This document shows positions 1 through 64,000 of a stretch of 64,000 nucleotides of DNA, one piece after another. Within the stretch, counting starts at the first letter, position 1. Every line of letters starts with the position of its first letter. Under the pieces are notes generated by a model. The model was not told the origin of the DNA, did no database searches, and saw only the letters and a program-made list of their open reading frames with translations. A program made the translations under genes and the position numbers. The stretch covers positions 2,290,369 through 2,354,368 of the forward strand of contig JAWPML010000001.1 in the NCBI GenBank assembly GCA_033344915.1, read 5' to 3'. The stretch comes from Acidimicrobiales bacterium (GTDB taxonomy: Bacteria; Actinomycetota; Acidimicrobiia; Acidimicrobiales; Aldehydirespiratoraceae).

Positions 1-371
1 AACGCATACGGCGGATCGAGCAACACCAGGTCCACGTCGTCGACCAGGCGAGCGACCGCGGCGACGCCGTCGCCCGAGATCACGGTTGCGTCGGCCTCGA
101 AGCCGAGGGTCTCGAGGTTCTCGCTCAGTGCGGCGAGGGCCCGCCGGTCGTTCTCCACGAACGTGCAGTGCGCGGCTCCCCGGCTCAACGCCTCGATCCC
201 CAACGCCCCCGATCCCGCGAAGGCGTCGAGCACCCGCACGTCGTCGAGCGCCCCGAGGGAGTACAGCGAGTTGAACACCGCCTCGCGGACACGATCGGCC
301 GTCGGGCGCGTGTGATCGCCGTCGGGCACCACGAGGCGACGGCCCCGCGCCGAGCCGGAGACGACACGCAT
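1..371 (-). CDS. rsmD: 16S rRNA (guanine(966)-N2)-methyltransferase RsmD, 3' end outside window
   Basis: The reverse strand encodes 123 residues with no stop before the window edge. The start has the RsmD signature GSARGRRL (about residues 6-13), then TADRVREAVFNSL (24-36), the SAM-binding DAFAGSGALGIEAL (49-62) and the catalytic DPPYA (119-123) at the edge. RsmD is a SAM-dependent enzyme that methylates G966 of 16S rRNA during small-subunit assembly. The ATG at 371 is preceded by CACACT six bases upstream, a leaderless arrangement seen for many genes here. In actinobacteria rsmD usually follows recG directly; here two plus-strand genes separate them. The missing C-terminus (about 60 residues) lies left of the window. 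Confidence 0.93.
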   Translation of the reverse strand, partial: MRVVSGSARGRRLVVPDGDHTRPTADRVREAVFNSLYSLGALDDVRVLDAFAGSGALGIEALSRGAAHCTFVENDRRALAALSENLETLGFEADATVISGDGVAAVARLVDDVDLVLLDPPYA

Positions 372-420
372 CGGGCCAGTGTGGCCGGAATCCGGCCCGG
401 TGGCGCGTTACGGTCGCCCC

Positions 421-588
421 ATGCCGCTGCCGGAGACCATCACGTGCGTCGACTGCGGCGGCGAGTGCGGCCGGATCACCTACGAACCCGACGAGGGATT
501 CGAGCCGGGTGACATCGTCGCCTACCGGTGCCGTGATTGTCTCGACCGCTGGGACATCGAGATCACCGCCGACGACCTCGACATCTGA
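421..588 (+). CDS. small zinc-ribbon protein (55 aa)
   Basis: This 55-residue acidic protein has two cysteine pairs, C9-x2-C12 and C37-x2-C40, with an extra C16, which is the layout of a treble-clef or zinc-ribbon fold. No catalytic motif is visible, and I do not recognise a named family. I chose the ATG at 421 because TACGGT lies at 409-414, six bases before it, fitting leaderless transcription, and because the upstream extension has no domain. It is divergent from rsmD and is followed 32 bases later by a methyltransferase on the same strand. Function unknown. Confidence 0.6.
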   Translation: MPLPETITCVDCGGECGRITYEPDEGFEPGDIVAYRCRDCLDRWDIEITADDLDI

Positions 589-620
589 CACCTCGCGCGT
601 CCACTGGTACTACTGGAGCG

Positions 621-1403
621 ATGTCCAGCGAGATCGAGATCAACGGCCACCGGTTCACGCTGGACACGCACCAGGGGCGACGGGGCAGCGGCGAGGTCAT
701 CACGCTCAAGAAGCCGATGTGGATGCTCGAGCGCTACCGGGAGCTCGCCACGGAGTTCACCGCGCCCAACATGGTCGAAGTCGGACTGTGGGACGGCGGC
801 TCGACGGCGTTCCTCGCCGCAACCTTCCAACCGCTCACTCTGGTCGGTGTCGAACTCGACACGCGACCGCTCGAAGCGCTCGACCGCTTCCTGACCGACT
901 CGCCGCTTCGGCCGCACGTGCACGCCTACACCGGCGTCGACCAGGCCGACACCCGGCGGCTGACCGAGCTGGTCGACGCCCATGTCGACGGCGAACTCGA
1001 CGTGGTGATCGACGACGCCTCCCACCTGCTCGAGCCGACCACCGCGACGTTCGACTGCCTGTTCCCCCGCCTCCGGGCGGGTGGTGTGTTCGTGATCGAG
1101 GACTGGTCGCACGACCACCAGATGGCCTACGGCATCCGCCGGGCGATCGCCCGCGGCGACCTCGACGCCGACCAGGTTGTCACCGGTGACGGCCAGATCC
1201 CCGACTCGCCGCAGAGCCGCATCGTTCTCGACTGCGTGCTCGCGACCGCGAACAACGACGGCGTCATCGCCGACGTGCGGGTGCGCCAGGGCCTGGCCGA
1301 GATCCGCCGCGGGGACGCACCGGTGCCCGCCGACTTCTCGATCCGCGAACACATCGGGGAGATGGGCCGACTCGTCTCCCCGCGGCCGGCCAACCCGGAC
1401 TAG
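621..1403 (+). CDS. class I SAM-dependent methyltransferase (CmcI/TylF-like)
   Basis: The 260-residue product carries a Rossmann methyltransferase core: MVEVGLWDGGST (about 51-62) is the SAM-binding motif I, GVELD (about 77-81) ends strand 2, and DVVIDDASH (about 133-141) and FVIEDW are motif IV/V-like strands of the Methyltransf_24/CmcI group. Substrate cannot be read from sequence; relatives act on sugars, antibiotics or small molecules. TACTACT sits about six bases before the ATG. Its TAG stop overlaps the recG stop (CTAG at 1400-1403), so the two genes are convergent and abutting. The pair 421-588 and 621-1403 looks inserted between recG and rsmD. Confidence 0.75.
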   Translation: MSSEIEINGHRFTLDTHQGRRGSGEVITLKKPMWMLERYRELATEFTAPNMVEVGLWDGGSTAFLAATFQPLTLVGVELDTRPLEALDRFLTDSPLRPHVHAYTGVDQADTRRLTELVDAHVDGELDVVIDDASHLLEPTTATFDCLFPRLRAGGVFVIEDWSHDHQMAYGIRRAIARGDLDADQVVTGDGQIPDSPQSRIVLDCVLATANNDGVIADVRVRQGLAEIRRGDAPVPADFSIREHIGEMGRLVSPRPANPD

Positions 1404-3538
1404 CCCTTCATCAGGAACTCGGCCTCGTCGTCACCGAGCAGCAGGGCGATCTCGTCGGCCAGGGCGGGGTGCGCCTCGAGCTCGGGGTCGCCGTCGATGA
1501 TCTCGACCGCGACCTCCCGTGCCGTCGCGACCCACTCCTTGTCCCGCCGCAGCGACGCGAGGCGCAGGTCGTTGCGGCCCTTCTGGCGCTCACCCATGAT
1601 CGTGCCCTCGCCCCGCAGTTCGAGATCCACCTCGGCCAGCTCGAAGCCGTCGGTACTGTCCACCAGGGCCTGGATGCGCGACTCGCCGTCCGTCGTCGTC
1701 GGTTCGCCCACCAGGAAACACCGGCTCGCGTGCTCGCCGCGCCCCACGCGGCCGCGCAGCTGGTGGAGCTGGGCGATGCCGAACCGGTCGGCGTCCAGCA
1801 CGACCATCACGGTGGCATTCGGCACGTCCACCCCGACTTCGATGACCGTCGTCGCCACGAGGACCTGCACATCGCCGGCCCGGAAGCGTTCCATCACCGA
1901 CTGCTTGTCGTCGCTCGGCATCTGGCCGTGGAGGAGGGCGAGGGACAGTCCGTGGAGGTGCCCGCCCTCGAGTTCCTCGAACGTCTCCGTGGCGGAACGG
2001 ACGTCGAGCGCCTCGGACTCGTCGATCAGCGGACACACGACATAGGCCTGACGGCCGGCCGCGACCGCGTCACGCACGGCGGCCCACACGGCTTCCTCCT
2101 CGTCGGGCGTCGGCGCGGCTTCCGTCACGATCGGGGTTCGACCCGGCGGGAGTTCGTCGAGGACGCTGACGTCGAGGTCGCCGTAGACGGTCATCGCCGC
2201 GGTGCGCGGGATCGGCGTCGCGGTCATGACGAGCACGTCGGGCGCGGCGCCGGCATCGCCCTTGTCGCGCAACGCCGCACGCTGCTCGACCCCGAACCGG
2301 TGCTGCTCGTCGATCACGACCACGCCGAGCGAGGCGTACTCCACCTTGTCCTGGATGAGGGCATGGGTGCCGATCAGGAGATCGACCTTCCCGGTGATGA
2401 GGTCGGCGAGGATCCGGCGGCGGTCCGCGGCGCCGACCCGGTTCGTGAGGAGCTCCACCCGCAGCGGACGATCACCCATGAGCGTCGTCGGGTCCGGCAC
2501 GGAGAGGTCGCCGAGCATCGCGGTCACGCCGAGATGATGCTGCTCCGCCAGGACCTCGGTCGGCGCCATGAACGCGCCCTGGTGTCCCCCCTGGACCGCC
2601 GCCAACAGGGCGGTGACCGCGACGAGCGTCTTACCCGAACCGACGTCACCCTGCAGCAGTCGATGCATCGGTCGGGCCAGGGCCAGGTCCGCGCCGATCT
2701 CGGCGATCGCCCGCTCCTGGGCGTCGGTGAGGGGGAACGGCAGGCGCCCGTGGAAGCGGTCGACGAGTTCGCCGGTGACGCTGTGGGCGATGCCCGCGGT
2801 CTCGCGCTCGATCCGACGCTTGCGGCGCACGAGCTCCAGCTGCACCCGCAGCAGCTCGTCGAACACGAGCCGGCGACGGGCCTCGTCCTTCTCCGCCATG
2901 GTCTCCGGCGCATGGATGCCCCACAGCGCGGCTTCCCTCGTCACGAAGTCGAAGCGGTCCAGCACCGACTCCGGCACGGGATCGAGCAGGCCCCGCGGCG
3001 CGCAGCGGCGCAGTGCCTCGGCGACGAAACGGCCGAGGTCCGCCGTCATGAGGCCGGCCTTCTCGGACTGGGGGTACACGGGGATGATGCGGCCCGTCTG
3101 GTCCCCCATGAGATCCACCACGGGACTCCCCATCTGCGGCGTGCCCCGGTACACCTCGTACTTGCCGTGGACGAGCAGCTGCATGCCGGGCTTCAGCTGC
3201 TTCTCGCGCCAGCGCTGGTTGAAGAACGCGAGCGTGACCTTTCCGGTGCCGTCGCCGATCACGACGTTGGTGAGCGTGCGCCGGCCCCGGAGCTGGCGGG
3301 TGCTCGCGCTGCGGACCTCGGCGAGCACGGTGGCCTCGTCGCCGGGGACGAGTTCCCCGATCCGGGCCTGGCGGGTGCGGTCGAGGTAGCGGCGCGGATA
3401 GTGCTGGAGCAGATCGAGGACCGTGGAGACGTCGACGGCCGCGAGGCTGGAACCGCGCTTCTCGCCCACGCCCTTCAGATCCGTGACCGGCCGCCCGGCC
3501 AGATCCCGGAACGTGAGCGGCGGATCTCCGTCCGGCAC
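1400..3538 (-). CDS. recG: ATP-dependent DNA helicase RecG
   Basis: RecG is the monomeric double-strand translocase that remodels stalled forks and Holliday junctions. The 712-residue product has the N-terminal wedge/OB region (LKGVGEKRGSSL, then HYPRRYLDRT), Walker A GDVGSGKT at about 297-304, the DEQH box in VVIDEQHRFGVEQR near 409, TATPIPRT, and C-terminal helicase motifs LHGQM and VGRG. I chose the GTG at 3538, five bases after the fakA stop; the much longer open frame upstream is an artefact running antisense-like through fakA. The length is normal for RecG. The fakA-recG order is typical of Gram-positive bacteria and suggests co-transcription. Confidence 0.96.
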   Translation of the reverse strand: MPDGDPPLTFRDLAGRPVTDLKGVGEKRGSSLAAVDVSTVLDLLQHYPRRYLDRTRQARIGELVPGDEATVLAEVRSASTRQLRGRRTLTNVVIGDGTGKVTLAFFNQRWREKQLKPGMQLLVHGKYEVYRGTPQMGSPVVDLMGDQTGRIIPVYPQSEKAGLMTADLGRFVAEALRRCAPRGLLDPVPESVLDRFDFVTREAALWGIHAPETMAEKDEARRRLVFDELLRVQLELVRRKRRIERETAGIAHSVTGELVDRFHGRLPFPLTDAQERAIAEIGADLALARPMHRLLQGDVGSGKTLVAVTALLAAVQGGHQGAFMAPTEVLAEQHHLGVTAMLGDLSVPDPTTLMGDRPLRVELLTNRVGAADRRRILADLITGKVDLLIGTHALIQDKVEYASLGVVVIDEQHRFGVEQRAALRDKGDAGAAPDVLVMTATPIPRTAAMTVYGDLDVSVLDELPPGRTPIVTEAAPTPDEEEAVWAAVRDAVAAGRQAYVVCPLIDESEALDVRSATETFEELEGGHLHGLSLALLHGQMPSDDKQSVMERFRAGDVQVLVATTVIEVGVDVPNATVMVVLDADRFGIAQLHQLRGRVGRGEHASRCFLVGEPTTTDGESRIQALVDSTDGFELAEVDLELRGEGTIMGERQKGRNDLRLASLRRDKEWVATAREVAVEIIDGDPELEAHPALADEIALLLGDDEAEFLMKG

Positions 3539-3543
3539 CGGCG

Positions 3544-5187
3544 CTACTCCAGGCCGAAGTAGTACGGGTACAGCGGCTGCCCGCCGTCGTGGACCTCGAC
3601 CTCGACCTCGGGGTGGTGCTCCTCGATCCACGCCTCGATCGCGGCGGTCACGTCGTCCTCGGCCTCGTCGCCGGCGATCACCGTGAGCAGCTCGTGCTCG
3701 TCGTCGAGGATCGACGCGAGCAGGCCGGTCGCCGCGTCGAGCATGTTCGGCTCGACCGCGGTGATGCCGTCGCGGCAGATGCCGAGCCAGTCGCCGGTCG
3801 AGATCGGGCCGACATCGCTCGTCGACTCGCGGACCGCCTGGGTGACCTCGCCGGCGACGACCGCGGTGGCGGCGCCGGTCATCGCCGCGGCGTTCGCTTC
3901 GGCCGTCGCCTGCGGGTCGTAGGCCATGAGGCAGGCGAGCCCCTCGGCCACACCCTTCGTCGGCACGACCCGCACGGTTCGGCTGGTCTGGGCGTCGACC
4001 TGCTCCGCGACCGGGATGATGTTCTTGTTGTTGGGCAGGATGACGACCTCGGGGGCCGGCACCGACTCCACCGCCGCCACGAGCTCGGCTGTCGACGGAT
4101 TCATCGACTGTCCGCCGGCCACCACGGCATGGACGCCCATCGACTTGAGGATCGCCACGACCCCCGGACCGACCCCGACGGCCACCACGGCCGTGGGCAC
4201 GGGCTCGCCGGCGACCGCGTCCGCCGGCTGCCCCATCTCCGCCTGGACCCAGTCCCGTTCCTCGAGCTCCTCGAGGAGATCGGTCACCCGGATCTTGTGG
4301 GGGCGACCGACGTCGATGCCGCACTCGATCGCGGCGCCGATGTCGTCGCAGTGGATGTGGCAATTGAAGATGCCGTCGCCACCGACCACCACGATGGAGT
4401 CTCCGACCTCGGCCCACGCGGACTTGAAACCGTCGATCGACGCGTCGGGCGCGTCCAGCAGGAACATGACCTCGTAGCGGAGGTCGGCGATGGACGGCTC
4501 GTGGTCGTCGTCATCGGGCCGGACCGGCTCGGCCAGCGGCGCGACGATCGCCGGCGCGGGCATCGGTCGGTCGTCCACGACATGGAGCGCGGCGTCGAGG
4601 AACAGCAGCAGGCCGCTGCCGCCGGCATCGACCACGCCGGCATCCGCGAGCACCTTGAGCAGCGTCGGCGTGCGCTCGAGCGACTCGCCCCCCTCCGTAC
4701 GGGCTGCGTTCAGGACACCGAGCAGGTCGCCGCCGTCGTCCGCAGCGGCGACCGCGGCGTCGGCGGACTCGCGTACGACGGTGAGGATCGTGCCCTCGAC
4801 GGGGTTGCCGACCGCCCCGTAGGCGCCTTCGGCCGCCGCCGCCCAGGCCGCGGCGAACACCGCGCCGTCGATCGTCGGGGCGGACTTCACCACGCCGGCG
4901 AACCCACGCAGGATCTGCGACATGATCACACCGCTGTTGCCCCGCGCTCCCATCAGCGACCCGTGGGCGACGGCGTCGCAGACCGCCGCGACGTCGGCGT
5001 CGTCGCCCAGCGTGTCGAGCTCCTCGACCACGGACACGAGGGTGAGGGACATGTTCGTGCCCGTGTCGCCATCGGGCACGGGGTACACGTTCAGGTTGTT
5101 GATCGACTCGCGGTGCTCTGTCAGCGCATCGCGGAACGCGACCACGATGGCGCGGAGAGTGGAGGCGTCGAGCGAGTCAATCGGCAC
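3544..5187 (-). CDS. fakA: fatty acid kinase subunit FakA (DAK2 domain, YloV family)
   Basis: FakA phosphorylates fatty acids bound to FakB, feeding exogenous fatty acids into phospholipids. This 547-residue protein has the N-terminal DhaL-like kinase domain with NVYPVPDGDTGTNMSL near 33-48 (metal/ATP-binding DGDTGTN) and GSLMGARGNSGV near 80-91, a middle region with the FakA-type CHIHCDD, and a C-terminal YloV domain with ILPNNKNI. I prefer the GTG at 5187 over the in-frame ATG at 5211: TACGAT lies eight bases before the GTG, and the product then begins like YloV proteins. It heads the fakA-recG operon and is divergent from the cold-shock-like gene. No FakB is seen in the window. Confidence 0.88.
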   Translation of the reverse strand: MPIDSLDASTLRAIVVAFRDALTEHRESINNLNVYPVPDGDTGTNMSLTLVSVVEELDTLGDDADVAAVCDAVAHGSLMGARGNSGVIMSQILRGFAGVVKSAPTIDGAVFAAAWAAAAEGAYGAVGNPVEGTILTVVRESADAAVAAADDGGDLLGVLNAARTEGGESLERTPTLLKVLADAGVVDAGGSGLLLFLDAALHVVDDRPMPAPAIVAPLAEPVRPDDDDHEPSIADLRYEVMFLLDAPDASIDGFKSAWAEVGDSIVVVGGDGIFNCHIHCDDIGAAIECGIDVGRPHKIRVTDLLEELEERDWVQAEMGQPADAVAGEPVPTAVVAVGVGPGVVAILKSMGVHAVVAGGQSMNPSTAELVAAVESVPAPEVVILPNNKNIIPVAEQVDAQTSRTVRVVPTKGVAEGLACLMAYDPQATAEANAAAMTGAATAVVAGEVTQAVRESTSDVGPISTGDWLGICRDGITAVEPNMLDAATGLLASILDDEHELLTVIAGDEAEDDVTAAIEAWIEEHHPEVEVEVHDGGQPLYPYYFGLE

Positions 5188-5249
5188 GGCAGCGGATCGT
5201 ACCGGTCCCACGTCGCCCGCGTGACCTCCGTACGGATACGCTGCGCCCC

Positions 5250-5471
5250 ATGCAGGGAGTCATCAAGAGCTACGACCCGGGAACCGGCGACGGCGTGCTG
5301 GTCAACGAGGCCGACCTGGCCGACGTCGATCTCGCCGACAACGCCCTCGAGGGCTCGATCTTCCGCATGCTGCGCCAGGGCCAACGCGTGCAGTTCGATC
5401 TCGACGACACCGGCCGCGCCACCCGCCTCCGGCTCGGCTCCGAGATCGACATGACCACCCCCGACCTCTGA
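5250..5471 (+). CDS. short cold-shock-domain-like protein (73 aa)
   Basis: The 73-residue sequence starts MQGVIKSYDPGTGDGVLV, which parallels the first strands of cold-shock domains (GxVKxFxxxxGxGFI), and continues with a basic middle (FRMLRQGQRVQFDLDD) like the CSD strand that reads VxFdv. The aromatic RNP1 FGF is replaced by DGVLV, so nucleic-acid binding is uncertain. TACGCT lies seven bases before the ATG. The stop at 5469-5471 is 13 bases before the left inverted repeat at 5485. A divergent CSD/OB-fold protein is the likeliest reading. Confidence 0.65.
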   Translation: MQGVIKSYDPGTGDGVLVNEADLADVDLADNALEGSIFRMLRQGQRVQFDLDDTGRATRLRLGSEIDMTTPDL

Positions 5472-5484
5472 CCCCCCAACCCAG

Positions 5485-5535
5485 GGCTTCTTAACCGAGT
5501 TGTGGTCGTGAGACGACCACAACTCAACGCGGATC
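5485..5535 (+). repeat. left 51-bp inverted repeat with internal 13-bp hairpin
   Basis: These 51 bases match the reverse complement of 6507-6557 without a mismatch. Inside, GAGTTGTGGTCGT (5497-5509) and ACGACCACAACTC (5513-5525) form a perfect 13-bp stem around a GAG loop. No T-run follows, so this is not a standard intrinsic terminator. The stop codon of the enclosed gene (5524-5526) lies inside the repeat. Confidence 0.95.
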
Positions 5536-6447
5536 CGGGGGACGGGAGCCGAGGGCCCGCCGGATCTCCCCCGCGACCCACGCCGGGCGGTCACGCACGT
5601 CCGACTTCGTGAACCGGAGAACGATCCACCCCGCGAGCACGAGCGCGTTCTGGCGCCGGCGGTCACGTTCGAACTGCTCCGGAGCGACGTGCTCGCGATA
5701 GCCGTCGTACTCGATCAGAACCCGCTGCTCCGGATAGGCGAGATCGATGCGGAATCGCTGCCCCGCCACCTCGACCGGATACTGCGGGGTCGCCGCCGGC
5801 AGTCCATGTCGATCGATCAGCCGCATCAGGGCGATCTCCATCGGCGACTCCGCGGCGTCGACAGACGTCGGCGCCTCACCGAGCACACGATCGATCGCCG
5901 TCACCCCGGAGCGACCGTGACGCCCGACGCGTTCACGATGGGCGCGAATCTCGTCGTTGGTGACGAGCCCCAGGCCGACGGCCGCATCAACCGCCCGTTC
6001 GACCTCCCAATCGCGCAGGTACGAGCCGGCATCGACGAGTGTGAGCGTCACGGAGGTGACGGGCAGCCCACCGACCTCGCACACGTCTTCGGGGGACAGA
6101 TCCCAGGAACGGTGCACGACCACGCCCTCGACTGCCGGGGCCGCGAACCCGCGCACGGTCACTTCGAGCGCGGTCTCCCACGGCCGTAGGTCCCACACCC
6201 GCATCGCGCTCCGGTGGCTCACGACGCCGCGCCCGGCCGCGCCGAGACATCCGCGCATCAGCTGCTGTTCCCAAGTCGGTGGCGCGCCGGCGAGGACATA
6301 GAGCCCGCGCCGCTCCCGCGTGAGCACTCCCGCGGCGACGAGCGTGCGGACCTCCGCTCGGGTGTAGTGGAGCCGTTCGAGGTCCTGGTTGGTGAGGAGG
6401 CCGTGTGTACTCGCAGCCTGCCGAGCGAGATCGGTGATCTCTCGCAT
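5524..6447 (-). CDS. AbiEi-type winged-helix plus DUF559 (Vsr/PD-(D/E)XK-like) protein
   Basis: The 307-residue protein has an N-terminal winged helix of the AbiEi antitoxin type (HGLLTNQDLERLHYTRAEVR then GVLTRERRGLYVLAG, about 14-55), a middle AbiEi-like region (VSHRSAMRVWDL), and a C-terminal DUF559 domain (about 200-300). The latter has ESPMEIAL, RFRIDLAYPE, VLIEYDGYREH, and DRRRQNALVLAGWIVLRFT, the layout of very-short-patch-repair and PD-(D/E)XK nucleases. Such stand-alone genes are common in actinobacteria; a type IV antitoxin role is often assumed, but no AbiEii toxin gene is adjacent. The ATG at 6447 follows TTGACT by seven bases and a GTGTCACAC palindrome eight bases further upstream. 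The gene fills a cassette between 51-bp inverted repeats. Confidence 0.82.
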   Translation of the reverse strand: MREITDLARQAASTHGLLTNQDLERLHYTRAEVRTLVAAGVLTRERRGLYVLAGAPPTWEQQLMRGCLGAAGRGVVSHRSAMRVWDLRPWETALEVTVRGFAAPAVEGVVVHRSWDLSPEDVCEVGGLPVTSVTLTLVDAGSYLRDWEVERAVDAAVGLGLVTNDEIRAHRERVGRHGRSGVTAIDRVLGEAPTSVDAAESPMEIALMRLIDRHGLPAATPQYPVEVAGQRFRIDLAYPEQRVLIEYDGYREHVAPEQFERDRRRQNALVLAGWIVLRFTKSDVRDRPAWVAGEIRRALGSRPPDPR

Positions 6448-6454
6448 GCAGCAG

Positions 6455-6479
6455 AGTCAAGCGCGCGGGTGTGACACCC
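6455..6479 (-). promoter_or_regulatory. palindromic promoter element, PafBC/RecA-NDp-like
   Basis: On the minus strand, GGGTGTCACACCC (a 6-1-6 palindrome) overlaps GTGTCACAC at 6469-6477. Eight bases later comes TTGACT (6455-6460), and seven bases after that the ATG of the DUF559 gene. The same arrangement precedes the HNH gene at 37401 and the microprotein at 52873. The known actinobacterial RecA-independent damage promoter is tTGTCRGTG-N8-TAnnnT; this site keeps TGTCA and the N8 spacing. Confidence 0.6.
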
Positions 6480-6506
6480 TCCCCTGTCCGATCCGACTCC
6501 CCCGCC

Positions 6507-6557
6507 GATCCGCGTTGAGTTGTGGTCGTCTCACGACCACAACTCGGTTAAGAAGCC
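6507..6557 (-). repeat. right 51-bp inverted repeat with internal 13-bp hairpin
   Basis: This is the inverted partner of 5485-5535, identical over 51 bases. The 13-bp stem is 6517-6529 with 6533-6545 around a CTC loop. It ends five bases from the pckA stop (6562-6564). Relative to each flanking gene (csp-like and pckA) the repeat copies read in the same direction from the gene end. No convincing target-site duplication is visible outside the repeats. Confidence 0.95.
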
Positions 6558-6561
6558 AGAA

Positions 6562-8226
<1,665 letters not shown>

Positions 8227-8377
8227 TGTTCTCTACTCCACGGGTCTGATCACGAATCCGGTCGGCCCACCACGTTGGTATGTGAGCGCGCCGGATCAGC
8301 CATCCAACCTAGCGATGGCCACCCGTCAGGTACGACACGGGCGACACAGGTGGACCGAACGGCCTAACGTCGGCTCC

Positions 8378-8614
8378 ATGAGCGTGAACGCGTACATCCT
8401 GATCCAGGCCGACGTCGGCACCGCGGCCGATGTCGCGAGGCAGGTCGGGGCCCTCGATTCCGTCCTCACCGCCGAGGTGGCGATGGGCCCCTACGACGTG
8501 ATCGCCCGCGCCGAGGCAGCGTCAATGGACGAGCTCGGCCAGGTGGTCGTCCACGCGGTGCAGGCCATCGCCGGGGTCGAGCGCACCCTGCTCTGCCCGA
8601 TCGTGCACATCTGA
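8378..8614 (+). CDS. stand-alone Lrp/AsnC ligand-binding (RAM) domain protein
   Basis: This 78-residue protein corresponds to only the C-terminal RAM domain of Lrp/AsnC regulators: AYILIQADVGTAADVARQV, then VAMGPYDVIARAEAASMDEL and VERTLLCPIV at the end. There is no DNA-binding helix-turn-helix. Stand-alone RAM proteins form oligomers and bind amino acids, possibly modulating full Lrp regulators. TAACGT lies seven bases before the ATG. It is divergent from pckA across 151 bases and convergent with 8628-8978. Confidence 0.85.
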   Translation: MSVNAYILIQADVGTAADVARQVGALDSVLTAEVAMGPYDVIARAEAASMDELGQVVVHAVQAIAGVERTLLCPIVHI

Positions 8615-8627
8615 CGGTCCGCCCGCG

Positions 8628-8978
8628 TCAGAGCACGGCGGCTCGGATGCCGAGCCCCATCAACCACAGGCTGCCGAGCCCGTAGAGGAGATGGGGCTTC
8701 TCCTTCATCTCGTTGCGGTACGCGTAGATGATGCCGACGCTCGCGAAGGCCGAGAAACCGTAGAGCTGGTGACGATCACCCTCGATGTCCTCGTTGACCT
8801 GGAGGATCACCCCGAGCACGACCTGGGCCAGCACGATCACCTCGGCGACGACGACCGCGATCCAGCCCGCCCGATGTCGCAGACGGGGCCACTGGTGCGC
8901 GGCGAGCGCCCAGACACCCACTGCGCCGTTGGCCACGATGAACACCCAGCTGAGGATGCCGTGGGCGTCGCGGATCAC
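8628..8978 (-). CDS. four-helix integral membrane protein of unknown function
   Basis: The 116-residue protein shows four hydrophobic stretches (about 7-25, 38-60, 71-88 and 97-115) separated by short polar loops including NEDIEGDRHQLYG. No transporter or enzyme motif is recognised. It overlaps the upstream monooxygenase gene by four bases (ATGA), so the two are translationally coupled. Convergent with the RAM-domain gene. Confidence 0.72.
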   Translation of the reverse strand: MIRDAHGILSWVFIVANGAVGVWALAAHQWPRLRHRAGWIAVVVAEVIVLAQVVLGVILQVNEDIEGDRHQLYGFSAFASVGIIYAYRNEMKEKPHLLYGLGSLWLMGLGIRAAVL

Positions 8979-9304
8979 GTGCCGTCGCGGCCGACTTCGA
9001 CCTCGTAGCTCCAGAGCTCCGCGGTGATCGGCAGCGGAGCCGGCGCGTTCTCGCCCGCGGCGAGCGCGTCGCGGTGGCCGTCACGGAACTGGTCCGACTT
9101 CGTCCAGGCGTCGAACGACTCCTCGTCGCGCCAACGGGTCAGCACCAGCCAGGTCTCGCGTTCGTCGACGGGTCGGAGCAGCTCGAACCCCTCGAACCCG
9201 TCCATGCCGTCCACCGCGCCCGCACGCGCCGCGAAACGGCGGGCGACCTCGTCTCCGAGGTCGCCGGGGACGGTGATGGCGTTGATCTTGATGACCTGAC
9301 TCAT
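8975..9304 (-). CDS. antibiotic biosynthesis monooxygenase (ABM)-domain protein, HmoA/IsdG-like
   Basis: The 109-residue protein has the ABM ferredoxin-like pattern: VIKINAITVPGDLGDEVARRF, GMDGFEGFELLRP, ETWLVLTRWRDEESFDAWTKS and FRDGHRD. The W..W..F..W spacing is typical of HmoA/IsdG-type haem-degrading or small quinone monooxygenases. Substrate is not decidable from sequence. The ATG at 9304 is far better than the longer open frame upstream, which crosses the intergenic region. It is coupled to 8628-8978 and divergent from the YCII gene. Confidence 0.8.
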   Translation of the reverse strand: MSQVIKINAITVPGDLGDEVARRFAARAGAVDGMDGFEGFELLRPVDERETWLVLTRWRDEESFDAWTKSDQFRDGHRDALAAGENAPAPLPITAELWSYEVEVGRDGT

Positions 9305-9437
9305 GGAGTGAGTCTCCCCCGAATCGGACGGTTCCCGAGAAATCGCGCGAAATGTCCGTGAAGCTGTCGAGATCACCCGGGACCGTTCGTCGTTCGGACA
9401 ATCCCCTGAGAACCCGACCAAACCCGGAGGAAACACC

Positions 9438-9755
9438 ATGCCCAAGTACGTGCTCACCTATCACGGCCCCGGCCACATGCCCGAGGGCGAAGAGGAGATG
9501 GCGCAGCTGATGGAACGGTGGGGCGCCTGGTTCGCCTCGATCGGCGAGGATCTCGTCGACGGCGGCAACCCGTTCTCCCAGGCTCGCACCGTGGGCGCCG
9601 ACGGCAGCGTCAGCGACGCCGAGCGGGCCGATCCCACGACCGGCTACTCCGTCGTCAACGCCGCCGACATCGACGCCGCCTGCGGGCACGCCAAGGGCTG
9701 CCCGGTGCTCGACCACGGCGGCAACGTCCAGGTGCTGGAAGCAATCGACATGTGA
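9438..9755 (+). CDS. YCII-related domain protein (DGPF-like)
   Basis: The 105-residue protein begins MPKYVLTYHG and has WGAWFASIGEDLVDGGNPF followed by TGYSVVNAADIDAACGHAKGCPVLDHGG, the arrangement of the YCII/DGPF family. These are small dimeric ferredoxin-fold proteins, sometimes enzymes on chlorinated or lactone substrates and sometimes paired with ECF sigma factors; no such sigma factor is near. It has a clear Shine-Dalgarno (CGGAGGAAA), unusual here, so it likely has a leadered mRNA. Confidence 0.85.
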   Translation: MPKYVLTYHGPGHMPEGEEEMAQLMERWGAWFASIGEDLVDGGNPFSQARTVGADGSVSDAERADPTTGYSVVNAADIDAACGHAKGCPVLDHGGNVQVLEAIDM

Positions 9756-9770
9756 TTGCCGTGTGATCGG

Positions 9771-10580
9771 TCAGCCGACGCCGGCGAACAGATCCCGCTC
9801 GTGGGGTTCGCCGGCGCGGCCGGCACCGATCTCGATGAAGCACTCGTGACCGAACGCCGCGGCGAACGCCTCGTCGGGCATGGTCAGGAAGAACGACTCC
9901 TCGGAGATCTGGGAACGGTGGGCCGCCATGGCCCGCCGTTTCTCGTCGAGGACGTCGGTGACATCGACCTCGTGGGTGATCTCGTCCGCCGGTGAGCCCA
10001 TGTCCGTGTTGCGCATCTCCTCGCGCTGCTCGAGGAGTTCGGGGTCGTCGTCCGCCCCCTCGAACGCGAAGTCGGCGAGCGCTCGCATGCGGTCACGGTT
10101 CATCGTCGACTCGAACACGTGCGGCGTGCCGGCGAGCGCCGCGGCGCGGTGCCCGACGCGGTGGACCTGGATGTGATCCGGGTGGCCGTAGCCACCGTTG
10201 TGGTCGTAGACGGTGAGGACATCGGCCGCTTCGTCGCGCAGGATCACCGCGAGCCGTTCGGCGGCGTCATCGACGTCGGCCTGCCAGAAGCATGCCGGAT
10301 CGTCGTTCGTCGGCTCGCCCTCCATTCCCGAATCGCCGTAGCCCAGCCACTCGACCCGACGGGCACCGAGAATCTCGCCCGCTTCGCTCAGTTCGGCGAG
10401 GCGCACCTCCGCCAGCGTCGACCCCTCGGGGACCGACCCCTCGGCTGGCTCGCCCACCGCACCGTCGGTCGCGCACACGAGGATCACGCGATGGCCGGCC
10501 CGCGCCGCCAGGGCCATCACGCCGCCGGTGGCGATCGCCTCGTCGTCGGGATGGGCGTGGAAGAAGACCGCGGTCGCCAT
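9771..10580 (-). CDS. PIG-L/LmbE-type deacetylase, MshB-like
   Basis: The 269-residue protein has HAHPDDEAIATGG (about 8-20), the zinc site of PIG-L deacetylases, LVCATDGAVGE, GYGDSGM and YDHNGGYGHPDHIQVHRVG. This matches mycothiol-biosynthesis MshB (deacetylation of GlcNAc-inositol) or close relatives. A second family member at 54876-55751 is Mca-like. The ATG at 10580 is separated from the CaiB stop by one base, so the two are one operon; the longer frame upstream is a shadow of the CaiB gene. MshB is possible but not proven. Confidence 0.82.
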   Translation of the reverse strand: MATAVFFHAHPDDEAIATGGVMALAARAGHRVILVCATDGAVGEPAEGSVPEGSTLAEVRLAELSEAGEILGARRVEWLGYGDSGMEGEPTNDDPACFWQADVDDAAERLAVILRDEAADVLTVYDHNGGYGHPDHIQVHRVGHRAAALAGTPHVFESTMNRDRMRALADFAFEGADDDPELLEQREEMRNTDMGSPADEITHEVDVTDVLDEKRRAMAAHRSQISEESFFLTMPDEAFAAAFGHECFIEIGAGRAGEPHERDLFAGVG

Positions 10581-10581
10581 G

Positions 10582-11724
10582 TCAGGCAATGGCGCCGGAC
10601 TCGCGCAGGGCGGCGAGCTCGTCGGCGGTGAACCCGTACGCGCCGAGTACGTCGTCGGTGTGCTGGCCGGCGTGCGGGGGCGGGCTCTGGATCGCGCTGT
10701 CCGTGCGGCTGAACCGCGGGGCCGGACGGGGCTGCACCACGCCGGCAACCTCGGTGAAGGTGCCGCGGGCCTTGTTGTGGGGGTGCTCGGGCGCTTCGGC
10801 CATCGACAGCACCGGCGCGAAGCAGATGTCGGTGTGCTCCATGATCTCGCACCACTCGTCGCGGGTCTTGGTGCGGAAGACGGCGGCGAGTTCGTCCTTG
10901 AACGCGGGCCAGTCGGACCGGCTCATCTGGGCGTCCCACTTCGGATCGTCGAGCCCGAGCTTCTCGCGCAGCTCGGCGTAGAACTGGGGCTCGATCGAGC
11001 CGATGGAGACGAAGGCGCCGTCGCTGCACTCGTAGACGTCGTAGTAGTGGGCGCCGGTGTCGAGCATGTTGGTGCCCCGCTCGTCGTTCCAGATGCCCAT
11101 GGCCCGAAAGCCGTGGAAGAACGTCATGAGCGATGCGGCGCCGTCGACCATCGCCGCGTCCACGACCTGGCCCTGGCCGCTCGAGCGGGACTCGAGGATC
11201 GCGCACACCAAGCCGAACGCCAGGTACATGCCGCCGCCACCGAAGTCCCCGACGAGGTTGAGCGGCGGGACGGGCGCCTCGCCGCGCCGCCCCATCGACT
11301 CGAGCGCGCCGGCGAGGGCGATGTAGTTGATGTCGTGGCCCGCCGCGTTGGCGTAGGGCCCGTCCTGGCCCCACCCGGTCATCCGGCCGTAGGCGAGGCG
11401 CGGGTTGCGGGCGAGGCAGTCGTCCGGGCCGATGCCGAGCCGTTCGGCGACGCCGGGCCGGAAGCCCTCGATCAGGCCGTCGGCCTGCTCGACGAGGCGG
11501 AGCACCGTCTCGACGCCGTCGGGCGACTTCAGGTCGACGCCGATCGAACGACGACCACGGTTGATGAGGTCCTGGGGCGGCACGTCCGGATCACCGCCGC
11601 GCACGCTGCCGGCCCGGTCGACGCGGATCACCTCGGCGCCCATGTCGGCGAGCATCATGGCGCAGAACGGGCCCGGCCCGATCCCCGCGATCTCGACGAT
11701 CTTCACTCCTGCCAGCGGGCCCAT
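10582..11724 (-). CDS. CaiB/BaiF family III CoA-transferase (alpha-methylacyl-CoA racemase-like)
   Basis: The 380-residue product starts MGPLAGVKIVEIAGIGPGPFCAMMLADMGAEVIRVDR and has NRGRRSIGVDLKS, then LIEGFRPGVAERLG and GHDINYIALAGAL, all typical of the Amacr branch of class III CoA transferases, which epimerise 2-methylacyl-CoA during branched-chain lipid degradation. Residue D in GHDINY corresponds to a conserved catalytic region. I chose ATG 11724 because GAGGAG sits five to six bases before it; GTG 11730 is the alternative. An exact RecA-NDp/PafBC-type promoter lies upstream at 11761-11783. It is co-transcribed with the MshB-like gene. Confidence 0.9.
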   Translation of the reverse strand: MGPLAGVKIVEIAGIGPGPFCAMMLADMGAEVIRVDRAGSVRGGDPDVPPQDLINRGRRSIGVDLKSPDGVETVLRLVEQADGLIEGFRPGVAERLGIGPDDCLARNPRLAYGRMTGWGQDGPYANAAGHDINYIALAGALESMGRRGEAPVPPLNLVGDFGGGGMYLAFGLVCAILESRSSGQGQVVDAAMVDGAASLMTFFHGFRAMGIWNDERGTNMLDTGAHYYDVYECSDGAFVSIGSIEPQFYAELREKLGLDDPKWDAQMSRSDWPAFKDELAAVFRTKTRDEWCEIMEHTDICFAPVLSMAEAPEHPHNKARGTFTEVAGVVQPRPAPRFSRTDSAIQSPPPHAGQHTDDVLGAYGFTADELAALRESGAIA

Positions 11725-11760
11725 GTCCACTCCTCTTGCGGGTTCGTGCGAACGGGCAGG

Positions 11761-11783
11761 ACCCTACCGGTCCGCACTGACAA
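11761..11783 (-). promoter_or_regulatory. consensus RecA-NDp (PafBC-type) promoter
   Basis: On the minus strand, TTGTCAGTG (11783-11775), eight bases, then TAGGGT (11766-11761) fit every fixed position of the mycobacterial RecA-independent damage promoter tTGTCRGTG-N8-TAnnnT. It lies 36 bases upstream of the CaiB ATG, in the gap between the alpha/beta-hydrolase stop (11796) and that start. No separate -35 hexamer is needed in that promoter class. Confidence 0.6.
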
Positions 11784-11795
11784 CGAAGAAGGCGG

Positions 11796-12623
11796 TCAGG
11801 CGAACGTCCGCGCCGTGAGGGCGGTCGTCGCTTCGATGATGGGCGGCCACGCCTGGTACACGAAGTCGTGGCGCATCCCGTCGACGAGCAGGAACTCGGC
11901 GTCCGGCACGAGCTCGGCCGTACGTTCCCCGCCGGAGACGTGGACGAGGGTGTCCTGTTCACCGTGGGCGACGAGGGCGGGCACGGTCAGTGCGGCGAGC
12001 CCGGCCGCCCGGTCGCCGCTGCGCATGACCGCGTCGAACTGACGCCCCGACCCGCCCGGCACCCAGGACCGCTCGTAGCAGGACCGGAAGTACGCAGCCA
12101 TCTGCTCCGGATCGAACCACTCGGGGTTGCTCCAGATCGCACGGGCCTCCAGGTCCTGCGCGATCTGTTCGTCGATGGACGCCGCCGGCTCGGCCACGAG
12201 GGCGGCCATCGCCTCGCGGCTCGGGGTCCCCACATCGGGCTCGCCGGTCGTCGACATGATCGACACGAGCGCACGCACCCGCGCCGGATGCTCGATCGCG
12301 GTCGTCTGGGCGATCATGCCGCCGAGCGACACGCCGAGCACGACCGCGTCGTCGACCCCGGCGTCGTCGAGGACGGCGATCACGTCCGCCGCCATGTCGC
12401 TCAGCGTGTACTCGTCGCCGGGCTCGGTCAGCGAGGACAGCCCGGCGTCGCGGTTGTCCATCCGGATGACATGGAACCCCCGCCCGACGAAGGACTCACA
12501 GAACTCCACCGGGAAGAGGAGGAGTTGGTTCCCCAGGCCGGGGAGACAGATGAGGGTGGGGTCGTCGGTCGAGCCGAAGGCCTCGTACTCGAGTTCGACG
12601 GAGCCGTTGTGGGCGCGGGGCAT
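11796..12623 (-). CDS. alpha/beta-hydrolase
   Basis: The 275-residue protein has the oxyanion-hole region LICLPGLGNQ, strand beta-4 MDNRDAGLS, and the nucleophile elbow GVSLGG (serine near residue 98) of alpha/beta-hydrolases of the 2-hydroxymuconate-semialdehyde or esterase type. A late aspartate/histidine pair (HGEQD and GMRHDF) completes the triad. Substrate unknown. CAAACT lies seven bases before the ATG. It sits upstream of the CaiB gene on the same strand but is separated from it by a distinct promoter. Confidence 0.87.
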   Translation of the reverse strand: MPRAHNGSVELEYEAFGSTDDPTLICLPGLGNQLLLFPVEFCESFVGRGFHVIRMDNRDAGLSSLTEPGDEYTLSDMAADVIAVLDDAGVDDAVVLGVSLGGMIAQTTAIEHPARVRALVSIMSTTGEPDVGTPSREAMAALVAEPAASIDEQIAQDLEARAIWSNPEWFDPEQMAAYFRSCYERSWVPGGSGRQFDAVMRSGDRAAGLAALTVPALVAHGEQDTLVHVSGGERTAELVPDAEFLLVDGMRHDFVYQAWPPIIEATTALTARTFA

Positions 12624-12682
12624 GACCGAAAGTTTGCCCTGTCATCACAGTCTCTTCATCTCCGGATGTGAACAATGGCGTC

Positions 12683-12967
12683 ATGGAGCCCGTGCGCCGC
12701 CCGCCTCGCCGTCCCGCCCGGGTCAGCCGCTGGGTGGCGTCGGGCGTGACCGCGGCGGTTGCGGTCGGCAGCGTCGGCGCGATGGCCGAGGCGGCCGACG
12801 AGGAGATCGACGAGTCGAGCGGCACCGCCGTCGGTGCCACTGCCGCCTGGCGGGCCGAGGTCGTGGCCGCCGAGCTGATGGCGGCGGCCGACGCGGGAAA
12901 CGACACCGGGGTCGATGAGCCGGCCGTCACCCCACCACCGCGGATCGGACGGTCCGGTGCGAGCTGA
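12683..12967 (+). CDS. small membrane-anchored protein, candidate minimal FMN carrier
   Basis: The 94-residue protein has a basic N-terminus (PRRPARVSR), a hydrophobic segment at about 17-36, and an outside tail with TAVGATAAWRAEVVAAELMAAA (from about 48). In FMN-binding domains the flavinylated threonine ends an S/T-G-A-T motif followed by a helix; here VGAT (50-53) and the helix match partly. It immediately precedes apbE and a haem membrane protein, the usual place of an FMN carrier. I chose ATG 12683 because AACAAT ends six bases upstream; ATG 12668 is possible. This function is inference. Confidence 0.6.
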   Translation: MEPVRRPPRRPARVSRWVASGVTAAVAVGSVGAMAEAADEEIDESSGTAVGATAAWRAEVVAAELMAAADAGNDTGVDEPAVTPPPRIGRSGAS

Positions 12968-13874
12968 CGACCTGCGCACGACCCGGCGACCCGCCATGGG
13001 TGCGGAGGTCGTGCTGACGACGAACGCCTCCGAGATGGCGGTGCACGCCGCGCTGACGATCGTCGCCACCCTCGAGCAGCGCTGGTCCCGCTTCCTGCCG
13101 GACAGCGAGCTGAGCCGTATCAACGCGGCCGACGGCCCGGCGGTCGCCCGTCCGTCCACGGCCAGGATCATCGAGATCGCTCTCGCGGGTCGCACCCTCA
13201 CCGGCGGCTGGTTCGACCCGACCCGGGGACTCGACCTCGTGGCCGCGGGCTACGCCGGCGACCGGGCCTGGGACGACGCCGGTCCGGTCCCGCATCGGAT
13301 CGACGACGTGACGGTCGACGGCGACTCGGGTCTCGTCCACGTCCCCGAAGGGACGGCGATCGACCTCGGTGGTATCGCCAAGGGCTGGACCGCGGACGTC
13401 GCCGCATCGTTGCTGTTCGAGGCTGGCGCGACGCACGCCGGCGCGAGCATCGGCGGCGACACGCGGATCCGCAGCCGCACGCGCGCCCTGGTCGAGATCG
13501 AGTCACCCCACCCGGACCGGTCCGACGCGCCCGCGCTCGTCGGACTGCGGGACGGCGGCGTGGCGGTCTCCGGCCCGACCAAGAGGCGGACCGACGACGG
13601 CCGCCACCACCTCATCGACCCCTCGACCGGGCAGCCCGCCGCCGCACCCCGCGTCGCCGCCGTCATCGCCGCGAGCGCGGCGGGAGCCGAGATGCTGGCA
13701 ACGGCCGCCAGCGTCGCGCCGTGGCTCGAAGCCCGGGCGCTCGTCGAGCGGGCGGGCGCCACGGCGTGGCTCGTGGAGGCGGACGGTTCGCTCACCACCG
13801 TCGGTCCGACCGAACGCTTCCTTCTCGACGATGGCTGGCTCGCCGAGCCGGCGCGCCGAGAATGGGCGCTGTGA
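12957..13874 (+). CDS. apbE: FAD:protein FMN transferase ApbE
   Basis: ApbE covalently attaches FMN to a threonine in extracytosolic proteins. Seen here are MGAEVVLTTNASEM, WSRFLPDSELSRINA, GWFDPTRG, IDLGGIAKGWTADVAA (the conserved DxGGIaKGy motif), GASIGGDTRI, GVAVSGPTKRR, HLIDPSTGQPA and a late AGAEMLATAA region (metal-binding A/S-xDAD-like position degenerate). GTG 12957 overlaps the previous gene by 11 bases; ATG 12915 is the longer alternative. No signal peptide or lipobox is obvious. The stop overlaps the next gene's start (GTGA), so all three genes of the set are coupled. Confidence 0.87.
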   Translation: MRADDLRTTRRPAMGAEVVLTTNASEMAVHAALTIVATLEQRWSRFLPDSELSRINAADGPAVARPSTARIIEIALAGRTLTGGWFDPTRGLDLVAAGYAGDRAWDDAGPVPHRIDDVTVDGDSGLVHVPEGTAIDLGGIAKGWTADVAASLLFEAGATHAGASIGGDTRIRSRTRALVEIESPHPDRSDAPALVGLRDGGVAVSGPTKRRTDDGRHHLIDPSTGQPAAAPRVAAVIAASAAGAEMLATAASVAPWLEARALVERAGATAWLVEADGSLTTVGPTERFLLDDGWLAEPARREWAL

Positions 13875-14416
13875 CCGACGAGTTCACCTGGTACCTCACC
13901 CGAACCTCCGGCCTGCTCGGCTGGGTCCTGCTCGCCGTGGCCACCATCTGGGGACTCCTGCTCGCCAGCCGCGTCCTCGAACGCCGCCCCTCCCCCGCCT
14001 GGCTGCTCGACCTCCACCGTCACCTGGGCAACCTGACCCTGCTGCTCACGGTCGTGCACGTCGGCGCGATCGTCATCGACGACTTCGTGGACTACACGCT
14101 CGCCGAGGTGCTGATCCCGTTCCGCAGCGACGAGGAGACGACCGCGGTCGCGCTCGGAGTCGTCAGCGCCTGGCTGCTGGTCGTCGTGCAGGCGTCGTCG
14201 TGGATGCGCCGCCGGCTCGATCAACGACTGTGGCGGCTCCTGCACCTTCTGAGCGCGCCCCTCCTGATCCTCGTGCTCGTCCACGGCTGGCTCGTCGGCA
14301 CTGACGCGGACAACCCGATCGTCGTCATCGTCAGTCTCGTGCTCCTCGCCGAGATCGCCGTCATCTTCGCCGTGCGCGTCCGTTACGGCCGCCGTCCGCT
14401 GACCGACGCGGGGTGA
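13871..14416 (+). CDS. ferric-reductase-like transmembrane haem protein
   Basis: The 181-residue protein has about five to six membrane helices with paired histidines placed for haem b: LHRHLGNL, VVHVGAI, LHLLSAP and LVHGWL. This is the ferric-reductase-like (MsrQ/FRD) transmembrane fold, which passes electrons across the membrane. With ApbE and the putative FMN carrier it suggests an extracytosolic flavin redox chain; the terminal acceptor is unknown. GTG 13871 overlaps the apbE stop. Confidence 0.8.
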   Translation: MTDEFTWYLTRTSGLLGWVLLAVATIWGLLLASRVLERRPSPAWLLDLHRHLGNLTLLLTVVHVGAIVIDDFVDYTLAEVLIPFRSDEETTAVALGVVSAWLLVVVQASSWMRRRLDQRLWRLLHLLSAPLLILVLVHGWLVGTDADNPIVVIVSLVLLAEIAVIFAVRVRYGRRPLTDAG

Positions 14417-14422
14417 GACCGG

Positions 14423-15262
14423 TCAGAGCGCGACGAGTGCGATCGCCGCCAGTGCGAGCACGACGCCCGCCACCTGATGACGGGCGAGGCGTTCGCGCAG
14501 GAACACCCAGGCGAGCAGCACGGTGCTGACCGGGTAGAGCGAGCCGAAGACCGAGGCGATGGCGAGCTCCCCGCGGCGCAGGGCGATCAGCAGGAGCGCA
14601 TTCGCGATCATCTCCGTGACCCCGGTGTAGCAGGCCAGGGCGAGGCTCGACCGGTTGGCCGGGAGGACCCGTCGGGTGATCCGCCACGCCACGACACAGA
14701 CCACGGGCACCGACACGACGCGGGCGACCACCAGCGGCCACATCCCCGCCGCCGTCTCCGTCTCCGCCAGCGCGATGAAGAAGATCGAGAAGCCGACGCC
14801 CGCGACGAGGGCGAGCACCATCGCCGAGCGCGGCGTCGTCGCCCCGTCCGCATCACGGCGTTCGCGGGTGACGAGCACGATCGCGATGATCGCCACCACC
14901 AACCCGACCGCCGTCACCACGCCGAGCTCCTCACCGCGGGCGATGCCCACGAAGGCGGGAAAGGCGGCCCCGACCACGGCGGTCGTCGGGGCGACGACGC
15001 TCATCACCCCTTCGGACAGCGCCCGGTAGAAGCAGATGAACGAGAACGTGCCGGACGCGCCGGCGATCGCTCCCGCGACCACATCGGTGGTCGTGACCGC
15101 GTCCCAGCCGACGACGACCACGAACACGACCGCCGTCACGCCACCCGCGATCTGGGCGACGGCGGTGACCCGGAAGGTGCTGTCGCGCTTCGTGGCGACG
15201 CCCCCGCCGAAGTCGGACCCGCCGATGATCAGCGCGGAGGCGAGCGCGAGGAGGGCCGTCAT
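14423..15262 (-). CDS. EamA/DMT-family transporter
   Basis: The 279-residue protein has about ten hydrophobic helices in two similar halves, the EamA repeat. Conserved EamA features are the early ALIIGGSDFGGG, AGASGTFSFICFYRALSEG near the end of half one, and AIASVFGSLYPVSTVLLAWVFLRERL near the end of half two. These drug/metabolite transporters export small metabolites; the substrate is unknown. TAGCCT lies eight bases before the ATG. It diverges from the thiamine operon and converges on the haem-protein gene. Confidence 0.88.
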   Translation of the reverse strand: MTALLALASALIIGGSDFGGGVATKRDSTFRVTAVAQIAGGVTAVVFVVVVGWDAVTTTDVVAGAIAGASGTFSFICFYRALSEGVMSVVAPTTAVVGAAFPAFVGIARGEELGVVTAVGLVVAIIAIVLVTRERRDADGATTPRSAMVLALVAGVGFSIFFIALAETETAAGMWPLVVARVVSVPVVCVVAWRITRRVLPANRSSLALACYTGVTEMIANALLLIALRRGELAIASVFGSLYPVSTVLLAWVFLRERLARHQVAGVVLALAAIALVAL

Positions 15263-15293
15263 GGGAGAGGAGGCTACGGGCGGAACGGCGACC

Positions 15294-15299
15294 TAGAGT
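15294..15299 (+). promoter_or_regulatory. putative -10 box of the thiBPQ transcript
   Basis: TAGAGT at 15294-15299 is the best -10 candidate upstream of the TPP riboswitch; it would place the start of transcription just before the aptamer. No good -35 is visible. Confidence 0.45.
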
Positions 15300-15312
15300 G
15301 GGAGCACAACTG

Positions 15313-15403
15313 AATCCGGGGAGCTCGGGACAGCCGGGCTGAGAGGTCGACCAGATGCGTCGGCGACCCGCCTGAACCTGATCTGGGTAATGCCAGCGGA
15401 GGA
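15313..15403 (+). promoter_or_regulatory. TPP (THI-box) riboswitch
   Basis: The aptamer's conserved pieces are all present: GGGGAGCTCGGG near 15318, GGGCTGAGAGG (15337-15347), ACCCGCCTGAACCTGATCT, and CTGGGTAATGCCAGCGGAGG ending at 15402. The distal CTGAGA and the CTGATC...AAT-CCAGCG blocks bind thiamine pyrophosphate. The 3' strand of the closing helix (CGGA, 15397-15400) overlaps the Shine-Dalgarno GGAGG (15398-15402), six bases before the thiB ATG. Control is therefore likely at translation initiation: bound TPP would hide the ribosome site. Confidence 0.95.
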
Positions 15404-15407
15404 AGCA

Positions 15408-16433
15408 ATGAAACGACTGACCCACCTGCTGCTCGTGGTCCTGACCGTCGGACTGCTCGCGTCGGCCTGCGGTGATGACGACGGGCTCACCCTGACCCTC
15501 GTGACCCACGATTCGTTCGCTGTCAGCGACGAGACGCTCGCCGCCTTCACCGCGGAGACGGGCGTGACCGTCGAACTCCTCGCCTCGGGCGATGCGGGCC
15601 AGATGGTGAGCGAGGCGATCCTCTCGGCCGGGAACCCCCTCGGCGACGTGCTGTACGGCGTGGACAACACCTTCCTCCAGCGGGCCCTCGACGGCGGCAT
15701 CTTCGAGGCGTACGACTCGCCGGGGCTCGCCGTCGTGCCCACCGAGTTCCAGTTGGACGCCGACCACCGCGTCACCCCGGTCGTCTACGGCGACGTGTGC
15801 GTGAACTACTGGATCGACGCCCTGCCCGATGGCGTGACGCCACCGACCACCCTCGAGGACCTGACGGATCCGGCGCTCGCCGGGGAGCTCGTCGTCCAGA
15901 GTCCCGAGTCGTCGTCGCCCGGGCTCGCGTTCCTGCTCGCCACCATCGCCGGGACCGACGACTGGGAGCAGTACTGGGCGGACCTGGCCGCCAACGACGT
16001 CGAGGTCACCGCCGGGTGGGAGGACGCCTACTACGGATCCTTCGTCGCCGGTGGCGGCGATCGCTCGCTCGTCGTCAGCTACGCGTCGAGCCCGCCGGCC
16101 GAGGTCATCTTCGCCGACCCGCCGGTCGACACGCCCCCGACCGGCTTGCTGCTCGACTCGTGCTACCGCCAGATCGAGTTCGCCGGCGTCCTCGCCGGGA
16201 CGGACCAACCCGACGCCGCCCGGCAGCTGATCGACTTCCTGCTGACCCCGACGTTCCAGGACGACGTGCCGCTCAACATGTTCGTCTTCCCGGTGTCGGA
16301 CGAGGCAACCCTTCCGCCGGCCTTCGTCGAACACGCCCGGCTCAGCGACGACCCGCTCATCCTGGACCCGGCGGAGGTCGAGGCGAACCGCGACGAGTGG
16401 ACGGACCGGTGGGTCGAGATCGTTCTCGGCTGA
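15408..16433 (+). CDS. thiB: thiamine ABC transporter, substrate-binding lipoprotein
   Basis: The 341-residue protein starts with a lipoprotein signal ending LASAC (C21), then reads LTLVTHDSFAVSDETLAAFTAETG, close to the ThiB opening. Further ThiB-like marks are NPLGDVLYGVDNTFLQRAL and GDVCVNYW. ThiB captures thiamine, its mono- and diphosphate outside the membrane. It directly follows a TPP riboswitch, and thiP and thiQ follow with overlaps, so identity is firm by sequence and context. The Shine-Dalgarno is embedded in the riboswitch. Confidence 0.94.
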   Translation: MKRLTHLLLVVLTVGLLASACGDDDGLTLTLVTHDSFAVSDETLAAFTAETGVTVELLASGDAGQMVSEAILSAGNPLGDVLYGVDNTFLQRALDGGIFEAYDSPGLAVVPTEFQLDADHRVTPVVYGDVCVNYWIDALPDGVTPPTTLEDLTDPALAGELVVQSPESSSPGLAFLLATIAGTDDWEQYWADLAANDVEVTAGWEDAYYGSFVAGGGDRSLVVSYASSPPAEVIFADPPVDTPPTGLLLDSCYRQIEFAGVLAGTDQPDAARQLIDFLLTPTFQDDVPLNMFVFPVSDEATLPPAFVEHARLSDDPLILDPAEVEANRDEWTDRWVEIVLG

Positions 16434-18016
16434 TCAACGCGGCGGCCGTCGTCCCGGCGGCCTTCTTCGCCGTGTTCTTCGCGTACCCGGTCGCGACCGT
16501 GTTGTGGCGCGGTCTGGGGGGCGACGGTTTCGGCGCCATGAGCGACGTGTGGGCGACCTCGCGGACGCGCGACGCCGTCTGGTTCACCATGTGGCAGGCG
16601 ACGCTGTCGACCGTCGTGACCCTCGCGGTCGCCCTGCCCGCCGCGTCGATCGTCGCCCGCGCCACTCCCCGCATGCGCCGCCGGCTCCGGGCCCTCGTCA
16701 CGGTGCCCTTCGTGATGCCCACGGTGCTCGTCGCCGGCGCCTTCGCCGAGCTCTTCGCGCGGACCGGACTCGACGAGGGCACGATCCGCGCCCGGCACAC
16801 GATCTGGGCGATCCTCATCGCCCACCTGTTCTTCAACTACGCCGTGGTCGTCCGCTCGGTCGGCTCCTTCTGGGCCGGCCTCGACCCCCGCATGGAGGAA
16901 CAGGCCCGCATGCTCGGGGCGAGCCGCCGGCGGGCCTTCACCGAGGTGACCCTCCCCCGCCTGCGCCCGGTGCTCGCCTCGGCGGCATCGATCGTCTTTC
17001 TGTTCTCCTTCACGTCGTTCGGCGTGATCCTCGTGCTCGGCGGGCCGCGGCAGGCGACGATCGAGACCGAGATCCACCGCTACGCCGTCACCCGGACCGA
17101 CTTCAGGTCCGCCGCCGCGATCGCGGTGCTCCAGCTGGTCGCCGTCGTCGCGCTCGTCGCGGTGACCACGATGCTCGAGCGGCGCCGACCGATCACGACC
17201 CACGTCGCCCGGCCACTGGCGCCCAGCCGGCGGCGGTGGCGATTGCTGAACGGCGTGACCGCCGCCCTGTTGCTGGTCACCCCGATCGCCGTGATCGTGG
17301 AGCGGTCGTTCGCCGTCGGCGGCGGCTACGGGCTCGATCACTATCGCGCCCTCTCGACCCGCGTGAACCAGCTCCCGGCCCCCGCCACGACCGCCCTGCG
17401 CAACACGATCGTCTACGCCTCGCTCGCCATGATCATCGCCATCGTCGTGGGGACGCTCGCCGCCCTCATCGTGGTGCACGGCCGCCGATCACTGAGCCAT
17501 GTGTTCGATCTCGGGCTGACGATCCCGCTCGGCACCAGTGCCGTGACCATCGGTTTCGGCATCCTCCTCGCCCTCGACGAACCACCGGTCGACTTCCGCA
17601 CCCGATGGTGGATCGTGCCCGTGGCCCACGCGCTCGTCGGCGTGCCCTTCGTCGTCCGCACGATGGTGCCGATCCTGCGGCGGATCGATCCGGCGCTGCG
17701 CGAGGCCGCCGCCACACTCGGGGCGCCGCCGAGCCGGGTGCGCCGCGAGATCGACCTGCCGATCGCCCGTCGCGGCCTGCTCGTGGGCGCCGGCTTCGCG
17801 TTCGCGGTGTCGGTCGGCGAGTTCGGCGCGACCGCCTTCCTCCCCCGCCGACCCGAGACACTCACGGCCCCGCGGGCGCTCTTCCGGCTCCTGTCCACCC
17901 CGGGCGACCTACTGCGCGGCCAAGCGATGGCGCTCGCCGTCGTGATGATGGTCCTCGTCGCCGCGGCCGCGTTCGTGATCGAGTCCGGCCGGTCGAACGA
18001 CGAGGGGGTCTTCTGA
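16409..18016 (+). CDS. thiP: thiamine ABC transporter, fused permease
   Basis: The 535-residue permease has two binding-protein-dependent transport domains in tandem with about twelve helices, as in ThiP. EAA-loop motifs are EEQARMLGASRRRAFTEVTLP in half one and REAAATLGAPPSRVRREIDLP in half two, which contact ThiQ. GTG 16409 starts inside the end of thiB (25-base overlap); the very long frame further upstream is a shadow of thiB. The TGA overlaps the thiQ ATG. Confidence 0.93.
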   Translation: MGRDRSRLINAAAVVPAAFFAVFFAYPVATVLWRGLGGDGFGAMSDVWATSRTRDAVWFTMWQATLSTVVTLAVALPAASIVARATPRMRRRLRALVTVPFVMPTVLVAGAFAELFARTGLDEGTIRARHTIWAILIAHLFFNYAVVVRSVGSFWAGLDPRMEEQARMLGASRRRAFTEVTLPRLRPVLASAASIVFLFSFTSFGVILVLGGPRQATIETEIHRYAVTRTDFRSAAAIAVLQLVAVVALVAVTTMLERRRPITTHVARPLAPSRRRWRLLNGVTAALLLVTPIAVIVERSFAVGGGYGLDHYRALSTRVNQLPAPATTALRNTIVYASLAMIIAIVVGTLAALIVVHGRRSLSHVFDLGLTIPLGTSAVTIGFGILLALDEPPVDFRTRWWIVPVAHALVGVPFVVRTMVPILRRIDPALREAAATLGAPPSRVRREIDLPIARRGLLVGAGFAFAVSVGEFGATAFLPRRPETLTAPRALFRLLSTPGDLLRGQAMALAVVMMVLVAAAAFVIESGRSNDEGVF

Positions 18017-18960
18017 TGTGGAGCCTGGAGGATGCCACGGTTCGCTTCGGTTCGACGACCGCGCTCGACGGCGTCTCGCTCGCGGTCCAACCCGCCGAGA
18101 CGCTGGTCGTGCTGGGCCCCAGCGGCTGCGGCAAGTCGACCCTCCTGCGGGTGATGGCCGGGCTCCAGCCGCTCGACCGGGGCCGGTTCCTGATCGACGG
18201 TGAGGACGCGACCGAGCGACCGCCCCACGAGCGCGGCATCGGCATGGTTTTCCAGGACCCGACCCTTTTCCCCCACCGCCGGGTCGGCGAGAACATCGAG
18301 TTCGGGCTGCGCATGCAGGGCGTCGACGGGGCCGAGCGGCGGACCCGCGTGGCCGAACTGCTGGCCCTGGTCGGGCTGGGCGGCTTCACCGATCGCGACC
18401 CGTCCACGCTGTCGGGTGGCGAGGCGCAGCGGGTGGCGCTCGCTCGTTCACTCGCGCCCGGACCCCGCCTCCTTCTCCTCGACGAGCCGCTCGGTGCGCT
18501 CGACCGGGCCCTGCGCGATCGCCTCGTGGATGACCTCCCCGGCGTCCTGTCGGCCTCCGGGACCGCGGCGGTCCACGTCACCCACGACCAGGACGAAGCC
18601 TTCGCGCTTGCCGACCGGATCGCGGTCATGGACGCCGGGCGGGTGCTGCGCGTCGACGCCCCCCACTCGCTCTACGCCGACCCCCGAACGGAGACGGTCG
18701 CCCGTTTCCTCGGACACACCAACCTCGTGGGCGAGGGTGACGATCGGCGGGTGCTGCGGCGCGACGCCGCGACGATCGATCCGGCCGGCGAGCTCACCGC
18801 CACGGTCGTCTCCAGTCGTTTCCGCGGCGATCACCACGACGTCGAGGTCGACACCGACCTCGGTCGACTCGCCTTCGCGCTCGCCGACGGTGCCACTCCG
18901 GGGACGACCATCCGCCTCCACATCGATCCCGCTCGCGTGGCCCCGATCGGCCAGGACTGA
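18016..18960 (+). CDS. thiQ: thiamine ABC transporter, ATPase
   Basis: The 314-residue ATPase has Walker A GPSGCGKST (about 35-43), Q-loop FQDPTLFPH, signature LSGGEAQRVALARSL, Walker B LLLLDEPLGALD and switch histidine in VHVTHDQDEA. After the ATPase domain there is a TOBE-like C-terminal region (about 235-314), longer than E. coli ThiQ, as in many sulfate/spermidine-type ATPases. It energises ThiP for thiamine uptake. It is the last gene of the riboswitch operon; a hairpin at 18974-18989 follows. Confidence 0.92.
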   Translation: MWSLEDATVRFGSTTALDGVSLAVQPAETLVVLGPSGCGKSTLLRVMAGLQPLDRGRFLIDGEDATERPPHERGIGMVFQDPTLFPHRRVGENIEFGLRMQGVDGAERRTRVAELLALVGLGGFTDRDPSTLSGGEAQRVALARSLAPGPRLLLLDEPLGALDRALRDRLVDDLPGVLSASGTAAVHVTHDQDEAFALADRIAVMDAGRVLRVDAPHSLYADPRTETVARFLGHTNLVGEGDDRRVLRRDAATIDPAGELTATVVSSRFRGDHHDVEVDTDLGRLAFALADGATPGTTIRLHIDPARVAPIGQD

Positions 18961-18973
18961 CGGGATCGAGCAG

Positions 18974-18989
18974 GACTGACCGTTCAGTC
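18974..18989. terminator. short bidirectional hairpin between convergent genes
   Basis: GACTGA-CCGT-TCAGTC forms a perfect 6-bp stem with a 4-base loop. It lies 13 bases after the thiQ stop and includes the stop of the convergent GNAT gene. There is no T-tract, so terminator function is tentative. Confidence 0.4.
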
Positions 18990-19409
18990 GTCGCGGCGCA
19001 TCGGGACGTGGGCGATGCCGTCTTCGACGAACTCCGGGCCGCACGCCACGAAGCCGCGCGCCGTGTACCACTCCGCGAGATGGGACTGGGCGTCGAGGAC
19101 CCACGGGCCGCTCGACGTCGCGATCACATGGTCCACCAGCGCCCCGGCGTGACCGTTGCCGCGGGCGTCGGACCGGGTCGCGACCCGGCCGATGCGGCGG
19201 GCCTCCCCGTCGTCGAGGAGACGGACGTAGGCCTGCGGACCAGCGTCGTCCGCCATCCAGACGTGGCGCGTGGTCGTCTCGGTGTCCCGCCCGTCCAGTT
19301 CCGGATACGGGCACGCCTGCTCCACGACGAAGACGTCGACGCGCAGACGGAGTAGATCGTGGAGCTCGAGGGTGGAGAGTTCGGCGAAGCTGCGGTCGAA
19401 GACCGCCAT
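18984..19409 (-). CDS. ElaA-like GNAT N-acetyltransferase
   Basis: The 141-residue protein shows LRLRVDVFVVEQACPYPELDGRD, the hallmark of ElaA-type GNATs, then RIGRVATRSDARGNGHAGALV (acetyl-CoA-binding Q/RxxGxG/A region) and WYTARGFVACGPEFVEDGIAHVPM. Substrate unknown. The ATG at 19409 overlaps the TGA of the PH-domain gene by one base (TGATG); an in-frame GTG at 19412 is a weaker alternative. The two genes form an operon. Confidence 0.87.
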   Translation of the reverse strand: MAVFDRSFAELSTLELHDLLRLRVDVFVVEQACPYPELDGRDTETTTRHVWMADDAGPQAYVRLLDDGEARRIGRVATRSDARGNGHAGALVDHVIATSSGPWVLDAQSHLAEWYTARGFVACGPEFVEDGIAHVPMRRDD

Positions 19410-20041
19410 CACATGCGATCGAGGAGTTCGCGCTTCTTCGCCTCGAACTCCTCGTCGGTGACCACGCCCTGCCGTCGCAACTGGTCGAGCTTCTCGATCT
19501 GCTCGGGGATGGACGCCTCGGCCGGCGCGGCCGACGACGCCGCCTGGCCCAGCCGATGGAGCTTGCGGTCCTCGAGCCCTTCGACCTGCCGGTAGATCTC
19601 GTTCTGGACGAGATTCGGGCGGCGGATGTCGGTGAAGGTCTGCCGCCCGCCCTCACCGGCCGACTCGATCCCGAGATCGCCGGCCCCGATCATCCGCTCG
19701 AACACGGACTGGTTGAAGAACACCGTGTTGATGCGGTCGAGGGGGATCTCGATGCCCTGCTTCGAGACGACGCCGGTGCGAGAGATGACCCGCTCACTCG
19801 TGACCACGAAGTTGATCGTGGTCCAGGTGAGGTACCGGATGCCGAAGTAGCCGAGGGCGACCAGCACCCAGACGCCGATCGGGACCGAGATCCAACTCGT
19901 CCAGTTGTTGATCAGCGCGAGGAGCCCGAAGAGAACCGCGACGGCGAGCAGGGCGACCGCGGGCGCGAGATACCACCAGTGCGGCCGGAGGTCGAGCACC
20001 AGATCTTCGTCGTCGGTCAGCAGATGACGGGGAAAGGGCAT
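19409..20041 (-). CDS. PH-domain (bPH2) membrane protein with C-terminal SHOCT motif
   Basis: The 210-residue protein has two membrane helices (about 26-44 and 48-70), then a bacterial PH-like domain (INFVVTSERVISRTGVVSKQG, IPLDRINTVFFNQSVFERMIGAGDLGIESAG), as in YdbS/YdbT-type proteins, and ends with a SHOCT motif (EKLDQLRRQGVVTDEEFEAKKRELL). SHOCT motifs mediate oligomerisation. The role is unknown, possibly membrane stress. Start region has TAATCT six bases before the ATG. Confidence 0.88.
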   Translation of the reverse strand: MPFPRHLLTDDEDLVLDLRPHWWYLAPAVALLAVAVLFGLLALINNWTSWISVPIGVWVLVALGYFGIRYLTWTTINFVVTSERVISRTGVVSKQGIEIPLDRINTVFFNQSVFERMIGAGDLGIESAGEGGRQTFTDIRRPNLVQNEIYRQVEGLEDRKLHRLGQAASSAAPAEASIPEQIEKLDQLRRQGVVTDEEFEAKKRELLDRM

Positions 20042-20054
20042 GCGGGCAGATTAG

Positions 20055-20399
20055 CTAGCCCCATCCCCACTCGTGGAGGGACTCGTCGTCGATGCCGAAG
20101 TGGTGGGCGATCTCGTGTACGACCGTGACCGCGATCTCCTCGATCAACTCGTCGTCGTCGTCGCACATCTCGCACAACGGCAAGCGGTACAGCGAGATGA
20201 CGTCCGGCATCACCAGGCCGCCGTAGTCATCGCGTTCGGTGAGGGGGATGCCCTCGTAGAGGCCGAGCAGGTCCTCCGTCGGATGACGGTCCACGGCGAC
20301 GACCGCGACGTTCTCCATGAGGCGACCGAGCTCCTCCGGCAGCGCGTCGAGGGCGTCGCCCACGAGGCGCTCGAATCGGGCCGGGCTGACGGGCTCCAT
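20055..20399 (-). CDS. zincin-like metallopeptidase, MMP-like (DUF1025 type)
   Basis: The 114-residue protein contains TVVHEIAHHFGIDDESLHEWGW, where HEIAHHFG is an HExxH zinc site with a third ligand downstream. The N-terminal ARFERLVGDALDALPEEL and LLGLYEGIPLTERDDYGGLVMPD are typical of the short actinobacterial metallopeptidase family. Physiological substrate unknown. TAGGGT lies seven bases before the ATG at 20399; the longer frame from 20468 would cross that promoter. It diverges from uvrD2. Confidence 0.88.
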   Translation of the reverse strand: MEPVSPARFERLVGDALDALPEELGRLMENVAVVAVDRHPTEDLLGLYEGIPLTERDDYGGLVMPDVISLYRLPLCEMCDDDDELIEEIAVTVVHEIAHHFGIDDESLHEWGWG

Positions 20400-20452
20400 C
20401 GGGGCGACCCTACCGGCGAGTCGCCTCGGGTCGAGTGGGTAGGGTGCGCTCC

Positions 20453-22384
20453 GTGTCACCGTCGTCACCGTCCGATCCGCTGCTCGAAGGGCTCACCGAC
20501 GAACAGCGCGACGCGGTCACGACCGCGGCGAACCCGCTGTGCATCATCGCCGGTGCCGGTTCGGGCAAGACCCGCGTGCTCACCCGCCGCATCGCGTGGC
20601 AGTCGAGCGAGGGCACCCACGACCCCCGTCGCGTCCTGGCACTCACCTTCACCCGCCGCGCCGCCGCCGAGCTGCGGGCCCGCACCCGCCGGCTCGGCCT
20701 GCGCGAGGACGTCGCCGCCGGCACGTTCCACGCCGCCGCCCTGGCGACGCTGCGTCGCTTCTGGGATCACACCGGCCGCACCCACCCGACCCTGCTCGAC
20801 CGGCGAATGGCCTATCTCGCCCGCGCCCACCCCCGCCTCGATCGCGCCGTGGTCGCCGACCTCGATGCGGAGATCGGGTGGGCCCGGGCCCGGCTGATCA
20901 CGCCCGAGGGCTACGGCGAGGCAGCGGAGGCCGCGCGCCGCCGACCACCCCGCAGCGCCGCGTTCGTGGCGAAGGCCTACGCCGGGTACCAGGAGTCCAA
21001 GCGCGAGCGCCGCCTCATCGACTTCGACGACGTGCTGGCCCTGTGCCACGCGACGATGCAACGCGAGACGGCGTTCGCCGACGCCCAGCGCTGGCGCCAC
21101 CGCCACCTGTTCGTCGACGAGTTCCAGGACGTCAACCCGCTCCAGTTCGCCGTGCTCGAATCCCTTCGGGGCCCCGAATCCACGCTCGTGGTGGTCGGTG
21201 ACCCGGACCAGGCGATCTACGGGTGGAACGGTGCGGATCCCCGGTTCATCAACGACATCGACGAGCATCTTCCCGGCGTCGCGGTCGTCCACCTACGCAC
21301 CAACTTCCGCTCCACCCCGGAGGTGTTGGCCGCCGCGGGCCGCGTGCTCGACAAGGAGCCGCAGCCGGCACACCGGATGTCCGGCGACGCCCCGACCGTG
21401 ACCGGCGCGCCGCTCGACCAGGAGGGCCTGCTCCTCGCGCGGGCCGTGCGGGCCCGCCGGAAGCCGGGCGCGCCGTGGCGCCACCAGGCCGTTCTCGCCC
21501 GCACCAACGCCCAGCTTCCGGCGCTCCGCTCCGCCCTCGAGGCCACGGGCATCCCGACGCGCAGCCGCGGCGAGGGCGCGCTCCTGCGCCGCCCGGAGAT
21601 CATCGACGTGCTGGAGCGCTGGCCGGCGAAGGGGTCGCTCAGTGCCGCCCTCGCCGACGAGCGGACGGCCGGACACGAGCCCCTCGACGCGGAGCGGCAG
21701 GCAATGGTGGACGCGTTCCTCGACCTCGCCCGCGACCATCTCGTGCTCGAGCCCGACGCGTCCGTCGACGAATTCGTCACCGCCCTTCGCCACGACGACC
21801 GCGTGGGGGCGGCGGGCGACGCCGTCGAGCTCGCCACGTTCCACTCGGCCAAGGGGCTGGAGTGGCCGATCGTCCATCTCGTCGGTCTCGAGGACGGACT
21901 GGTGCCGATCACGTTCGCCCGCACCAAGGCGGCGCGAGCCGAGGAGCAGCGCCTCCTCTACGTGGCGACCACCCGGGCCGAGCGCGAGCTGCACGTCACC
22001 TGGGCGACGGAACGGACCGTCGGCGACACGGTCCACCGGCGGGCGCCGTCACCCTGGCTCGATGCCTTCGCGACCACGGACGACCTCGCGCCGATCCATC
22101 CGGACGTCGGCGAGCTCCGCGAGCGCATCGGCCACGACACGCCGGACATCGACCTCACCGACCTCGTGACACCCGTCGTGGAGAGCCTCACCGCGTGGCG
22201 CGAGCACGCCGCCCTCCAGGCGAAGATCGCTCCGGGGGCCGTGCTGTCCGACGCCGCCCTGCGAGGCATCGCCGAAGCCCGTCCGAGCACCATCGACGAA
22301 CTCGCCGCCGTCCCCGGCGTCGGCTCCGGCAAGGCCCGGCGCTTCGGCCCCCGCCTCCTCGAGATCAGTTCCCCGATCGGCTAG
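20453..22384 (+). CDS. uvrD2: ATP-dependent DNA helicase UvrD2 (SF1 with HRDC domain)
   Basis: The 643-residue protein has SF1A helicase motifs: Q-motif LTDEQRDAVTT, Walker A AGAGSGKT (about 33-40), motif Ia ALTFTRRAAAEL, Walker B LFVDEFQDVNP (about 220), motif III VGDPDQAIYGWNGAD, motif IV LRTNFRS, ATFHSAKGLEWP and motif VI YVATTRAERELHVTWA. A C-terminal HRDC domain (about 570-640) identifies the actinobacterial UvrD2 type rather than UvrD1 or PcrA. It acts in DNA repair and replication. I chose GTG 20453 because TAGGGT ends seven bases upstream; GTG 20435 would lie across that promoter. Confidence 0.92.
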   Translation: MSPSSPSDPLLEGLTDEQRDAVTTAANPLCIIAGAGSGKTRVLTRRIAWQSSEGTHDPRRVLALTFTRRAAAELRARTRRLGLREDVAAGTFHAAALATLRRFWDHTGRTHPTLLDRRMAYLARAHPRLDRAVVADLDAEIGWARARLITPEGYGEAAEAARRRPPRSAAFVAKAYAGYQESKRERRLIDFDDVLALCHATMQRETAFADAQRWRHRHLFVDEFQDVNPLQFAVLESLRGPESTLVVVGDPDQAIYGWNGADPRFINDIDEHLPGVAVVHLRTNFRSTPEVLAAAGRVLDKEPQPAHRMSGDAPTVTGAPLDQEGLLLARAVRARRKPGAPWRHQAVLARTNAQLPALRSALEATGIPTRSRGEGALLRRPEIIDVLERWPAKGSLSAALADERTAGHEPLDAERQAMVDAFLDLARDHLVLEPDASVDEFVTALRHDDRVGAAGDAVELATFHSAKGLEWPIVHLVGLEDGLVPITFARTKAARAEEQRLLYVATTRAERELHVTWATERTVGDTVHRRAPSPWLDAFATTDDLAPIHPDVGELRERIGHDTPDIDLTDLVTPVVESLTAWREHAALQAKIAPGAVLSDAALRGIAEARPSTIDELAAVPGVGSGKARRFGPRLLEISSPIG

Positions 22385-22396
22385 CCGGCGGTTTGC

Positions 22397-23131
22397 TCAG
22401 CCGACCATGGCGAAGTCGGCGAACGTCGTGCCGTCACTGAAGGTGAGGCCCGACACGACGAGGTCGTAGCCGCTCTCGTCGAGCTGGTTGATCGTGACGG
22501 TCCCCGTCGCGCCGAAGTCCGCGCCGAGGTCGTTGCCTTCCGCGCTGACGGGGATGAAGTGGACACAGATGCCACTGTCCGCCACCTGGTCGTTGCACCC
22601 GATCTCGAAGGTCCCGGTCTCGCCCGTCCAGGCACCACCCCACACCGTGTACATCTCGAACGACAGGTAGAACCCGTCGACCGCGTTGCTGGAGTGGATG
22701 TGGAAGAAGGGATCGGCGCTCCCGGCGGCAGGCGGGATGAAGGTGGGCGTCACGGCGTCCCAGTTCACGGTGAGGGTGTTGCCGTCCACCACGAGGGCCG
22801 GGTCGTCGGGCGGCGGGTCCACCGCATCGTCGCCGTCGACGTCATCCTCGCCGGACCCGTCGTCGGCGGCACTGTCGTCGGCAGCACCGTCGTCGGCGGC
22901 ACTGTCGTCGGCGGCACTGTCGTCGGCGGCACTGTCGTCGGCAGCACTGTCGTCGGCAGCACTGTCGTCGGAAGGCGCGTCATCCGCGCCGTCATCCCCC
23001 GCGCCACCGTCGTCGGTGACCACGGGGTCGTCGGGGGCCGCATCATCGGACGAGTCGTCGCTGCATGCCGCGGCGAACAGGACAACGGCCGCGCACAGCG
23101 CGACGAGCATTCTCGAACGTGTTCCACCCAT
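22397..23131 (-). CDS. lipoprotein with DDSAA pentapeptide repeats and beta-rich C-terminal domain
   Basis: The 244-residue protein has a lipobox (LFAAAC, C23), then a long Asp/Ser/Ala linker made of repeated DDSAA units (about 52-100) and a C-terminal beta-rich domain (about 112-244) with one Cys pair (EIGCNDQVADSGICVHF) likely forming a disulfide. No family is recognised. TAGGGT lies six bases before the ATG. Convergent with uvrD2, whose stop is 12 bases away. The linker is a fast-changing, 15-bp tandem repeat at DNA level, so length variation between strains is likely. Confidence 0.78.
   Translation of the reverse strand: MGGTRSRMLVALCAAVVLFAAACSDDSSDDAAPDDPVVTDDGGAGDDGADDAPSDDSAADDSAADDSAADDSAADDSAADDGAADDSAADDGSGEDDVDGDDAVDPPPDDPALVVDGNTLTVNWDAVTPTFIPPAAGSADPFFHIHSSNAVDGFYLSFEMYTVWGGAWTGETGTFEIGCNDQVADSGICVHFIPVSAEGNDLGADFGATGTVTINQLDESGYDLVVSGLTFSDGTTFADFAMVG
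22859..22963. repeat. 15-bp tandem repeat array (7 units)
   Basis: Seven copies of GTCGTCGGCRGCACY run head to tail within the lipoprotein gene and encode DDSAA/DDGAA on the minus strand; an eighth degenerate unit follows. Units differ only at the wobble positions, suggesting recent slippage. Confidence 0.9.
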
Positions 23132-23171
23132 GGCAAGACCCTAGGTGGTCACCCCGCCAACGGGAAGCGGT

Positions 23172-25316
23172 TCAGTGCTCCCCGCCCTCACGGGTCCGCG
23201 GATAGGCGACGACCACGACCGTGGCGTCGCTCTGCTCGAGCACGGTCTCGACGGTGTTTCCGAGGAAGGGACGTCCGTCGACGTTGCGCAGCTGGGCGCC
23301 GAGCACGACGAGGTCCGCCGTCTCTTCGCGAGCGGCGGCGACGAGCGCCGCGCCCGCCGTGTCGGACTCGCGCACCACGGCGCGGGTCTGGAGGCCCGAT
23401 TCCGTCGCGAGGGCCGCCGCGCCCTCGATCATCTGGTCGGCGACCGCCATGGCGGGATCGTCCTCTCGCTGGCGGCGACCGAAGATGCGCGGCAACGGCG
23501 ACGAGCGGCTCAGCACGTGGGTGAGCACGACCTCGGTCCCGAGGTTCGACGAGATGGAGAACGCGACCTCCTGCGCCGAGCGGCTCGAGCGGGTGCCGGT
23601 CACCGGCACGATCACGCGGCTGAACGCGGGAGGGAGCGGGCGGTCCAGGCCACGGGCCCGACGCACGATCACGACCGGCAGCGTGGCGTTGAGCAGCAGT
23701 TCGTCGACCATCGGTGAGTAGAGCTGACCTTCGTGACGGGCCGCCACCCCCACCGCGATCACGCCGTAGCCGAGCCGCGATTCGGCGACGATGGATCCGG
23801 CGATGTCGTCGCCCTTGACCTGGCGATGATCGACCTCACGCTCGTCCAGCACCGCTTCGACCACGGAGACGTCCGGCCATTCGCCGTTGCGGCGAACGGA
23901 CACGATCGTCGCCGGTGCCTCCGTGGGCCACGCGAAGTGCACGAGTTGGGCGGCGGCGATCGACGCCGGCTCACCCTGGGAGGGGAGCAGGATCCGCGAC
24001 GACTTCACGACGAGATTGCGGCTCAGCGCCTCCTCGCGTTCGAGGCGTTCCTGTTCCTCGTCGCTCCCCCGCCAATCCCGCACGACGATGCGGAGGCTGA
24101 CCGCGGCGAAGATCGAGGTGACCAGCGGGACGATCACGATGACGGTGTAGGCCGTCTCGTTGAAGACGCCGAGGGACAGTCCGACCGACGCGATGACGAT
24201 CTCGAGTGCACCGCGGGCGTTGAGCCCCGCCCCCAGCGCCGTTGCCGCCCGGTTGCTCTGACCGGCGAGGCGAGCACCGACGAAGGCTCCGGCGAACTTG
24301 AAGACGATGGCGACCGCCACCACCACGGCGGCCCACGCCAGTGCATCGTCCTCCCCGAGCAGACCGAGGTCGACGCGCAACCCGGCGGTCGCGAAGAAGA
24401 TCGGCGCGAGGAACGTGGTGGTCAACGACTCGATGTGGTGCAGCACCTCGGGCTGCTGGAACCGGGAGCGGTGGAGCACCACCCCCGCCACGAACGCACC
24501 GAGAACCGCTTCGATCCCGAGCGCCTGGGTGGCGACGCCGTAGACGAGCATGGTGAAGATCGCGACGCTCATCGCGCCGGACACGTTCGCGCCGTCGCGC
24601 CGTACCCAGCGCAGGGCACGGTCCACGGCCCGCTGGCCGAGGGTCATCGCGATCGCGAGGAACGCGGCCAGACCGACCACGGTCTTGAGGACGGCGCTGA
24701 GGGAGACCTCGCCCGAGACGGCGAAACCGGCGAACACCGCGAGCATCACCCAGCCGACGACGTCGTTCGCCATGCCGGCGGCGACCGTGATCTGCCCGAA
24801 GTCGCGGCGCATGAGGCCGAGTTCGGAGAGGATCTTGGCGATGACGGCGAGGGCGGAGACGGAGAGGGCCGCCGCGACGAACAGGGCGAAGACGGTGCGG
24901 TTGCTCTCGGCGCCGACGAAGGAGTCCGGCAGCAGGATGCCGACCCCCAGTCCGCCGATGAGGGGGACGACGAGGCTGAAGCCCGTTACGAGCGCGGCGG
25001 CGCGGCCGAGGCGCCGGATGAGCCCGAGATCCGTCTCGAAGCCGGCGGTGACCAGCAGGAGGGCGACGCCGAGCCAGCTGACGGCGAGGAGCGCGCCCGA
25101 GCTGATCTGGTAGTCGGGCAGGAACCAGTGGAAGCCGTCCTCCCACACCCGGCCGAAGATGGACGGGCCGAGGATCACCCCGGCCGCGAGTTGGCCGATG
25201 ACCGACGGCAGGTTGATCCGCCGCATCAGTTCGCCGCACAGGCGCGCCATCGCGACGAGAACGAGGAGCTGAGTCCAGAAGACGAGGAGCTGGTGCTCGT
25301 CGAGCGGAGTCAGCAT
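23172..25316 (-). CDS. CPA2-type cation:proton antiporter with C-terminal tandem USP-like domains
   Basis: The 714-residue protein has about twelve helices of the monovalent cation:H+ antiporter-2 type, opening LPSVIGQLAAGVILGPSIFG, with VASVG and AVLGAFVAGVVLHRS in later helices and ALGAGLNARGALEIVIASVGLSLG in the core. After about residue 400 the cytosolic half carries two Usp-like domains (LLPSQGEPASIAAAQLVHFAWP and VIVPVTGTRSSRSAQEVAFS). This Usp-fused architecture is common in actinobacteria; ligand binding may gate K+/Na+ exchange. It follows xth by two bases, suggesting a shared transcript. Confidence 0.9.
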   Translation of the reverse strand: MLTPLDEHQLLVFWTQLLVLVAMARLCGELMRRINLPSVIGQLAAGVILGPSIFGRVWEDGFHWFLPDYQISSGALLAVSWLGVALLLVTAGFETDLGLIRRLGRAAALVTGFSLVVPLIGGLGVGILLPDSFVGAESNRTVFALFVAAALSVSALAVIAKILSELGLMRRDFGQITVAAGMANDVVGWVMLAVFAGFAVSGEVSLSAVLKTVVGLAAFLAIAMTLGQRAVDRALRWVRRDGANVSGAMSVAIFTMLVYGVATQALGIEAVLGAFVAGVVLHRSRFQQPEVLHHIESLTTTFLAPIFFATAGLRVDLGLLGEDDALAWAAVVVAVAIVFKFAGAFVGARLAGQSNRAATALGAGLNARGALEIVIASVGLSLGVFNETAYTVIVIVPLVTSIFAAVSLRIVVRDWRGSDEEQERLEREEALSRNLVVKSSRILLPSQGEPASIAAAQLVHFAWPTEAPATIVSVRRNGEWPDVSVVEAVLDEREVDHRQVKGDDIAGSIVAESRLGYGVIAVGVAARHEGQLYSPMVDELLLNATLPVVIVRRARGLDRPLPPAFSRVIVPVTGTRSSRSAQEVAFSISSNLGTEVVLTHVLSRSSPLPRIFGRRQREDDPAMAVADQMIEGAAALATESGLQTRAVVRESDTAGAALVAAAREETADLVVLGAQLRNVDGRPFLGNTVETVLEQSDATVVVVAYPRTREGGEH

Positions 25317-25318
25317 CG

Positions 25319-26101
25319 TCAGCGGGCGCCGTCGATCAGGACGGGGGCGTGGTCACTCGGCGGGTCGTCCTTCGGTCCCTTGCGTTCGTTGCGGTCCACG
25401 AGGGCGACGCCGACCGAGTCCGCCACGGAGCGCGTGGCGAGGTGGAGGTCGATCCGCATGCCGAGCTTCTTGTGGAAGTTCCCGGCCCGGTAGTCCCACC
25501 ACGAGTAGAGCCCGCCCTCGTCGTGGTGTTCTCGGAACACGTCGACCAGCCCCCAGTCCAGCAATTGCTGGATCCGCTCCCGCTCGGGCGTGCTCGTGTG
25601 GGTCTCGTCCACGAACTTCTTCGGGTCGTAGACGTCGCGGTCGTCGGGAGCGATGTTGAAGTCTCCGCACACGACGACATCGTCCGTCGGCGTGCACTGC
25701 CCGTCCAGATCGGCCGCGAGGCGGTCGAGCCAGCGCAACTTGTACTGGTAGTGCTCGTGGTCGAGCGATCGGCCGTTGGGCACGTAGCAGGACGCCACCC
25801 GCACGCCGCCGCAGGTCGCCCAGGCGATGCGGGCGTCCGCGTCCGGCTCCCCGCCGTCACCGAACCCGCCGATCGGATCCTCGATGCCGACCCGGCTGAG
25901 GATCGCGACACCGTTCCACTGGCCCTGCCCGTGGTGGAACGTCTCGTAGCCGAGCGCCTCGAAGGTGAGGGCCGGGAAGGCGTCGTCGGCGAGCTTGGTC
26001 TCCTGGAGGCACAGCACGTCCGGCTCGAAGGTCTGGAGCCAGCGCTCGACCCGACCGAGTCGCGCGTTGAGCGAGTTGACGTTCCACGTGACGATGCGCA
26101 C
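25319..26101 (-). CDS. xth: exodeoxyribonuclease III
   Basis: Xth is an AP endonuclease and 3'-exonuclease of base-excision repair. The 260-residue protein has MRIVTWNVNSLNAR, LCLQETKL (metal-binding E near 34), the ExoIII-specific SCYVPNGRS, VVCGDFNIAPDDRDVYDP, LYSWWDYRA, RIDLHLAT and SDHAPVL at the end (catalytic histidine). GTG 26101 is preceded by TAGGGT six bases upstream. It heads an operon with the antiporter gene and diverges from kgd. Confidence 0.95.
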   Translation of the reverse strand: MRIVTWNVNSLNARLGRVERWLQTFEPDVLCLQETKLADDAFPALTFEALGYETFHHGQGQWNGVAILSRVGIEDPIGGFGDGGEPDADARIAWATCGGVRVASCYVPNGRSLDHEHYQYKLRWLDRLAADLDGQCTPTDDVVVCGDFNIAPDDRDVYDPKKFVDETHTSTPERERIQQLLDWGLVDVFREHHDEGGLYSWWDYRAGNFHKKLGMRIDLHLATRSVADSVGVALVDRNERKGPKDDPPSDHAPVLIDGAR

Positions 26102-26177
26102 GGCGGCACCCTATCCGCCGCACGGCTCCCGTTTCGGCTCACCAGTCAGCCCCTCCTCCAGCCCATAGACTCCCGCT

Positions 26178-29100
26178 GTGGCTACCACCGATGACCCTGC
26201 CGATCTGGGCCCCAACGCCTGGCTCGTCGACGAGATGCGCGCCCGGTGGGAAGCCGACCCCACGTCGGTGGACGCGAGCTGGCGCGGTGTCTTCGAGAAC
26301 GGCAGCAACGGCACCGGGACCACCGCCCCACCACCCCCTCCCCCCGCGCCGATCGAGGTCGCCGGCAACGAGGTGACCAGGCCCACCGTCGCCCCCATCG
26401 CCGACTGGTCCGCCCCGACGCCGACCCCGCCACCGACTGCCGCCCCGGAGCCCGAGACCCCCAGCCCCGCGCCGACTGCCACCCCGGAGCCCACGGCGGC
26501 CCCCGCGCCGCCGCAGGACGCACCACCTGCCGCGGTTCCGGCGAATGCCGGCGAAGGCAACGAAAGCAACGCCTCCCCCATCCGGGGCGCCGGCGCCCGG
26601 ATCGTGGCGAACATGGAGGCCTCCCTCGGCGTCCCGACGGCCACCTCGTTCCGGCAGATCCCCGCGAAGCTGCTGGAGGTCAACCGGAAGGTCATCAACG
26701 GGCACCTGGCTCGCAAGCAGACGGGCAAGGTGAGCTTCACCCACTTGATCGGCTACGCCGTCGTGCGGGCGATCGCGGACGAGATGCCGGCGATGAACAA
26801 CACCTACGAGGCCGATGCGGACGGCAAGCCCCTGCTCGTCCGCAACCCCCACGTGGGTCTGGGAATCGCGGTCGATCTCGAGAAGTCCGACGGCTCGCGG
26901 ACACTGATGGTGCCGTGCATCAAGGATGCCGACACGCTCGACTTCCGGGAGTTCATCGACCGCTACGAAGCGCTGATCCGCAAGGTCCGCGACGGCAAGC
27001 TGTCTCCGGACGACTTCGTCGGGACGACCGTGAGCCTCACGAACCCGGGCACGATCGGCACGCTCCAGAGCGTCCCCCGGCTGATGGCCGGCCAGGGACT
27101 GATCGTCGGCGTCGGGTCGATCTCGTTCCCGACGGAGTTCGAGGCGGCCGATCCCGCGAAGCTCGCCGATCTCGGCGTGTCGAAGGTGATCACGGTCACC
27201 TCGACCTACGACCACCGGATCATCCAGGGCGCCGAGTCCGGCATGTTCCTCAAGAAGGTCCACGAGCTGCTGCTGGGGGAGGACGACTTCTACGTCGACA
27301 TCTTCCGCGCTCTCGACGTGCCCTACGAGGCGGTCAAGTGGCGCCGCGACGTCAACCCGGTGGACCGCGAGACGTCGCTGCTGGAGAAGCAGGCCAAGGT
27401 CAACCAGCTGATCAACATGCATCGCGTGCGCGGCCATCTGATCGCGGATCTCGATCCGCTCCAGGTCAAGGAACCGACGATGCACGCGGAGCTCGATCCC
27501 GCCACCTACGGCCTCACGATCTGGGACCTCGACCGCGAGTTCCTCACCGGCACCGACACCGGCATCTACGCCCAGGTGGGCGGTCGACCGAAGATGCCCC
27601 TGGGGGACCTGCTCGGCGTGCTTCGTGACGCCTACTGCCGCACGATCGGCGTCGAGTACATGCACATCCAGGATCCGGTGGAGAAGCGCTGGATGCAGGA
27701 ACAGCTCGAGGGCGCCGACCGCACGATCGACGCCGACGAACAGCGCCATGTCCTCTCCCGACTGAACGCGGCGGAGGCGCTGGAGACGTTCCTCGGCACG
27801 AAGTACGTGGGCCAGAAGCGCTTCGGCATCGAAGGGGCCGAGAGCACGATCCCGTTGGTGGACGCGGTGATCGGCGCCGCGGCCGACGCGGGCCTCGCCG
27901 AGGTCATCATGGGCATGGCCCACCGCGGCCGGCTGAACGTGCTCGTCAACATCGTCGGGAAGACCTACGGCGAGCTGTTCAACGAGTTCGAGGGCGGCTC
28001 GATCAGCCAGATGACCCAGGGCTCGGGCGACGTGAAGTACCACCTCGGCCAGACGGGCGTGTTCGAGAGCCGCAACGGCAACACCATCCCGGTGGAGCTG
28101 GCCGCCAACCCGTCCCACCTCGAGGCGGTCGACCCGGTGGTGGTCGGCATGGTCCGCGCCCGCATGGACTCGATCCCGGAGGGATCCGATTTCGACGCGT
28201 ACCCCGTGCTCCCCCTGTTGATCCACGGCGACGCGGCCTTCGCCGGTCAGGGCGTCGTGGCGGAGACGCTCAACCTGTCGCAGATCCGTGGCTATCGCGT
28301 CGGTGGCACCGTCCACGTCATCATCAACAACCAGGTCGGCTTCACGAGCACCCCGGACGTCGCCCGGTCCTCGGAGTACTCGACCGACGTCGCCAAGATG
28401 ATCCAGGCGCCGATCTTCCACGTGAACGGCGACGATCCCGAAGCCTGTGTCCGGGTCGCCCGGCTCGCCTTCGCGTATCGCCAGCAGTTCAACAAGGACG
28501 TCGTGATCGACATGATCTGCTACCGACGCCACGGTCACAACGAAGGCGACGACCCGAGCTACACCCTCCCGGAGATGTACCGCCGCATCGACGCCCGCCC
28601 GTCCGTGCGCGCCCAGTACACGACGTCACTCGTGAAGCGGGGTGACCTCACGCCGGAAGAGGAGGAGGACGCGCTGGCCGACTTCAAGGCGCGTCTGCAG
28701 GCCGCGCTCGACAGCACGCGCGAGATCCCCCACGACCCCGACGCGCGGGCCCAGCCCCCGGTGCAACCGATCGGTGTGCTGCCCCACCTGCGCACGTCGA
28801 TCGATCGGGTCACCGTCGACCGGATCTACGCCGCCCTCTCCTCGACCCCGGAGGGGTTCACCGTCCATCCGAAACTCGGCCAGCAGTTCGACCGGCGCGA
28901 CGAGATGTTCGCCGCCGGTGAGATCGACTGGGCGCTCGGCGAGGCGATGGCCATGGGGTCGCTGCTGCTCGAGGGCACCTCGATCCGCCTCGCCGGCCAG
29001 GACTCGCGGCGCGGCACGTTCAGCCATCGCCACTCCACGCTCGTGGACTACGAGACCGGCGCCGAGCACGTGCCCCTCGCCGACCTCGCGGGCGACGACA

Positions 29101-29960
29101 CCGAGCTGTGGATCTACGACTCGCTCCTCAGCGAGTACGCCGCGCTCGGATTCGAATACGGCTATTCGGTCGCGAAACCCGAGGCGATGGTCATCTGGGA
29201 GGCCCAGTTCGGCGACTTCGCCAACGGCGCGCAGATCATCATCGATCAGTTCATCGTCGCCGCGAAGGACAAATGGCAACAGGACTCCGGTCTCGTCCTC
29301 CTGCTCCCCCACGGCTTCGAAGGACAGGGACCCGAGCACTCGTCGGCCCGCATCGAGCGGTTCCTGCTGCTCGCGGCCGAGGACAACATGCAGATCTGCA
29401 ACGCCACCACGGCCGCCCAGTTCTTCCACCTGCTGCGCCGCCAGATGCTCCAACACCATCGCACGCCGCTCGTCGTGTTCACGCCGAAGTCGTTGCTACG
29501 GGCCAAGCAGAGCCGTTCCCCGGTCAGCGACCTGCTGTCCGGCACGTTCGAGGAGCTGCTGCCGGATCGGTCCGGGATCGACCCGGCCGAGGTCCGTCGT
29601 CTCGTGTTGTGCAGCGGCAAGATCGCGGTCGACGCGGAGACCGAGCGCGACAAGCGGGGCGCGCCGGTCGCGATCGCCCGGGTGGAGCAGCTCTATCCCT
29701 GGCCCTTCGACGCCGTGGCCGCCGAGCTGGCCCGCTATCCGAACGCGGACGAGATCATGTGGCTCCAGGAGGAGCCGGAGAACATGGGCGCGTGGAATGC
29801 GATCAAGGGCCGGCTCTACGAGCGCCACGAACGCTCGCACAAGATCCGCCGAGCGAGCCGATTCGAGTCCGGCTCACCGGCATGCGGCAGCATCAAGGTG
29901 CACGCCCAGGAGCAGGCCGAGCTGCTCGACCGGGCCCTGAGCGTCGACGACCCGACCTGA
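26178..29960 (+). CDS. kgd: multifunctional 2-oxoglutarate decarboxylase/dehydrogenase Kgd (SucA-type E1 with E2 domain)
   Basis: The 1260-residue protein joins an E1 N-terminal segment (DLGPNAWLVDEMRARWEADPTSVDASW), a Pro/Ala/Thr-rich linker (about 50-130), a 2-oxoacid dehydrogenase acyltransferase domain (about 135-380, with SFTHLIGYAVVRAI and TYDHRIIQGAESG) and a thiamine-dependent E1o domain (from about 430) with MGMAHRGRLNVL, GDAAFAGQGVVAETLNLS and GHNEGDDPSYT. This is the actinobacterial Kgd architecture, which lets 2-oxoglutarate be oxidised in a PDH/ODH supercomplex or decarboxylated. GTG 26178 has TAGACT six bases upstream. A hairpin at 29966-29981 separates it from the convergent membrane-protein gene. 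Confidence 0.96.
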   Translation: MATTDDPADLGPNAWLVDEMRARWEADPTSVDASWRGVFENGSNGTGTTAPPPPPPAPIEVAGNEVTRPTVAPIADWSAPTPTPPPTAAPEPETPSPAPTATPEPTAAPAPPQDAPPAAVPANAGEGNESNASPIRGAGARIVANMEASLGVPTATSFRQIPAKLLEVNRKVINGHLARKQTGKVSFTHLIGYAVVRAIADEMPAMNNTYEADADGKPLLVRNPHVGLGIAVDLEKSDGSRTLMVPCIKDADTLDFREFIDRYEALIRKVRDGKLSPDDFVGTTVSLTNPGTIGTLQSVPRLMAGQGLIVGVGSISFPTEFEAADPAKLADLGVSKVITVTSTYDHRIIQGAESGMFLKKVHELLLGEDDFYVDIFRALDVPYEAVKWRRDVNPVDRETSLLEKQAKVNQLINMHRVRGHLIADLDPLQVKEPTMHAELDPATYGLTIWDLDREFLTGTDTGIYAQVGGRPKMPLGDLLGVLRDAYCRTIGVEYMHIQDPVEKRWMQEQLEGADRTIDADEQRHVLSRLNAAEALETFLGTKYVGQKRFGIEGAESTIPLVDAVIGAAADAGLAEVIMGMAHRGRLNVLVNIVGKTYGELFNEFEGGSISQMTQGSGDVKYHLGQTGVFESRNGNTIPVELAANPSHLEAVDPVVVGMVRARMDSIPEGSDFDAYPVLPLLIHGDAAFAGQGVVAETLNLSQIRGYRVGGTVHVIINNQVGFTSTPDVARSSEYSTDVAKMIQAPIFHVNGDDPEACVRVARLAFAYRQQFNKDVVIDMICYRRHGHNEGDDPSYTLPEMYRRIDARPSVRAQYTTSLVKRGDLTPEEEEDALADFKARLQAALDSTREIPHDPDARAQPPVQPIGVLPHLRTSIDRVTVDRIYAALSSTPEGFTVHPKLGQQFDRRDEMFAAGEIDWALGEAMAMGSLLLEGTSIRLAGQDSRRGTFSHRHSTLVDYETGAEHVPLADLAGDDTELWIYDSLLSEYAALGFEYGYSVAKPEAMVIWEAQFGDFANGAQIIIDQFIVAAKDKWQQDSGLVLLLPHGFEGQGPEHSSARIERFLLLAAEDNMQICNATTAAQFFHLLRRQMLQHHRTPLVVFTPKSLLRAKQSRSPVSDLLSGTFEELLPDRSGIDPAEVRRLVLCSGKIAVDAETERDKRGAPVAIARVEQLYPWPFDAVAAELARYPNADEIMWLQEEPENMGAWNAIKGRLYERHERSHKIRRASRFESGSPACGSIKVHAQEQAELLDRALSVDDPT

Positions 29961-29965
29961 GCCGA

Positions 29966-29981
29966 CCGTTCAGGCGAACGG
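29966..29981. terminator. bidirectional hairpin between kgd and the membrane-protein gene
   Basis: CCGTTC-AGGC-GAACGG is a perfect 6-bp stem with a 4-base loop, five bases after the kgd TGA and overlapping the opposing gene's stop. It lacks a T-tract. Confidence 0.4.
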
Positions 29982-30686
29982 AATGGTCGCTGCGAGAGCG
30001 AGAGCCCAGCTCATCAACGAGCCGATCAGCACGTATTCGGTGACCGCGTGGACGTCGACGTCATCGTGGCTGCGTAGCTCCGGGTAGCGCAGGAGCGACT
30101 TCGCCGTGACCACCAGGGCGGCCGTGGTCGGCTGCCCGGCGAGGACGAGCCCGACGATCAGGAGGCGTTCGAGCGGACCGATCACCCGACCGCCGCGGAT
30201 GCGCGTCGTCGGCGGGTCGCCGTCGATGACGACATCGAGCACGACCCGCACGATCGCGTTCGCGGTGGCGACCATCACCACCCCGACACCGAGGACGAGC
30301 AGGACCTCCGCAGCCGGTGTCTCCCGGACCAGGTCGATGCGGGACTCGTCGAGGAAATCGCCCCAGCGGCCGTTGTGGCCCGAGAAGTGCAGCGTGGAGA
30401 TGACGGCCGCCGCACCGATCCCACCGCCCAGCGTGGCCAGCTGGAGCTGAGGGGCCGTGAACCCGACGCGGACCAGCTGCCAGGCCGACGCGACGATGGC
30501 GACGACGACGATCGTCACGACGGCGTCCTGGCCTCGACCGTCGTTGCCCAGCACCCCGACCACGCCGACGAGGAGGCTGACGCCGATCGCCAGCACGGCC
30601 CGATTGCGCGACGAGGGCATACCGGCGAGGCCGTGGGTCAGGTCGCCGAAGCCGATGGCGAGCAGGACGATGGCGAGCGCGGTCAT
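29970..30686 (-). CDS. DUF3307-like integral membrane protein, partner of SatD-like regulator
   Basis: The 238-residue protein is mostly hydrophobic with about seven helices. The end reads ERLLIVGLVLAGQPTTAALVVTAKSLLRYPEL and then AVTEYVLIGSLMSWALAL, which resembles the C-terminus of DUF3307-type proteins (a helix, a lysine/serine-arginine loop, then an EYxLIGTLxS motif). It overlaps the satD-like gene by four bases (ATGA). SatD and DUF3307 proteins are often neighbours; the biochemical role of the pair is not known to me. Confidence 0.75.
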   Translation of the reverse strand: MTALAIVLLAIGFGDLTHGLAGMPSSRNRAVLAIGVSLLVGVVGVLGNDGRGQDAVVTIVVVAIVASAWQLVRVGFTAPQLQLATLGGGIGAAAVISTLHFSGHNGRWGDFLDESRIDLVRETPAAEVLLVLGVGVVMVATANAIVRVVLDVVIDGDPPTTRIRGGRVIGPLERLLIVGLVLAGQPTTAALVVTAKSLLRYPELRSHDDVDVHAVTEYVLIGSLMSWALALAATIPFA

Positions 30687-31384
30687 GACGGACTGTGTAG
30701 CGCGTCGACGGCGGCGGCGAGGGCGCGGAGATTGTTCCGACGACGCCGTTGGGACACACCGCTCGCACTGATCCCCACCTCGGCGGCGATCTCGTCGGTC
30801 GGCCGACCCTCCAGATCACCGAGCAGGATGCGGGCCTCGACCCGGTCGAGTCCGGCGAGCGCGTGGTCGAGCAGGATGAGGTGGCTGCGAACGAGATCGA
30901 CGGATCGGGCATCGAGCGGCCGCGGCGGCGGGAGCCCGCCAACCCCGTCCGTCGACGACGACACCGGGTCGGCGTAGGCGACGGCGAGGCGGCCCTCCCA
31001 TCGGACCGTCCCGTCGGACAGCCGTTCGAGTGCGGCGCGGGCCGCCCACCAGGCCGGTCCGTCCTGGCCGAACGGCGTACGGGCCGGGTCGTGGATCTCA
31101 ATGCTTCCCCAACCGATGGACGCACGGACGTCCACCATGCCGATCAGCTCGAGCCGCAAGCGCGCGACAGCCGCGATCGCATCCATGACCCCCGCATAGG
31201 TGGCCTGGAGTTCGTCTCCCACCGTCGCCGTGAGTGGGTCGAGGCCCGGCGCAGCGGCGTTCGCCCGATCCGCCGCCGTCTGCACCGCCCGCTGGAGCGC
31301 GGCGCGATCCGGGTGATCCCGCGAGCCGACGACATCGACGAGGACGGCGGCATAGCCGCGGTGCGGTTCCTCCACAGAGTCCAT
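30683..31384 (-). CDS. SatD-like protein: cyclase-fold-like N-terminus plus helix-turn-helix
   Basis: The 233-residue protein opens YAAVLVDVVGSRDHPDRAALQ, continues LTATVGDELQATYAGVMDAI and VRASIGWGSIEI, and ends with a region-4-like helix-turn-helix (PTDEIAAEVGISASGVSQRRRR, about 192-213). The first three elements resemble the palm fold of class III nucleotide cyclases (LfaDivgST, GDxxxAxF, vRiGih), with both metal-binding aspartates in the expected places. Catalysis is unproven. Three evenly spaced palindromes lie immediately upstream, the first inside its promoter, so autoregulation is likely. It is coupled to the DUF3307-like gene. Confidence 0.8.
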   Translation of the reverse strand: MDSVEEPHRGYAAVLVDVVGSRDHPDRAALQRAVQTAADRANAAAPGLDPLTATVGDELQATYAGVMDAIAAVARLRLELIGMVDVRASIGWGSIEIHDPARTPFGQDGPAWWAARAALERLSDGTVRWEGRLAVAYADPVSSSTDGVGGLPPPRPLDARSVDLVRSHLILLDHALAGLDRVEARILLGDLEGRPTDEIAAEVGISASGVSQRRRRNNLRALAAAVDALHSPS

Positions 31385-31390
31385 GCGATC

Positions 31391-31418
31391 ACTATACTGA
31401 CGACTTCCGTCAGATCAA
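31391..31418 (-). promoter_or_regulatory. satD-like gene promoter
   Basis: Reading the minus strand, TTGATC (31418-31413), a 16-base spacer and TATAGT (31396-31391) precede the ATG at 31384 by six bases. The spacer is almost entirely the palindrome CTGACG-N5-CGTCAG. The transcript would be leaderless. A repressor bound there would block polymerase. Confidence 0.7.
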
Positions 31419-31468
31419 TAGAGACTGACGATATTCGTCAGTTCAATACACGATGACGCATGTCGTCA
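31397..31468. promoter_or_regulatory. array of three palindromic operators, 28-bp period
   Basis: Palindromes at 31397-31413 (CTGACGACTTCCGTCAG), 31424-31442 (ACTGACGATATTCGTCAGT) and 31454-31468 (TGACGCATGTCGTCA) share TGACG-N5-CGTCA half-sites. Their centres are 31405, 31433 and 31461, exactly 28 bases apart. The array fills the gap between the HAD stop and the satD-like start. A helically phased cooperative binding site is likely; the SatD-like protein is the obvious candidate binder. Confidence 0.75.
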
Positions 31469-31477
31469 GGTGATGGC

Positions 31478-32113
31478 TCACCGGAGCGGGATCCCGACGA
31501 CGGCTTCCAGCTCTGCGAGCGCAACCGCCGGGTCCATCACCTTGATCGTGGTCATGCCCATCGCCCTCGCCGGCTTGAGGTTGACCCCCAGATCGTCGAG
31601 GAAGACGCACGCGTCGGGTTCGACGCCCAGCCGCTCGCAGGCGATCTCGTAGAAGCGGGGCTCGGGCTTGCGCACGCCGACCACGCTCGACTCCACGACC
31701 TCGTCGAACAACGCCATGATCGTTGCCATCTCGTGCGCTCGATCCTCGGCCGGGCCGCCGGGTGACGGGTCGCGGAAGTTGTTCGTGAGGCACGCCGTCT
31801 TGAACCGCTCACCGCAGCGGCGAAGTGCCTCGACCATCTCCGGCCGGACGTGGCCGCGCAGCGAGTCGAGGACCCGGCGCGCATCGACCTCGTGGCCGAG
31901 CGCTCGCGCCTCCCGTTCGAACACCTCCACGAACCCGGCCGGGTCCAGATCGCCGCGCTCGAACCGGGCCCACGCGTTGTCGTCCGGATTCGTGGCGTTG
32001 ATCGTGCGGATCGTGTCCTTTGCCAGCCCGACCTCGGCCTCGTAGACGTTGAAGGCGTCGAACGGGCTGGACAGGATGACGCCGCCGAAATCGAAGAGAA
32101 CTGCCGAGATCAC
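31478..32113 (-). CDS. HAD-superfamily (subfamily IA) hydrolase
   Basis: The 211-residue protein has motif I VLFDFGGVI (usual DxDGV is DFGG here, as in acyl-CoA-dehydrogenase-linked and epoxide-hydrolase-N-terminal phosphatases), motif II TACLTNNFRDP (S/T), motif III lysine in GVRKPEPRFYEIACERLG and motif IV VFLDDLGVNLKPARAMG. The missing second aspartate of DxD is a known variation in this subgroup and may limit phosphatase activity. GTG 32113 follows TAGGGT by six bases. Divergent from the NYN-S1 gene. Confidence 0.88.
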   Translation of the reverse strand: MISAVLFDFGGVILSSPFDAFNVYEAEVGLAKDTIRTINATNPDDNAWARFERGDLDPAGFVEVFEREARALGHEVDARRVLDSLRGHVRPEMVEALRRCGERFKTACLTNNFRDPSPGGPAEDRAHEMATIMALFDEVVESSVVGVRKPEPRFYEIACERLGVEPDACVFLDDLGVNLKPARAMGMTTIKVMDPAVALAELEAVVGIPLR

Positions 32114-32148
32114 GGGTGCACCCTAGGGCGCGTGGTTGACTGACCCCC

Positions 32149-33309
32149 ATGTCGAAACGGGCCGCCACCAACTCCCACGCCGTGATCGATGGGTCGAACC
32201 TCGCCACGGAGGGCCGCAAGGAACCAAGCCTCGCGCAGCTGAAGGAGGCCGTCGCGGCGATCCGCGACGAGTACGACTTCACCCACGTGACGGTGATCGT
32301 CGATGCGACGTTCGAGCATCGCGTGGCGAAGTCCGAGACCAAGGCGGCCCGCAAGGCCATCGACGACAACGAGATCCTCACGCCACCGGCCGGGGTCATC
32401 GGCCGCGGCGACACGTTCATCCTCGAGGTCGCCGATCGCGCCGACGCCGTGGTGTTCTCGAACGACTCGTTCCAGGAGTTCCACGGCACCTTCGACTGGC
32501 TCTTCGACGAGGGGCGTCTCGTCGGCGGCAAGCCGGTGCCGGGGGTCGGCTGGATCTATGTGCCCCGCTCCCCCGTCCGAGGTCCGGTGAGTCGCCGGGC
32601 CACGTCGGAACGACGGCGCAAGAAAGCCGACGACGCCCCGAAGCCGGCGGCGAAGTCCGCCAAGAAGTCCACCCGGAAGGAAGCCGAGAAGTCCTCCCGG
32701 TCGACCTCGCGATCGTCGAAGTCGTCCCAGCCAGCACCGTCGTCTCGACGGGGGAAGTCCTCCGCACCGGCCGATTCGGCTGACGGCGCCAACGCGCCGG
32801 ACGCGTGGAAGACCTTCACCAACGACTACCCGATCGGCACGACCGTGGCCGTGACGGTCGACCGCTTCTCGTCGCACGGCGCCTACGGCTCGGTCGACGA
32901 CGTGGCCATCTATCTCCCCAACCGCCTGCTCGGCGACCCGGCGCCGACCAAGGCCCGTGACGTGCTCGACATCGGCTCGACCGTCGACGTCATCGTCCAC
33001 CGCTTCGACGACGAGCGATTCGGCATCGACGCCGGACTCATCCCGGTTCCCGGCGGTCGGGCGAAGGGATCGTCGAAGCGGCCCGCCCGCAAAGCCACCA
33101 AGCAGGCGACGAAGAAGACGACGAAGAAGAAGGCCGCGACCAAGCGCACGACCAAGAAGACGACGAAGGCGACGACCAAGAAGGTGGCCAAGAAGACGAC
33201 GAAGAAGGCCGCGACCAAGCGCAGCGCCAAGAAGACGACGAAGGCGACCGCGGCGAAGAAGACCGCGCGCCCGGCGAAGAAGGCCGGCACCTCACGCACA
33301 CGCCGCTGA
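32149..33309 (+). CDS. NYN/Zc3h12a-like RNase domain plus S1-like domain plus lysine-rich tail
   Basis: The 386-residue protein has three parts. Residues about 8-145 look like a NYN/Zc3h12a PIN-fold RNase: HAVIDGSNLA, HVTVIVDATFEHR, AVVFSNDSFQEFHGTFDWLF, with acidic residues expected for metal binding. Residues about 225-300 resemble an S1-like OB fold (YPIGTTVAVTVDRFSSHGAYGSVD). The last about 80 residues are histone-H1-like KKTTKK/ATKR repeats. The middle linker is Lys/Ser-rich. A nucleic-acid-associated nuclease role is inferred. TTGACT lies seven bases before the ATG. It is followed 27 bases later by ettA. Confidence 0.8.
   Translation: MSKRAATNSHAVIDGSNLATEGRKEPSLAQLKEAVAAIRDEYDFTHVTVIVDATFEHRVAKSETKAARKAIDDNEILTPPAGVIGRGDTFILEVADRADAVVFSNDSFQEFHGTFDWLFDEGRLVGGKPVPGVGWIYVPRSPVRGPVSRRATSERRRKKADDAPKPAAKSAKKSTRKEAEKSSRSTSRSSKSSQPAPSSRRGKSSAPADSADGANAPDAWKTFTNDYPIGTTVAVTVDRFSSHGAYGSVDDVAIYLPNRLLGDPAPTKARDVLDIGSTVDVIVHRFDDERFGIDAGLIPVPGGRAKGSSKRPARKATKQATKKTTKKKAATKRTTKKTTKATTKKVAKKTTKKAATKRSAKKTTKATAAKKTARPAKKAGTSRTRR
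33070..33306 (+). repeat. low-complexity lysine-codon repeats
   Basis: AAGAAGACGACGAAG-type codons repeat imperfectly over about 230 bases and encode the H1-like tail. Compositionally extreme against the surrounding sequence. Confidence 0.8.
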
Positions 33310-33336
33310 GCGTCGACACCGATAGATTCGCTGGCC

Positions 33337-35037
33337 ATGGCCGCCCAGTTCATCTTCACCATGCACAAGGTCGGTCGGTTCATCCCGCCGGACCGCGACG
33401 TGCTCAAGGACATCACGCTCGCCTTCTACCCAGGCGCCAAGATCGGTGTGCTCGGCCCCAACGGTGCGGGCAAGTCCACCCTGTTGCGGATCATGGCCGG
33501 CATCGATCAGGAGTTCACCGGCGAGGCCCGGCTCACGGACGGCTTCACGGTCGGCATGCTGGAGCAGGAACCCCATCTCGACCCGGCGAAGGACGTGATG
33601 GGCAACGTGATGGACGGCGTCGGCGAGGTCGCCGGGCTGCTGCGCGAGTACGACGAGGTCCTGGCGGGCTGGTCGGACCCCGACGCCGACTACGAGAAGC
33701 TCGGAGCCCGGCAAGCGGACCTCGAGTCCAAGATCGAGGCGGCCGGCGCGTGGGATCTCCAGCGCAACGTGGAGATCGCCATGGACGCGTTGCGCACGCC
33801 ACCCGGTGACACGCCGGTCGACAACCTGTCCGGTGGTGAGGCCCGCCGCGTGGCGATGGCCCGGCTGCTCCTCGCGAAGCCGGACCTGCTGCTGCTCGAC
33901 GAGCCGACCAACCATCTCGACGCCGAATCCGTCGCCTGGCTCGAGCGGACGCTGCAGGACTATGCGGGCACGGTCGTCGCGATCACGCACGATCGCTACT
34001 TCCTCGACAACGTCGCCGGCTGGATCCTCGAGCTCGACCGAGGCAAGGGCATGCCCTTCGAGGGCAACTACTCCGGGTTCCTCGAACAGAAGGAAGCCCG
34101 CTACGCCCAGGAGCAGAAGGACGACGACAAGCGCACCCGCACGCTCAAGCGCGAGCTCGAGTGGGTCCGGATGGCGCCGAAGGCCCGCCAGGCGAAGGGC
34201 AAGGCCCGCCTCGCCCAGTACGAGAAGCTGCTCGAGGAGCAGAAGGCCGCCGACGGCCGCCAGAACGATCTCGAGATCGTGATCCCGGCCGACACCCGCC
34301 TCGGCGACGTCGTCATCGAAGCCGACGGGATCTCCAAGGCCTTCGGCGACAAGCTCCTGATCGACGACCTCTCGTTCTCCCTCCCGCCCGCCGGCATCGT
34401 CGGCGTGATCGGCGCGAACGGCGCCGGCAAGTCGACCCTGTTCAAGATGATCATCGAGGCGGCCGAGGAGGCCGGCGACGCCGATGCCCAGCCCGACAAC
34501 GGCACCCTGCGGATCGGGCCGACCGTCACCCTCGGCTATGTCGACCAGAACCGCACGCTCGATCCGGACAAGACGGTCTACGAGGAGATCACCGGCGGCG
34601 TCGACGACCTCGTCGTGGGCGGCCGGGAGATCAACGGCCGCGCCTATGTCGCGTCGTTCAACTTCCGCGGCTCGGACCAACAGAAGAAGGTCGGCACGCT
34701 GTCCGGCGGCGAGCGCAACCGGGTCCATCTCGCGAAGGTGCTCAAGGAGGGGGCCAACGTGCTCCTGCTCGACGAGCCGACCAACGACCTGGACGTCGAC
34801 ACGCTGCGGGCCCTCGAGGACGCGGTGGAGGCCTACGCCGGCTGTGCGGTCATCGTGAGCCACGATCGCTGGTTCCTCGACCGGGTCGCCACCCACATGC
34901 TCGCCTTCGAGGGCGACAGTCAGGTCCGCTGGTTCGAGGGCAACTTCACGGAATACGCCGACTATCGCAAGCGCGAGCACGGCGTCGACGCCATGCGCCC
35001 CCAGCGCATCAAGTACAAGCCGGTCTCCCGCAGCTGA
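33337..35037 (+). CDS. ettA: energy-dependent translational throttle protein EttA (ABC-F)
   Basis: EttA is an ABC-F ATPase that binds the ribosomal E-site and gates the first peptide bond according to ATP level. The 566-residue protein has two ABC domains (Walker A GPNGAGKST near 43-51 and GANGAGKST near 360), signatures LSGGEARRVAMARLL and LSGGERNRVHLAKVL, Walker B LLLLDEPTNHLD and LLLDEPTNDLD, and a lysine/arginine-rich P-site linker around 240-320. Length and opening MAAQFIFTMHKVGRFIPP match EttA. TAGATT lies eight bases before the ATG. Confidence 0.95.
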   Translation: MAAQFIFTMHKVGRFIPPDRDVLKDITLAFYPGAKIGVLGPNGAGKSTLLRIMAGIDQEFTGEARLTDGFTVGMLEQEPHLDPAKDVMGNVMDGVGEVAGLLREYDEVLAGWSDPDADYEKLGARQADLESKIEAAGAWDLQRNVEIAMDALRTPPGDTPVDNLSGGEARRVAMARLLLAKPDLLLLDEPTNHLDAESVAWLERTLQDYAGTVVAITHDRYFLDNVAGWILELDRGKGMPFEGNYSGFLEQKEARYAQEQKDDDKRTRTLKRELEWVRMAPKARQAKGKARLAQYEKLLEEQKAADGRQNDLEIVIPADTRLGDVVIEADGISKAFGDKLLIDDLSFSLPPAGIVGVIGANGAGKSTLFKMIIEAAEEAGDADAQPDNGTLRIGPTVTLGYVDQNRTLDPDKTVYEEITGGVDDLVVGGREINGRAYVASFNFRGSDQQKKVGTLSGGERNRVHLAKVLKEGANVLLLDEPTNDLDVDTLRALEDAVEAYAGCAVIVSHDRWFLDRVATHMLAFEGDSQVRWFEGNFTEYADYRKREHGVDAMRPQRIKYKPVSRS

Positions 35038-35122
35038 TTTCACCGATTCCGTCCAAAACGACGGGTTGAAGTTCGCCGGTACCGGCCTGGAACTGCGGAT
35101 CGGGCAGGTTCACACTGGGGCC

Positions 35123-35656
35123 ATGGCCCCCACACCCCCCGAGCGGACTCGGGTCGTCGTCGTGTTCGACACCGACACGGACACCGACGACGCGATCGCG
35201 GCGATGATCGCCCAGCTCGACGCGACGGATCTCGTGACGCTGGTCAACGTCCGCCCCTCCCCACTCGTGGCCGCCGGGGCCACCCCGATGCTCTCGGCGG
35301 CTGCCATGACGATGTCGGAGATCGGATGGCGGATGTATCACGACGCCTGCGCCGGCGGCACCGAAGAGGAGGAACGCATCCGCGCCCGGACGGCCCACCA
35401 CTCCGCGGCCCTGCGCGCGGCCGGTATCGGCCATGCCGTCGAGACGGTCGTCGCCCAGGGTCGAGCCGGATCGCCTCGGAGTCGGCGGACCGTCGACCGA
35501 GCCGTCACCCGCATCGCCCGGCGCTTCCGCGCCGATCGCATCGTTCGCACCACGAAACCAGGGGTCCCCTCCAGGCCCGGGGCCGATGACCGGACCGCTC
35601 CGACTGCAGCTCGCCTGCACCGCAGCGGAGGGTCATCGGCCCCGCTTGCGAGCTGA
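35123..35656 (+). CDS. hypothetical protein with Usp-like alpha/beta pattern
   Basis: The 177-residue protein opens RVVVVFDTDTDTDDAIAAMIA, then DLVTLVNVRPSP, and later AVTRIARRFRADRIVRTTK; the strand-helix-strand spacing recalls universal-stress folds, but no ATP-binding GxxGxS motif is seen. The acidic DTDTDTDD is unusual and could bind a divalent cation. CACACT-GGGGCC before the ATG resembles the leaderless start of the microprotein at 52873. The last 24 bases overlap the convergent PucR-type gene. Family not recognised. Confidence 0.6.
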   Translation: MAPTPPERTRVVVVFDTDTDTDDAIAAMIAQLDATDLVTLVNVRPSPLVAAGATPMLSAAAMTMSEIGWRMYHDACAGGTEEEERIRARTAHHSAALRAAGIGHAVETVVAQGRAGSPRSRRTVDRAVTRIARRFRADRIVRTTKPGVPSRPGADDRTAPTAARLHRSGGSSAPLAS

Positions 35657-36754
35657 AGACGCCCCGCCGGCGCTGCGCCGGCCGACGAGGGGACGACAGC
35701 GAAGCGCCAGTTCCAGCGTGAACCGGCCGTCGGCCTCGCGCGCCGACCAGCCCGTCAGCTCGGCGATGCGATCGAGCCGGTAGGAGACTGTCCGGGGTCC
35801 GAGCGCCATCGCGCGCGCGACCGCCGCCATGTTGCCGCCGTGGGCGATGAACGTCTCCAGCGTCTCCAGCAGGTCGCCACGCGACGACCGCTCGAGCGGT
35901 CCGAGCACCGCGGCGACAAGCTCGGCGGCAACCTCCGGCGAGCCGGCCAGCACCCGGTGCGCCAGCATCGTGTCGTAGACCCCGACCCGGGCCGAACCGA
36001 AGAGTCGGCACAAGCCGAGTGCTTCCCGCGCCTCCTGGTACGCACGGTCGACCGCACCCAGGTCGTCCGCCCGACCGCCGACGCCGACCCACCAATCCGC
36101 ATCGTGCACCGACATCAACTCGTCGTGGACGAAGCCGAGGTCGCCCGGTGTCCCCTTCGGGAGGAGCACGACGAGCTGACCGGCCTTCGTGAAGGTGATC
36201 AGCCCGCGGTCCGGAGCTCGGCCGGCGAGCGCCGTGTCGGCTCGCAGGTGGATCGGCCCGCTGTCGGACAAGGCCTGGTCGGTCTCGGCGACGGCGACGG
36301 CGAACCCGACACCCGTCGGAAGCCCGGCGAGCGTGGCCCGTTCGTCGAGCGGGTCATCGCGGAGGCGCCCACCGAGAAGGTCGTCGAACAGTTCCCGGCG
36401 GAGCGACTCCTCGGCCCGGATGAAGCGTCGTTGGGCGGACTCGAACCCCTCGGCCAGCGCGCCGACCGCACTCTCGGACACGCGCCGCAGGGACCGGCCG
36501 ACCTCCAGTGCGCCGTCGGGCTCGATCGACCCGAACACCTGCTCCCAGAGCTGCCCCGCACCCGCGAGGTACCCGTCGATGAGCTCGCTGAGCGACCCGC
36601 CGCTGTCGACGGCCGTCTGACCCGCCGCGAAGAACCGGTCCCGCTCGCCGAGGGTGAGGTCGCGGCGGTCACCCGCGGCGTCGAGCACGATCTCGAACAG
36701 TTGGGCGAGGCCCGGCGCGACCCACCGGCGTCGAGTCGTGTCGGGGCCGTCCAT
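35633..36754 (-). CDS. PucR/CdaR-type helix-turn-helix transcriptional regulator
   Basis: The 373-residue protein ends with the PucR C-terminal HTH: DLLETLETFIAHGGNMAAVARAMALGPRTVSYRLDRIAELTG (about 305-345). Upstream lies a GGDEF-like region (ADWWVGVGGRADDLGAVDRAYQEAREAL) and an N-terminal sensor (about 10-120) with RRFIRAEESLRRELFDDLLGG. Such regulators control purine, sugar-diacid or amino-acid catabolic genes; ligand unknown. TACGCT sits six bases before the ATG at 36754. No obvious target gene is adjacent. Confidence 0.85.
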   Translation of the reverse strand: MDGPDTTRRRWVAPGLAQLFEIVLDAAGDRRDLTLGERDRFFAAGQTAVDSGGSLSELIDGYLAGAGQLWEQVFGSIEPDGALEVGRSLRRVSESAVGALAEGFESAQRRFIRAEESLRRELFDDLLGGRLRDDPLDERATLAGLPTGVGFAVAVAETDQALSDSGPIHLRADTALAGRAPDRGLITFTKAGQLVVLLPKGTPGDLGFVHDELMSVHDADWWVGVGGRADDLGAVDRAYQEAREALGLCRLFGSARVGVYDTMLAHRVLAGSPEVAAELVAAVLGPLERSSRGDLLETLETFIAHGGNMAAVARAMALGPRTVSYRLDRIAELTGWSAREADGRFTLELALRCRPLVGRRSAGGASSARKRGR

Positions 36755-36806
36755 GCCGCGAGCGTAGACCCCCTCGACGCACCTCCCGGAGCGGCAGTGC
36801 AGCTGC

Positions 36807-37349
36807 TCAGGGCTCCTCGCTCGTCGGCCAACGGGCGGCGCGCCACGCCGACCAGGTTCCAGCCTCCGGCGGTGCGGGTGGCGGCTCGGTCGCGGCCAAC
36901 TCGTCGGCGGTCGGCGGGTCGAACATGTCGGCGTAGACGTCGAGCATGTCGCGGCTGATGGTGAACGACGTCGCCAACTCGTGGTCCGATCGCTGGCGTG
37001 CGTCGACCCGGCGCCACTGCTCGTCGCGTTCGACGTCGGCGTACTCGATGCGGAACTCGGCACCGCAGGCTCGGGCGAGATCATGGAGCGCGCTGCGCTC
37101 GTCCCTACTCCAGAAGCCGAAGTCGAGGATCACGCTCTGGCCGAGCTCGAGGAGGCGGCGGGCGGTCGCGATGAGCCGGCCCTCCATGATGTAGCGGCCC
37201 TCTCTCGGGTTCGCCTCACCGAAAAGCGGCTTCAACCACGCGTCGACCGTGAAGCGGATGGCCCCGAGCTCCTCCTCGACCTCCATCGCGCGGGTGGTCT
37301 TGCCCATGCCGGGAAGACCCACGGTGACGGCGAGAATCGGTCGAACCAT
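36807..37349 (-). CDS. P-loop AAA/zeta-like nucleotide kinase
   Basis: The 180-residue protein begins VRPILAVTVGLPGMGKTTRAMEVEEE with a Walker A GLPGMGKTT (about 12-20), then VILDFGFWSRDERSALHDLARACGAEFRIEYADVE as a Walker B-like strand and lid region. This layout fits small kinase-like ATPases of the zeta-toxin/chloramphenicol-kinase/tRNA-kinase type. Substrate unknown; no antitoxin-like gene is next to it. CATGAT is six bases before the ATG at 37349. Divergent from the 13E12 HNH gene. Confidence 0.8.
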   Translation of the reverse strand: MVRPILAVTVGLPGMGKTTRAMEVEEELGAIRFTVDAWLKPLFGEANPREGRYIMEGRLIATARRLLELGQSVILDFGFWSRDERSALHDLARACGAEFRIEYADVERDEQWRRVDARQRSDHELATSFTISRDMLDVYADMFDPPTADELAATEPPPAPPEAGTWSAWRAARWPTSEEP

Positions 37350-37369
37350 GCGCCGATCATGCCATCGGT

Positions 37370-37394
37370 GGGTGTCACACCCCCTTCGTAGTGT
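37370..37394 (+). promoter_or_regulatory. palindromic promoter element, PafBC/RecA-NDp-like
   Basis: GGGTGTCACACCC at 37370-37382 contains GTGTCACAC (37372-37380); eight bases later TAGTGT (37389-37394) fits TAnnnT, and GGGGTC then the ATG at 37401 follow. The spacing is the same as at 52844 and 6477 and equals that of the known RecA-NDp motif. 13E12 HNH genes are among the classic damage-induced genes of mycobacteria, which supports the reading. Confidence 0.65.
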
Positions 37395-37400
37395 GGGGTC

Positions 37401-38618
37401 ATGTTCGGTGATGGTGTTGCGGAGCTCGATGATCTGGGTGAGGCGGTCGATCTCGCGTTGAAGGTCGATTTCCATGCGCTGTACGCGGATGAGCGTGATG
37501 CGGCGGTGGTCGAGATCGCCCGGCTCGAAGCCAAGCTCGCGGCGTTGCGTTCGAATGCGGTGCAGGCCTACGACGCCCATCTCGACTGGGGCCGCGAAGG
37601 CCACCGATCCGCAGCGGCCGGCATACGGCATCGGTGTCGGATGTACGGCGGCGAAGCCGCCGGCAAAGTCAAGCTCGCCCGCGCACTGCTCAAGATGCCG
37701 GTGACCGCGGCGGCGCTGGAGCGCGGTGACATCACCGAAGCCCATGCCCGCCGGCTGATGCGGTCGACGTCGCGGCCCGAGTTCGCCGGCGCGGAAGCGA
37801 TGCTGATCGACAAGGCCATGGACCGGTCCTACGCCAGCTGGCACCGACGCGTCACCTACTGGGAACAACAGGTCGACGAGGCCCGCCGCGACGAACGCGA
37901 CCCCGAACCACCCGACGACCGCGAAACACGCCGCGAAGCCCACGCCTCCAAGACCGTGTTCGACCTGACCCGCGTCGACGCGTGGCTCGACCCGATCGGC
38001 GGTGAAGCCTTCCGCGAAGCCCTACGCCGTATCGAACAAGAACTCTTCGACGCCGACTGGCAGTTGGCCAAAGCCGACCACGGCGACGCGGTCACCGTCG
38101 ACAAGCTCTGGCGCACCCCCGCCCAACGCCGCGCCGACGCCCTCGTCGAAATGGCCCAACGGGCCATGACCGCACCCCCCGGCGGCAAACGACCACTCCC
38201 GCTCGTCATCATCCACACCGACCTCGACACCTTCGAACACGCCCTCGCCCGCGTCATCGGCACCCAAGCCCCCACCCCGCTCGGCACCGACAGGCTCTGC
38301 GAAACCGACGACGGCACCGTCATCGGTCCCACCCAGATGATCGAACAAGCACTCCTCGGCCACGTCCGCCGCCTCGTCTACGAATCACCCGGCGTCATCC
38401 TCGACTACGGCCGAAGCGAACGGCTCTTCAAGGGGGCCCTCCGGCAGGCGATCCAGGCCCGCGACCGCCACTGCGACCATCTCGGGTGCGAGATACCAGC
38501 TCGGCGGTGCGAGATCGACCACGTGATCGAGTGGGACGATCAGGGAGAAACCAACCACCGCAACGGCAAAGCCCGCTGCAGCTACCACCACCGCAACCAC
38601 AAACCCCGACCCGGCTAG
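37401..38618 (+). CDS. DUF222/13E12-repeat protein with HNH endonuclease domain
   Basis: The 405-residue protein has the 13E12/DUF222 region (about 20-330, with ARALLKMPVTAAALERGDITEAHARRL and ADALVEMAQRAM) and a C-terminal HNH domain: CDHLGCEIPARRCEIDHVIEWDDQG then TNHRNGKARCSYHHRNHK, with the catalytic H in IDH, a later N and H, and two Cys pairs for a structural zinc. The natural role of 13E12 proteins is unresolved; mobile or domesticated homing-type nucleases are suspected. The start is leaderless: TAGTGT ends six bases before the ATG. Codon use switches to a strong third-position C/A bias in the middle, unlike its neighbours. Confidence 0.9.
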   Translation: MFGDGVAELDDLGEAVDLALKVDFHALYADERDAAVVEIARLEAKLAALRSNAVQAYDAHLDWGREGHRSAAAGIRHRCRMYGGEAAGKVKLARALLKMPVTAAALERGDITEAHARRLMRSTSRPEFAGAEAMLIDKAMDRSYASWHRRVTYWEQQVDEARRDERDPEPPDDRETRREAHASKTVFDLTRVDAWLDPIGGEAFREALRRIEQELFDADWQLAKADHGDAVTVDKLWRTPAQRRADALVEMAQRAMTAPPGGKRPLPLVIIHTDLDTFEHALARVIGTQAPTPLGTDRLCETDDGTVIGPTQMIEQALLGHVRRLVYESPGVILDYGRSERLFKGALRQAIQARDRHCDHLGCEIPARRCEIDHVIEWDDQGETNHRNGKARCSYHHRNHKPRPG

Positions 38619-38651
38619 GCCCGGGCGACGCGACTGCTCATGATCCCGGCG

Positions 38652-38670
38652 GCTTCTCCGATGGAGAGGC
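38652..38670 (+). promoter_or_regulatory. hairpin abutting the start codon at 38671
   Basis: GCTTCTCC-GAT-GGAGAGGC forms an 8-bp stem (one G-U) ending one base before the ATG. The 3' arm GGAGAGG also reads as a Shine-Dalgarno but is too close to the start. It may end the HNH transcript or control translation of the 78-aa protein. Confidence 0.4.
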
Positions 38671-38907
38671 ATGGCCAAAGCCGCAACCAAGACCAAGTGG
38701 AAGAGCCGTGCGGTCACTCGCTTGATCGAGGCCGGCTCCATGACGGAGTGTTCGCACTGCGAGGAACGGGTGAAGTTCAAGGCCCGCGAACGTCACGAGC
38801 AGGTGATCTGCAACGTGTACATCAACGGTGCCTGGGACCGTGTCGAGCACTTCCACGCACCGTGCTACGACGACGCCGGGCAACCCTTCGGCCCTCCGGT
38901 CGACTGA
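38671..38907 (+). CDS. small CxxC protein (78 aa)
   Basis: The 78-residue protein is basic at the N-terminus (MAKAATKTKWKSRAVTRLIE) and has TECSHCEERVKFKARERHEQVICNVYINGAWDRVEHFHAPCYDD. C27-x2-C30 together with a later HxxxC-like HAPC pair suggests one zinc site. It resembles short conserved actinobacterial proteins of unknown function. It follows the HNH gene by 52 bases on the same strand. A hairpin abuts its ATG. Confidence 0.7.
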   Translation: MAKAATKTKWKSRAVTRLIEAGSMTECSHCEERVKFKARERHEQVICNVYINGAWDRVEHFHAPCYDDAGQPFGPPVD

Positions 38908-38945
38908 CCTGACAACACTGACCTGACAACATTGACCTGACAACA
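38904..38945. repeat. three tandem 14-bp repeats
   Basis: CTGACCTGACAACA, CTGACCTGACAACA and TTGACCTGACAACA follow each other without spacers, starting in the stop codon of the 78-aa gene and ending seven bases before the APH-like GTG. On the minus strand each unit contains TTGTCAGGT, close to the TTGTCAG part of the RecA-NDp motif. Confidence 0.9.
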
Positions 38946-38952
38946 TCGGGCG

Positions 38953-39777
38953 GTGACCCCCGCTCGATCAGGCCAGGCCCTCGCCGCCAGGGTGCTCTCG
39001 ACCGTCGGATCACACGACGGCATCCAGCTGCTCGCGGAGGGGATGTCCTCGTCGGCCTGGCGCGCGACGGTGGACGGGACCCCGTACGTGGTGCGGGTGC
39101 CGAAGGGCGACGGACTCCGACCGCTTCCCCGCTACGAGCAGGAGGCCCATCTGCTGGCCGATCTCGCGCGCCGGGGCGTGCCGGTCGCGACCACGACCAT
39201 CGTCGAACTCGGTGATGCGACGTGCTCGCTCGCCGAGGAGATCCGGGGCGATCCGGTGCGGCCGAACGACTGGACGTCCGCGCTCGTGCAGGAGATGCAC
39301 GAGGCACTGCGGATCGTGCACGAGACGGATCCGGCGCTCGCGGTCGAGTCCGATGTCGTCGCCCGCTTCCATCTCGCCCGGATCTGGCCCTTCGACGGCA
39401 CGCGCCTCGACGACCACCCGATGGCTGCCCGCTGGCCCGAACGGGTCGCCGCGGTCGCGGCCCGGGAGGCCGGGATCCGGCTGGCGGGCGCGGCGCCGGC
39501 CACCGTGGTCCACACCGATCTGCATTGGGATCACATCCTCGTCGCCGACGGTCGCCTCGTCGGTCTCCTCGACTTCGGCGATGCGTTCGCCGGTCCGGCC
39601 GCGTGGGACGACGCGTGCCTGCGCTACTACCACGGTCCTGCGGTGGTCGGCCCGCTGACGGAGGATGCTCGACTGCTGTCCATCGCGTTCGTGCTCTACA
39701 AGCTCGCCAAGACGCCAGCGCGCGCCGATGTGGTCGAACGGGTCGACGCGGTGCTCCGCGACGCGTTGGCCGGGTGA
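38953..39777 (+). CDS. aminoglycoside phosphotransferase-like kinase
   Basis: The 274-residue protein has the APH/choline-kinase fold marks: LAEGMSSSAWRATVDGTPYVVRVPK (nucleotide-binding), the Brenner motif VVHTDLHWDHILVADG (about 190-205) and GLLDFGDAFAGPAAWDDACL (metal-binding DFGD). Substrate is unknown; a resistance role is not implied. GTG 38953 lies right after three 14-bp repeats; TTGACC within them could serve as a promoter element. It is convergent with cysC. Confidence 0.85.
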   Translation: MTPARSGQALAARVLSTVGSHDGIQLLAEGMSSSAWRATVDGTPYVVRVPKGDGLRPLPRYEQEAHLLADLARRGVPVATTTIVELGDATCSLAEEIRGDPVRPNDWTSALVQEMHEALRIVHETDPALAVESDVVARFHLARIWPFDGTRLDDHPMAARWPERVAAVAAREAGIRLAGAAPATVVHTDLHWDHILVADGRLVGLLDFGDAFAGPAAWDDACLRYYHGPAVVGPLTEDARLLSIAFVLYKLAKTPARADVVERVDAVLRDALAG

Positions 39778-39785
39778 GGGCCGTC

Positions 39786-40376
39786 CTAGCCGAGCAGTGA
39801 GAGCACGAGGCCGGCCATCGTGTCGGCGTCGCCGTCCTCGGGCACGAGGCGGAGCTCGGGCGCGGCCGGGGCCTCGTAGGGATCGTCGATGCCGGTGAAC
39901 CCGGTGATCTCGCCGGCCCGGGCCTTGGCGTAGAGACCCTTCACGTCGCGCTCCTCGCAGAGCTCGATCGGCGTGTCGACGAAGACCTCGTGGAACGGCA
40001 CATCGGCGGCGACGTGCAGCGCCCGGGCGTTGTCACGGGCGGCTCGGTAGGGGGACACCAGCGGCACCAGCGCGACCACCCCGGCGTCGGCGAACAGGCG
40101 GGCGACCTCCGCGACGCGACGCACGTTCTCGTCGCGGTCCTCGGCCGAGAAGCCGAGGTCGCCGTTGAGTCCCATGCGGACGTTGTCGCCATCGAGGACG
40201 TAGCACGGCCGACCGGCGTCGAGCAGCGCCTTCTCGACCGCCGTCGCGACCGTGGACTTGCCGGAGCCCGAGAGCCCGGTGAACCACACGGTGGCGCCAC
40301 GATGACCGATGGCCTCCCAGCGTTCCGCCTGCGAGAGGTGGCCCGGGTGCCAGACGACGTTCGGGCTCTGGGTCAT
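39786..40376 (-). CDS. cysC: adenylyl-sulfate kinase CysC
   Basis: CysC phosphorylates adenosine 5'-phosphosulfate (APS) to PAPS. The 196-residue protein has Walker A GLSGSGKST (about 34-42), YVLDGDNVRMGLNGDLGFS, RDENVRRVAEVARLFADAG and FVDTPIELCEERDVKGLYAKARAGEI, all APS-kinase marks. It is the third gene of cysD-cysN-cysC, five bases after the cysN stop. The product, PAPS, is salvaged by CysQ encoded divergently at 42636. Confidence 0.95.
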   Translation of the reverse strand: MTQSPNVVWHPGHLSQAERWEAIGHRGATVWFTGLSGSGKSTVATAVEKALLDAGRPCYVLDGDNVRMGLNGDLGFSAEDRDENVRRVAEVARLFADAGVVALVPLVSPYRAARDNARALHVAADVPFHEVFVDTPIELCEERDVKGLYAKARAGEITGFTGIDDPYEAPAAPELRLVPEDGDADTMAGLVLSLLG

Positions 40377-40381
40377 GCCCG

Positions 40382-41638
40382 TCAGTTGGATTCGCCGAGG
40401 ATCATGCCCGCGCCGACGGTCACGTTCGTGGCCTCGTCGATCATGATGAAGCTGCCGGTCTCCCGGTTGCGGCGGTACTCGTCGAAGAACAACGGCTGTT
40501 GGGTGCGCAGCTGCACCCGGCCGATCTCGTTCAGCTTCAGCTCGGTGGCCGACTCGTTGCGGTGCAACGTGTTGATGTCGAGCATGTAGCTGAGATCCTT
40601 CACGATCGCCTTCGTGGTGCGGGTGGTGTGCTTGATGACCACCTTCGAGCTCGGCGTCAGCGACAGCCGCTCGTTCATCCAGCACACCATCGCGTCAACG
40701 TCCTGGGACACGTCCGGCCGGTTGTTCGGACGCACGATCATGTCGCCGCGGGAGATGTCGAGCTCGTCGTTCAGCCGCACGGTGACCGCCATCGGCGCGA
40801 ACGCCTCGTCGAGCGGGCCGGTCAGCGTGTCGATGCTCTTGACCGTCGACTGGAAGCCCGAGGGCAGCACGACGACGTCGTCGCCGGGCCGCAGGACGCC
40901 GCCGGCGATCGTGCCGGCGTAGCCGCGATAGTCGTGGTACTCGTCGGACTGGGGACGGATCACGTACTGGACCGGGAACCGGGTGTCGATGTGGTTGCGG
41001 TCGGACGCGATGTGCACCTCCTCGAGGTGGTGCAGCAGCGACGGGCCCTCGTACCAGCCCATGTGGGGCGACCGATCGACGACATTGTCGCCGTGGAGAG
41101 CCGACACCGGAATGAACGTCAGATCCGTGATGTCGAGCTTGCTGGCGAAGTCGCGGAACTCGTCCTTGACCTCCTCGAAGCGGGCCTGGTCGTAGTCGAC
41201 CAGATCCATCTTGTTGACGGCGAGGACCAGGTGCGGAATACGCAGCAGGGACGCGAGGAAGGCGTGACGCTTCGACTGCTCGAGCACACCCTTGCGGGCG
41301 TCGAGCAGGACGATGGCGAGATCGGCGGTCGACGCGCCGGTGACCATGTTGCGCGTGTACTGGGTGTGGCCGGGGGTGTCCGCGATGATGAACTTGCGCC
41401 GGGGCGTGTGGAAATAGCGGTAGGCGACATCGATGGTGATGCCCTGCTCACGTTCGGCCCGCAGACCGTCGGTGAGCAACGCGAGGTTCGTGTACTCGGT
41501 GCCCATCTGGACCGAGGCCCGTTCGACGGCCTCCATCTGGTCCTCGAAGATCGTCTTCGTGTCGTAGAGCAGCCGCCCGATGAGGGTGGACTTGCCGTCG
41601 TCGACCGACCCTGCGGTCGCGAATCGGAGCATCTCCAT
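40382..41638 (-). CDS. cysN: sulfate adenylyltransferase subunit 1 CysN
   Basis: CysN is the GTPase subunit of ATP sulfurylase. The 418-residue protein has the P-loop GSVDDGKST (about 10-18), EQGITIDVAYRYF, DTPGHTQY, NKMDLVDYD and beta-barrel EF-Tu-like domains 2 and 3 (GRVQLRTQQPLFFDEYRRNRETGSFIMID). Length matches free CysN, not a CysNC fusion, in keeping with a separate cysC. The first codon overlaps the cysD stop by one base. Confidence 0.95.
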   Translation of the reverse strand: MEMLRFATAGSVDDGKSTLIGRLLYDTKTIFEDQMEAVERASVQMGTEYTNLALLTDGLRAEREQGITIDVAYRYFHTPRRKFIIADTPGHTQYTRNMVTGASTADLAIVLLDARKGVLEQSKRHAFLASLLRIPHLVLAVNKMDLVDYDQARFEEVKDEFRDFASKLDITDLTFIPVSALHGDNVVDRSPHMGWYEGPSLLHHLEEVHIASDRNHIDTRFPVQYVIRPQSDEYHDYRGYAGTIAGGVLRPGDDVVVLPSGFQSTVKSIDTLTGPLDEAFAPMAVTVRLNDELDISRGDMIVRPNNRPDVSQDVDAMVCWMNERLSLTPSSKVVIKHTTRTTKAIVKDLSYMLDINTLHRNESATELKLNEIGRVQLRTQQPLFFDEYRRNRETGSFIMIDEATNVTVGAGMILGESN

Positions 41639-42543
41639 TAGAAGTACCCCTCCTTCTTGCGGTCTTCCATCGCCGCTTCGGACACCCGGTCGTCGGCGCG
41701 GGTGGCACCTCGCTCGGTGATCCGGGTGGCAGCGACTTCCTCGATGATCTTGTCGATGGTGTCGGCCGAGGACTCGACCGCACCGGTGCAGCTCATGTCG
41801 CCGACGGTGCGGTAACGCACGGTCTCCATGAACGGCTCCTCGTCGTCCATCAGCGTGATGTAGGGCCCGGTCGACAGCAGCATGCCGTCGCGCTCGAAGA
41901 CCTCACGCTGGTGCGAGAAGTAGACGTTGGGGATGTCGATCCCCTCTTCCTTGATGTACTGCCAGATGTCGAGCTCGGTGTAGTTCGAGATCGGGAACAC
42001 CCGGATGTGTTCGCCCTGCTTGATGCGCCCGTTGTAGAGGCTCCACAGTTCCGGTCGCTGGTTCTTCGGATCCCAGGATCCGAACTCGTCGCGGAACGAG
42101 TAGACGCGCTCCTTGGCCCGCGCCTTCTCCTCGTCGCGACGGGCGCCACCGAAGAGGGCGTCGAAGCGGTGCTCGGCGATGCCGTCGAGCAGGGCCGTGG
42201 TCTGGAGCCGGTTGCGACTCGCCCGCGGTCCCGTCTCCTCGACGACGCGGCCGGAGTCGATCGCATCCTGCACGGAGGCGACCACCAGCCGGGCACCGAG
42301 CTCGGCGACACGCCGGTCCCGGAACTCGATGACCTCCGGGAAGTTGTGGCCCGTGTCCACGTGCATCACGGGGAACGGCAGCTTCGCCGGCCAGAACGCC
42401 TTCTCGGCGAGCCGGAGCATGACGATGCTGTCCTTACCCCCGGAGAACAGGAGGCAGGGATTCTCGAATTCGGCAGCCACTTCGCGGAAGATGTGAATCG
42501 ATTCCGCTTCGAGCTGGCGCAGATGGGTGAGGTCGTAGGCCAT
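41638..42543 (-). CDS. cysD: sulfate adenylyltransferase subunit 2 CysD
   Basis: CysD is the adenylating (PAPS-reductase-fold) subunit of ATP sulfurylase, which makes APS from sulfate and ATP. The 301-residue protein has LLFSGGKDSIVML (PP-loop SGGKDS near 34-39), VDTGHNFPEVIEFRD, FGGARRDEEKARAKERVYSFRD and FPISNYTELDIWQYI. ATG 42543 opens the cysDNC operon. TAACAT lies upstream in a 92-base gap shared with divergent cysQ. Confidence 0.95.
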   Translation of the reverse strand: MAYDLTHLRQLEAESIHIFREVAAEFENPCLLFSGGKDSIVMLRLAEKAFWPAKLPFPVMHVDTGHNFPEVIEFRDRRVAELGARLVVASVQDAIDSGRVVEETGPRASRNRLQTTALLDGIAEHRFDALFGGARRDEEKARAKERVYSFRDEFGSWDPKNQRPELWSLYNGRIKQGEHIRVFPISNYTELDIWQYIKEEGIDIPNVYFSHQREVFERDGMLLSTGPYITLMDDEEPFMETVRYRTVGDMSCTGAVESSADTIDKIIEEVAATRITERGATRADDRVSEAAMEDRKKEGYF

Positions 42544-42635
42544 AGACGGGGTCAATGTTACGGTCGTCCGGCGCGGTTCCGAAATGGGCACTCTGGCCCA
42601 CGCCCGGAAGCCGCCGGAACCGAGACACTGGACCG

Positions 42636-43397
42636 ATGCCTGCCACGCCCGAAGATCACCAACTCGCCGCCGACCTCGCCGAGGAGGCGGGTCGTCTTCT
42701 CGTCGAGATCCGGGCCCGGATGCACGCCGCGGACACCCCGCCCGCCGTCCTCAAGGACGAGGGTGATCGCCAGGCCCACGAGCTCCTGATGGAACGCCTC
42801 CAGGCCGCGCGGCCCGACGACGCCATCCTCTCCGAGGAGGGGAAGGACGATCCCGTCCGGCTCCGCGCGGCCCGCACCTGGATCGTCGACCCCCTCGACG
42901 GCACCCGCGAGTTCTCGGAGGTCCCCCGCACCGACTGGGCCGTCCACGTCGCCCTGGTCGAGAACCATCGCCCGATCGCCGGCGCGGTCGCCCTCCCGGC
43001 TCTGGAGCTCGTGCTCTCGACGGCGGCCCCGGCCGTGCTCAGCGACTCGCCGGCCGACCCGCCCCGGATGATCGTCTCCCGCAGCCGTCCGCCCGCCGCC
43101 GCGACCCACGTCGCCGAGGCGCTCGGCGCCGACCTGGTCGAGATGGGCTCTGCCGGCGCCAAGACCATGGCCGTCATCCGCGGCGAGTGTGAGATCTACG
43201 CCCACTCGGGCGGGCAGTACGAGTGGGACTCGTGCGCACCGGTGGCCGTCGCCGCGGCGGCGGGCTGCCACGTCAGCCGCATCGACGGCAGCAAGCTGCT
43301 CTACAACCAGGAGGACCCCTACCTCCCGGATCTCCTCGTCTGCCGGCCGGAACTGGCGGACGCGGCCCTGGCCGCGTTGGCCTCCTTCGAGGACTGA
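42636..43397 (+). CDS. cysQ: 3'(2'),5'-bisphosphate nucleotidase CysQ-like (inositol monophosphatase family)
   Basis: CysQ hydrolyses PAP and PAPS, clearing the by-product of sulfate assimilation. The 253-residue protein has ILSEEGKDD and IVDPLDGTREF (about 88-96), the two metal-binding motifs of the lithium-sensitive phosphatase family, and YEWDSCAPVAVAAAAGC near the end. The family includes inositol monophosphatase and fructose-1,6-bisphosphatase, but placement opposite cysDNC favours PAP(S) phosphatase. GACACT sits six bases before the ATG. It is followed by the UbiB-type kinase. Confidence 0.9.
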   Translation: MPATPEDHQLAADLAEEAGRLLVEIRARMHAADTPPAVLKDEGDRQAHELLMERLQAARPDDAILSEEGKDDPVRLRAARTWIVDPLDGTREFSEVPRTDWAVHVALVENHRPIAGAVALPALELVLSTAAPAVLSDSPADPPRMIVSRSRPPAAATHVAEALGADLVEMGSAGAKTMAVIRGECEIYAHSGGQYEWDSCAPVAVAAAAGCHVSRIDGSKLLYNQEDPYLPDLLVCRPELADAALAALASFED

Positions 43398-43411
43398 CAC
43401 ATACTGATGAC

Positions 43412-44953
43412 GTGACGCAGTCCCCCTGGTCCGTCGATCCGGACGACATGGCGTGGCGCGCCGGAGTGCCCGGGCTGCGTCGAGCCTCGCACCGGCGGCT
43501 GCCCACGCTGATCGAACCGACCCGGCGTCCACCGGGGCGTCGGGCCATCACGGTCGTCCGCCACATCGGCACCGCCCTCGCCGGCTGGGCCGTCAACGGC
43601 CGCCGGAAGGGCGGCTCGGCGTCGAAAGCCGACCTGTCGCGGCGGCTCCGGGAAGCAGCCGAGGCGCTCGGTCCGACCTACATCAAGCTCGGGCAGATCA
43701 TCTCCAGCGGTGAAGGCATCTTCCCGTCGGAGCTCGTCGCCGAGTTCGTCAAGTGCCGGGATCAGGTGCCGGCCGAGGACTTCCACCTGGTGCGCGAGGT
43801 CGTCGAGCGCGATCTCGGTGCGCCGCTGGAAGCGGTGTTCGCCTCGTTCGACCGTCGCCCCATCGCGGCCGCGTCGATCGCCCAGGTGCACGGTGCGACC
43901 CTGCGCGACGGCACCGACGTCGTCGTGAAGGTGCAGCGCCCGACGGTGGACACGCTCGTCCACCAGGACCTGCGGGTGATGGCCTGGCTCGCCCCGTATC
44001 TCGTCGGCCGGATCCCCATCACCGCGCTCGCCAACCCCCCGGCCCTCGTCGAGGTCTTCGCCCACACGATCAGCGAGGAGCTCGACTTCCGGGTCGAGGC
44101 GGACAACATGATCGACGTGGCCCGGGTCTTCGTGGAACTCGGCCAGGACCAGTTCGTCGTTCCCCGGCCCCATCCCGAGCTCGTCACCCGACGGGTGCTC
44201 GTGATGGAGCGCATCGACGGATTCAACTTCGACGACCTCGAGTCCTACGAGGCCCACGGCGTCGACACCCATGCCGTCGTCCGGGCGGGGATGATCGGCT
44301 TCATGGAGGGCGCGCTCGTCCACGGCGTCTTCCACGGCGACCTGCACGGCGGCAACCTCTACGTACTCCCCGACGGCCGCACCGCCCTGCTCGACTTCGG
44401 GATCACCGGACGGATGAGCGAGGCCCGCCGCCTCGCGTTCGTGCGTCTCCTCATCGCCGGGATGATGAACGACCCGATGGGCCAACTCGCCGCGCTGCGC
44501 GATCTCGGCGCCCTCCCCGACGACACCGACCTCGACGTCGTTGCCGCGGATCTCGGCATCTTCGGCGACCCGGTCGACCCGACCACCATGACGGCGGACG
44601 AGCTCGTCGCCGAGCTCCAGCGCGTCATCAAGGCCCTCCTCGGGTACGGCGCCCGGATGCCCAAGGAACTGATGCTGTTCGTGAAGAACATGGTCTTCCT
44701 CGACGGCGCCATCGCCCGCCTCGCCCCGGACCTCGACCTGTTCGCCGAGATCGCCCACATCGCCGCCTACTTCGCAGCGACCCACGGCGAGAACCTGGCC
44801 CAACAGGTCGGCATGGACCCGACCGTCTACGAGTTCGACCCGGACGGGGTGCGGGCCGCGTTCGGCGTCGACGACACCGTCGAGACCATGACCTACCGCG
44901 ACCTCCAGGCCCGCCGCGAGCTGATCCGCAACCGACTCCGCGCGCGGACCTGA
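43412..44953 (+). CDS. ABC1/UbiB-family atypical kinase (AarF)
   Basis: The 513-residue protein has the ADCK signatures: [35 protein letters not shown] (KxGQ motif), [18 protein letters not shown] (A-rich loop), [51 protein letters not shown] (catalytic HGDxHxGN and DFG). UbiB proteins support quinone biosynthesis or lipid handling in the membrane. No clear C-terminal membrane helices are seen, unlike E. coli UbiB. CATACT is six bases before GTG 43412. Quinone type is not decidable here. Confidence 0.88.
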
Positions 44954-44990
44954 TCGGCTGACTACGTTCCCTTCTCTCGAAAGGACAGCC

Positions 44991-45656
44991 ATGCGTCTCG
45001 TCGTCGCCGAGTGCACCGTCGACTACGACGGGCGCCTCCAGGCCCACCTCCCCGCCGCCACCCGCCTCGTGATGGTGAAGGCCGACGGCTGTGTCGCCAT
45101 CCACGCCGACGGCGGCGCCTACAAGCCGCTCAACTGGATGAACGCCCCGAACCGGCTCATCGAGGACCGCGAGGAGGGCGTCTGGACGGTCACCAGCCCC
45201 AAGGGCGAGGTGCTGACGATCACCTTCCACGACATCATCAGCGACTCGTCGCACGAGATGGGCCAGGACCCCGGGCTCCAGAAGGACGGCGTGGAGGCGC
45301 ACCTCCAGAAGCTTTTGGCCGACGACCCCACGTCCATCCAGCCGGGCCTGCGCCTCGTGCGCCGCGAGTACCCGACCGACATCGGTCCCGTCGACCTCCT
45401 CTGCCGCGACGAGGACGGCATCGCGGTGGCGATCGAGGTGAAGCGGCGGGGCGAGATCGACGGCGTCGAACAGCTGACCCGCTACCTCGAGTTCCTCAAT
45501 CGGGACCCGATGCTGCGGCCGGTGCGGGGCGTCTTCGTCGCCCAGGAGATCAAGCCGCAGGCGAAGGTTCTGGCCACCGATCGCGCCATCGACTGGGTCG
45601 AGGTCGACTATGGCGAGTTGCGCGGTATCGAGTCGCCCAACCTGAAGCTTTTCTAG
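44991..45656 (+). CDS. nucS: mismatch-specific endonuclease NucS
   Basis: NucS (EndoMS) cleaves both strands at mismatches and is the non-canonical mismatch-repair enzyme of actinobacteria and archaea. The 221-residue protein has an N-terminal DNA-binding part ([38 protein letters not shown]) and a C-terminal RecB-like nuclease domain with [35 protein letters not shown] (catalytic D, E-x-K near 132-150). It ends PNLKLF, a beta-clamp-binding-like tail. It has a good Shine-Dalgarno (AAAGGA) with a leader, unusual here. Confidence 0.95.
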
Positions 45657-45683
45657 GCGCAGACGCCACTACCCTTCGCCGCC

Positions 45684-47351
45684 ATGCGTTTGACGGTGGC
45701 GATTCTCGCAGTGGTCGCGCTCGCGATCGTCGGGCGTTTCTTCGTCGACGACGTCATCGACTCGGCCGACATCCCCCGCGGTGTCGTGGTGGACGGCATC
45801 CCGGTCGGGAACACGGATCGCGACACCGCCGCGGCCCGCCTCGGCGCGCTCCGAGCCGATGCCGAGGTCACCCTCACCTTCGCCGACCAGAGTCGCACCC
45901 GCCCGCTCGCCGACTGGGGAGTCACGCTCGACGTCGACGCGACCCTCGACGCGGCCGAGGCGATGCGGGGCGGCGGTCTCGTCCGCTTCCTGCGCTGGAA
46001 CGCCGCCGTGCTGCGCGACCGAACGGTCGACCCGATCTGGACCGTCGACCGCGACCTGCTGGCGGCCCAGTTCGACAGCGATGATCTCGGCATCGTGTTC
46101 GAGACCTCGACGATCGAGCTCGTCGACGGCCGCTTCGAGCCCGTGGAAAGCCAGACCGTGCCCCTCGTCGATGTCGACGGGCTCGCCGACGCCCTGCTCC
46201 TCGCCGTCGACGACCCGGCCTACGCCGAGATCGCGGTCCCCTCGCGGGGCGAGGACGAGATCCTCGGCGATTCCGCGCTCGCGGCGGCCGCCAACACCCT
46301 GACCGACACCGAACTCACCGTCGTCCTCGCCGGCCAGCTCCAGGCACACACGTTCGACTCCGCCACGCTGCGGGAGTGGCTCGACGTGGCCGGCGCGAAC
46401 TCCAGCGGGGACTTCCGCTTCGATGCCGACCGGGTGCACGCGAGCGTGGCCGCGGCCTTTCCCGAGATCGGTGACCCGAACGCGCCGGGCGTGCAGTTCG
46501 CGATGGGCTTCGACGGCGAGCCGTGGATCCTGGGGGGCATCCCCGAGGCCGAGTGCTGCGCGGCCGACACCGCCGCGCGATTGTTCGAGCACCTCCTGGT
46601 CGGGCCGGACGAGCCGATCATCGTCTTCCCGTCCGAGCCGGAGGACGCCCAGGGCCTCAACTGGGCCCACGGGCTCGGGGTCACCGAGGTCGTCGGCGAG
46701 TTCACGACCTTCTACACACCGAACCAGACCCGCAACATCAACATCGCCCGCATCGCCGAGCTCACCCGCGGCGTCGTCATCGAGCCGGGGACGACGTTCT
46801 CCGTGAACGACTTCGTCGGGCGGCGCACCCGAGCCAACGGTTTCGTCTCGGCCGGCGTGATCAGCAACGGCGTCTTCAGCAGCTCCGTCGGCGGCGGGAT
46901 CTCGCAGTACGCGACGACCCTCTTCAACGCGGCGTTCTTCGCCGGTCTCGACTTCGGCGAGTACCAGAGCCACTCGATCTACCTCGATCGCTATCCCTAC
47001 GGCCGCGAGGCCACGGTCTCGTTCCCCGCGCCGGACCTCCAGATCCGCAACACGACGCCGCACGCCATCCTGTTGTGGCCCACGACCAACGCGGACTCGA
47101 TCACCGTGCGCATGTACGGCACGCCCTATGTCGTCGGGGAGCAGACCGGCCAGACCAGCCGCAGCGAGGGTGCCGCCTGCACCCGGGTCACCACCGAGCG
47201 CACCCGCACCTGGCTCGAGGACGGCCGCACGGAGACCGACACCGTCACGGCCCGCTATCGCCCCGAGGGCATCTCGTGCAGCGGCGCCTCCACCCGGCCG
47301 ACGACCACGACGACGACCACGTCGACCACGGTTCCGACGTCGGTTCCGTAG
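45684..47351 (+). CDS. VanW family protein with peptidoglycan-binding-4-like domain
   Basis: The 555-residue protein has one N-terminal hydrophobic anchor (about 4-18), two internal peptidoglycan-binding-4-like repeats, and the VanW domain (about 345-500): EFTTFYTPNQTRNINIARIAELTRGVVIEPGTTFSVNDFVGRRTRANGF and SSVGGGISQYATTLFNAAFFAGLDFGE. The tail is a Thr-rich repeat (about 535-550). VanW domains occur near vancomycin resistance in other phyla but their role is unknown; an envelope-linked role is inferred. TACCCT lies eight bases before the ATG. Confidence 0.87.
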   Translation: MRLTVAILAVVALAIVGRFFVDDVIDSADIPRGVVVDGIPVGNTDRDTAAARLGALRADAEVTLTFADQSRTRPLADWGVTLDVDATLDAAEAMRGGGLVRFLRWNAAVLRDRTVDPIWTVDRDLLAAQFDSDDLGIVFETSTIELVDGRFEPVESQTVPLVDVDGLADALLLAVDDPAYAEIAVPSRGEDEILGDSALAAAANTLTDTELTVVLAGQLQAHTFDSATLREWLDVAGANSSGDFRFDADRVHASVAAAFPEIGDPNAPGVQFAMGFDGEPWILGGIPEAECCAADTAARLFEHLLVGPDEPIIVFPSEPEDAQGLNWAHGLGVTEVVGEFTTFYTPNQTRNINIARIAELTRGVVIEPGTTFSVNDFVGRRTRANGFVSAGVISNGVFSSSVGGGISQYATTLFNAAFFAGLDFGEYQSHSIYLDRYPYGREATVSFPAPDLQIRNTTPHAILLWPTTNADSITVRMYGTPYVVGEQTGQTSRSEGAACTRVTTERTRTWLEDGRTETDTVTARYRPEGISCSGASTRPTTTTTTTSTTVPTSVP

Positions 47352-47376
47352 CGACGCGGTTCGTAGGATGGCCGGC

Positions 47377-48669
47377 GTGAGCGAGGTCCCGGCCGACGAA
47401 CCCCTGAGCGACCTCGACGCGCTCCTCTGGGCCGTGGACGACCCGAGACACCGCACGACGATCGCCGCGCTGGCGCGCGTCGACGGCCGGGTTGACCACG
47501 ACGAGCTCGGCCGCCGCGTCGACCGGACGAGCCGCGCCGTGCCCCGGTTGCGTCAGCGGGTGACCGCGGACGCCTCCGGCCGGGCGATGTGGACGACGGA
47601 TCCCGCGTTCGATCCCGACCGACACCTGGACGTCGTCACGGTTCCCGACAGCTCCGACGACGCCCTCGCCCGGCTCGTGCGCGACCGGGTGGCCCAGCCC
47701 CTCGACCGGGAGCGACCCCTGTGGGAGCTCACGCTCGTCGAGGGGCCGCCGGGTGACGACTGCGCCCTGCTGGTCACGGCCCACCACGCGATCAGCGACG
47801 GTGTCGGCGGGGTGGCGATGATGGCGGCGCTCTTCGACCTCGACCTCGACCCTGACCTCGATCCAGACCTCGGTCCGGGCATTGCGGTCGAGCCCGTCTC
47901 CCGCGAACAATCACGCCAGGACCCGCCCCCGTCGATCACCGATCGCGCCTGGCGGCTCGGCGAGACCCTGGGCGCCGCGTACCGGGTGCTCCGCCCGAGT
48001 GAGGGCGAGGCCGTCGTCGCGCCGGCTCGGTCCGCCGAACTCGACCTGCGCTTCCTCTCGCTCGATCTCGACGACCTGCGCGCCGCCGGTGCTCGGGTCG
48101 GCGGCACGATCAACACCGCGTTCCTGACCGCCGTCGCGATCGGCCTGGCCGACCACGCGGCGATGACGGGCCGCACCCCACTGCGGATCGGCGTCCCGGT
48201 CAGCACCCGCACCCACGACTGCGAGACGGGCAACTACTGGAGTCCGACGCGCATCGACGTGACGCTGGCCGCCGGGGCTGAGCCCGATTCGGTCGCCGCC
48301 CGCCTGGTGGCTGACTCGGCCCGCCTGCGGGGCGATCCGATCCACGAGCTGCTGCCGTTGGCGGCGGCGGGCCTCCGCCTCCTCCCCGAGCAGGCTGCGG
48401 CAGCCGTCTTCCGCGCCGTGTCGGCGGGCGCCGACGTGGCCGCGTCGAACGTGCCGGGGTGTCCGTTCCCCCTCCGCCTCTGTGGCCGCCCGGTCCGGGA
48501 ACTGATCCCGTTCGGCCCCCTCAGCGGCACCGCGGTCAACGTGACGCTGCTCAGCTACGCCGGCGTGGCCCACATCGGCATCGCCTCCGATCCGGCGGCG
48601 ATCACCGATCCGGATGCGCTGGCCCGCGACCTCCGCCACGCCTTCACCGCGGTGGTCAAGGGCAGCTGA
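47377..48669 (+). CDS. WS/DGAT-type acyltransferase (wax ester synthase/diacylglycerol acyltransferase family)
   Basis: The 430-residue protein has the catalytic HHAISDG (HHxxxDG) at about 137-143, with VTAHHAISDGVGGVAMM around it, plus DPAAFDPDRHLDV-like N-terminal and C-terminal NVPGCPFPLRLCGRPV, the wax-synthase-like family layout. These enzymes join acyl-CoA to fatty alcohol or diacylglycerol. GTG 47377 is chosen because TAGGAT ends seven bases before it; ATG 47368 is the alternative. It overlaps the next gene start by one base (TGATG), so the lipid genes are coupled. Confidence 0.85.
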   Translation: MSEVPADEPLSDLDALLWAVDDPRHRTTIAALARVDGRVDHDELGRRVDRTSRAVPRLRQRVTADASGRAMWTTDPAFDPDRHLDVVTVPDSSDDALARLVRDRVAQPLDRERPLWELTLVEGPPGDDCALLVTAHHAISDGVGGVAMMAALFDLDLDPDLDPDLGPGIAVEPVSREQSRQDPPPSITDRAWRLGETLGAAYRVLRPSEGEAVVAPARSAELDLRFLSLDLDDLRAAGARVGGTINTAFLTAVAIGLADHAAMTGRTPLRIGVPVSTRTHDCETGNYWSPTRIDVTLAAGAEPDSVAARLVADSARLRGDPIHELLPLAAAGLRLLPEQAAAAVFRAVSAGADVAASNVPGCPFPLRLCGRPVRELIPFGPLSGTAVNVTLLSYAGVAHIGIASDPAAITDPDALARDLRHAFTAVVKGS

Positions 48670-49910
48670 TGATCGACGTCGAGACCCTCATCGTCGGAGC
48701 GGGGCCGGCCGGCACCGCGGCCGCGATCGAGCTCGCTCGCCACGGTCACGAGGCGCTCGTCGTCGACCGTGCCACCTTCCCGCGCGACAAGTGCTGCGGC
48801 GACGGGCTCACCGCCCTCGCCTTGCGCGAGCTCGAAAACCTCGGGCTCGAGCCCTCCGAGGTCGAGTCGTGGCGGGTCGTGGACGAGGTCGTCATCCGTG
48901 CCCCCGGCGGCCGGGAGCGGCGCTACCGGCTCCCGGACGGCCCGGGCTACCACGCCGCCGTCGCCCGGCGCACGGACCTCGACGCCGCCCTCGTCGACCG
49001 GGCGATCGAAGCCGGGGCCACCGTCGAACAGGGCGTCATGCTGCGCGACGTCACCGCCGACGACCACGCCGTCACCGCCGAGATCGACGGCCTCGGCACC
49101 GTGCGGGCCCGCCATCTGATCGCCGCCGACGGCATGTGGTCGCCGGTCCGCAAGGCGCTGGGCCTGCGGGTCGACGGCTACCGCGGCGAGTGGCACGCGT
49201 TCCGTCAGTACTACGAGAACGTCAGCCCCCGGGCCGGCAACGAGCTGATCGTCTGGTTCGAGAAGGACCTCCTGCCCGGCTACGCCTGGTCGTTCCCGCT
49301 CGCCGACGGACGGGCGAACATCGGGTTCGGCATCCAACGGGGCGGCGCCCACGCGGTCGGCGACATGAAACAGCTGTGGCCGGACCTGCTCTCGCGACCG
49401 CACATCCGCGAGGTCCTCGGGCCGGACGCCCAGCCGGAGGAGCCGCACAAGGCCTGGCCGATTCCCGCCCGCGTGGGCCGGGTTCCCCTGGTCGGGCCGC
49501 ACACGATGTTCGTCGGTGACGCGGCCGCGGTGACCGACCCGATGACCGGCGAAGGCATCGGCCAGGCGCTGCTGACCGGGCGCCTCGCCGCCGAGGCGAT
49601 CATGGGTGACCCCGAGAGCGGCGGGAGGGATCCGGTGGCCGCCTACGAACGGGAGGTCCGTCGCGAGCTCGTGGCGGACGACCGGATGGCGCGGGTGCTG
49701 ATCCCGCTCCTCGCCCGCCCGCTCATCGCCCGGGGCGCCCTCAGGCTCACCGGCGCCACCGACTGGACCCGCCGGAACTTCGCCCGCTGGATGTTCGAGG
49801 ACTACCCGCGGGCGATGGTCGCCACCCCGCGCCGCTGGCACCGCGGCATGTTCGCGGGTGCCGGCGCGTTCCCGGCCCGCTCTACAGTGAGCCCCGATGG
49901 CCGCCCCTGA
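48669..49910 (+). CDS. geranylgeranyl-reductase-family FAD-dependent oxidoreductase
   Basis: The 413-residue protein has the FAD dinucleotide fold VETLIVGAGPAGTAAAIELARHGH (GxGxxG), RATFPRDKCCGDGLT (Cys-rich redox/substrate motif of the GGR family), YHAAVARRTDLDAALV, and the second FAD motif FVGDAAAVTDPMTGEGIGQAL. GGR-family enzymes saturate isoprenoid chains on menaquinone, lipids or chlorophyll. In this coupled set with an acyltransferase and PAP2 phosphatase, a lipid or quinone side-chain role is plausible. Confidence 0.9.
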   Translation: MIDVETLIVGAGPAGTAAAIELARHGHEALVVDRATFPRDKCCGDGLTALALRELENLGLEPSEVESWRVVDEVVIRAPGGRERRYRLPDGPGYHAAVARRTDLDAALVDRAIEAGATVEQGVMLRDVTADDHAVTAEIDGLGTVRARHLIAADGMWSPVRKALGLRVDGYRGEWHAFRQYYENVSPRAGNELIVWFEKDLLPGYAWSFPLADGRANIGFGIQRGGAHAVGDMKQLWPDLLSRPHIREVLGPDAQPEEPHKAWPIPARVGRVPLVGPHTMFVGDAAAVTDPMTGEGIGQALLTGRLAAEAIMGDPESGGRDPVAAYEREVRRELVADDRMARVLIPLLARPLIARGALRLTGATDWTRRNFARWMFEDYPRAMVATPRRWHRGMFAGAGAFPARSTVSPDGRP

Positions 49911-50433
49911 CCACGACGACGCCGCCGGCACGGTCGACGCGATCGACGCGGCCGTCGATGTCTGGTGGGAACGACTGCGGGGCATCCCGGCCGTCGACCG
50001 CGTGTACTACGCGGCGTCGGAAGCGGCCGACTTCTCCGTGCTCTGGCACGCGGCCGGCGTGATCCAGGCGATCATCGAGGACGACCCGAAGATCGCGATC
50101 GGCCTGAGCGCCGCCCTCGGCGTGGAGTCGGCCCTGATCAACGGGCCCGTGAAGTCGATGTTCAAGCGCAGCCGACCGGTACAGGACGTGCCTCGGCCCT
50201 ACGCACTGCGCCAGCCCCGCACGAGCAGCTTCCCGAGCGGGCACGCGTCGGCGGCCATGGTCGCGGCCGCACTCCTGTCCCGCCACACGGGCGGGGCGGC
50301 CTGGTACGGCGTGGCCGCGATCGTCGCGACGAGCAGGATCCACGTGCGGATCCACCACGCGTCCGATGTCGCCGGTGGCCTCGTGATGGGCGCCGCGCTG
50401 GGGGCGATCGCCCGGCGGGTGATCGCCGGGTAG
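49897..50433 (+). CDS. PAP2-family phosphatase
   Basis: The 178-residue protein contains the three PAP2 motifs: KSMFKRSRP (KxxxxxxRP), FPSGHASAAMVAA (PSGH) and SRIHVRIHHASDV (SRxxxxxHxxxD). It has several hydrophobic helices. It probably dephosphorylates a lipid phosphate, for example phosphatidate to diacylglycerol or an isoprenyl pyrophosphate. TACAGT lies eight bases before the ATG and inside the previous gene's end (14-base overlap). Following WS/DGAT and GGR genes it fits a storage-lipid or isoprenoid module. Confidence 0.87.
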   Translation: MAAPDHDDAAGTVDAIDAAVDVWWERLRGIPAVDRVYYAASEAADFSVLWHAAGVIQAIIEDDPKIAIGLSAALGVESALINGPVKSMFKRSRPVQDVPRPYALRQPRTSSFPSGHASAAMVAAALLSRHTGGAAWYGVAAIVATSRIHVRIHHASDVAGGLVMGAALGAIARRVIAG

Positions 50434-50439
50434 AGCCGG

Positions 50440-50622
50440 CTAGTTGACGCCGGCGGGCTCGGCCGCCGGATCGGGAACGAACGTGAGAATGGTCCGCAGA
50501 TCGAGCAGGAGGTCGGCGACCTCGCTCGTGGCCACAAGATCGCGTCGCATCATCTCACCCAGCCCGCGGTCGATCACCGCAAGTGCTTCGTCGAGCTGCA
50601 CGCCATCGATGGCTTCCGTCAT
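50440..50622 (-). CDS. small hypothetical protein (60 aa)
   Basis: The product (MTEAIDGVQLDEALAVIDRG to PAAEPAGVN) is a 60-residue acidic helical protein with no recognised domain. ATG 50622 is supported by a Shine-Dalgarno (GGAGGT) about ten bases upstream, rarer here. The minus-strand promoter region has GTGTCATCG-N8-TATGGT at 50656-50678, a weaker relative of the RecA-NDp motif. It is divergent from the methyltransferase-Mug fusion and convergent with PAP2. Confidence 0.6.
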   Translation of the reverse strand: MTEAIDGVQLDEALAVIDRGLGEMMRRDLVATSEVADLLLDLRTILTFVPDPAAEPAGVN

Positions 50623-50655
50623 CCTGCAGGACCTCCAGGTCGTTGGGTTGAGGGC

Positions 50656-50678
50656 ACCATAGTCGCGCGCGATGACAC
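50656..50678 (-). promoter_or_regulatory. weak RecA-NDp-like promoter
   Basis: On the minus strand GTGTCATCG (50678-50670), eight bases, TATGGT (50661-50656). TGTCA, the N8 spacing and TAnnnT are kept, but the last three bases of the 9-mer differ. It drives the 60-aa gene if real. Confidence 0.35.
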
Positions 50679-50740
50679 CCAAGGGTTGGTCGGGCGGCCC
50701 CCGAACGGCGGAAAGAGCCGAACGACCTACGATCGACCCG

Positions 50741-51820
50741 GTGAGCCTCGATCGCCAGACCGCCGCCGTCTACGAAGCGCGGGCCGCAGCGTGGGCGACG
50801 GCCCGGGTCGGGAAGTCCGTCGATGCCGCACGACGTCTGGTGGCCCGTCTCGGGGTCGACCACGCTCCGGTGCTCGATCTCGGATGCGGGCCCGGCTATC
50901 TCACGGCCGCGCTCCCGTCAGCCACGATCGCCCTCGACCCCGCCGCCGCCATGCTCGGCCTGCTGCGCGAGACACTGCCGAACGCCCTCGCCGTGCAGGG
51001 CGAGGCGGGTGCCTTGCCCTTCGCCACCGAGTCACTCGGCGGCGCCGTCGTCAACGCCGTCTTCGTGCACATCGATCGACCCCACCTGCCGATGGCGTTG
51101 GCGGAGCTCCACCGGACCCTCGCCGTGGATGCGCCGGTCGAGATCGGGATGTTCGGCGGCGACCAGGATCTGACCGCGATGACGACCGGCGACTTCGCCG
51201 GTCGTCGCTTCTCGTTGTGGCAGGACGACCACCTGCTCGACGTCTATGTCGGCGCCGGCTTCGCGGTGGACGAGCACCGCCACCGCGAGACCGAACACTG
51301 GCCCAACCTGTTGAGCAGTCTCACCCGACGCCGCTCGCTCCCGGACACGGTCGGGCCCGGGATGCGGCTCCTCGTGTGCGGCCTGAACCCGAGCCTCCAC
51401 GCGGCAGACATGGGCGTCGGGTTCGGCCGGGGCGGCAACCGCTTCTGGCCGGCCGCACTCGCCGCCGGGATCGTCACGGTCGATCGCGACCCACGCCACG
51501 CGCTGCGCGAGCACGGCATCGGCATGACGGACCTCGTGAAGCGGGCCACGCCGCGAGCCGACGAACTCGACCGGCGGGAGTATGTGGACGGGCTCGCCCG
51601 GCTGGAGCGGCTGTGCGCGTGGCTCCGGCCCGAGGCCGTGTGCATGGTGGGGTTGTCCGGCTGGCGCGCCGCCGCGGACCGTAAGGCAACGGCGGGCTGG
51701 CAGGACCGCACACTCGGCGGGTCACCGGTCTACGTCATGCCGTCGACGAGCGGCCTCAACGCACATGCGCAGTTGCCGGACCTGACCCAGCATCTGCGAG
51801 CGGCGGCCGCGGGGCGCTAG
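50741..51820 (+). CDS. fusion of a class I methyltransferase with a Mug-type mismatch uracil-DNA glycosylase
   Basis: The 359-residue protein has two clear domains. Residues about 1-190 are a SAM-dependent methyltransferase (VLDLGCGPGYL near 44-54, then ALDPAAAML and GEAGALPFATESLGGAVVNAVF). Residues about 205-350 match the Mug/TDG family: LLVCGLNPSLHAADMGVGFG, GGNRFWPAAL, GMTDLVKRATPRADEL and VYVMPSTSGLNAH. Mug removes uracil or thymine from G:U/G:T mismatches. The methyltransferase half has no known repair role. TACGAT sits seven bases before GTG 50741. A split between the two halves shows no stop or frameshift, so it is one protein. Confidence 0.85.
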   Translation: MSLDRQTAAVYEARAAAWATARVGKSVDAARRLVARLGVDHAPVLDLGCGPGYLTAALPSATIALDPAAAMLGLLRETLPNALAVQGEAGALPFATESLGGAVVNAVFVHIDRPHLPMALAELHRTLAVDAPVEIGMFGGDQDLTAMTTGDFAGRRFSLWQDDHLLDVYVGAGFAVDEHRHRETEHWPNLLSSLTRRRSLPDTVGPGMRLLVCGLNPSLHAADMGVGFGRGGNRFWPAALAAGIVTVDRDPRHALREHGIGMTDLVKRATPRADELDRREYVDGLARLERLCAWLRPEAVCMVGLSGWRAAADRKATAGWQDRTLGGSPVYVMPSTSGLNAHAQLPDLTQHLRAAAAGR

Positions 51821-52815
51821 CGACTCGGCGCAAGCCCCTGGATGGCCTCGTCGATGTCGACACCCGGGAACGGCATCAGCGCGATCGCGGGGCAGGTGAT
51901 GCCGTTGTCGATGTAGCGCTGGAGGTGGGCCCGGCACTCGTCGTAGCTGCCGTGGACGATCAGCTCGTCGATGATGTGGTCGGGGATCTTCTCGAGCGCG
52001 CCCTGGCGATCGCCGGCGGCCCACTGCTCCCAGTGTTCGCCCAGATCGTCGCCGCGGCCCATCCACTCGTGGAAGGCCTTGTAGACGGGCACGTTGAGGT
52101 ACGCGGCCGCCGCGAACTTGCCGGTGCTGCGGGCGGACTCGGCGTCGGTCGTCGGGGCGACGAAGATGCGGGCGACGATCTCGGCATCCGGGTTCTGTTC
52201 CTTGACCACCGCGGCGACCGTGCGCACGTTCTCCGCGGACAGCCAGTTCACGATCGCCCCGTCGGACTCCCGCCCGGCCATCCGCAGCATCCCCTCACGC
52301 AGGGCCGCCACGAGGACCGGGACCGGCTGCTCCGGGACGAGACCGAGGCGGAAGCCCTTCACGGAGAAGCTGTCGTAGTCCTCGGTGATCTTCTCGCCGG
52401 TGAGCGCAGCCTTCACGAACCGCACCATGTCGCGAGTCTGCTTGTAGGGCTCCTCGAACGGTATCCCGTTCCAGCGTTCGACGATGACGTTCGACGACGA
52501 GCCGATGCCGAGGACGAAACGCCCCGGGGCCGCGGACGCCATGCCCGCCGCCGACTGCGCCATCAGGGCCGGACCGCGGGTGTAGGCCGGCAGGATCGCG
52601 GTGCCGAGCCGCATGGAGGGCGTCCACACCGAGCCCAGCGCGAGCGGGGTCAGCCCGTCGGCCCCCATCGCCTCGGCCGACCACAGATCCGTGTAGCCGA
52701 GCGCCTCCAAGCGCTGGAACCGGTCCCGCTGGGCATGGAGGGGCATCCCGTCGAAGGGCACCGTCATGCCGTATCGAGCGGACGGGTGCGGATCGGAGCT
52801 CGCAGAATCAGACAT
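51817..52815 (-). CDS. LLM-class F420-dependent oxidoreductase-like protein
   Basis: The 332-residue protein has the luciferase-like monooxygenase pattern LQAQRDRFQRLEALGYTDLWSAEAMGADGLTPLALGSVWTPSMRLGTAILPAYTRGPALMAQSAAGMASAAPGRFVLGIGSSS, and ends DHIIDELIVHGSYDECRAHLQRYIDNGIT. F420 use is typical of actinobacterial members of this family but cannot be shown by sequence alone. CAGGAT lies six bases before the ATG. Its stop overlaps that of the Mug fusion gene in a CTAG (51817-51820). Confidence 0.87.
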   Translation of the reverse strand: MSDSASSDPHPSARYGMTVPFDGMPLHAQRDRFQRLEALGYTDLWSAEAMGADGLTPLALGSVWTPSMRLGTAILPAYTRGPALMAQSAAGMASAAPGRFVLGIGSSSNVIVERWNGIPFEEPYKQTRDMVRFVKAALTGEKITEDYDSFSVKGFRLGLVPEQPVPVLVAALREGMLRMAGRESDGAIVNWLSAENVRTVAAVVKEQNPDAEIVARIFVAPTTDAESARSTGKFAAAAYLNVPVYKAFHEWMGRGDDLGEHWEQWAAGDRQGALEKIPDHIIDELIVHGSYDECRAHLQRYIDNGITCPAIALMPFPGVDIDEAIQGLAPSR

Positions 52816-52841
52816 TCCGTGATCCTGTCACTACGGCCGGT

Positions 52842-52866
52842 GAGTGTCACACCCCCTCTGCACAAT
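52842..52866 (+). promoter_or_regulatory. palindromic promoter element, PafBC/RecA-NDp-like
   Basis: GAGTGTCACACCC holds GTGTCACAC (52844-52852); eight bases later CACAAT (52861-52866), then GGGGCC, then the ATG at 52873. The arrangement is base-for-base like 37370-37400, including GGGGYC before the start. Confidence 0.6.
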
Positions 52867-52872
52867 GGGGCC

Positions 52873-53055
52873 ATGACCAACCAGCTCAGCCTCATCACCC
52901 CCCACCGCAGCTGGCGCCTCGACGGGCGGACCAGGCAGCGGGGCCTCGACGGCGTCGCCGCCGCCCGTGCCGTCCTCCAGGAGTCGCGGGTCCGGGCCCG
53001 CGAAGTCGCCCTCGCGGAGGGGGAATCGCTCGAACTCCACGCCGACGCGGCCTGA
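52873..53055 (+). CDS. 60-aa hypothetical microprotein with damage-type promoter
   Basis: The product is MTNQLSLITPHRSWRLDGRT through LELHADAA: a short polar start, a WRLDGRTRQRGLDGVAAARAVL core and an acidic end. No family is recognised. Support for expression comes from the promoter element 52842-52866 and the leaderless start, shared with two nuclease-type genes. Pattern of Arg/Leu/Ala suggests a helical regulator or adaptor. It is divergent from the LLM oxidoreductase and precedes the SNase lipoprotein. Confidence 0.6.
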   Translation: MTNQLSLITPHRSWRLDGRTRQRGLDGVAAARAVLQESRVRAREVALAEGESLELHADAA

Positions 53056-53095
53056 TCGGGCGGGATCCCCGTCCCGGCTCGCCAGACTGTCCGTC

Positions 53096-53647
53096 GTGAC
53101 TCGTCTCGTGCCGTTCGTGATCGCCGCCCTGCTCTTCGGCGCGTGCACGGACCCGGAGCCGGCCGAGCCGGCAGCACCACTCACGCCGGCCACGGTGCCC
53201 GACCAGACGTCGTTGGCGCCCAATGCCACCGTCGAACGAGTCGTCGACGGTGACACGATCGTGGCCGACATCGACGGACGGTCCGAGCGGGTGCGGCTCC
53301 TGGGCATCGACACCCCGGAGTCGGTGGCGGAGAACCGCCCGGACCAGTGCTACGGCGAGGAAGCGAGCGACTATCTGAAGGCCCTGCTGCCGGAGGGTGC
53401 CGCGATCACGCTGATCCTCGACGAGGAGGCGCGTGATCAGTACGACCGGCTCCTCGCCTACGTCGTGCGCAGCAGCGACGATCTCTTCGTCAACCTCGAT
53501 CTGATCGAGCAGGGCTACGCGGGCGTGCTGATCTACGACCCCAACGACCACTACGAGTCGTTGTTCCGTTCGGCGGAGCGCGAGGCCGTCGCGGCCGGGG
53601 TCGGGCTGTGGACCGTGTGCGGCGGCCCCGACGTTCCGCTGGAGTAG
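53096..53647 (+). CDS. thermonuclease (SNase-like) lipoprotein
   Basis: The 183-residue protein has a lipobox (LLFGAC, C17) and an SNase-like domain: ERVVDGDTIVADIDGRSERVRLLGIDTPESVAENRPDQCYGEEASDYLK and DQYDRLLAYVVR, NLDLIEQGYAGVLIYDPN. The conserved DGDT, RxxGID and E/R active-site pattern are present. It probably acts as an extracellular, membrane-anchored nuclease. CAGACT lies seven bases before GTG 53096. It follows the damage-type microprotein by 40 bases. Confidence 0.86.
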   Translation: MTRLVPFVIAALLFGACTDPEPAEPAAPLTPATVPDQTSLAPNATVERVVDGDTIVADIDGRSERVRLLGIDTPESVAENRPDQCYGEEASDYLKALLPEGAAITLILDEEARDQYDRLLAYVVRSSDDLFVNLDLIEQGYAGVLIYDPNDHYESLFRSAEREAVAAGVGLWTVCGGPDVPLE

Positions 53648-53665
53648 GGCGCTACGGTCTGCGTC

Positions 53666-54496
53666 GTGGAAACCACCGCGGAGGCACTCGGGCACCCGGC
53701 CGACGCCAAGCTCCTGATCCTCAGCGCGGATCTGCTCGGCTCGACCCACGCCGCGACCGCCGGTGGGTTCACCGCCCTTCGTGAGGGCATGGCCACCACG
53801 GCGACGGTGATGATGCCGGGCCCGTGGTCGCGCTACGCCGCCGACCGCGACGAGGGCGCGGACATCGGCGTGCACCTCACCCTCAACAGCCAGCTCGACT
53901 GCTACCGCTGGGGACCGCTCACCGCTGCGCCGAGCCTGCTCGACGGCGACGGCGGCTTCCCGCGAACGGCGGACGACCTCTGGGACCACGCGGATCTCGA
54001 CGAGGTGCGCCGCGAATGCCGCGCCCAACTCGAACGGGCCCGACTGTGGGGGTTCGACGTCACCCACCTCTCGACCCACATGGGCACGCTCCAACAGCGC
54101 CCCGAGTTCTTCGACGTGCTGCTCGACATCGCCTACGACGCCGAGCTCCCCGTGCGGCTGGAGAGCGGCGACGCCGAGGACCGGGCCGGGTTCCCCTTCC
54201 GCCGTCTCGCCGCGGAGGAGGGCGTGCTCCTGCCCGACCACTTCACCCTCGTGCGGGGCGGCGCCCGCGACCATCTCGATGCCACCCTCGCCTCCCTGGA
54301 GTCGGGCGTCACCGTCGTCGCATTCGAGCCCGCCATCGCCGCCGAGGAGCTACGGGCGATCGACCCGGACGCGTCGAGCCGCATGGACGATCTCGATGTG
54401 TTGACCGACCGCGGCCTGGGCGATCGGATCGCCGCGACCGGAGCAACCCTCATCGGCTTCCGCGAGATGCGCGACGCCCAACGGGCCCGACGCTGA
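53666..54496 (+). CDS. ChbG/YdjC-family carbohydrate deacetylase
   Basis: The 276-residue protein has a TIM-barrel deacetylase opening LLILSADLLGSTHAATAGGFTALREGMATTATVMMP, then GADIGVHLTLNSQ (metal-binding H in the GvHl motif), HLSTHMGTLQQRPEFFDVL (second metal pair) and a C-terminal FREMRDAQ. ChbG removes acetyl from chito-oligosaccharides. The usual first DxN/ADDFG region is ADLLG here, so activity may be altered. TACGGT lies seven bases before GTG 53666. Confidence 0.85.
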   Translation: METTAEALGHPADAKLLILSADLLGSTHAATAGGFTALREGMATTATVMMPGPWSRYAADRDEGADIGVHLTLNSQLDCYRWGPLTAAPSLLDGDGGFPRTADDLWDHADLDEVRRECRAQLERARLWGFDVTHLSTHMGTLQQRPEFFDVLLDIAYDAELPVRLESGDAEDRAGFPFRRLAAEEGVLLPDHFTLVRGGARDHLDATLASLESGVTVVAFEPAIAAEELRAIDPDASSRMDDLDVLTDRGLGDRIAATGATLIGFREMRDAQRARR

Positions 54497-54498
54497 GC

Positions 54499-54879
54499 TC
54501 AGGTCTCGGTGACGGCCATCACCGGGGCGAGCGCCTCGGCGACGGCGTTGCGCACCGGGCGCAGTTCGAGCATCCATCGCTCGTGGGCGCCCTCGACCTT
54601 GATGGCGCCGTTCATGTAACCGGCGTCGCCGGTCATCTCGCCGGTGAGCAGAGCGAGCGCCACGTCGTACTTGAGCGAGATCACGAGGTCGGGGTCGGCG
54701 GACTTGCCGATCTGCATCGCCGTGACCCGGCCCTCGGTGAGGGTGACGCCGATCGTGGTCTTGCCGTCGGGGGCGCCGGCGATCACATAGTCGATCACCG
54801 CGGAGGCACCGGCCTGCTCCGGGAGCGCGCCGAGCGCGTCGGTCGCGGCGGCGAGCCAGTCGTCGTCGAAGATGTTCAC
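54499..54879 (-). CDS. SCP2 sterol-binding-domain protein
   Basis: The 126-residue protein has the SCP2-fold pattern: a helix, a beta segment KTTIGVTLTEGRVTAMQIGKSADPDLVISLKYDVALALLTGEMTGDAGYMNGAIKVEGAHERWML, then a C-terminal helix. SCP2 domains bind lipids and are often linked to acyl-CoA or sterol metabolism. It overlaps the Mca-like gene's stop (ATGA) and is therefore in the same operon. Ligand unknown. Confidence 0.87.
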   Translation of the reverse strand: MNIFDDDWLAAATDALGALPEQAGASAVIDYVIAGAPDGKTTIGVTLTEGRVTAMQIGKSADPDLVISLKYDVALALLTGEMTGDAGYMNGAIKVEGAHERWMLELRPVRNAVAEALAPVMAVTET

Positions 54880-55751
54880 GGCGCGGCAGCCTCACTGCGG
54901 ATACCGGCGAACAGGTCGGTCTCGATCTCGCCGTCCGCCGGGCCGGGGCCGAACGCGAGCCGATAGTCGTCGACCGTGTACAGGGTGCGTTCCACGTCGG
55001 CCGGCAGCCCGAACCAGAACGTGGATTCCGGGTCGATCTGGGTGGCGTGGGCGAGGAGACCGTCGCGGCGGGCGTCGGTGAAGCCCTCGACGGGCACCTT
55101 GGTGGTGATGGAATCGTCCTGGTCCGGACGCGAGAACCAGCGATCGTCGTAGGGCGACTCGAGGCCGAGATCCAGGAACGCCTGGTGGCGGGCTTCGAGC
55201 CGGGCCCGCGACCAGCTCGAGTAGTACACCTTCGTCACCTGCCACGGTTGGCCGAGGTCGGGGCGGTGGTCCGGGTCCGCCGCCGCGTCCACCGCCGGGT
55301 GGGTGATGTCGTGGACCCGGAGATGATCGGGGTGCTGGTACGTGCCCTGGTCGTCCGGGTAGGTGATGACGACCTGAGGGCGCTCGGCGCGGATCGTGGC
55401 GACGAGGCGGTCGACCGCCTCGTCGAGCGGCGCCATGGCGAAGCACTCGGGGTGGGCGTTGGCGTCGGACTCGGCCATGCCCGAGTCGCGGTAGCCGAGC
55501 ATGTGGACGGTTTCGTAGCCGATCACCTCGGCGGCGGCGGCGAGCTCCTCGAGCCGCACCTGGCCGAGGTTGGCCCGCACCTCGTCGCGGTCCATCGCCG
55601 GGTTGAGGATGTCGCCCTCCTCGCCGCCGGTGCAGCACACCAGCACCGTGTGCACGCCTTCGGCGTGGTACTTCGCGACCGTGCTCGCCCCCTTCGACGC
55701 CTCGTCGTCGGGGTGCGCGTGGATCGACAGCAGGCAGAGCGGGGCGTCCAT
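54876..55751 (-). CDS. mca: mycothiol conjugate amidase Mca-like deacetylase
   Basis: The 291-residue protein opens LCLLSIHAHPDDEASKGASTVAKYHAEGVHTVLVCCTGGEEGDILNPAMD, characteristic of Mca, with HAHPDDEASKG zinc ligands near 11-21, GYRDSGM, and YPDDQGTYQHPDHLRVHD. Mca cleaves mycothiol-S-conjugates into mercapturates for export. Length is typical of Mca. ATG 55751 is preceded by TAGCTT. Together with the MshB-like gene at 9771-10580 it points to mycothiol metabolism. It is coupled to the SCP2 gene. Confidence 0.88.
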   Translation of the reverse strand: MDAPLCLLSIHAHPDDEASKGASTVAKYHAEGVHTVLVCCTGGEEGDILNPAMDRDEVRANLGQVRLEELAAAAEVIGYETVHMLGYRDSGMAESDANAHPECFAMAPLDEAVDRLVATIRAERPQVVITYPDDQGTYQHPDHLRVHDITHPAVDAAADPDHRPDLGQPWQVTKVYYSSWSRARLEARHQAFLDLGLESPYDDRWFSRPDQDDSITTKVPVEGFTDARRDGLLAHATQIDPESTFWFGLPADVERTLYTVDDYRLAFGPGPADGEIETDLFAGIRSEAAAP

Positions 55752-55761
55752 CGGATCGAAG

Positions 55762-56991
55762 CTATCCGCGCGGGGCGGGCTCCAGCTCCATCTCGCCGTC
55801 TCCATCCGGATCGACGAGAAGCCAGCCGCAGCGCCGGGCGAGCAACTCGCGGCCCTCGTCGGGCCCGCTGGCGATCAGCTCGTCGCCGGCGAGGAGCCGG
55901 ACGCGGCCCCGCGGCCGGTAGAGATACTGACCACCACGGCGGATCGCCAGCACGGTGAATCCGGGCTCGATGTTCAGCTGCAGGTCCGAGAGAAGCGTCT
56001 GGTCGGCTTCGCTCCCGTCGCCCACGGGCAGGCGCAGGACGACGTCGTCACTGTCGCCGAGGGCGAGTCCGAGGATCGGGTGGACGTCCTCGCGCTGCTC
56101 GATCGGCGCCACCATCTGCTGGGCCTGGTCGCCGATGTCCTCGGCGGCCTGCGACAGGTGGAGCAGGCCCCGCAGCGGCGACGGATCGACCTTGTCGGAC
56201 GCGGCCCGCAGGACCCACAGTTCGAGCCGGTCCTTCATCTCGTCGAGGCGATCCTCGAGGTGACGGACCTCGGCCGCGAGACCGAGGTCCGCGAGGACGA
56301 GGGCCGAGTAGGCCAGACCCACCGCAACCTCCGACAGGTTCTTCATCTCGACGAGGACGTCGACGGCGCGATCGAGATCTGTCGTGAACGGATCCTCGGG
56401 TGTCGGGGGCGGCGTCCACGGCGGTGCGGCGGCGAGTTCGCGCAGCCGGGTGATGCCATCGGGCGATCCCCGAAGGAAGAGCACGTCGCCGGGCACGAGG
56501 ACCGTGTCGCCGCCGACATCGGTGATCCAGTTGCGCTCCCGGCGGATCGCCATCACCCGCATGCCGGTCTGGACCGGCAGCTCGTGGGCGGCGAGCTCCC
56601 GATGGGCCATGTGCGAACCGTCGGAGACCAGCACCCGGTGGCTCACCTCCTCGGCCTCACTGAGATCGGCGAGGAGCTCGGCGGGAATGCCGAGCTTGTG
56701 GGTGACGATCCGGGCGATGTCCACAGCGTCGTTGGCGATGCGCTCGATCGCGCTGATCACCTGGAGCACGGACGACATGCCCTCGGCCTCGGCGGGGCGA
56801 CGAACGGCCATGATGCAGACGCCGCGCATGTCCTGGACGAGGTCGCTCATCGTCTCCTCGAGTTCGCCCACCTCCTCGGCCATGTCGGGGTCGCTGAAGA
56901 ACAACGATGCGTAGGCGAGATCGACCATCAGTTCGGAGAGGTCCTTCGCCTCGGCGAGCATCTCGCGCAGATTTCGTGGTCGGTCGTCCAT
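55762..56991 (-). CDS. tandem PhoU-like and TrkA-C domain protein
   Basis: The 409-residue protein is internally duplicated. Each half has a PhoU-like helical domain with LSELMVDLAYASLFFSDPDMAEEVGELEETMSDL (first half) or LSEVAVGLAYSALVLADLGLAAEVRHLEDRLDEMKDRL (second half), followed by a TrkA-C (RCK-C) domain: PVQTGMRVMAIRRERNWI then LVPGDVLFLRGSPDG, and IEPGFTVLAIRRGGQYLYRP then LLAGDELIASGPDEG. Such proteins regulate MgtE-type or K+ channels by ligand binding. The ATG is at 56991. The gene follows the MgtE-like gene closely. Confidence 0.85.
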   Translation of the reverse strand: MDDRPRNLREMLAEAKDLSELMVDLAYASLFFSDPDMAEEVGELEETMSDLVQDMRGVCIMAVRRPAEAEGMSSVLQVISAIERIANDAVDIARIVTHKLGIPAELLADLSEAEEVSHRVLVSDGSHMAHRELAAHELPVQTGMRVMAIRRERNWITDVGGDTVLVPGDVLFLRGSPDGITRLRELAAAPPWTPPPTPEDPFTTDLDRAVDVLVEMKNLSEVAVGLAYSALVLADLGLAAEVRHLEDRLDEMKDRLELWVLRAASDKVDPSPLRGLLHLSQAAEDIGDQAQQMVAPIEQREDVHPILGLALGDSDDVVLRLPVGDGSEADQTLLSDLQLNIEPGFTVLAIRRGGQYLYRPRGRVRLLAGDELIASGPDEGRELLARRCGWLLVDPDGDGEMELEPAPRG

Positions 56992-57029
56992 CAGTGCCTC
57001 GGTTCGGAATTCTCTGACTCGGTCATGGG

Positions 57030-58265
57030 CTATGCAACTCCAAAGGCCACGATGGCCAGGATGAGGGCGAAGGCACCGACGAAATCGAGCGTCGAAGTGA
57101 CCATGGGGATGCCGTAGGTGTCCGGGTCGAGCCCGAAGCGGACCGCGACGACGGTCGCGTAGTACGCGACGACGACCACGCACGAGGTCGCCAGCAGTCC
57201 GCCGGTGACCGCGATGAGCACGAGATCGACGACCCCGGGACTGGCCTGGTCGGCGAGCAGGCCACCGAGCTCCGCGATCAGGCCCGCCACCACGAAGACC
57301 GGCACCGACAGCGCGAAGATCATGGCCACCTCGCCGCCGGCCGAGCCGCGAGGGATCGGGCCCGGCTCGATCAGGCCGAGATGCAGCTTCGTGGCGAGCC
57401 GGCTGGACAGCACCCCACCGAGGGCCCCGGCAGTGCCCAGGAAGCCGGGCAGGAGCACGAGGAGGACCGGGAACTCGAGGAAGTCGTCGAGCCGCTTCTC
57501 GATCGTGATGCCGGCGATCAGGTCGAGGAGACCGGCCACGACCAGGATCGGCATCGACTCCCGAACAATCGTGCGGAGCAGCGCGATGCGGGTGAGCAGC
57601 GCCCACAGCAGCGAGATGCCCGCGATCACGACGGCGATCCATGCGAGCACCGGGGTGACCCCGTCGACGCTCGCGAGCTCGGCGGCGAGGACCAGCGCCG
57701 GCAATGTCGCGACATCGCTCGATGCCGTGACGAGCGGGGAGACGACATTGTCGAGGTCCCACCCGAAACGAACCGATCCGGCGGCCAGCAGCAGGGTGAC
57801 GACGAGGATGACGACGGACGCCAGGAGGCCGCCGAGCGTCGAGACGACGATGAAGTCCGCCACGGACATGGTGGGCGAGATGGAGAACGCGATCGCCACG
57901 CCCTTCGCGAGCAGGGCGATGACCACCGCGATGACGAGGCTGAGCAGCAGCGCCGCGGCGACGTTCGCCCCCACGATCGTGTCGAGCCTCGCACTGAGCC
58001 GGAAGGTGCCGGCGTGGATGCTGGTGCCGAGGCGGCTGCCGAGCGCACCGAACACGTTGCCCTTCACCGCCAACGCGGCCGGCACGAGCAGGAGCAGACC
58101 GGGGAGTTCCTCGAGCGTGTCGGTGGTGAGGGCGAGGGTCACCCCCGCGACAAGGCTCGTGATCCCGGCGATGATCAGCGCGACGAGGCTGTCGCGGTAC
58201 GCGCGCGGGTCACCCCCCGTCAGCGCGCGTCCGACGCGCGCGGCGCGATCGCCGACACCGACCAT
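57030..58265 (-). CDS. MgtE/SLC41-like divalent cation transporter
   Basis: The 411-residue protein is almost all membrane helices (about ten) in two halves, each with a conserved SLC41/MgtE core: LPGLLLLVPAALAVKGNVFGALGSRLGTSIHAG in half one and LLVLLPGFLGTAGALGGVLSSRLATKLHLG in half two. It lacks the CBS and N-terminal domains of bacterial MgtE, as archaeal types do. The regulatory PhoU/TrkA-C partner is encoded 38 bases downstream. Mg2+ or related divalents are the likely substrates. CAGACT is six bases before the ATG. Confidence 0.87.
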   Translation of the reverse strand: MVGVGDRAARVGRALTGGDPRAYRDSLVALIIAGITSLVAGVTLALTTDTLEELPGLLLLVPAALAVKGNVFGALGSRLGTSIHAGTFRLSARLDTIVGANVAAALLLSLVIAVVIALLAKGVAIAFSISPTMSVADFIVVSTLGGLLASVVILVVTLLLAAGSVRFGWDLDNVVSPLVTASSDVATLPALVLAAELASVDGVTPVLAWIAVVIAGISLLWALLTRIALLRTIVRESMPILVVAGLLDLIAGITIEKRLDDFLEFPVLLVLLPGFLGTAGALGGVLSSRLATKLHLGLIEPGPIPRGSAGGEVAMIFALSVPVFVVAGLIAELGGLLADQASPGVVDLVLIAVTGGLLATSCVVVVAYYATVVAVRFGLDPDTYGIPMVTSTLDFVGAFALILAIVAFGVA

Positions 58266-58313
58266 TCGCCAAGTCTGCTGTGCCGACGCGGTCGCGCGCT
58301 CGATCCTCGCGGA

Positions 58314-59249
58314 TCAGCGGCCGGCCCGCTCCCCCATGGTCGCCATGATCGCCTGACAGTCACGCCAGGCCGTCTGCAGGATGTCGGCGACGGGCTCGAT
58401 CGAGCGGATCCGACCCTGGACCTGGCCGCTCATGGCGACGCCGGATTCCATGTCGCCGCCGAAATAGGTGCCCATCATCGCCGCGGGGTCGAGCGACACC
58501 GGAACACCCTCCTCCTCGGACCGGCTGGTGCGCTCCGTGCGCAAGGTGCGCATGGCCGGTCCGCCCTGCCCCCGCACGAGCACCGTGTCGGTCTCCTTGC
58601 CGTCGACGATCGACTGCTTCCAGTTGTCGTGGATCGGCGATTCGACCGACGCCACCATCCGGGTGCCCATCTGCACCGCATCCGCCCCGAGAGCGAACGC
58701 GGCGGCCATCGACCGTCCGTCGACGAAGCCACCGGCCGCGACGATCGGCAGCTCGGGGAAGCGGTCGGCGATCTCCGGCACGAGGACCAGGCTGGACGCG
58801 CCCTTGGCGTTCTTGAAGCCGCCGCCCTCGATGCCTTCGACGACGATGCCGTCGACGCCCGCGGCCGCGGCCTTCTCGGCGCCCCGGATCGAGGGGACGA
58901 CGTGGAAGACCGTGACGCCCGCGTCCTTCAGGCGGGGCACGAGCACGGCCGGATCCCCGGCCGAGGTGGTGACGAACCCCACCTCGTTCTCGAAGAGGAA
59001 CGTGAGCAGCCCCTCGATGTCGCGGACGAACATCTGGGCGACGTTCACGCCCCACGGCTTGTCGGTCAGCTCGCGCATCGCCGCGATCTCGCCCTTGATG
59101 ACGTCGAGCTCCCCCGACGACGTCTCGATGATCCCCAACCCGCCGGCCCGGGAGACGGCGGAGGCGAGCGGTGAGCGGGCGATCCACCCCATCGGCGCCT
59201 GCACGATGGGGATCTCGATGCCGAGCATGTCGGTGATTCGGGTCTGCAT
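58314..59249 (-). CDS. nitronate monooxygenase-like (NPD) protein
   Basis: The 311-residue protein shows TIM-barrel FMN-dependent NMO marks: LGIEIPIVQAPMGWIARSPLASAVSRAGGLGIIETSS, WGVNVAQMFVRD, GFVTTSAGDPAVLV, VDGIVVEGIEGGGF, PIVAAGGFVDGRSMAAAFALGADAVQMGTRMVAS. The family oxidises nitronates or acts as enoyl reductases; the substrate is unresolved. ATG 59249 is chosen; GTG 59261 would overlap the upstream gene by eight bases. It follows the beta-propeller-like lipoprotein gene by four bases. Confidence 0.87.
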   Translation of the reverse strand: MQTRITDMLGIEIPIVQAPMGWIARSPLASAVSRAGGLGIIETSSGELDVIKGEIAAMRELTDKPWGVNVAQMFVRDIEGLLTFLFENEVGFVTTSAGDPAVLVPRLKDAGVTVFHVVPSIRGAEKAAAAGVDGIVVEGIEGGGFKNAKGASSLVLVPEIADRFPELPIVAAGGFVDGRSMAAAFALGADAVQMGTRMVASVESPIHDNWKQSIVDGKETDTVLVRGQGGPAMRTLRTERTSRSEEEGVPVSLDPAAMMGTYFGGDMESGVAMSGQVQGRIRSIEPVADILQTAWRDCQAIMATMGERAGR

Positions 59250-59253
59250 ACGG

Positions 59254-61521
59254 TCAGGCACCGTAGGGCGGCTCCAGCGAGTGGACCGAAATCTCGTCGA
59301 CCCCGCTCACGAGACGGGCCACCCCGGTGGTCGTGGTCACCCAGAGATCGCCGTTGTCCGTCGGGAGCTCGCGCAGCGGCACGTCGACGGTGATCGGAGC
59401 CTTGGCCCGACAGGCGATCACAGTGCCGCCCGCTTCGGTGACGGCCCGCAGGTCGGCGAGCTCGGCCTCGATCTCGGAGGTGTCCTCGATGCCCCAGTTC
59501 CACCGGAGCATCTCGGGGTCGATCTCGCCGAACTCCGCGCCCCAGCACGAGTACCCGACGACACCGGCACCCACCCCCGGATCACAGGTGAAGAGCTGGC
59601 TGTTCCAGAGTCCGGCCACGTCGAGGAAGAACTGGTCGACGGTCGCCCGTTCACAATCCGACGCGCCGATGTCGTCCGGTTGGGTGGGCACGAAGCTGAT
59701 GCGCTCCCGCTCGACGAGCGCATCGCCCACGACGTCGAAGGTGACCGCACCCGTGAAGAGCTCACCGCCGAGGATCGGCGGTTCGTCCGGGTCGCGTAGG
59801 CCGGCGACGCCGACCACGACCGTCCCTTCGTCGGGGTCGGCGGACACGACCCACAGACCGAACGCATCGCCGGACCACTCGGCCACCATGTCCTGCTGCT
59901 CGGTGCCACCCTCGCGCACGTCGAGGCTCACGCTCCCCGGCTGACCGAACCAGTCCTCGAGCCGCGGTTGCCCGCCGAATTCGTTGGCCACGATCTGCTC
60001 GAAGAAGATCTCGACCGAACCCCAGTCCGACACGATCTGACCGCCACTGCTCGCGACGAAGGAGTCGTCGCCGTAGGGGAAGAGCTGGGGTGCCGCCTCT
60101 CGGAAGCCCTGGTTCCAGCGGGTCTCGATGGTCTCGACCTGGATGTCCCCCGGCACGGAGACGTCGATGATGGCGGTACCGCCCTGACGGCTGAGCACGA
60201 CCGTGTCCTCGTCCAGCGTCGACGTGCTGAAGACGCCCCACCAGTCCAGGTTGAGGCTGCGTGCGTCGAGATGGGTCAGCTGGTTGGTGCCACCGAGGCT
60301 GGTGACCTCCATCTGGTTGCCCCACTGGTCCTCGGACGTGAAGAGCAGGATGCCGTCCTCGCCGACCGCGACGCCGCCCGGCGTCTGGAGCCGCCCCGCG
60401 ACGATGCCGGCCGCCTCGGCCTCGTAGCCGTCCTCGCCCGCAGCGAGCCTGACCGTGACGACCCGCTCCGTGCCGAAGCCGCCGGCGCCGCCCTCGCCGC
60501 CGAAGTCCACGAGCGACGTGCGCGACGACAGGAGCCACGCATGGTCCCCCTCGAAGGCGACGACACCTTCGCCGAGCACGAGTTGACCGCTCACGTCGGC
60601 GAGCGACGCCCCGTACTCGTGTTGGAGCAGCGCGGTGGTGCCGAGCGCGGTCTCCGATCCGGGCGGCGTGACGACGTCACAGCCGCCGACGAGCGTGTCG
60701 ACCGCCTCGTCGTCGCCGGCCTGGTGGCGCAGCAGCGGGACCCAGTCGTCGATCGTCGTCGACGCGATCGCTGCTCGATTCACCTCGAGCGCGATCTCCT
60801 CGGCGCCGGCGGTGGTCGCCTGGACGAGATCGAGCGCGGGAGCCTCGCGGCGCACCGCCAACTGGAGCACGTCGCCCTCGAGGTCGGCGCCGGCGAGGTA
60901 ACCGAGAACCTCGACGGACTCCTCCACGACAGCCTGACCGTCGTCGCCGATGGTCACGCGGGCGATGCGCACGGCTCGCCCGACCTGTTCGCCGATGCTG
61001 GCCGAGGTCTCGTGGATGACCAGGAGGCCGTCGTCCTCCGCGACGAGGAGGGGATCCTCGCCGACCGCTACCGAGCCGAGCCACGAACTGTGGACCGGCG
61101 CGTCGGCGTCGGGGGCGAGGACGTGGAGCCAGCCGTCACGTACGACCACGACTCGATCGCCGAGCACGACGGCGTCGGCCGTGCCCTGGGGAAGCGTGGA
61201 CGCCTCGCCGGATCCGTCGTCCCAACCGAACGCGGCGCGGTCGATGATCACGAGACCGCCCCGGAAGTCGTTGAACTGGTTGAACGGGTCGTCGTCGGGA
61301 AGACCGTTGGGCCCGACCACGGCCAGCGCAGAGTCCTGGACGGCGCGAAGCAGCTCGGCGCAGGCGCCCGGCGTGGCTTCGACGCCCTCCGCGATCGGGT
61401 CGACGACATCGCTCGCCCCCGGGCGCAAGACACCGTCACTGTCGACGGCGCAGGCCGCGACCGCGAGCGCAGCCGCGGTCACGATCGCCATCGTTCGGAC
61501 TCGCCGGATCCCCCGCGTCAT
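59254..61521 (-). CDS. large secreted lipoprotein, possible beta-propeller
   Basis: The 755-residue protein has a lipoprotein signal with VAAC (C24). It is rich in short beta-strand pattern repeats such as DAVVLGDRVVVVRDGWLHVLAPDAD, DDGLLVIHETSAS and DLEGDVLQLAVRREAP, and ends with LWVTTTTGVARLVSGVDEISVHSLEPPYG, typical of beta-propeller blades. A cluster of cysteines (CERAT, CDPGVGAG, CWGAE, CRAKAP) near 620-720 could form disulfides. No family is firmly recognised. GACACT precedes the ATG by six bases. It appears co-transcribed with the NMO gene. Confidence 0.72.
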   Translation of the reverse strand: MTRGIRRVRTMAIVTAAALAVAACAVDSDGVLRPGASDVVDPIAEGVEATPGACAELLRAVQDSALAVVGPNGLPDDDPFNQFNDFRGGLVIIDRAAFGWDDGSGEASTLPQGTADAVVLGDRVVVVRDGWLHVLAPDADAPVHSSWLGSVAVGEDPLLVAEDDGLLVIHETSASIGEQVGRAVRIARVTIGDDGQAVVEESVEVLGYLAGADLEGDVLQLAVRREAPALDLVQATTAGAEEIALEVNRAAIASTTIDDWVPLLRHQAGDDEAVDTLVGGCDVVTPPGSETALGTTALLQHEYGASLADVSGQLVLGEGVVAFEGDHAWLLSSRTSLVDFGGEGGAGGFGTERVVTVRLAAGEDGYEAEAAGIVAGRLQTPGGVAVGEDGILLFTSEDQWGNQMEVTSLGGTNQLTHLDARSLNLDWWGVFSTSTLDEDTVVLSRQGGTAIIDVSVPGDIQVETIETRWNQGFREAAPQLFPYGDDSFVASSGGQIVSDWGSVEIFFEQIVANEFGGQPRLEDWFGQPGSVSLDVREGGTEQQDMVAEWSGDAFGLWVVSADPDEGTVVVGVAGLRDPDEPPILGGELFTGAVTFDVVGDALVERERISFVPTQPDDIGASDCERATVDQFFLDVAGLWNSQLFTCDPGVGAGVVGYSCWGAEFGEIDPEMLRWNWGIEDTSEIEAELADLRAVTEAGGTVIACRAKAPITVDVPLRELPTDNGDLWVTTTTGVARLVSGVDEISVHSLEPPYGA

Positions 61522-61595
61522 CCCGCCAGTGTCGCATGCCCGGAGCAGGGACGGGCCGCGGGGGCGCGGCGTGGTTCGTGTGTCATGCTCGCACG

Positions 61596-63908
61596 GTGCG
61601 TGCGAGGGGTGAGGCGGACGTCGGAAGAACCGGGCGGGGCGCCGTCTTCGCCGCGCTCGCGCTCGCCCTCGTGGCCGCGACGTTCATCCTGCTCCCGACC
61701 CCGGCGGGGGCCGACCGGGCCGCGCCGGTCACCGAGACCACCACGACGGTCGGGCCCGGCGACTTCGACCCCGGTCCGATCGACGATCCCATCACGGTCC
61801 CCGAACCGATCGACGTACCCGCCTACCCCGGCACCGGACCGGACGAGCCCGATCCCGGCGAGCCCGACCCGGAGGAGCCCGGCGATCCCGAGGCCGAGAT
61901 CACCCAGCCCGAGGTGGCGGCCGAGCACGGCTTCGCGATCGAGATCCACGGTGGCGTCCGGGGCCTCGCCCGGGCGGGTCAGCCGCTTCCCGTGGCGGTG
62001 GAGATCGCCGCCCAGCGCCTGATCACCGGCGAGCTTCGGCTCGTCGCCACCGAGGGCGATCGCACCGTCACCGCCGAGCGCACGATCGAGGTGCCGGGCA
62101 GTTCGACGAAACGGTTCGTGCTCGTCGCCCCGCTGGCGATGGGCGCCTTCGACGATCTCGTCGTCGAACTGTCGATCGAGGGCGAGGTGATCGTCTCGCA
62201 CGAGGTCGTCGCGGCCGTGGACCCGCAGGTCGAGATCGTCGGCGTCATGGGTCTCGTGAGCGCCGCCGACTCGCTTCCGGCCACCGCCGAGCTGGCCGTC
62301 CCCAGCGGATCCGCCGTGCTCGTCGGGCTCGACACCGAGACGCTCGGAGCCGGTCTCGCCGCCCTCTCCGTGTTCGACAGCATCGTGGCCTCCGCCGCGG
62401 ACCTCGACGCGTTGGCCGGCCGGGAGTTCGAGGCGTTGTCCGCGTGGGTCACGGCGGGCGGGCAACTCGTCGTGGACGAGGTGAGCGGGCCCGTGCCCCG
62501 CATCCCCGAGGCGTGGCAACCCGCAACCGGCGAGGCTCGCACGGCCGGACGCGGCCTCGTGCGGCTCTCCGCGGGCGAGGCCAAGGTCGGCGCCTGGGAC
62601 ACCGTGCTGTTGCCGACACCGATCGACGACGCCAGCGAGGCCGGCGGGTTCGATCTCCGGGCGGGCGAGGACGAGGCCGCGGGTCTCGACGCGATCCTCA
62701 GCGAAGACGCGGGCTTCTCGCTGCCCTCGATCGTCGGCATCCTGATCCTGTTGACGGTCTACGCGCTCGTCGTCGGCCCCATCGGCTATCTGGTGCTCCG
62801 TCGCCGGGGCCGGACCGACCTGATATGGGTCACCGTGCCCGCAGTCGCGGCGATCGCCACCGTGGGCGTCATCGTCCTCGGCGCCGATCTGCGGGACAAC
62901 ACCAGCGCGGCGCATCTCACGGTGCTCGTGACCGGCGAGGGCACGGATGTCGCCACCACCCACGTGCTCGTCGACAGCGAGGAGTCCGGGATCCGGCTGC
63001 CCCGCGGGTGGACGAGCGTGATGACCGACGTCGGCGAGACCACCCGGGACGCGCTGATCGAGGGGGGCGACGAGGGTTCGACGGCCCGGCTCGACCTCGA
63101 CGCCGGTGACTACGGCCGGATCGCCGCCATCGGGCCCGTCGAGGCCCCCGGTCTCGTCGTCGAAGCGACCTCCGATGGCGCCGGGCGCGTCGAGGGACGC
63201 GTGGTGAACGAGACGGACACGACCCTGCACGACGTGAGCGTGCTCACCTCGGCCTACGGACAGTCGTTCGGATCACTCGGCCCGGGCGAGGAACGGACGT
63301 TCTCCCTCTCCGGCGTCGACGGATTCGAGCTGCGGGCCGACGCCGCTGCCCTCTTGTGGGGCAGCAGCCGCCTCGCCGCGATCGACGCGTGGGAAGCGCT
63401 CTACGACGAACGAGGGGGCGTGAACACGGCCCCGATCGGCGCCGTCGCCGCCGTCGGCTGGTCCGATTCGATGCCGGCCCCGGTCACCACGGCCGACGGG
63501 ACCACGATCGGCTCCGGTCGGACGGTCGTCGTCTCGCACCACACGATCGACGCCGCGCCCGGCTCCAACATGGCCACTCGCCTCGAGATGGTCCGCGGCC
63601 CCGCCGGGATCGGCAGCGGATTGAGCGCCACCTATCAGGGCGTCGTCGACCTGCCCGACGGCACGGAACGGGTTGCGGTCACCATTCCCCGCTTCGCCCT
63701 CGAACTGGAGGTGTGGAACGGCACCCGGTGGCAGTCGATCTCGACCACCGGCCGCGAGAGCACCCGCAACTTCCGGGTGGAGGACGTGGTGATCGACGGC
63801 CTGATCCACGTCACCATGGAGATCGACCGCCGCCAGGTCTTCGAGTTCGCCAACGGCAAGACGCTCGCGATCGGACCCGTGGACGAGGACGAGGCGGTGG
63901 ACGGATGA
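61596..63908 (+). CDS. exported membrane protein, likely accessory of a downstream ABC transporter
   Basis: The 770-residue protein has a signal/anchor (about 15-37, AVFAALALALVAATFILLPTPAGA), a Pro/Glu/Asp-rich linker (about 60-105), an outer-side domain with DDLVVELSIEGEVIVSHEVVA, two membrane helices around 376-430 (LPSIVGILILLTVYALVVGPIGYLVLRRRGR and VPAVAAIATVGVIVLGA), and a second beta-rich external domain. Family not recognised. The TGA overlaps the ATG of an ABC ATPase (ATGA), so it is likely an accessory of that transporter. GTG 61596 is chosen with CATGCT six bases upstream. Confidence 0.7.
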   Translation: MRARGEADVGRTGRGAVFAALALALVAATFILLPTPAGADRAAPVTETTTTVGPGDFDPGPIDDPITVPEPIDVPAYPGTGPDEPDPGEPDPEEPGDPEAEITQPEVAAEHGFAIEIHGGVRGLARAGQPLPVAVEIAAQRLITGELRLVATEGDRTVTAERTIEVPGSSTKRFVLVAPLAMGAFDDLVVELSIEGEVIVSHEVVAAVDPQVEIVGVMGLVSAADSLPATAELAVPSGSAVLVGLDTETLGAGLAALSVFDSIVASAADLDALAGREFEALSAWVTAGGQLVVDEVSGPVPRIPEAWQPATGEARTAGRGLVRLSAGEAKVGAWDTVLLPTPIDDASEAGGFDLRAGEDEAAGLDAILSEDAGFSLPSIVGILILLTVYALVVGPIGYLVLRRRGRTDLIWVTVPAVAAIATVGVIVLGADLRDNTSAAHLTVLVTGEGTDVATTHVLVDSEESGIRLPRGWTSVMTDVGETTRDALIEGGDEGSTARLDLDAGDYGRIAAIGPVEAPGLVVEATSDGAGRVEGRVVNETDTTLHDVSVLTSAYGQSFGSLGPGEERTFSLSGVDGFELRADAAALLWGSSRLAAIDAWEALYDERGGVNTAPIGAVAAVGWSDSMPAPVTTADGTTIGSGRTVVVSHHTIDAAPGSNMATRLEMVRGPAGIGSGLSATYQGVVDLPDGTERVAVTIPRFALELEVWNGTRWQSISTTGRESTRNFRVEDVVIDGLIHVTMEIDRRQVFEFANGKTLAIGPVDEDEAVDG

Positions 63909-64000
63909 ACGCACTCACCATGAGCGGCGTCGTCAAACGCTATGGGTCGACTCTCGCGGTCGCCGGCCTCGAACTCGACGTCGCCGCCGGGGCGCTGCTC
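63905..64000 (+). CDS. ABC transporter ATP-binding protein, 3' end outside window
   Basis: The 32 residues visible read MNALTMSGVVKRYGSTLAVAGLELDVAAGALL, the usual N-terminus of an ABC ATPase (the strand before Walker A, with aromatic A-loop tyrosine in RYGST). Walker A lies beyond the window. It overlaps the previous gene by four bases and is therefore coupled to it. Confidence 0.78.
   Translation, partial: MNALTMSGVVKRYGSTLAVAGLELDVAAGALL

Follow-up and report, generated by a model that had tools for sequence, protein, structure and literature searches.

The SatD family (PF16264) takes its name from satD, a gene in the sat operon of Streptococcus mutans. It has been labeled 'secretion and acid tolerance' in a report whose available portion mentions no operator, palm fold or regulation for it (PMC10326533). 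In the literature searched for SatD, PF16264, DUF3307 and 28-bp operators we found no described operator for SatD, in agreement with an earlier note on the DNA studied here, which knew of none for the family.

Among better described systems, ParA of plasmid F, an ATPase unrelated to SatD, appears to be the closest analogue in behavior, not a relative. In the available part of the source, ParA of the F-type plasmid partition operon binds cooperatively as three dimers over about 85 bp of its own promoter and is autoregulated, and it resembles the make-up of SatD in joining a nucleotide-binding protein to a helix-turn-helix (HTH), which is winged in ParA, unlike in SatD (PMC8465637). The distance of 28 bp also occurs there as the gap between the halves of one inverted repeat, with the repeats overlapping, whereas in SatD it is the center-to-center step of separate short palindromes (PMC8465637).

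Judged by its structural model, SatD shares with class III nucleotidyl cyclases and GGDEF diguanylate cyclases the palm fold, an aspartate in strand 1 and a GD in the hairpin. It differs from them in having GPxWWxAR in the helix that reads VN..AAR in cyclases. Mycobacterial cyclase-LuxR fusions are built differently from SatD. Neither HTH nor LuxR turned up in a word search of the available part of PMC2447327. The Foldseek matches to SatD included 9pd0_C, of mCpol/OptS of the Panoptes defense system (E = 3.2e-3). Panoptes has a palm protein with a membrane protein gene alongside, and SatD carries an extra HTH relative to mCpol. With E values up to 1 considered, PADLOC-DB (2023; the Panoptes papers are from 2025) matched neither the SatD and membrane protein pair studied here nor that of a haloarchaeal locus (L052). 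SatD and DUF3307 were not mentioned in the available main text of two Panoptes papers (word search), and no link of SatD to defense was found.

Putative operator array and promoter of satD

We examined a 64-kb stretch of DNA (the window) from a genome of 4.48 Mb; all coordinates are positions in the window. The features of the locus are as follows.

29970..30686, minus strand: membrane protein partner of satD, 238 aa; its start and the satD stop share 4 bp; about 6 hydrophobic segments
30683..31384, minus strand: satD gene, 233 aa; Pfam SatD PF16264 above cutoff
30701..30844, minus strand: C-terminal helix-turn-helix, residues 181–228, sigma region 4-like; Pfam Sigma70_r4_2 at 171–216, pLDDT 88–98 over 181–230
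30974..31354, minus strand: predicted palm domain, residues 11–137, in which Asp17 and Asp57 probably bind metal; AlphaFold2 model, Foldseek and VIA matches, conservation
31391..31396, minus strand: −10-like TATAGT, read by eye, six bases 5′ of the start codon
31398..31412, no strand: putative operator site 1, TGACGACTTCCGTCA; exact match, fills the −35/−10 spacer
31413..31418, minus strand: −35-like TTGATC, read by eye
31426..31440, no strand: putative operator site 2, TGACGATATTCGTCA; exact match, 28 bp from site 1
31454..31468, no strand: putative operator site 3, TGACGCATGTCGTCA; exact match, 28 bp from site 2
31478..32113, minus strand: HAD hydrolase gene upstream (Pfam); a neighbor, outside the proposed switch

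Sequence matching confirmed the three palindromes of the earlier note, all of them exact: TGACG-N5-CGTCA sites centered at 31405, 31433 and 31461, with both steps 28 bp. They occupy the 93-bp gap between the HAD hydrolase gene and satD, both on the minus strand. Read by eye along that strand, TTGATC and TATAGT stand 16 bp apart with site 1 filling the space between them, and the ATG at 31384 comes six bases after TATAGT. This reading agrees with the earlier placement of site 1 between TTGATC and TATAGT, and from this putative promoter the satD message is probably leaderless, as had been proposed.

With one mismatch allowed, the motif matched 13 times in the window against 6.2 expected, a number reached by 1 of 100 shuffles. 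Enrichment of the motif alone is only mild in the window, and what is rare is the presence of three exact copies within 71 bp, so the exact triple and the orthologues were used as evidence instead. Across the 4.48-Mb genome there are 17 exact sites, 3 of them in the array, and a search allowing up to 3 mismatches per pair found no second pair of sites at the 28-bp step elsewhere in that genome.

Four relatives in reference genomes are 58, 53, 52 and 35% identical to the SatD of the window, comprising three orthologues at 52–58% (L006, L007 and L008) and a fourth relative at 35% (L009). Inspection of the sequence upstream of the orthologues, the check that the earlier note had suggested, recovered the same sites at the same step in all three; the result that the note had named as refuting its reading, a lack of conserved palindromes at orthologues, was thus not obtained. 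L006 has three exact TGACG-N5-CGTCA sites at 28 bp, L007 has two exact sites at that step and lacks the third copy, and L008 has three, the middle one with one mismatch. In the window and in each orthologue the distance between the start codon and the beginning of the gene-proximal site is 28 bases, and a HAD frame precedes satD in all three orthologues as well (by translation). In L009 the letters are different (GCGCAA..TTGCGC) and the step is 29 bp.

Predicted architecture of SatD

The protein encoded in the window scored 42.5 bits against the PF16264 model (cutoff 29, residues 11–134) and 26.2 bits against Sigma70_r4_2, just above the cutoff of 25.7, and sigma-70 ECF models also matched its HTH below cutoff. 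An AlphaFold2 model built with five sequences (mean pLDDT 79, pTM 0.79) has the strand and helix order of a palm domain, followed by a helix at 159–177 and four helices at 181–228 containing the HTH. The HTH that the earlier note ascribed to the SatD-like product is thus seen both in the above-cutoff Pfam match and in the modeled helices. The top Foldseek matches were GGDEF domains, GTP cyclohydrolase III, nucleotidyl cyclases and Cas10/mCpol palms, with 3 matches at E ≤ 0.001 and the best, to the GGDEF structure 5m3c_A, at E = 2.5e-4; VIA aligned 5mbg (Z 11.5, rmsd 3.9 over 141 residues) and 2qv6_A (Z 11.1, rmsd 2.7 over 117 residues). Pfam cyclase and GGDEF models gave no match to the window protein at E up to 1.

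Among 56 aligned members, a set without the 632-aa open frame of L056, Asp17 is kept in 55 and Arg116 in 53, and Gly56-Asp57-Glu58 and Gly109 are present in all 56. We take the positions of Asp17 and Asp57 to be the metal-holding positions of class III cyclases and GGDEF proteins, at which these two residues would bind metal. An HTH-like segment is readable by eye in the aligned C-terminal ends, and the Pfam scan for an HTH covered the window protein only. SatD is accordingly best described, on the model, as a predicted fusion of a nucleotidyl-cyclase/GGDEF-type palm with a sigma-4-like HTH.

Spacing of sites across the SatD family

Relatives were collected by several searches. Pfam SatD matches occurred in 18 of 296 genomes of the phylum, in 24 of 60 genomes of genus g211, in 5 of 149 and 59 of 248 genomes of two orders, and in 1 of 17 genomes of the family around G378 (G378 alone), and a profile of five proteins recovered 8 of 395 genomes in the class. 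A search of the order with the single protein returned only its own genome (1/298), the family and profile searches being more productive. No SatD relatives were found by protein searches of a phage collection or in viral contigs (2 of 8 scans). Seven further loci came from records of a plasmid collection (Arthrobacter, Sphingomonas, Agrobacterium, three haloarchaea and Fusobacterium). From the order with 59 matches, loci for 32 are in the set (29 new plus L015, L024 and L025), and the other 27 lie outside the scan.

Upstream regions were scanned blind, by taking at each spacing the top-scoring pair of palindromes whose members also resemble each other. The scan was anchored on the start of the match, which is not a proven start codon, and the anchors of L006–L009 and L049–L055 were placed by hand from the match or the annotation. 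We dropped L005, L023 and L087 (repeat finds of the satD gene of the window), L088 (a duplicate of L009 in protein and upstream sequence), L027 (a partial match below cutoff), L095–L100 (second pieces of genes already counted) and L001–L004, L101 and L102 (pattern matches in the window's own genome). L056 was counted and has no signal.

Among the first 37 loci, scanned at spacings of 18–45, the best spacing was 28 in 31, including L011, L013 and L019, whose scores were not above their own ten shuffles. A second set of 36 loci, scanned at spacings of 15–60 after the first result, gave 28 in 13 and 29 in 3. The final count took in 86 loci including the window at spacings of 15–60, or 57 after dereplication at 70% protein identity, and a spacing of 28 came out best in 45 of the 86 and in 25 of the 57, a spacing of 29 in 5 and 4, respectively. 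In a control region 500–720 bp upstream the corresponding numbers were 0 and 2 of 84, and in a control inside the gene 1 and 2 of 86. Since 24 of the 86 loci come from one genus, so that loci are partly related, we quote counts and controls in place of a binomial figure, which would assume independent loci and an equal chance for every spacing.

Compared with 300 dinucleotide shuffles, the score at 28 reached p < 0.01 in 48 of 86 loci (28 of 57 dereplicated), and the score at 29 did so in 8 of 86 (7 of 57); for 56, a doubled step, the number was 19 of 86. After correction for all spacings, 52 of 86 upstream regions had p < 0.05, with the best spacing at 28 or 29 in 42 and at 56–58 in 6; in the controls 3 of 84 and 3 of 86 regions were significant, all with best spacings other than 28 and 29. 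Two of the hits at 28 are retained in these counts with reservations: that of L089 is doubtful by eye, and that of L059 reflects a 28-bp direct repeat and not operator-like sites. Judged by sequence, a large part of the SatD family follows the spacing rule, with members from both bacteria and archaea.

Sixteen of the 57 dereplicated loci had p ≥ 0.05 at both 28 and 29. Among them are the genes from Fusobacterium and Arthrobacter, together with at least 10 from the order with 59 matches, and the HTH sequence of several (L061, L083 and L085) is of the same kind by eye. Such loci may have a single site, looser sites or other control.

Several features of individual loci were also recorded. The repeat of L059 precedes the operator-like sites of that locus, at roughly 66–150 bp ahead of the HMM match start, and consists of a 28-base unit in two perfect copies and a third imperfect one; arrays could perhaps grow by duplication of their own unit. 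L010, L011 and L013, from family f88 (genomes of 1.0–1.4 Mb, AT-rich in the stretches examined), have a distinct type of SatD and no array scoring above shuffles.

Letters of the sites

The letters of the sites differ from group to group. The window and L006–L008 share TGACG-N5-CGTCA, genus g211 loci have TGAAG-N7-CTTCA, L090 has GTTGTC..GACAAC at 28, another group has TACAACC..GGTTGTA as its operator letters, and sites related to TTAGCCC..GGGCTAA recur at a step of 28 in two alphaproteobacterial loci, those of Sphingomonas (L050, three sites) and Agrobacterium (L051, two sites). A step of 29 was found in L057 and, between long palindromes, in the haloarchaeal L053 and L054, making two of the three haloarchaeal loci; the third, L052, encodes a protein with 94.5% identity to its L053 counterpart, and there 47 scored highest and 29 came next. 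Across the operators of 35 loci the median 5-mer similarity was 0.04. That the step stays constant while the letters drift points to a constraint on the spacing itself.

The position of the sites relative to promoters was read by eye. In L016, L041 and L048 of g211, one palindrome contains a −10-like TATAAT or TATGAT and reaches the start codon, and an additional site falls within the first codons. The second palindrome of the archaeal L054, TACAACCATATATGGTTGTA, has a TATA-like center.

Step and symmetry were also associated. Palindromes were odd-centered in 44 and even-centered in 4 of the significant hits at 28, and even-centered in 6 and odd-centered in 2 of those at 29, a step carried by L009, L052–L054, L057 and L094; the exceptions to this pairing are L012, L017, L050, L051 and L092.

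Membrane partner and neighbors

Of 80 loci, 52 have a frame with at least 2 hydrophobic segments whose start shares 4 bp with the satD stop, and 10 have such a frame at another offset; neither arrangement was seen in 18, including L007 and contigs or frames that end early. Downstream of satD in L008 are the membrane partner and a 2-oxoglutarate dehydrogenase gene, and in L006 the contig ends inside the partner gene. At the partner position of L007 (about 2613–2855, plus strand) there is only an 80-aa frame with no hydrophobic segments, with satD and its operators retained.

The earlier note had spoken of a SatD/DUF3307 pair, and this was borne out in part. The window partner has no match to Pfam DUF3307 (PF11750), which the L052 partner matches with 59.9 bits; its C-terminal part is, in turn, 43% identical over 87 columns to that of this archaeal DUF3307 protein. 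Across 22 partners the C-terminal 80–90 residues (GRxIGxLER..AKSxxRF..EYxLxGSLxS) can be traced by eye all the way from archaeal partners to those of Alphaproteobacteria, in which they form the bulk of the protein. Among seven partners scanned, this module lies outside any above-cutoff Pfam match, and the N-terminal half is variable, being DUF3307 in L052. The structural model of the partner had a pLDDT of 48 and was not used as evidence.

Other genes occur nearby. The product of a plus-strand frame at 32149–33309 combines an NYN ribonuclease domain (Zc3h12a-like) with a stretch weakly resembling S1 (E = 0.043) and a long Lys/Ala-rich tail, and a similar frame lies near satD in L006 and L008. 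On the Agrobacterium plasmid pAt (L051), satD is close to genes annotated as an antitoxin and a nucleotidyltransferase-HEPN protein.

SatD as a candidate autorepressor

We consider it probable, at roughly 0.77, that the array is the operator of an autoregulator, SatD, whose dimers bind cooperatively and repress the operon of satD and its partner. We infer that SatD is the binder because the array sits at satD genes, and cooperativity, repression and a role for a nucleotide are likewise inferred. One SatD dimer would bind each palindrome through the C-terminal HTH, and two or three dimers spaced 28 bp apart (29 in some groups) would touch and so bind cooperatively over the promoter, covering it and repressing satD together with the membrane partner. 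The N-terminal palm would probably act as the dimer and ligand module, and a nucleotide bound or made there could alter the grip on DNA and thereby set the level of the membrane partner.

Several observations are consistent with this proposal. Within a palindrome the half-sites are about one turn apart, at 10 bp for TGACG and 12 bp for TGAAG, a distance that suggests the fit needed by an HTH dimer. As read by eye, some sites cover the −35/−10 region, others a −10 together with the start codon and others a TATA-like stretch, and these placements fit repression. A repeated operator over the gene's own promoter that is kept in relatives, as looked for in an autorepressor, was found save in the 16 dereplicated loci with no signal, which count against the proposal. 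Also set against it is the geometry of the step: with turns of 10.5 bp, 28 bp corresponds to 2.67 turns and three steps to eight, so neighboring dimers would not share one face of the DNA, each being rotated by a third of a circle, and contact between them would require a helical arrangement. The earlier proposal of an operator array for a cooperative oligomer, with probable autorepression by SatD, gains support from a conserved spacing with changing letters.

A regulator other than SatD might bind the array, leaving the satD operon as a mere target. In Mantel tests, operator similarity was correlated with HTH similarity given the palm (partial r 0.15, p = 0.013) and with palm similarity given the HTH (0.24). 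Because the correlation with the palm is no weaker than that with the HTH, the covariation fits co-inheritance and does not single out the HTH, and operators that track the palm as much as the HTH are also what a separate regulator would allow. We nevertheless regard this reading as unlikely, as the array is found at satD genes in two domains of life, an unlinked protein would need changes of specificity in step with the letters, and neighbors vary among annotated records, in which satD is present by selection and a membrane partner usually comes after it. Beyond the window's own genome the array scan covered satD loci only, and other genes there may carry arrays. Less likely again is that SatD is an activator or dual regulator whose array recruits or reshapes RNA polymerase. 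The likeness of its HTH to sigma region 4 (Sigma70_r4_2, with sigma-70 ECF models below cutoff) would suit that role, as would site 1, which fills the spacer in the manner of MerR-type activator sites. These observations are set against a near-normal spacer of 16 bp and against the by-eye positions of the g211 sites over the −10, start codon and first codons and of the L054 site over a TATA-like stretch, which fit exclusion of the polymerase.

That the common spacing reflects shared ancestry alone, without constraint, seems very improbable. Many of the loci are related, with the 24 from a single genus the clearest case, yet the letters are nearly unrelated and below 70% protein identity 28 or 29 is still the best spacing in the 25 and 4 of 57 loci given above. 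We give even less weight to the repeats being a structural or RNA feature, such as hairpins or a mobile repeat, and not protein-binding sites. The palindromes could fold as RNA, and L059 does have a perfect direct repeat of 28 bp upstream of satD; a start at the ATG would, on the other hand, put the array outside the message, the step is absent from both control regions, and the window's own genome holds no second paired array.

Returning to SatD as its own repressor, a bolder version of this idea can be put forward as a doubtful possibility: SatD could be a working nucleotidyl cyclase or nucleotide-oligomer synthase as well as a transcription factor, forming a short helical filament on the promoter with a 28/29-bp step that opens and closes with the nucleotide state of the palm, and its product or the released protein would govern the membrane partner. 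If true, this would be an undescribed one-protein signaling switch common to bacteria and archaea.

The spacing rule goes beyond the original observation of three sites, and by comparison of sequences the regulatory reading is well supported. It provides candidate operators for many SatD genes despite their changing letters, and it raises the structural question of how dimers 2.67 turns apart co-operate and whether a ligand of the palm controls that cooperation. For the little-studied SatD family, the results suggest a testable role in which a nucleotide-related sensor or enzyme would be its own repressor, with the membrane protein as its likely output.
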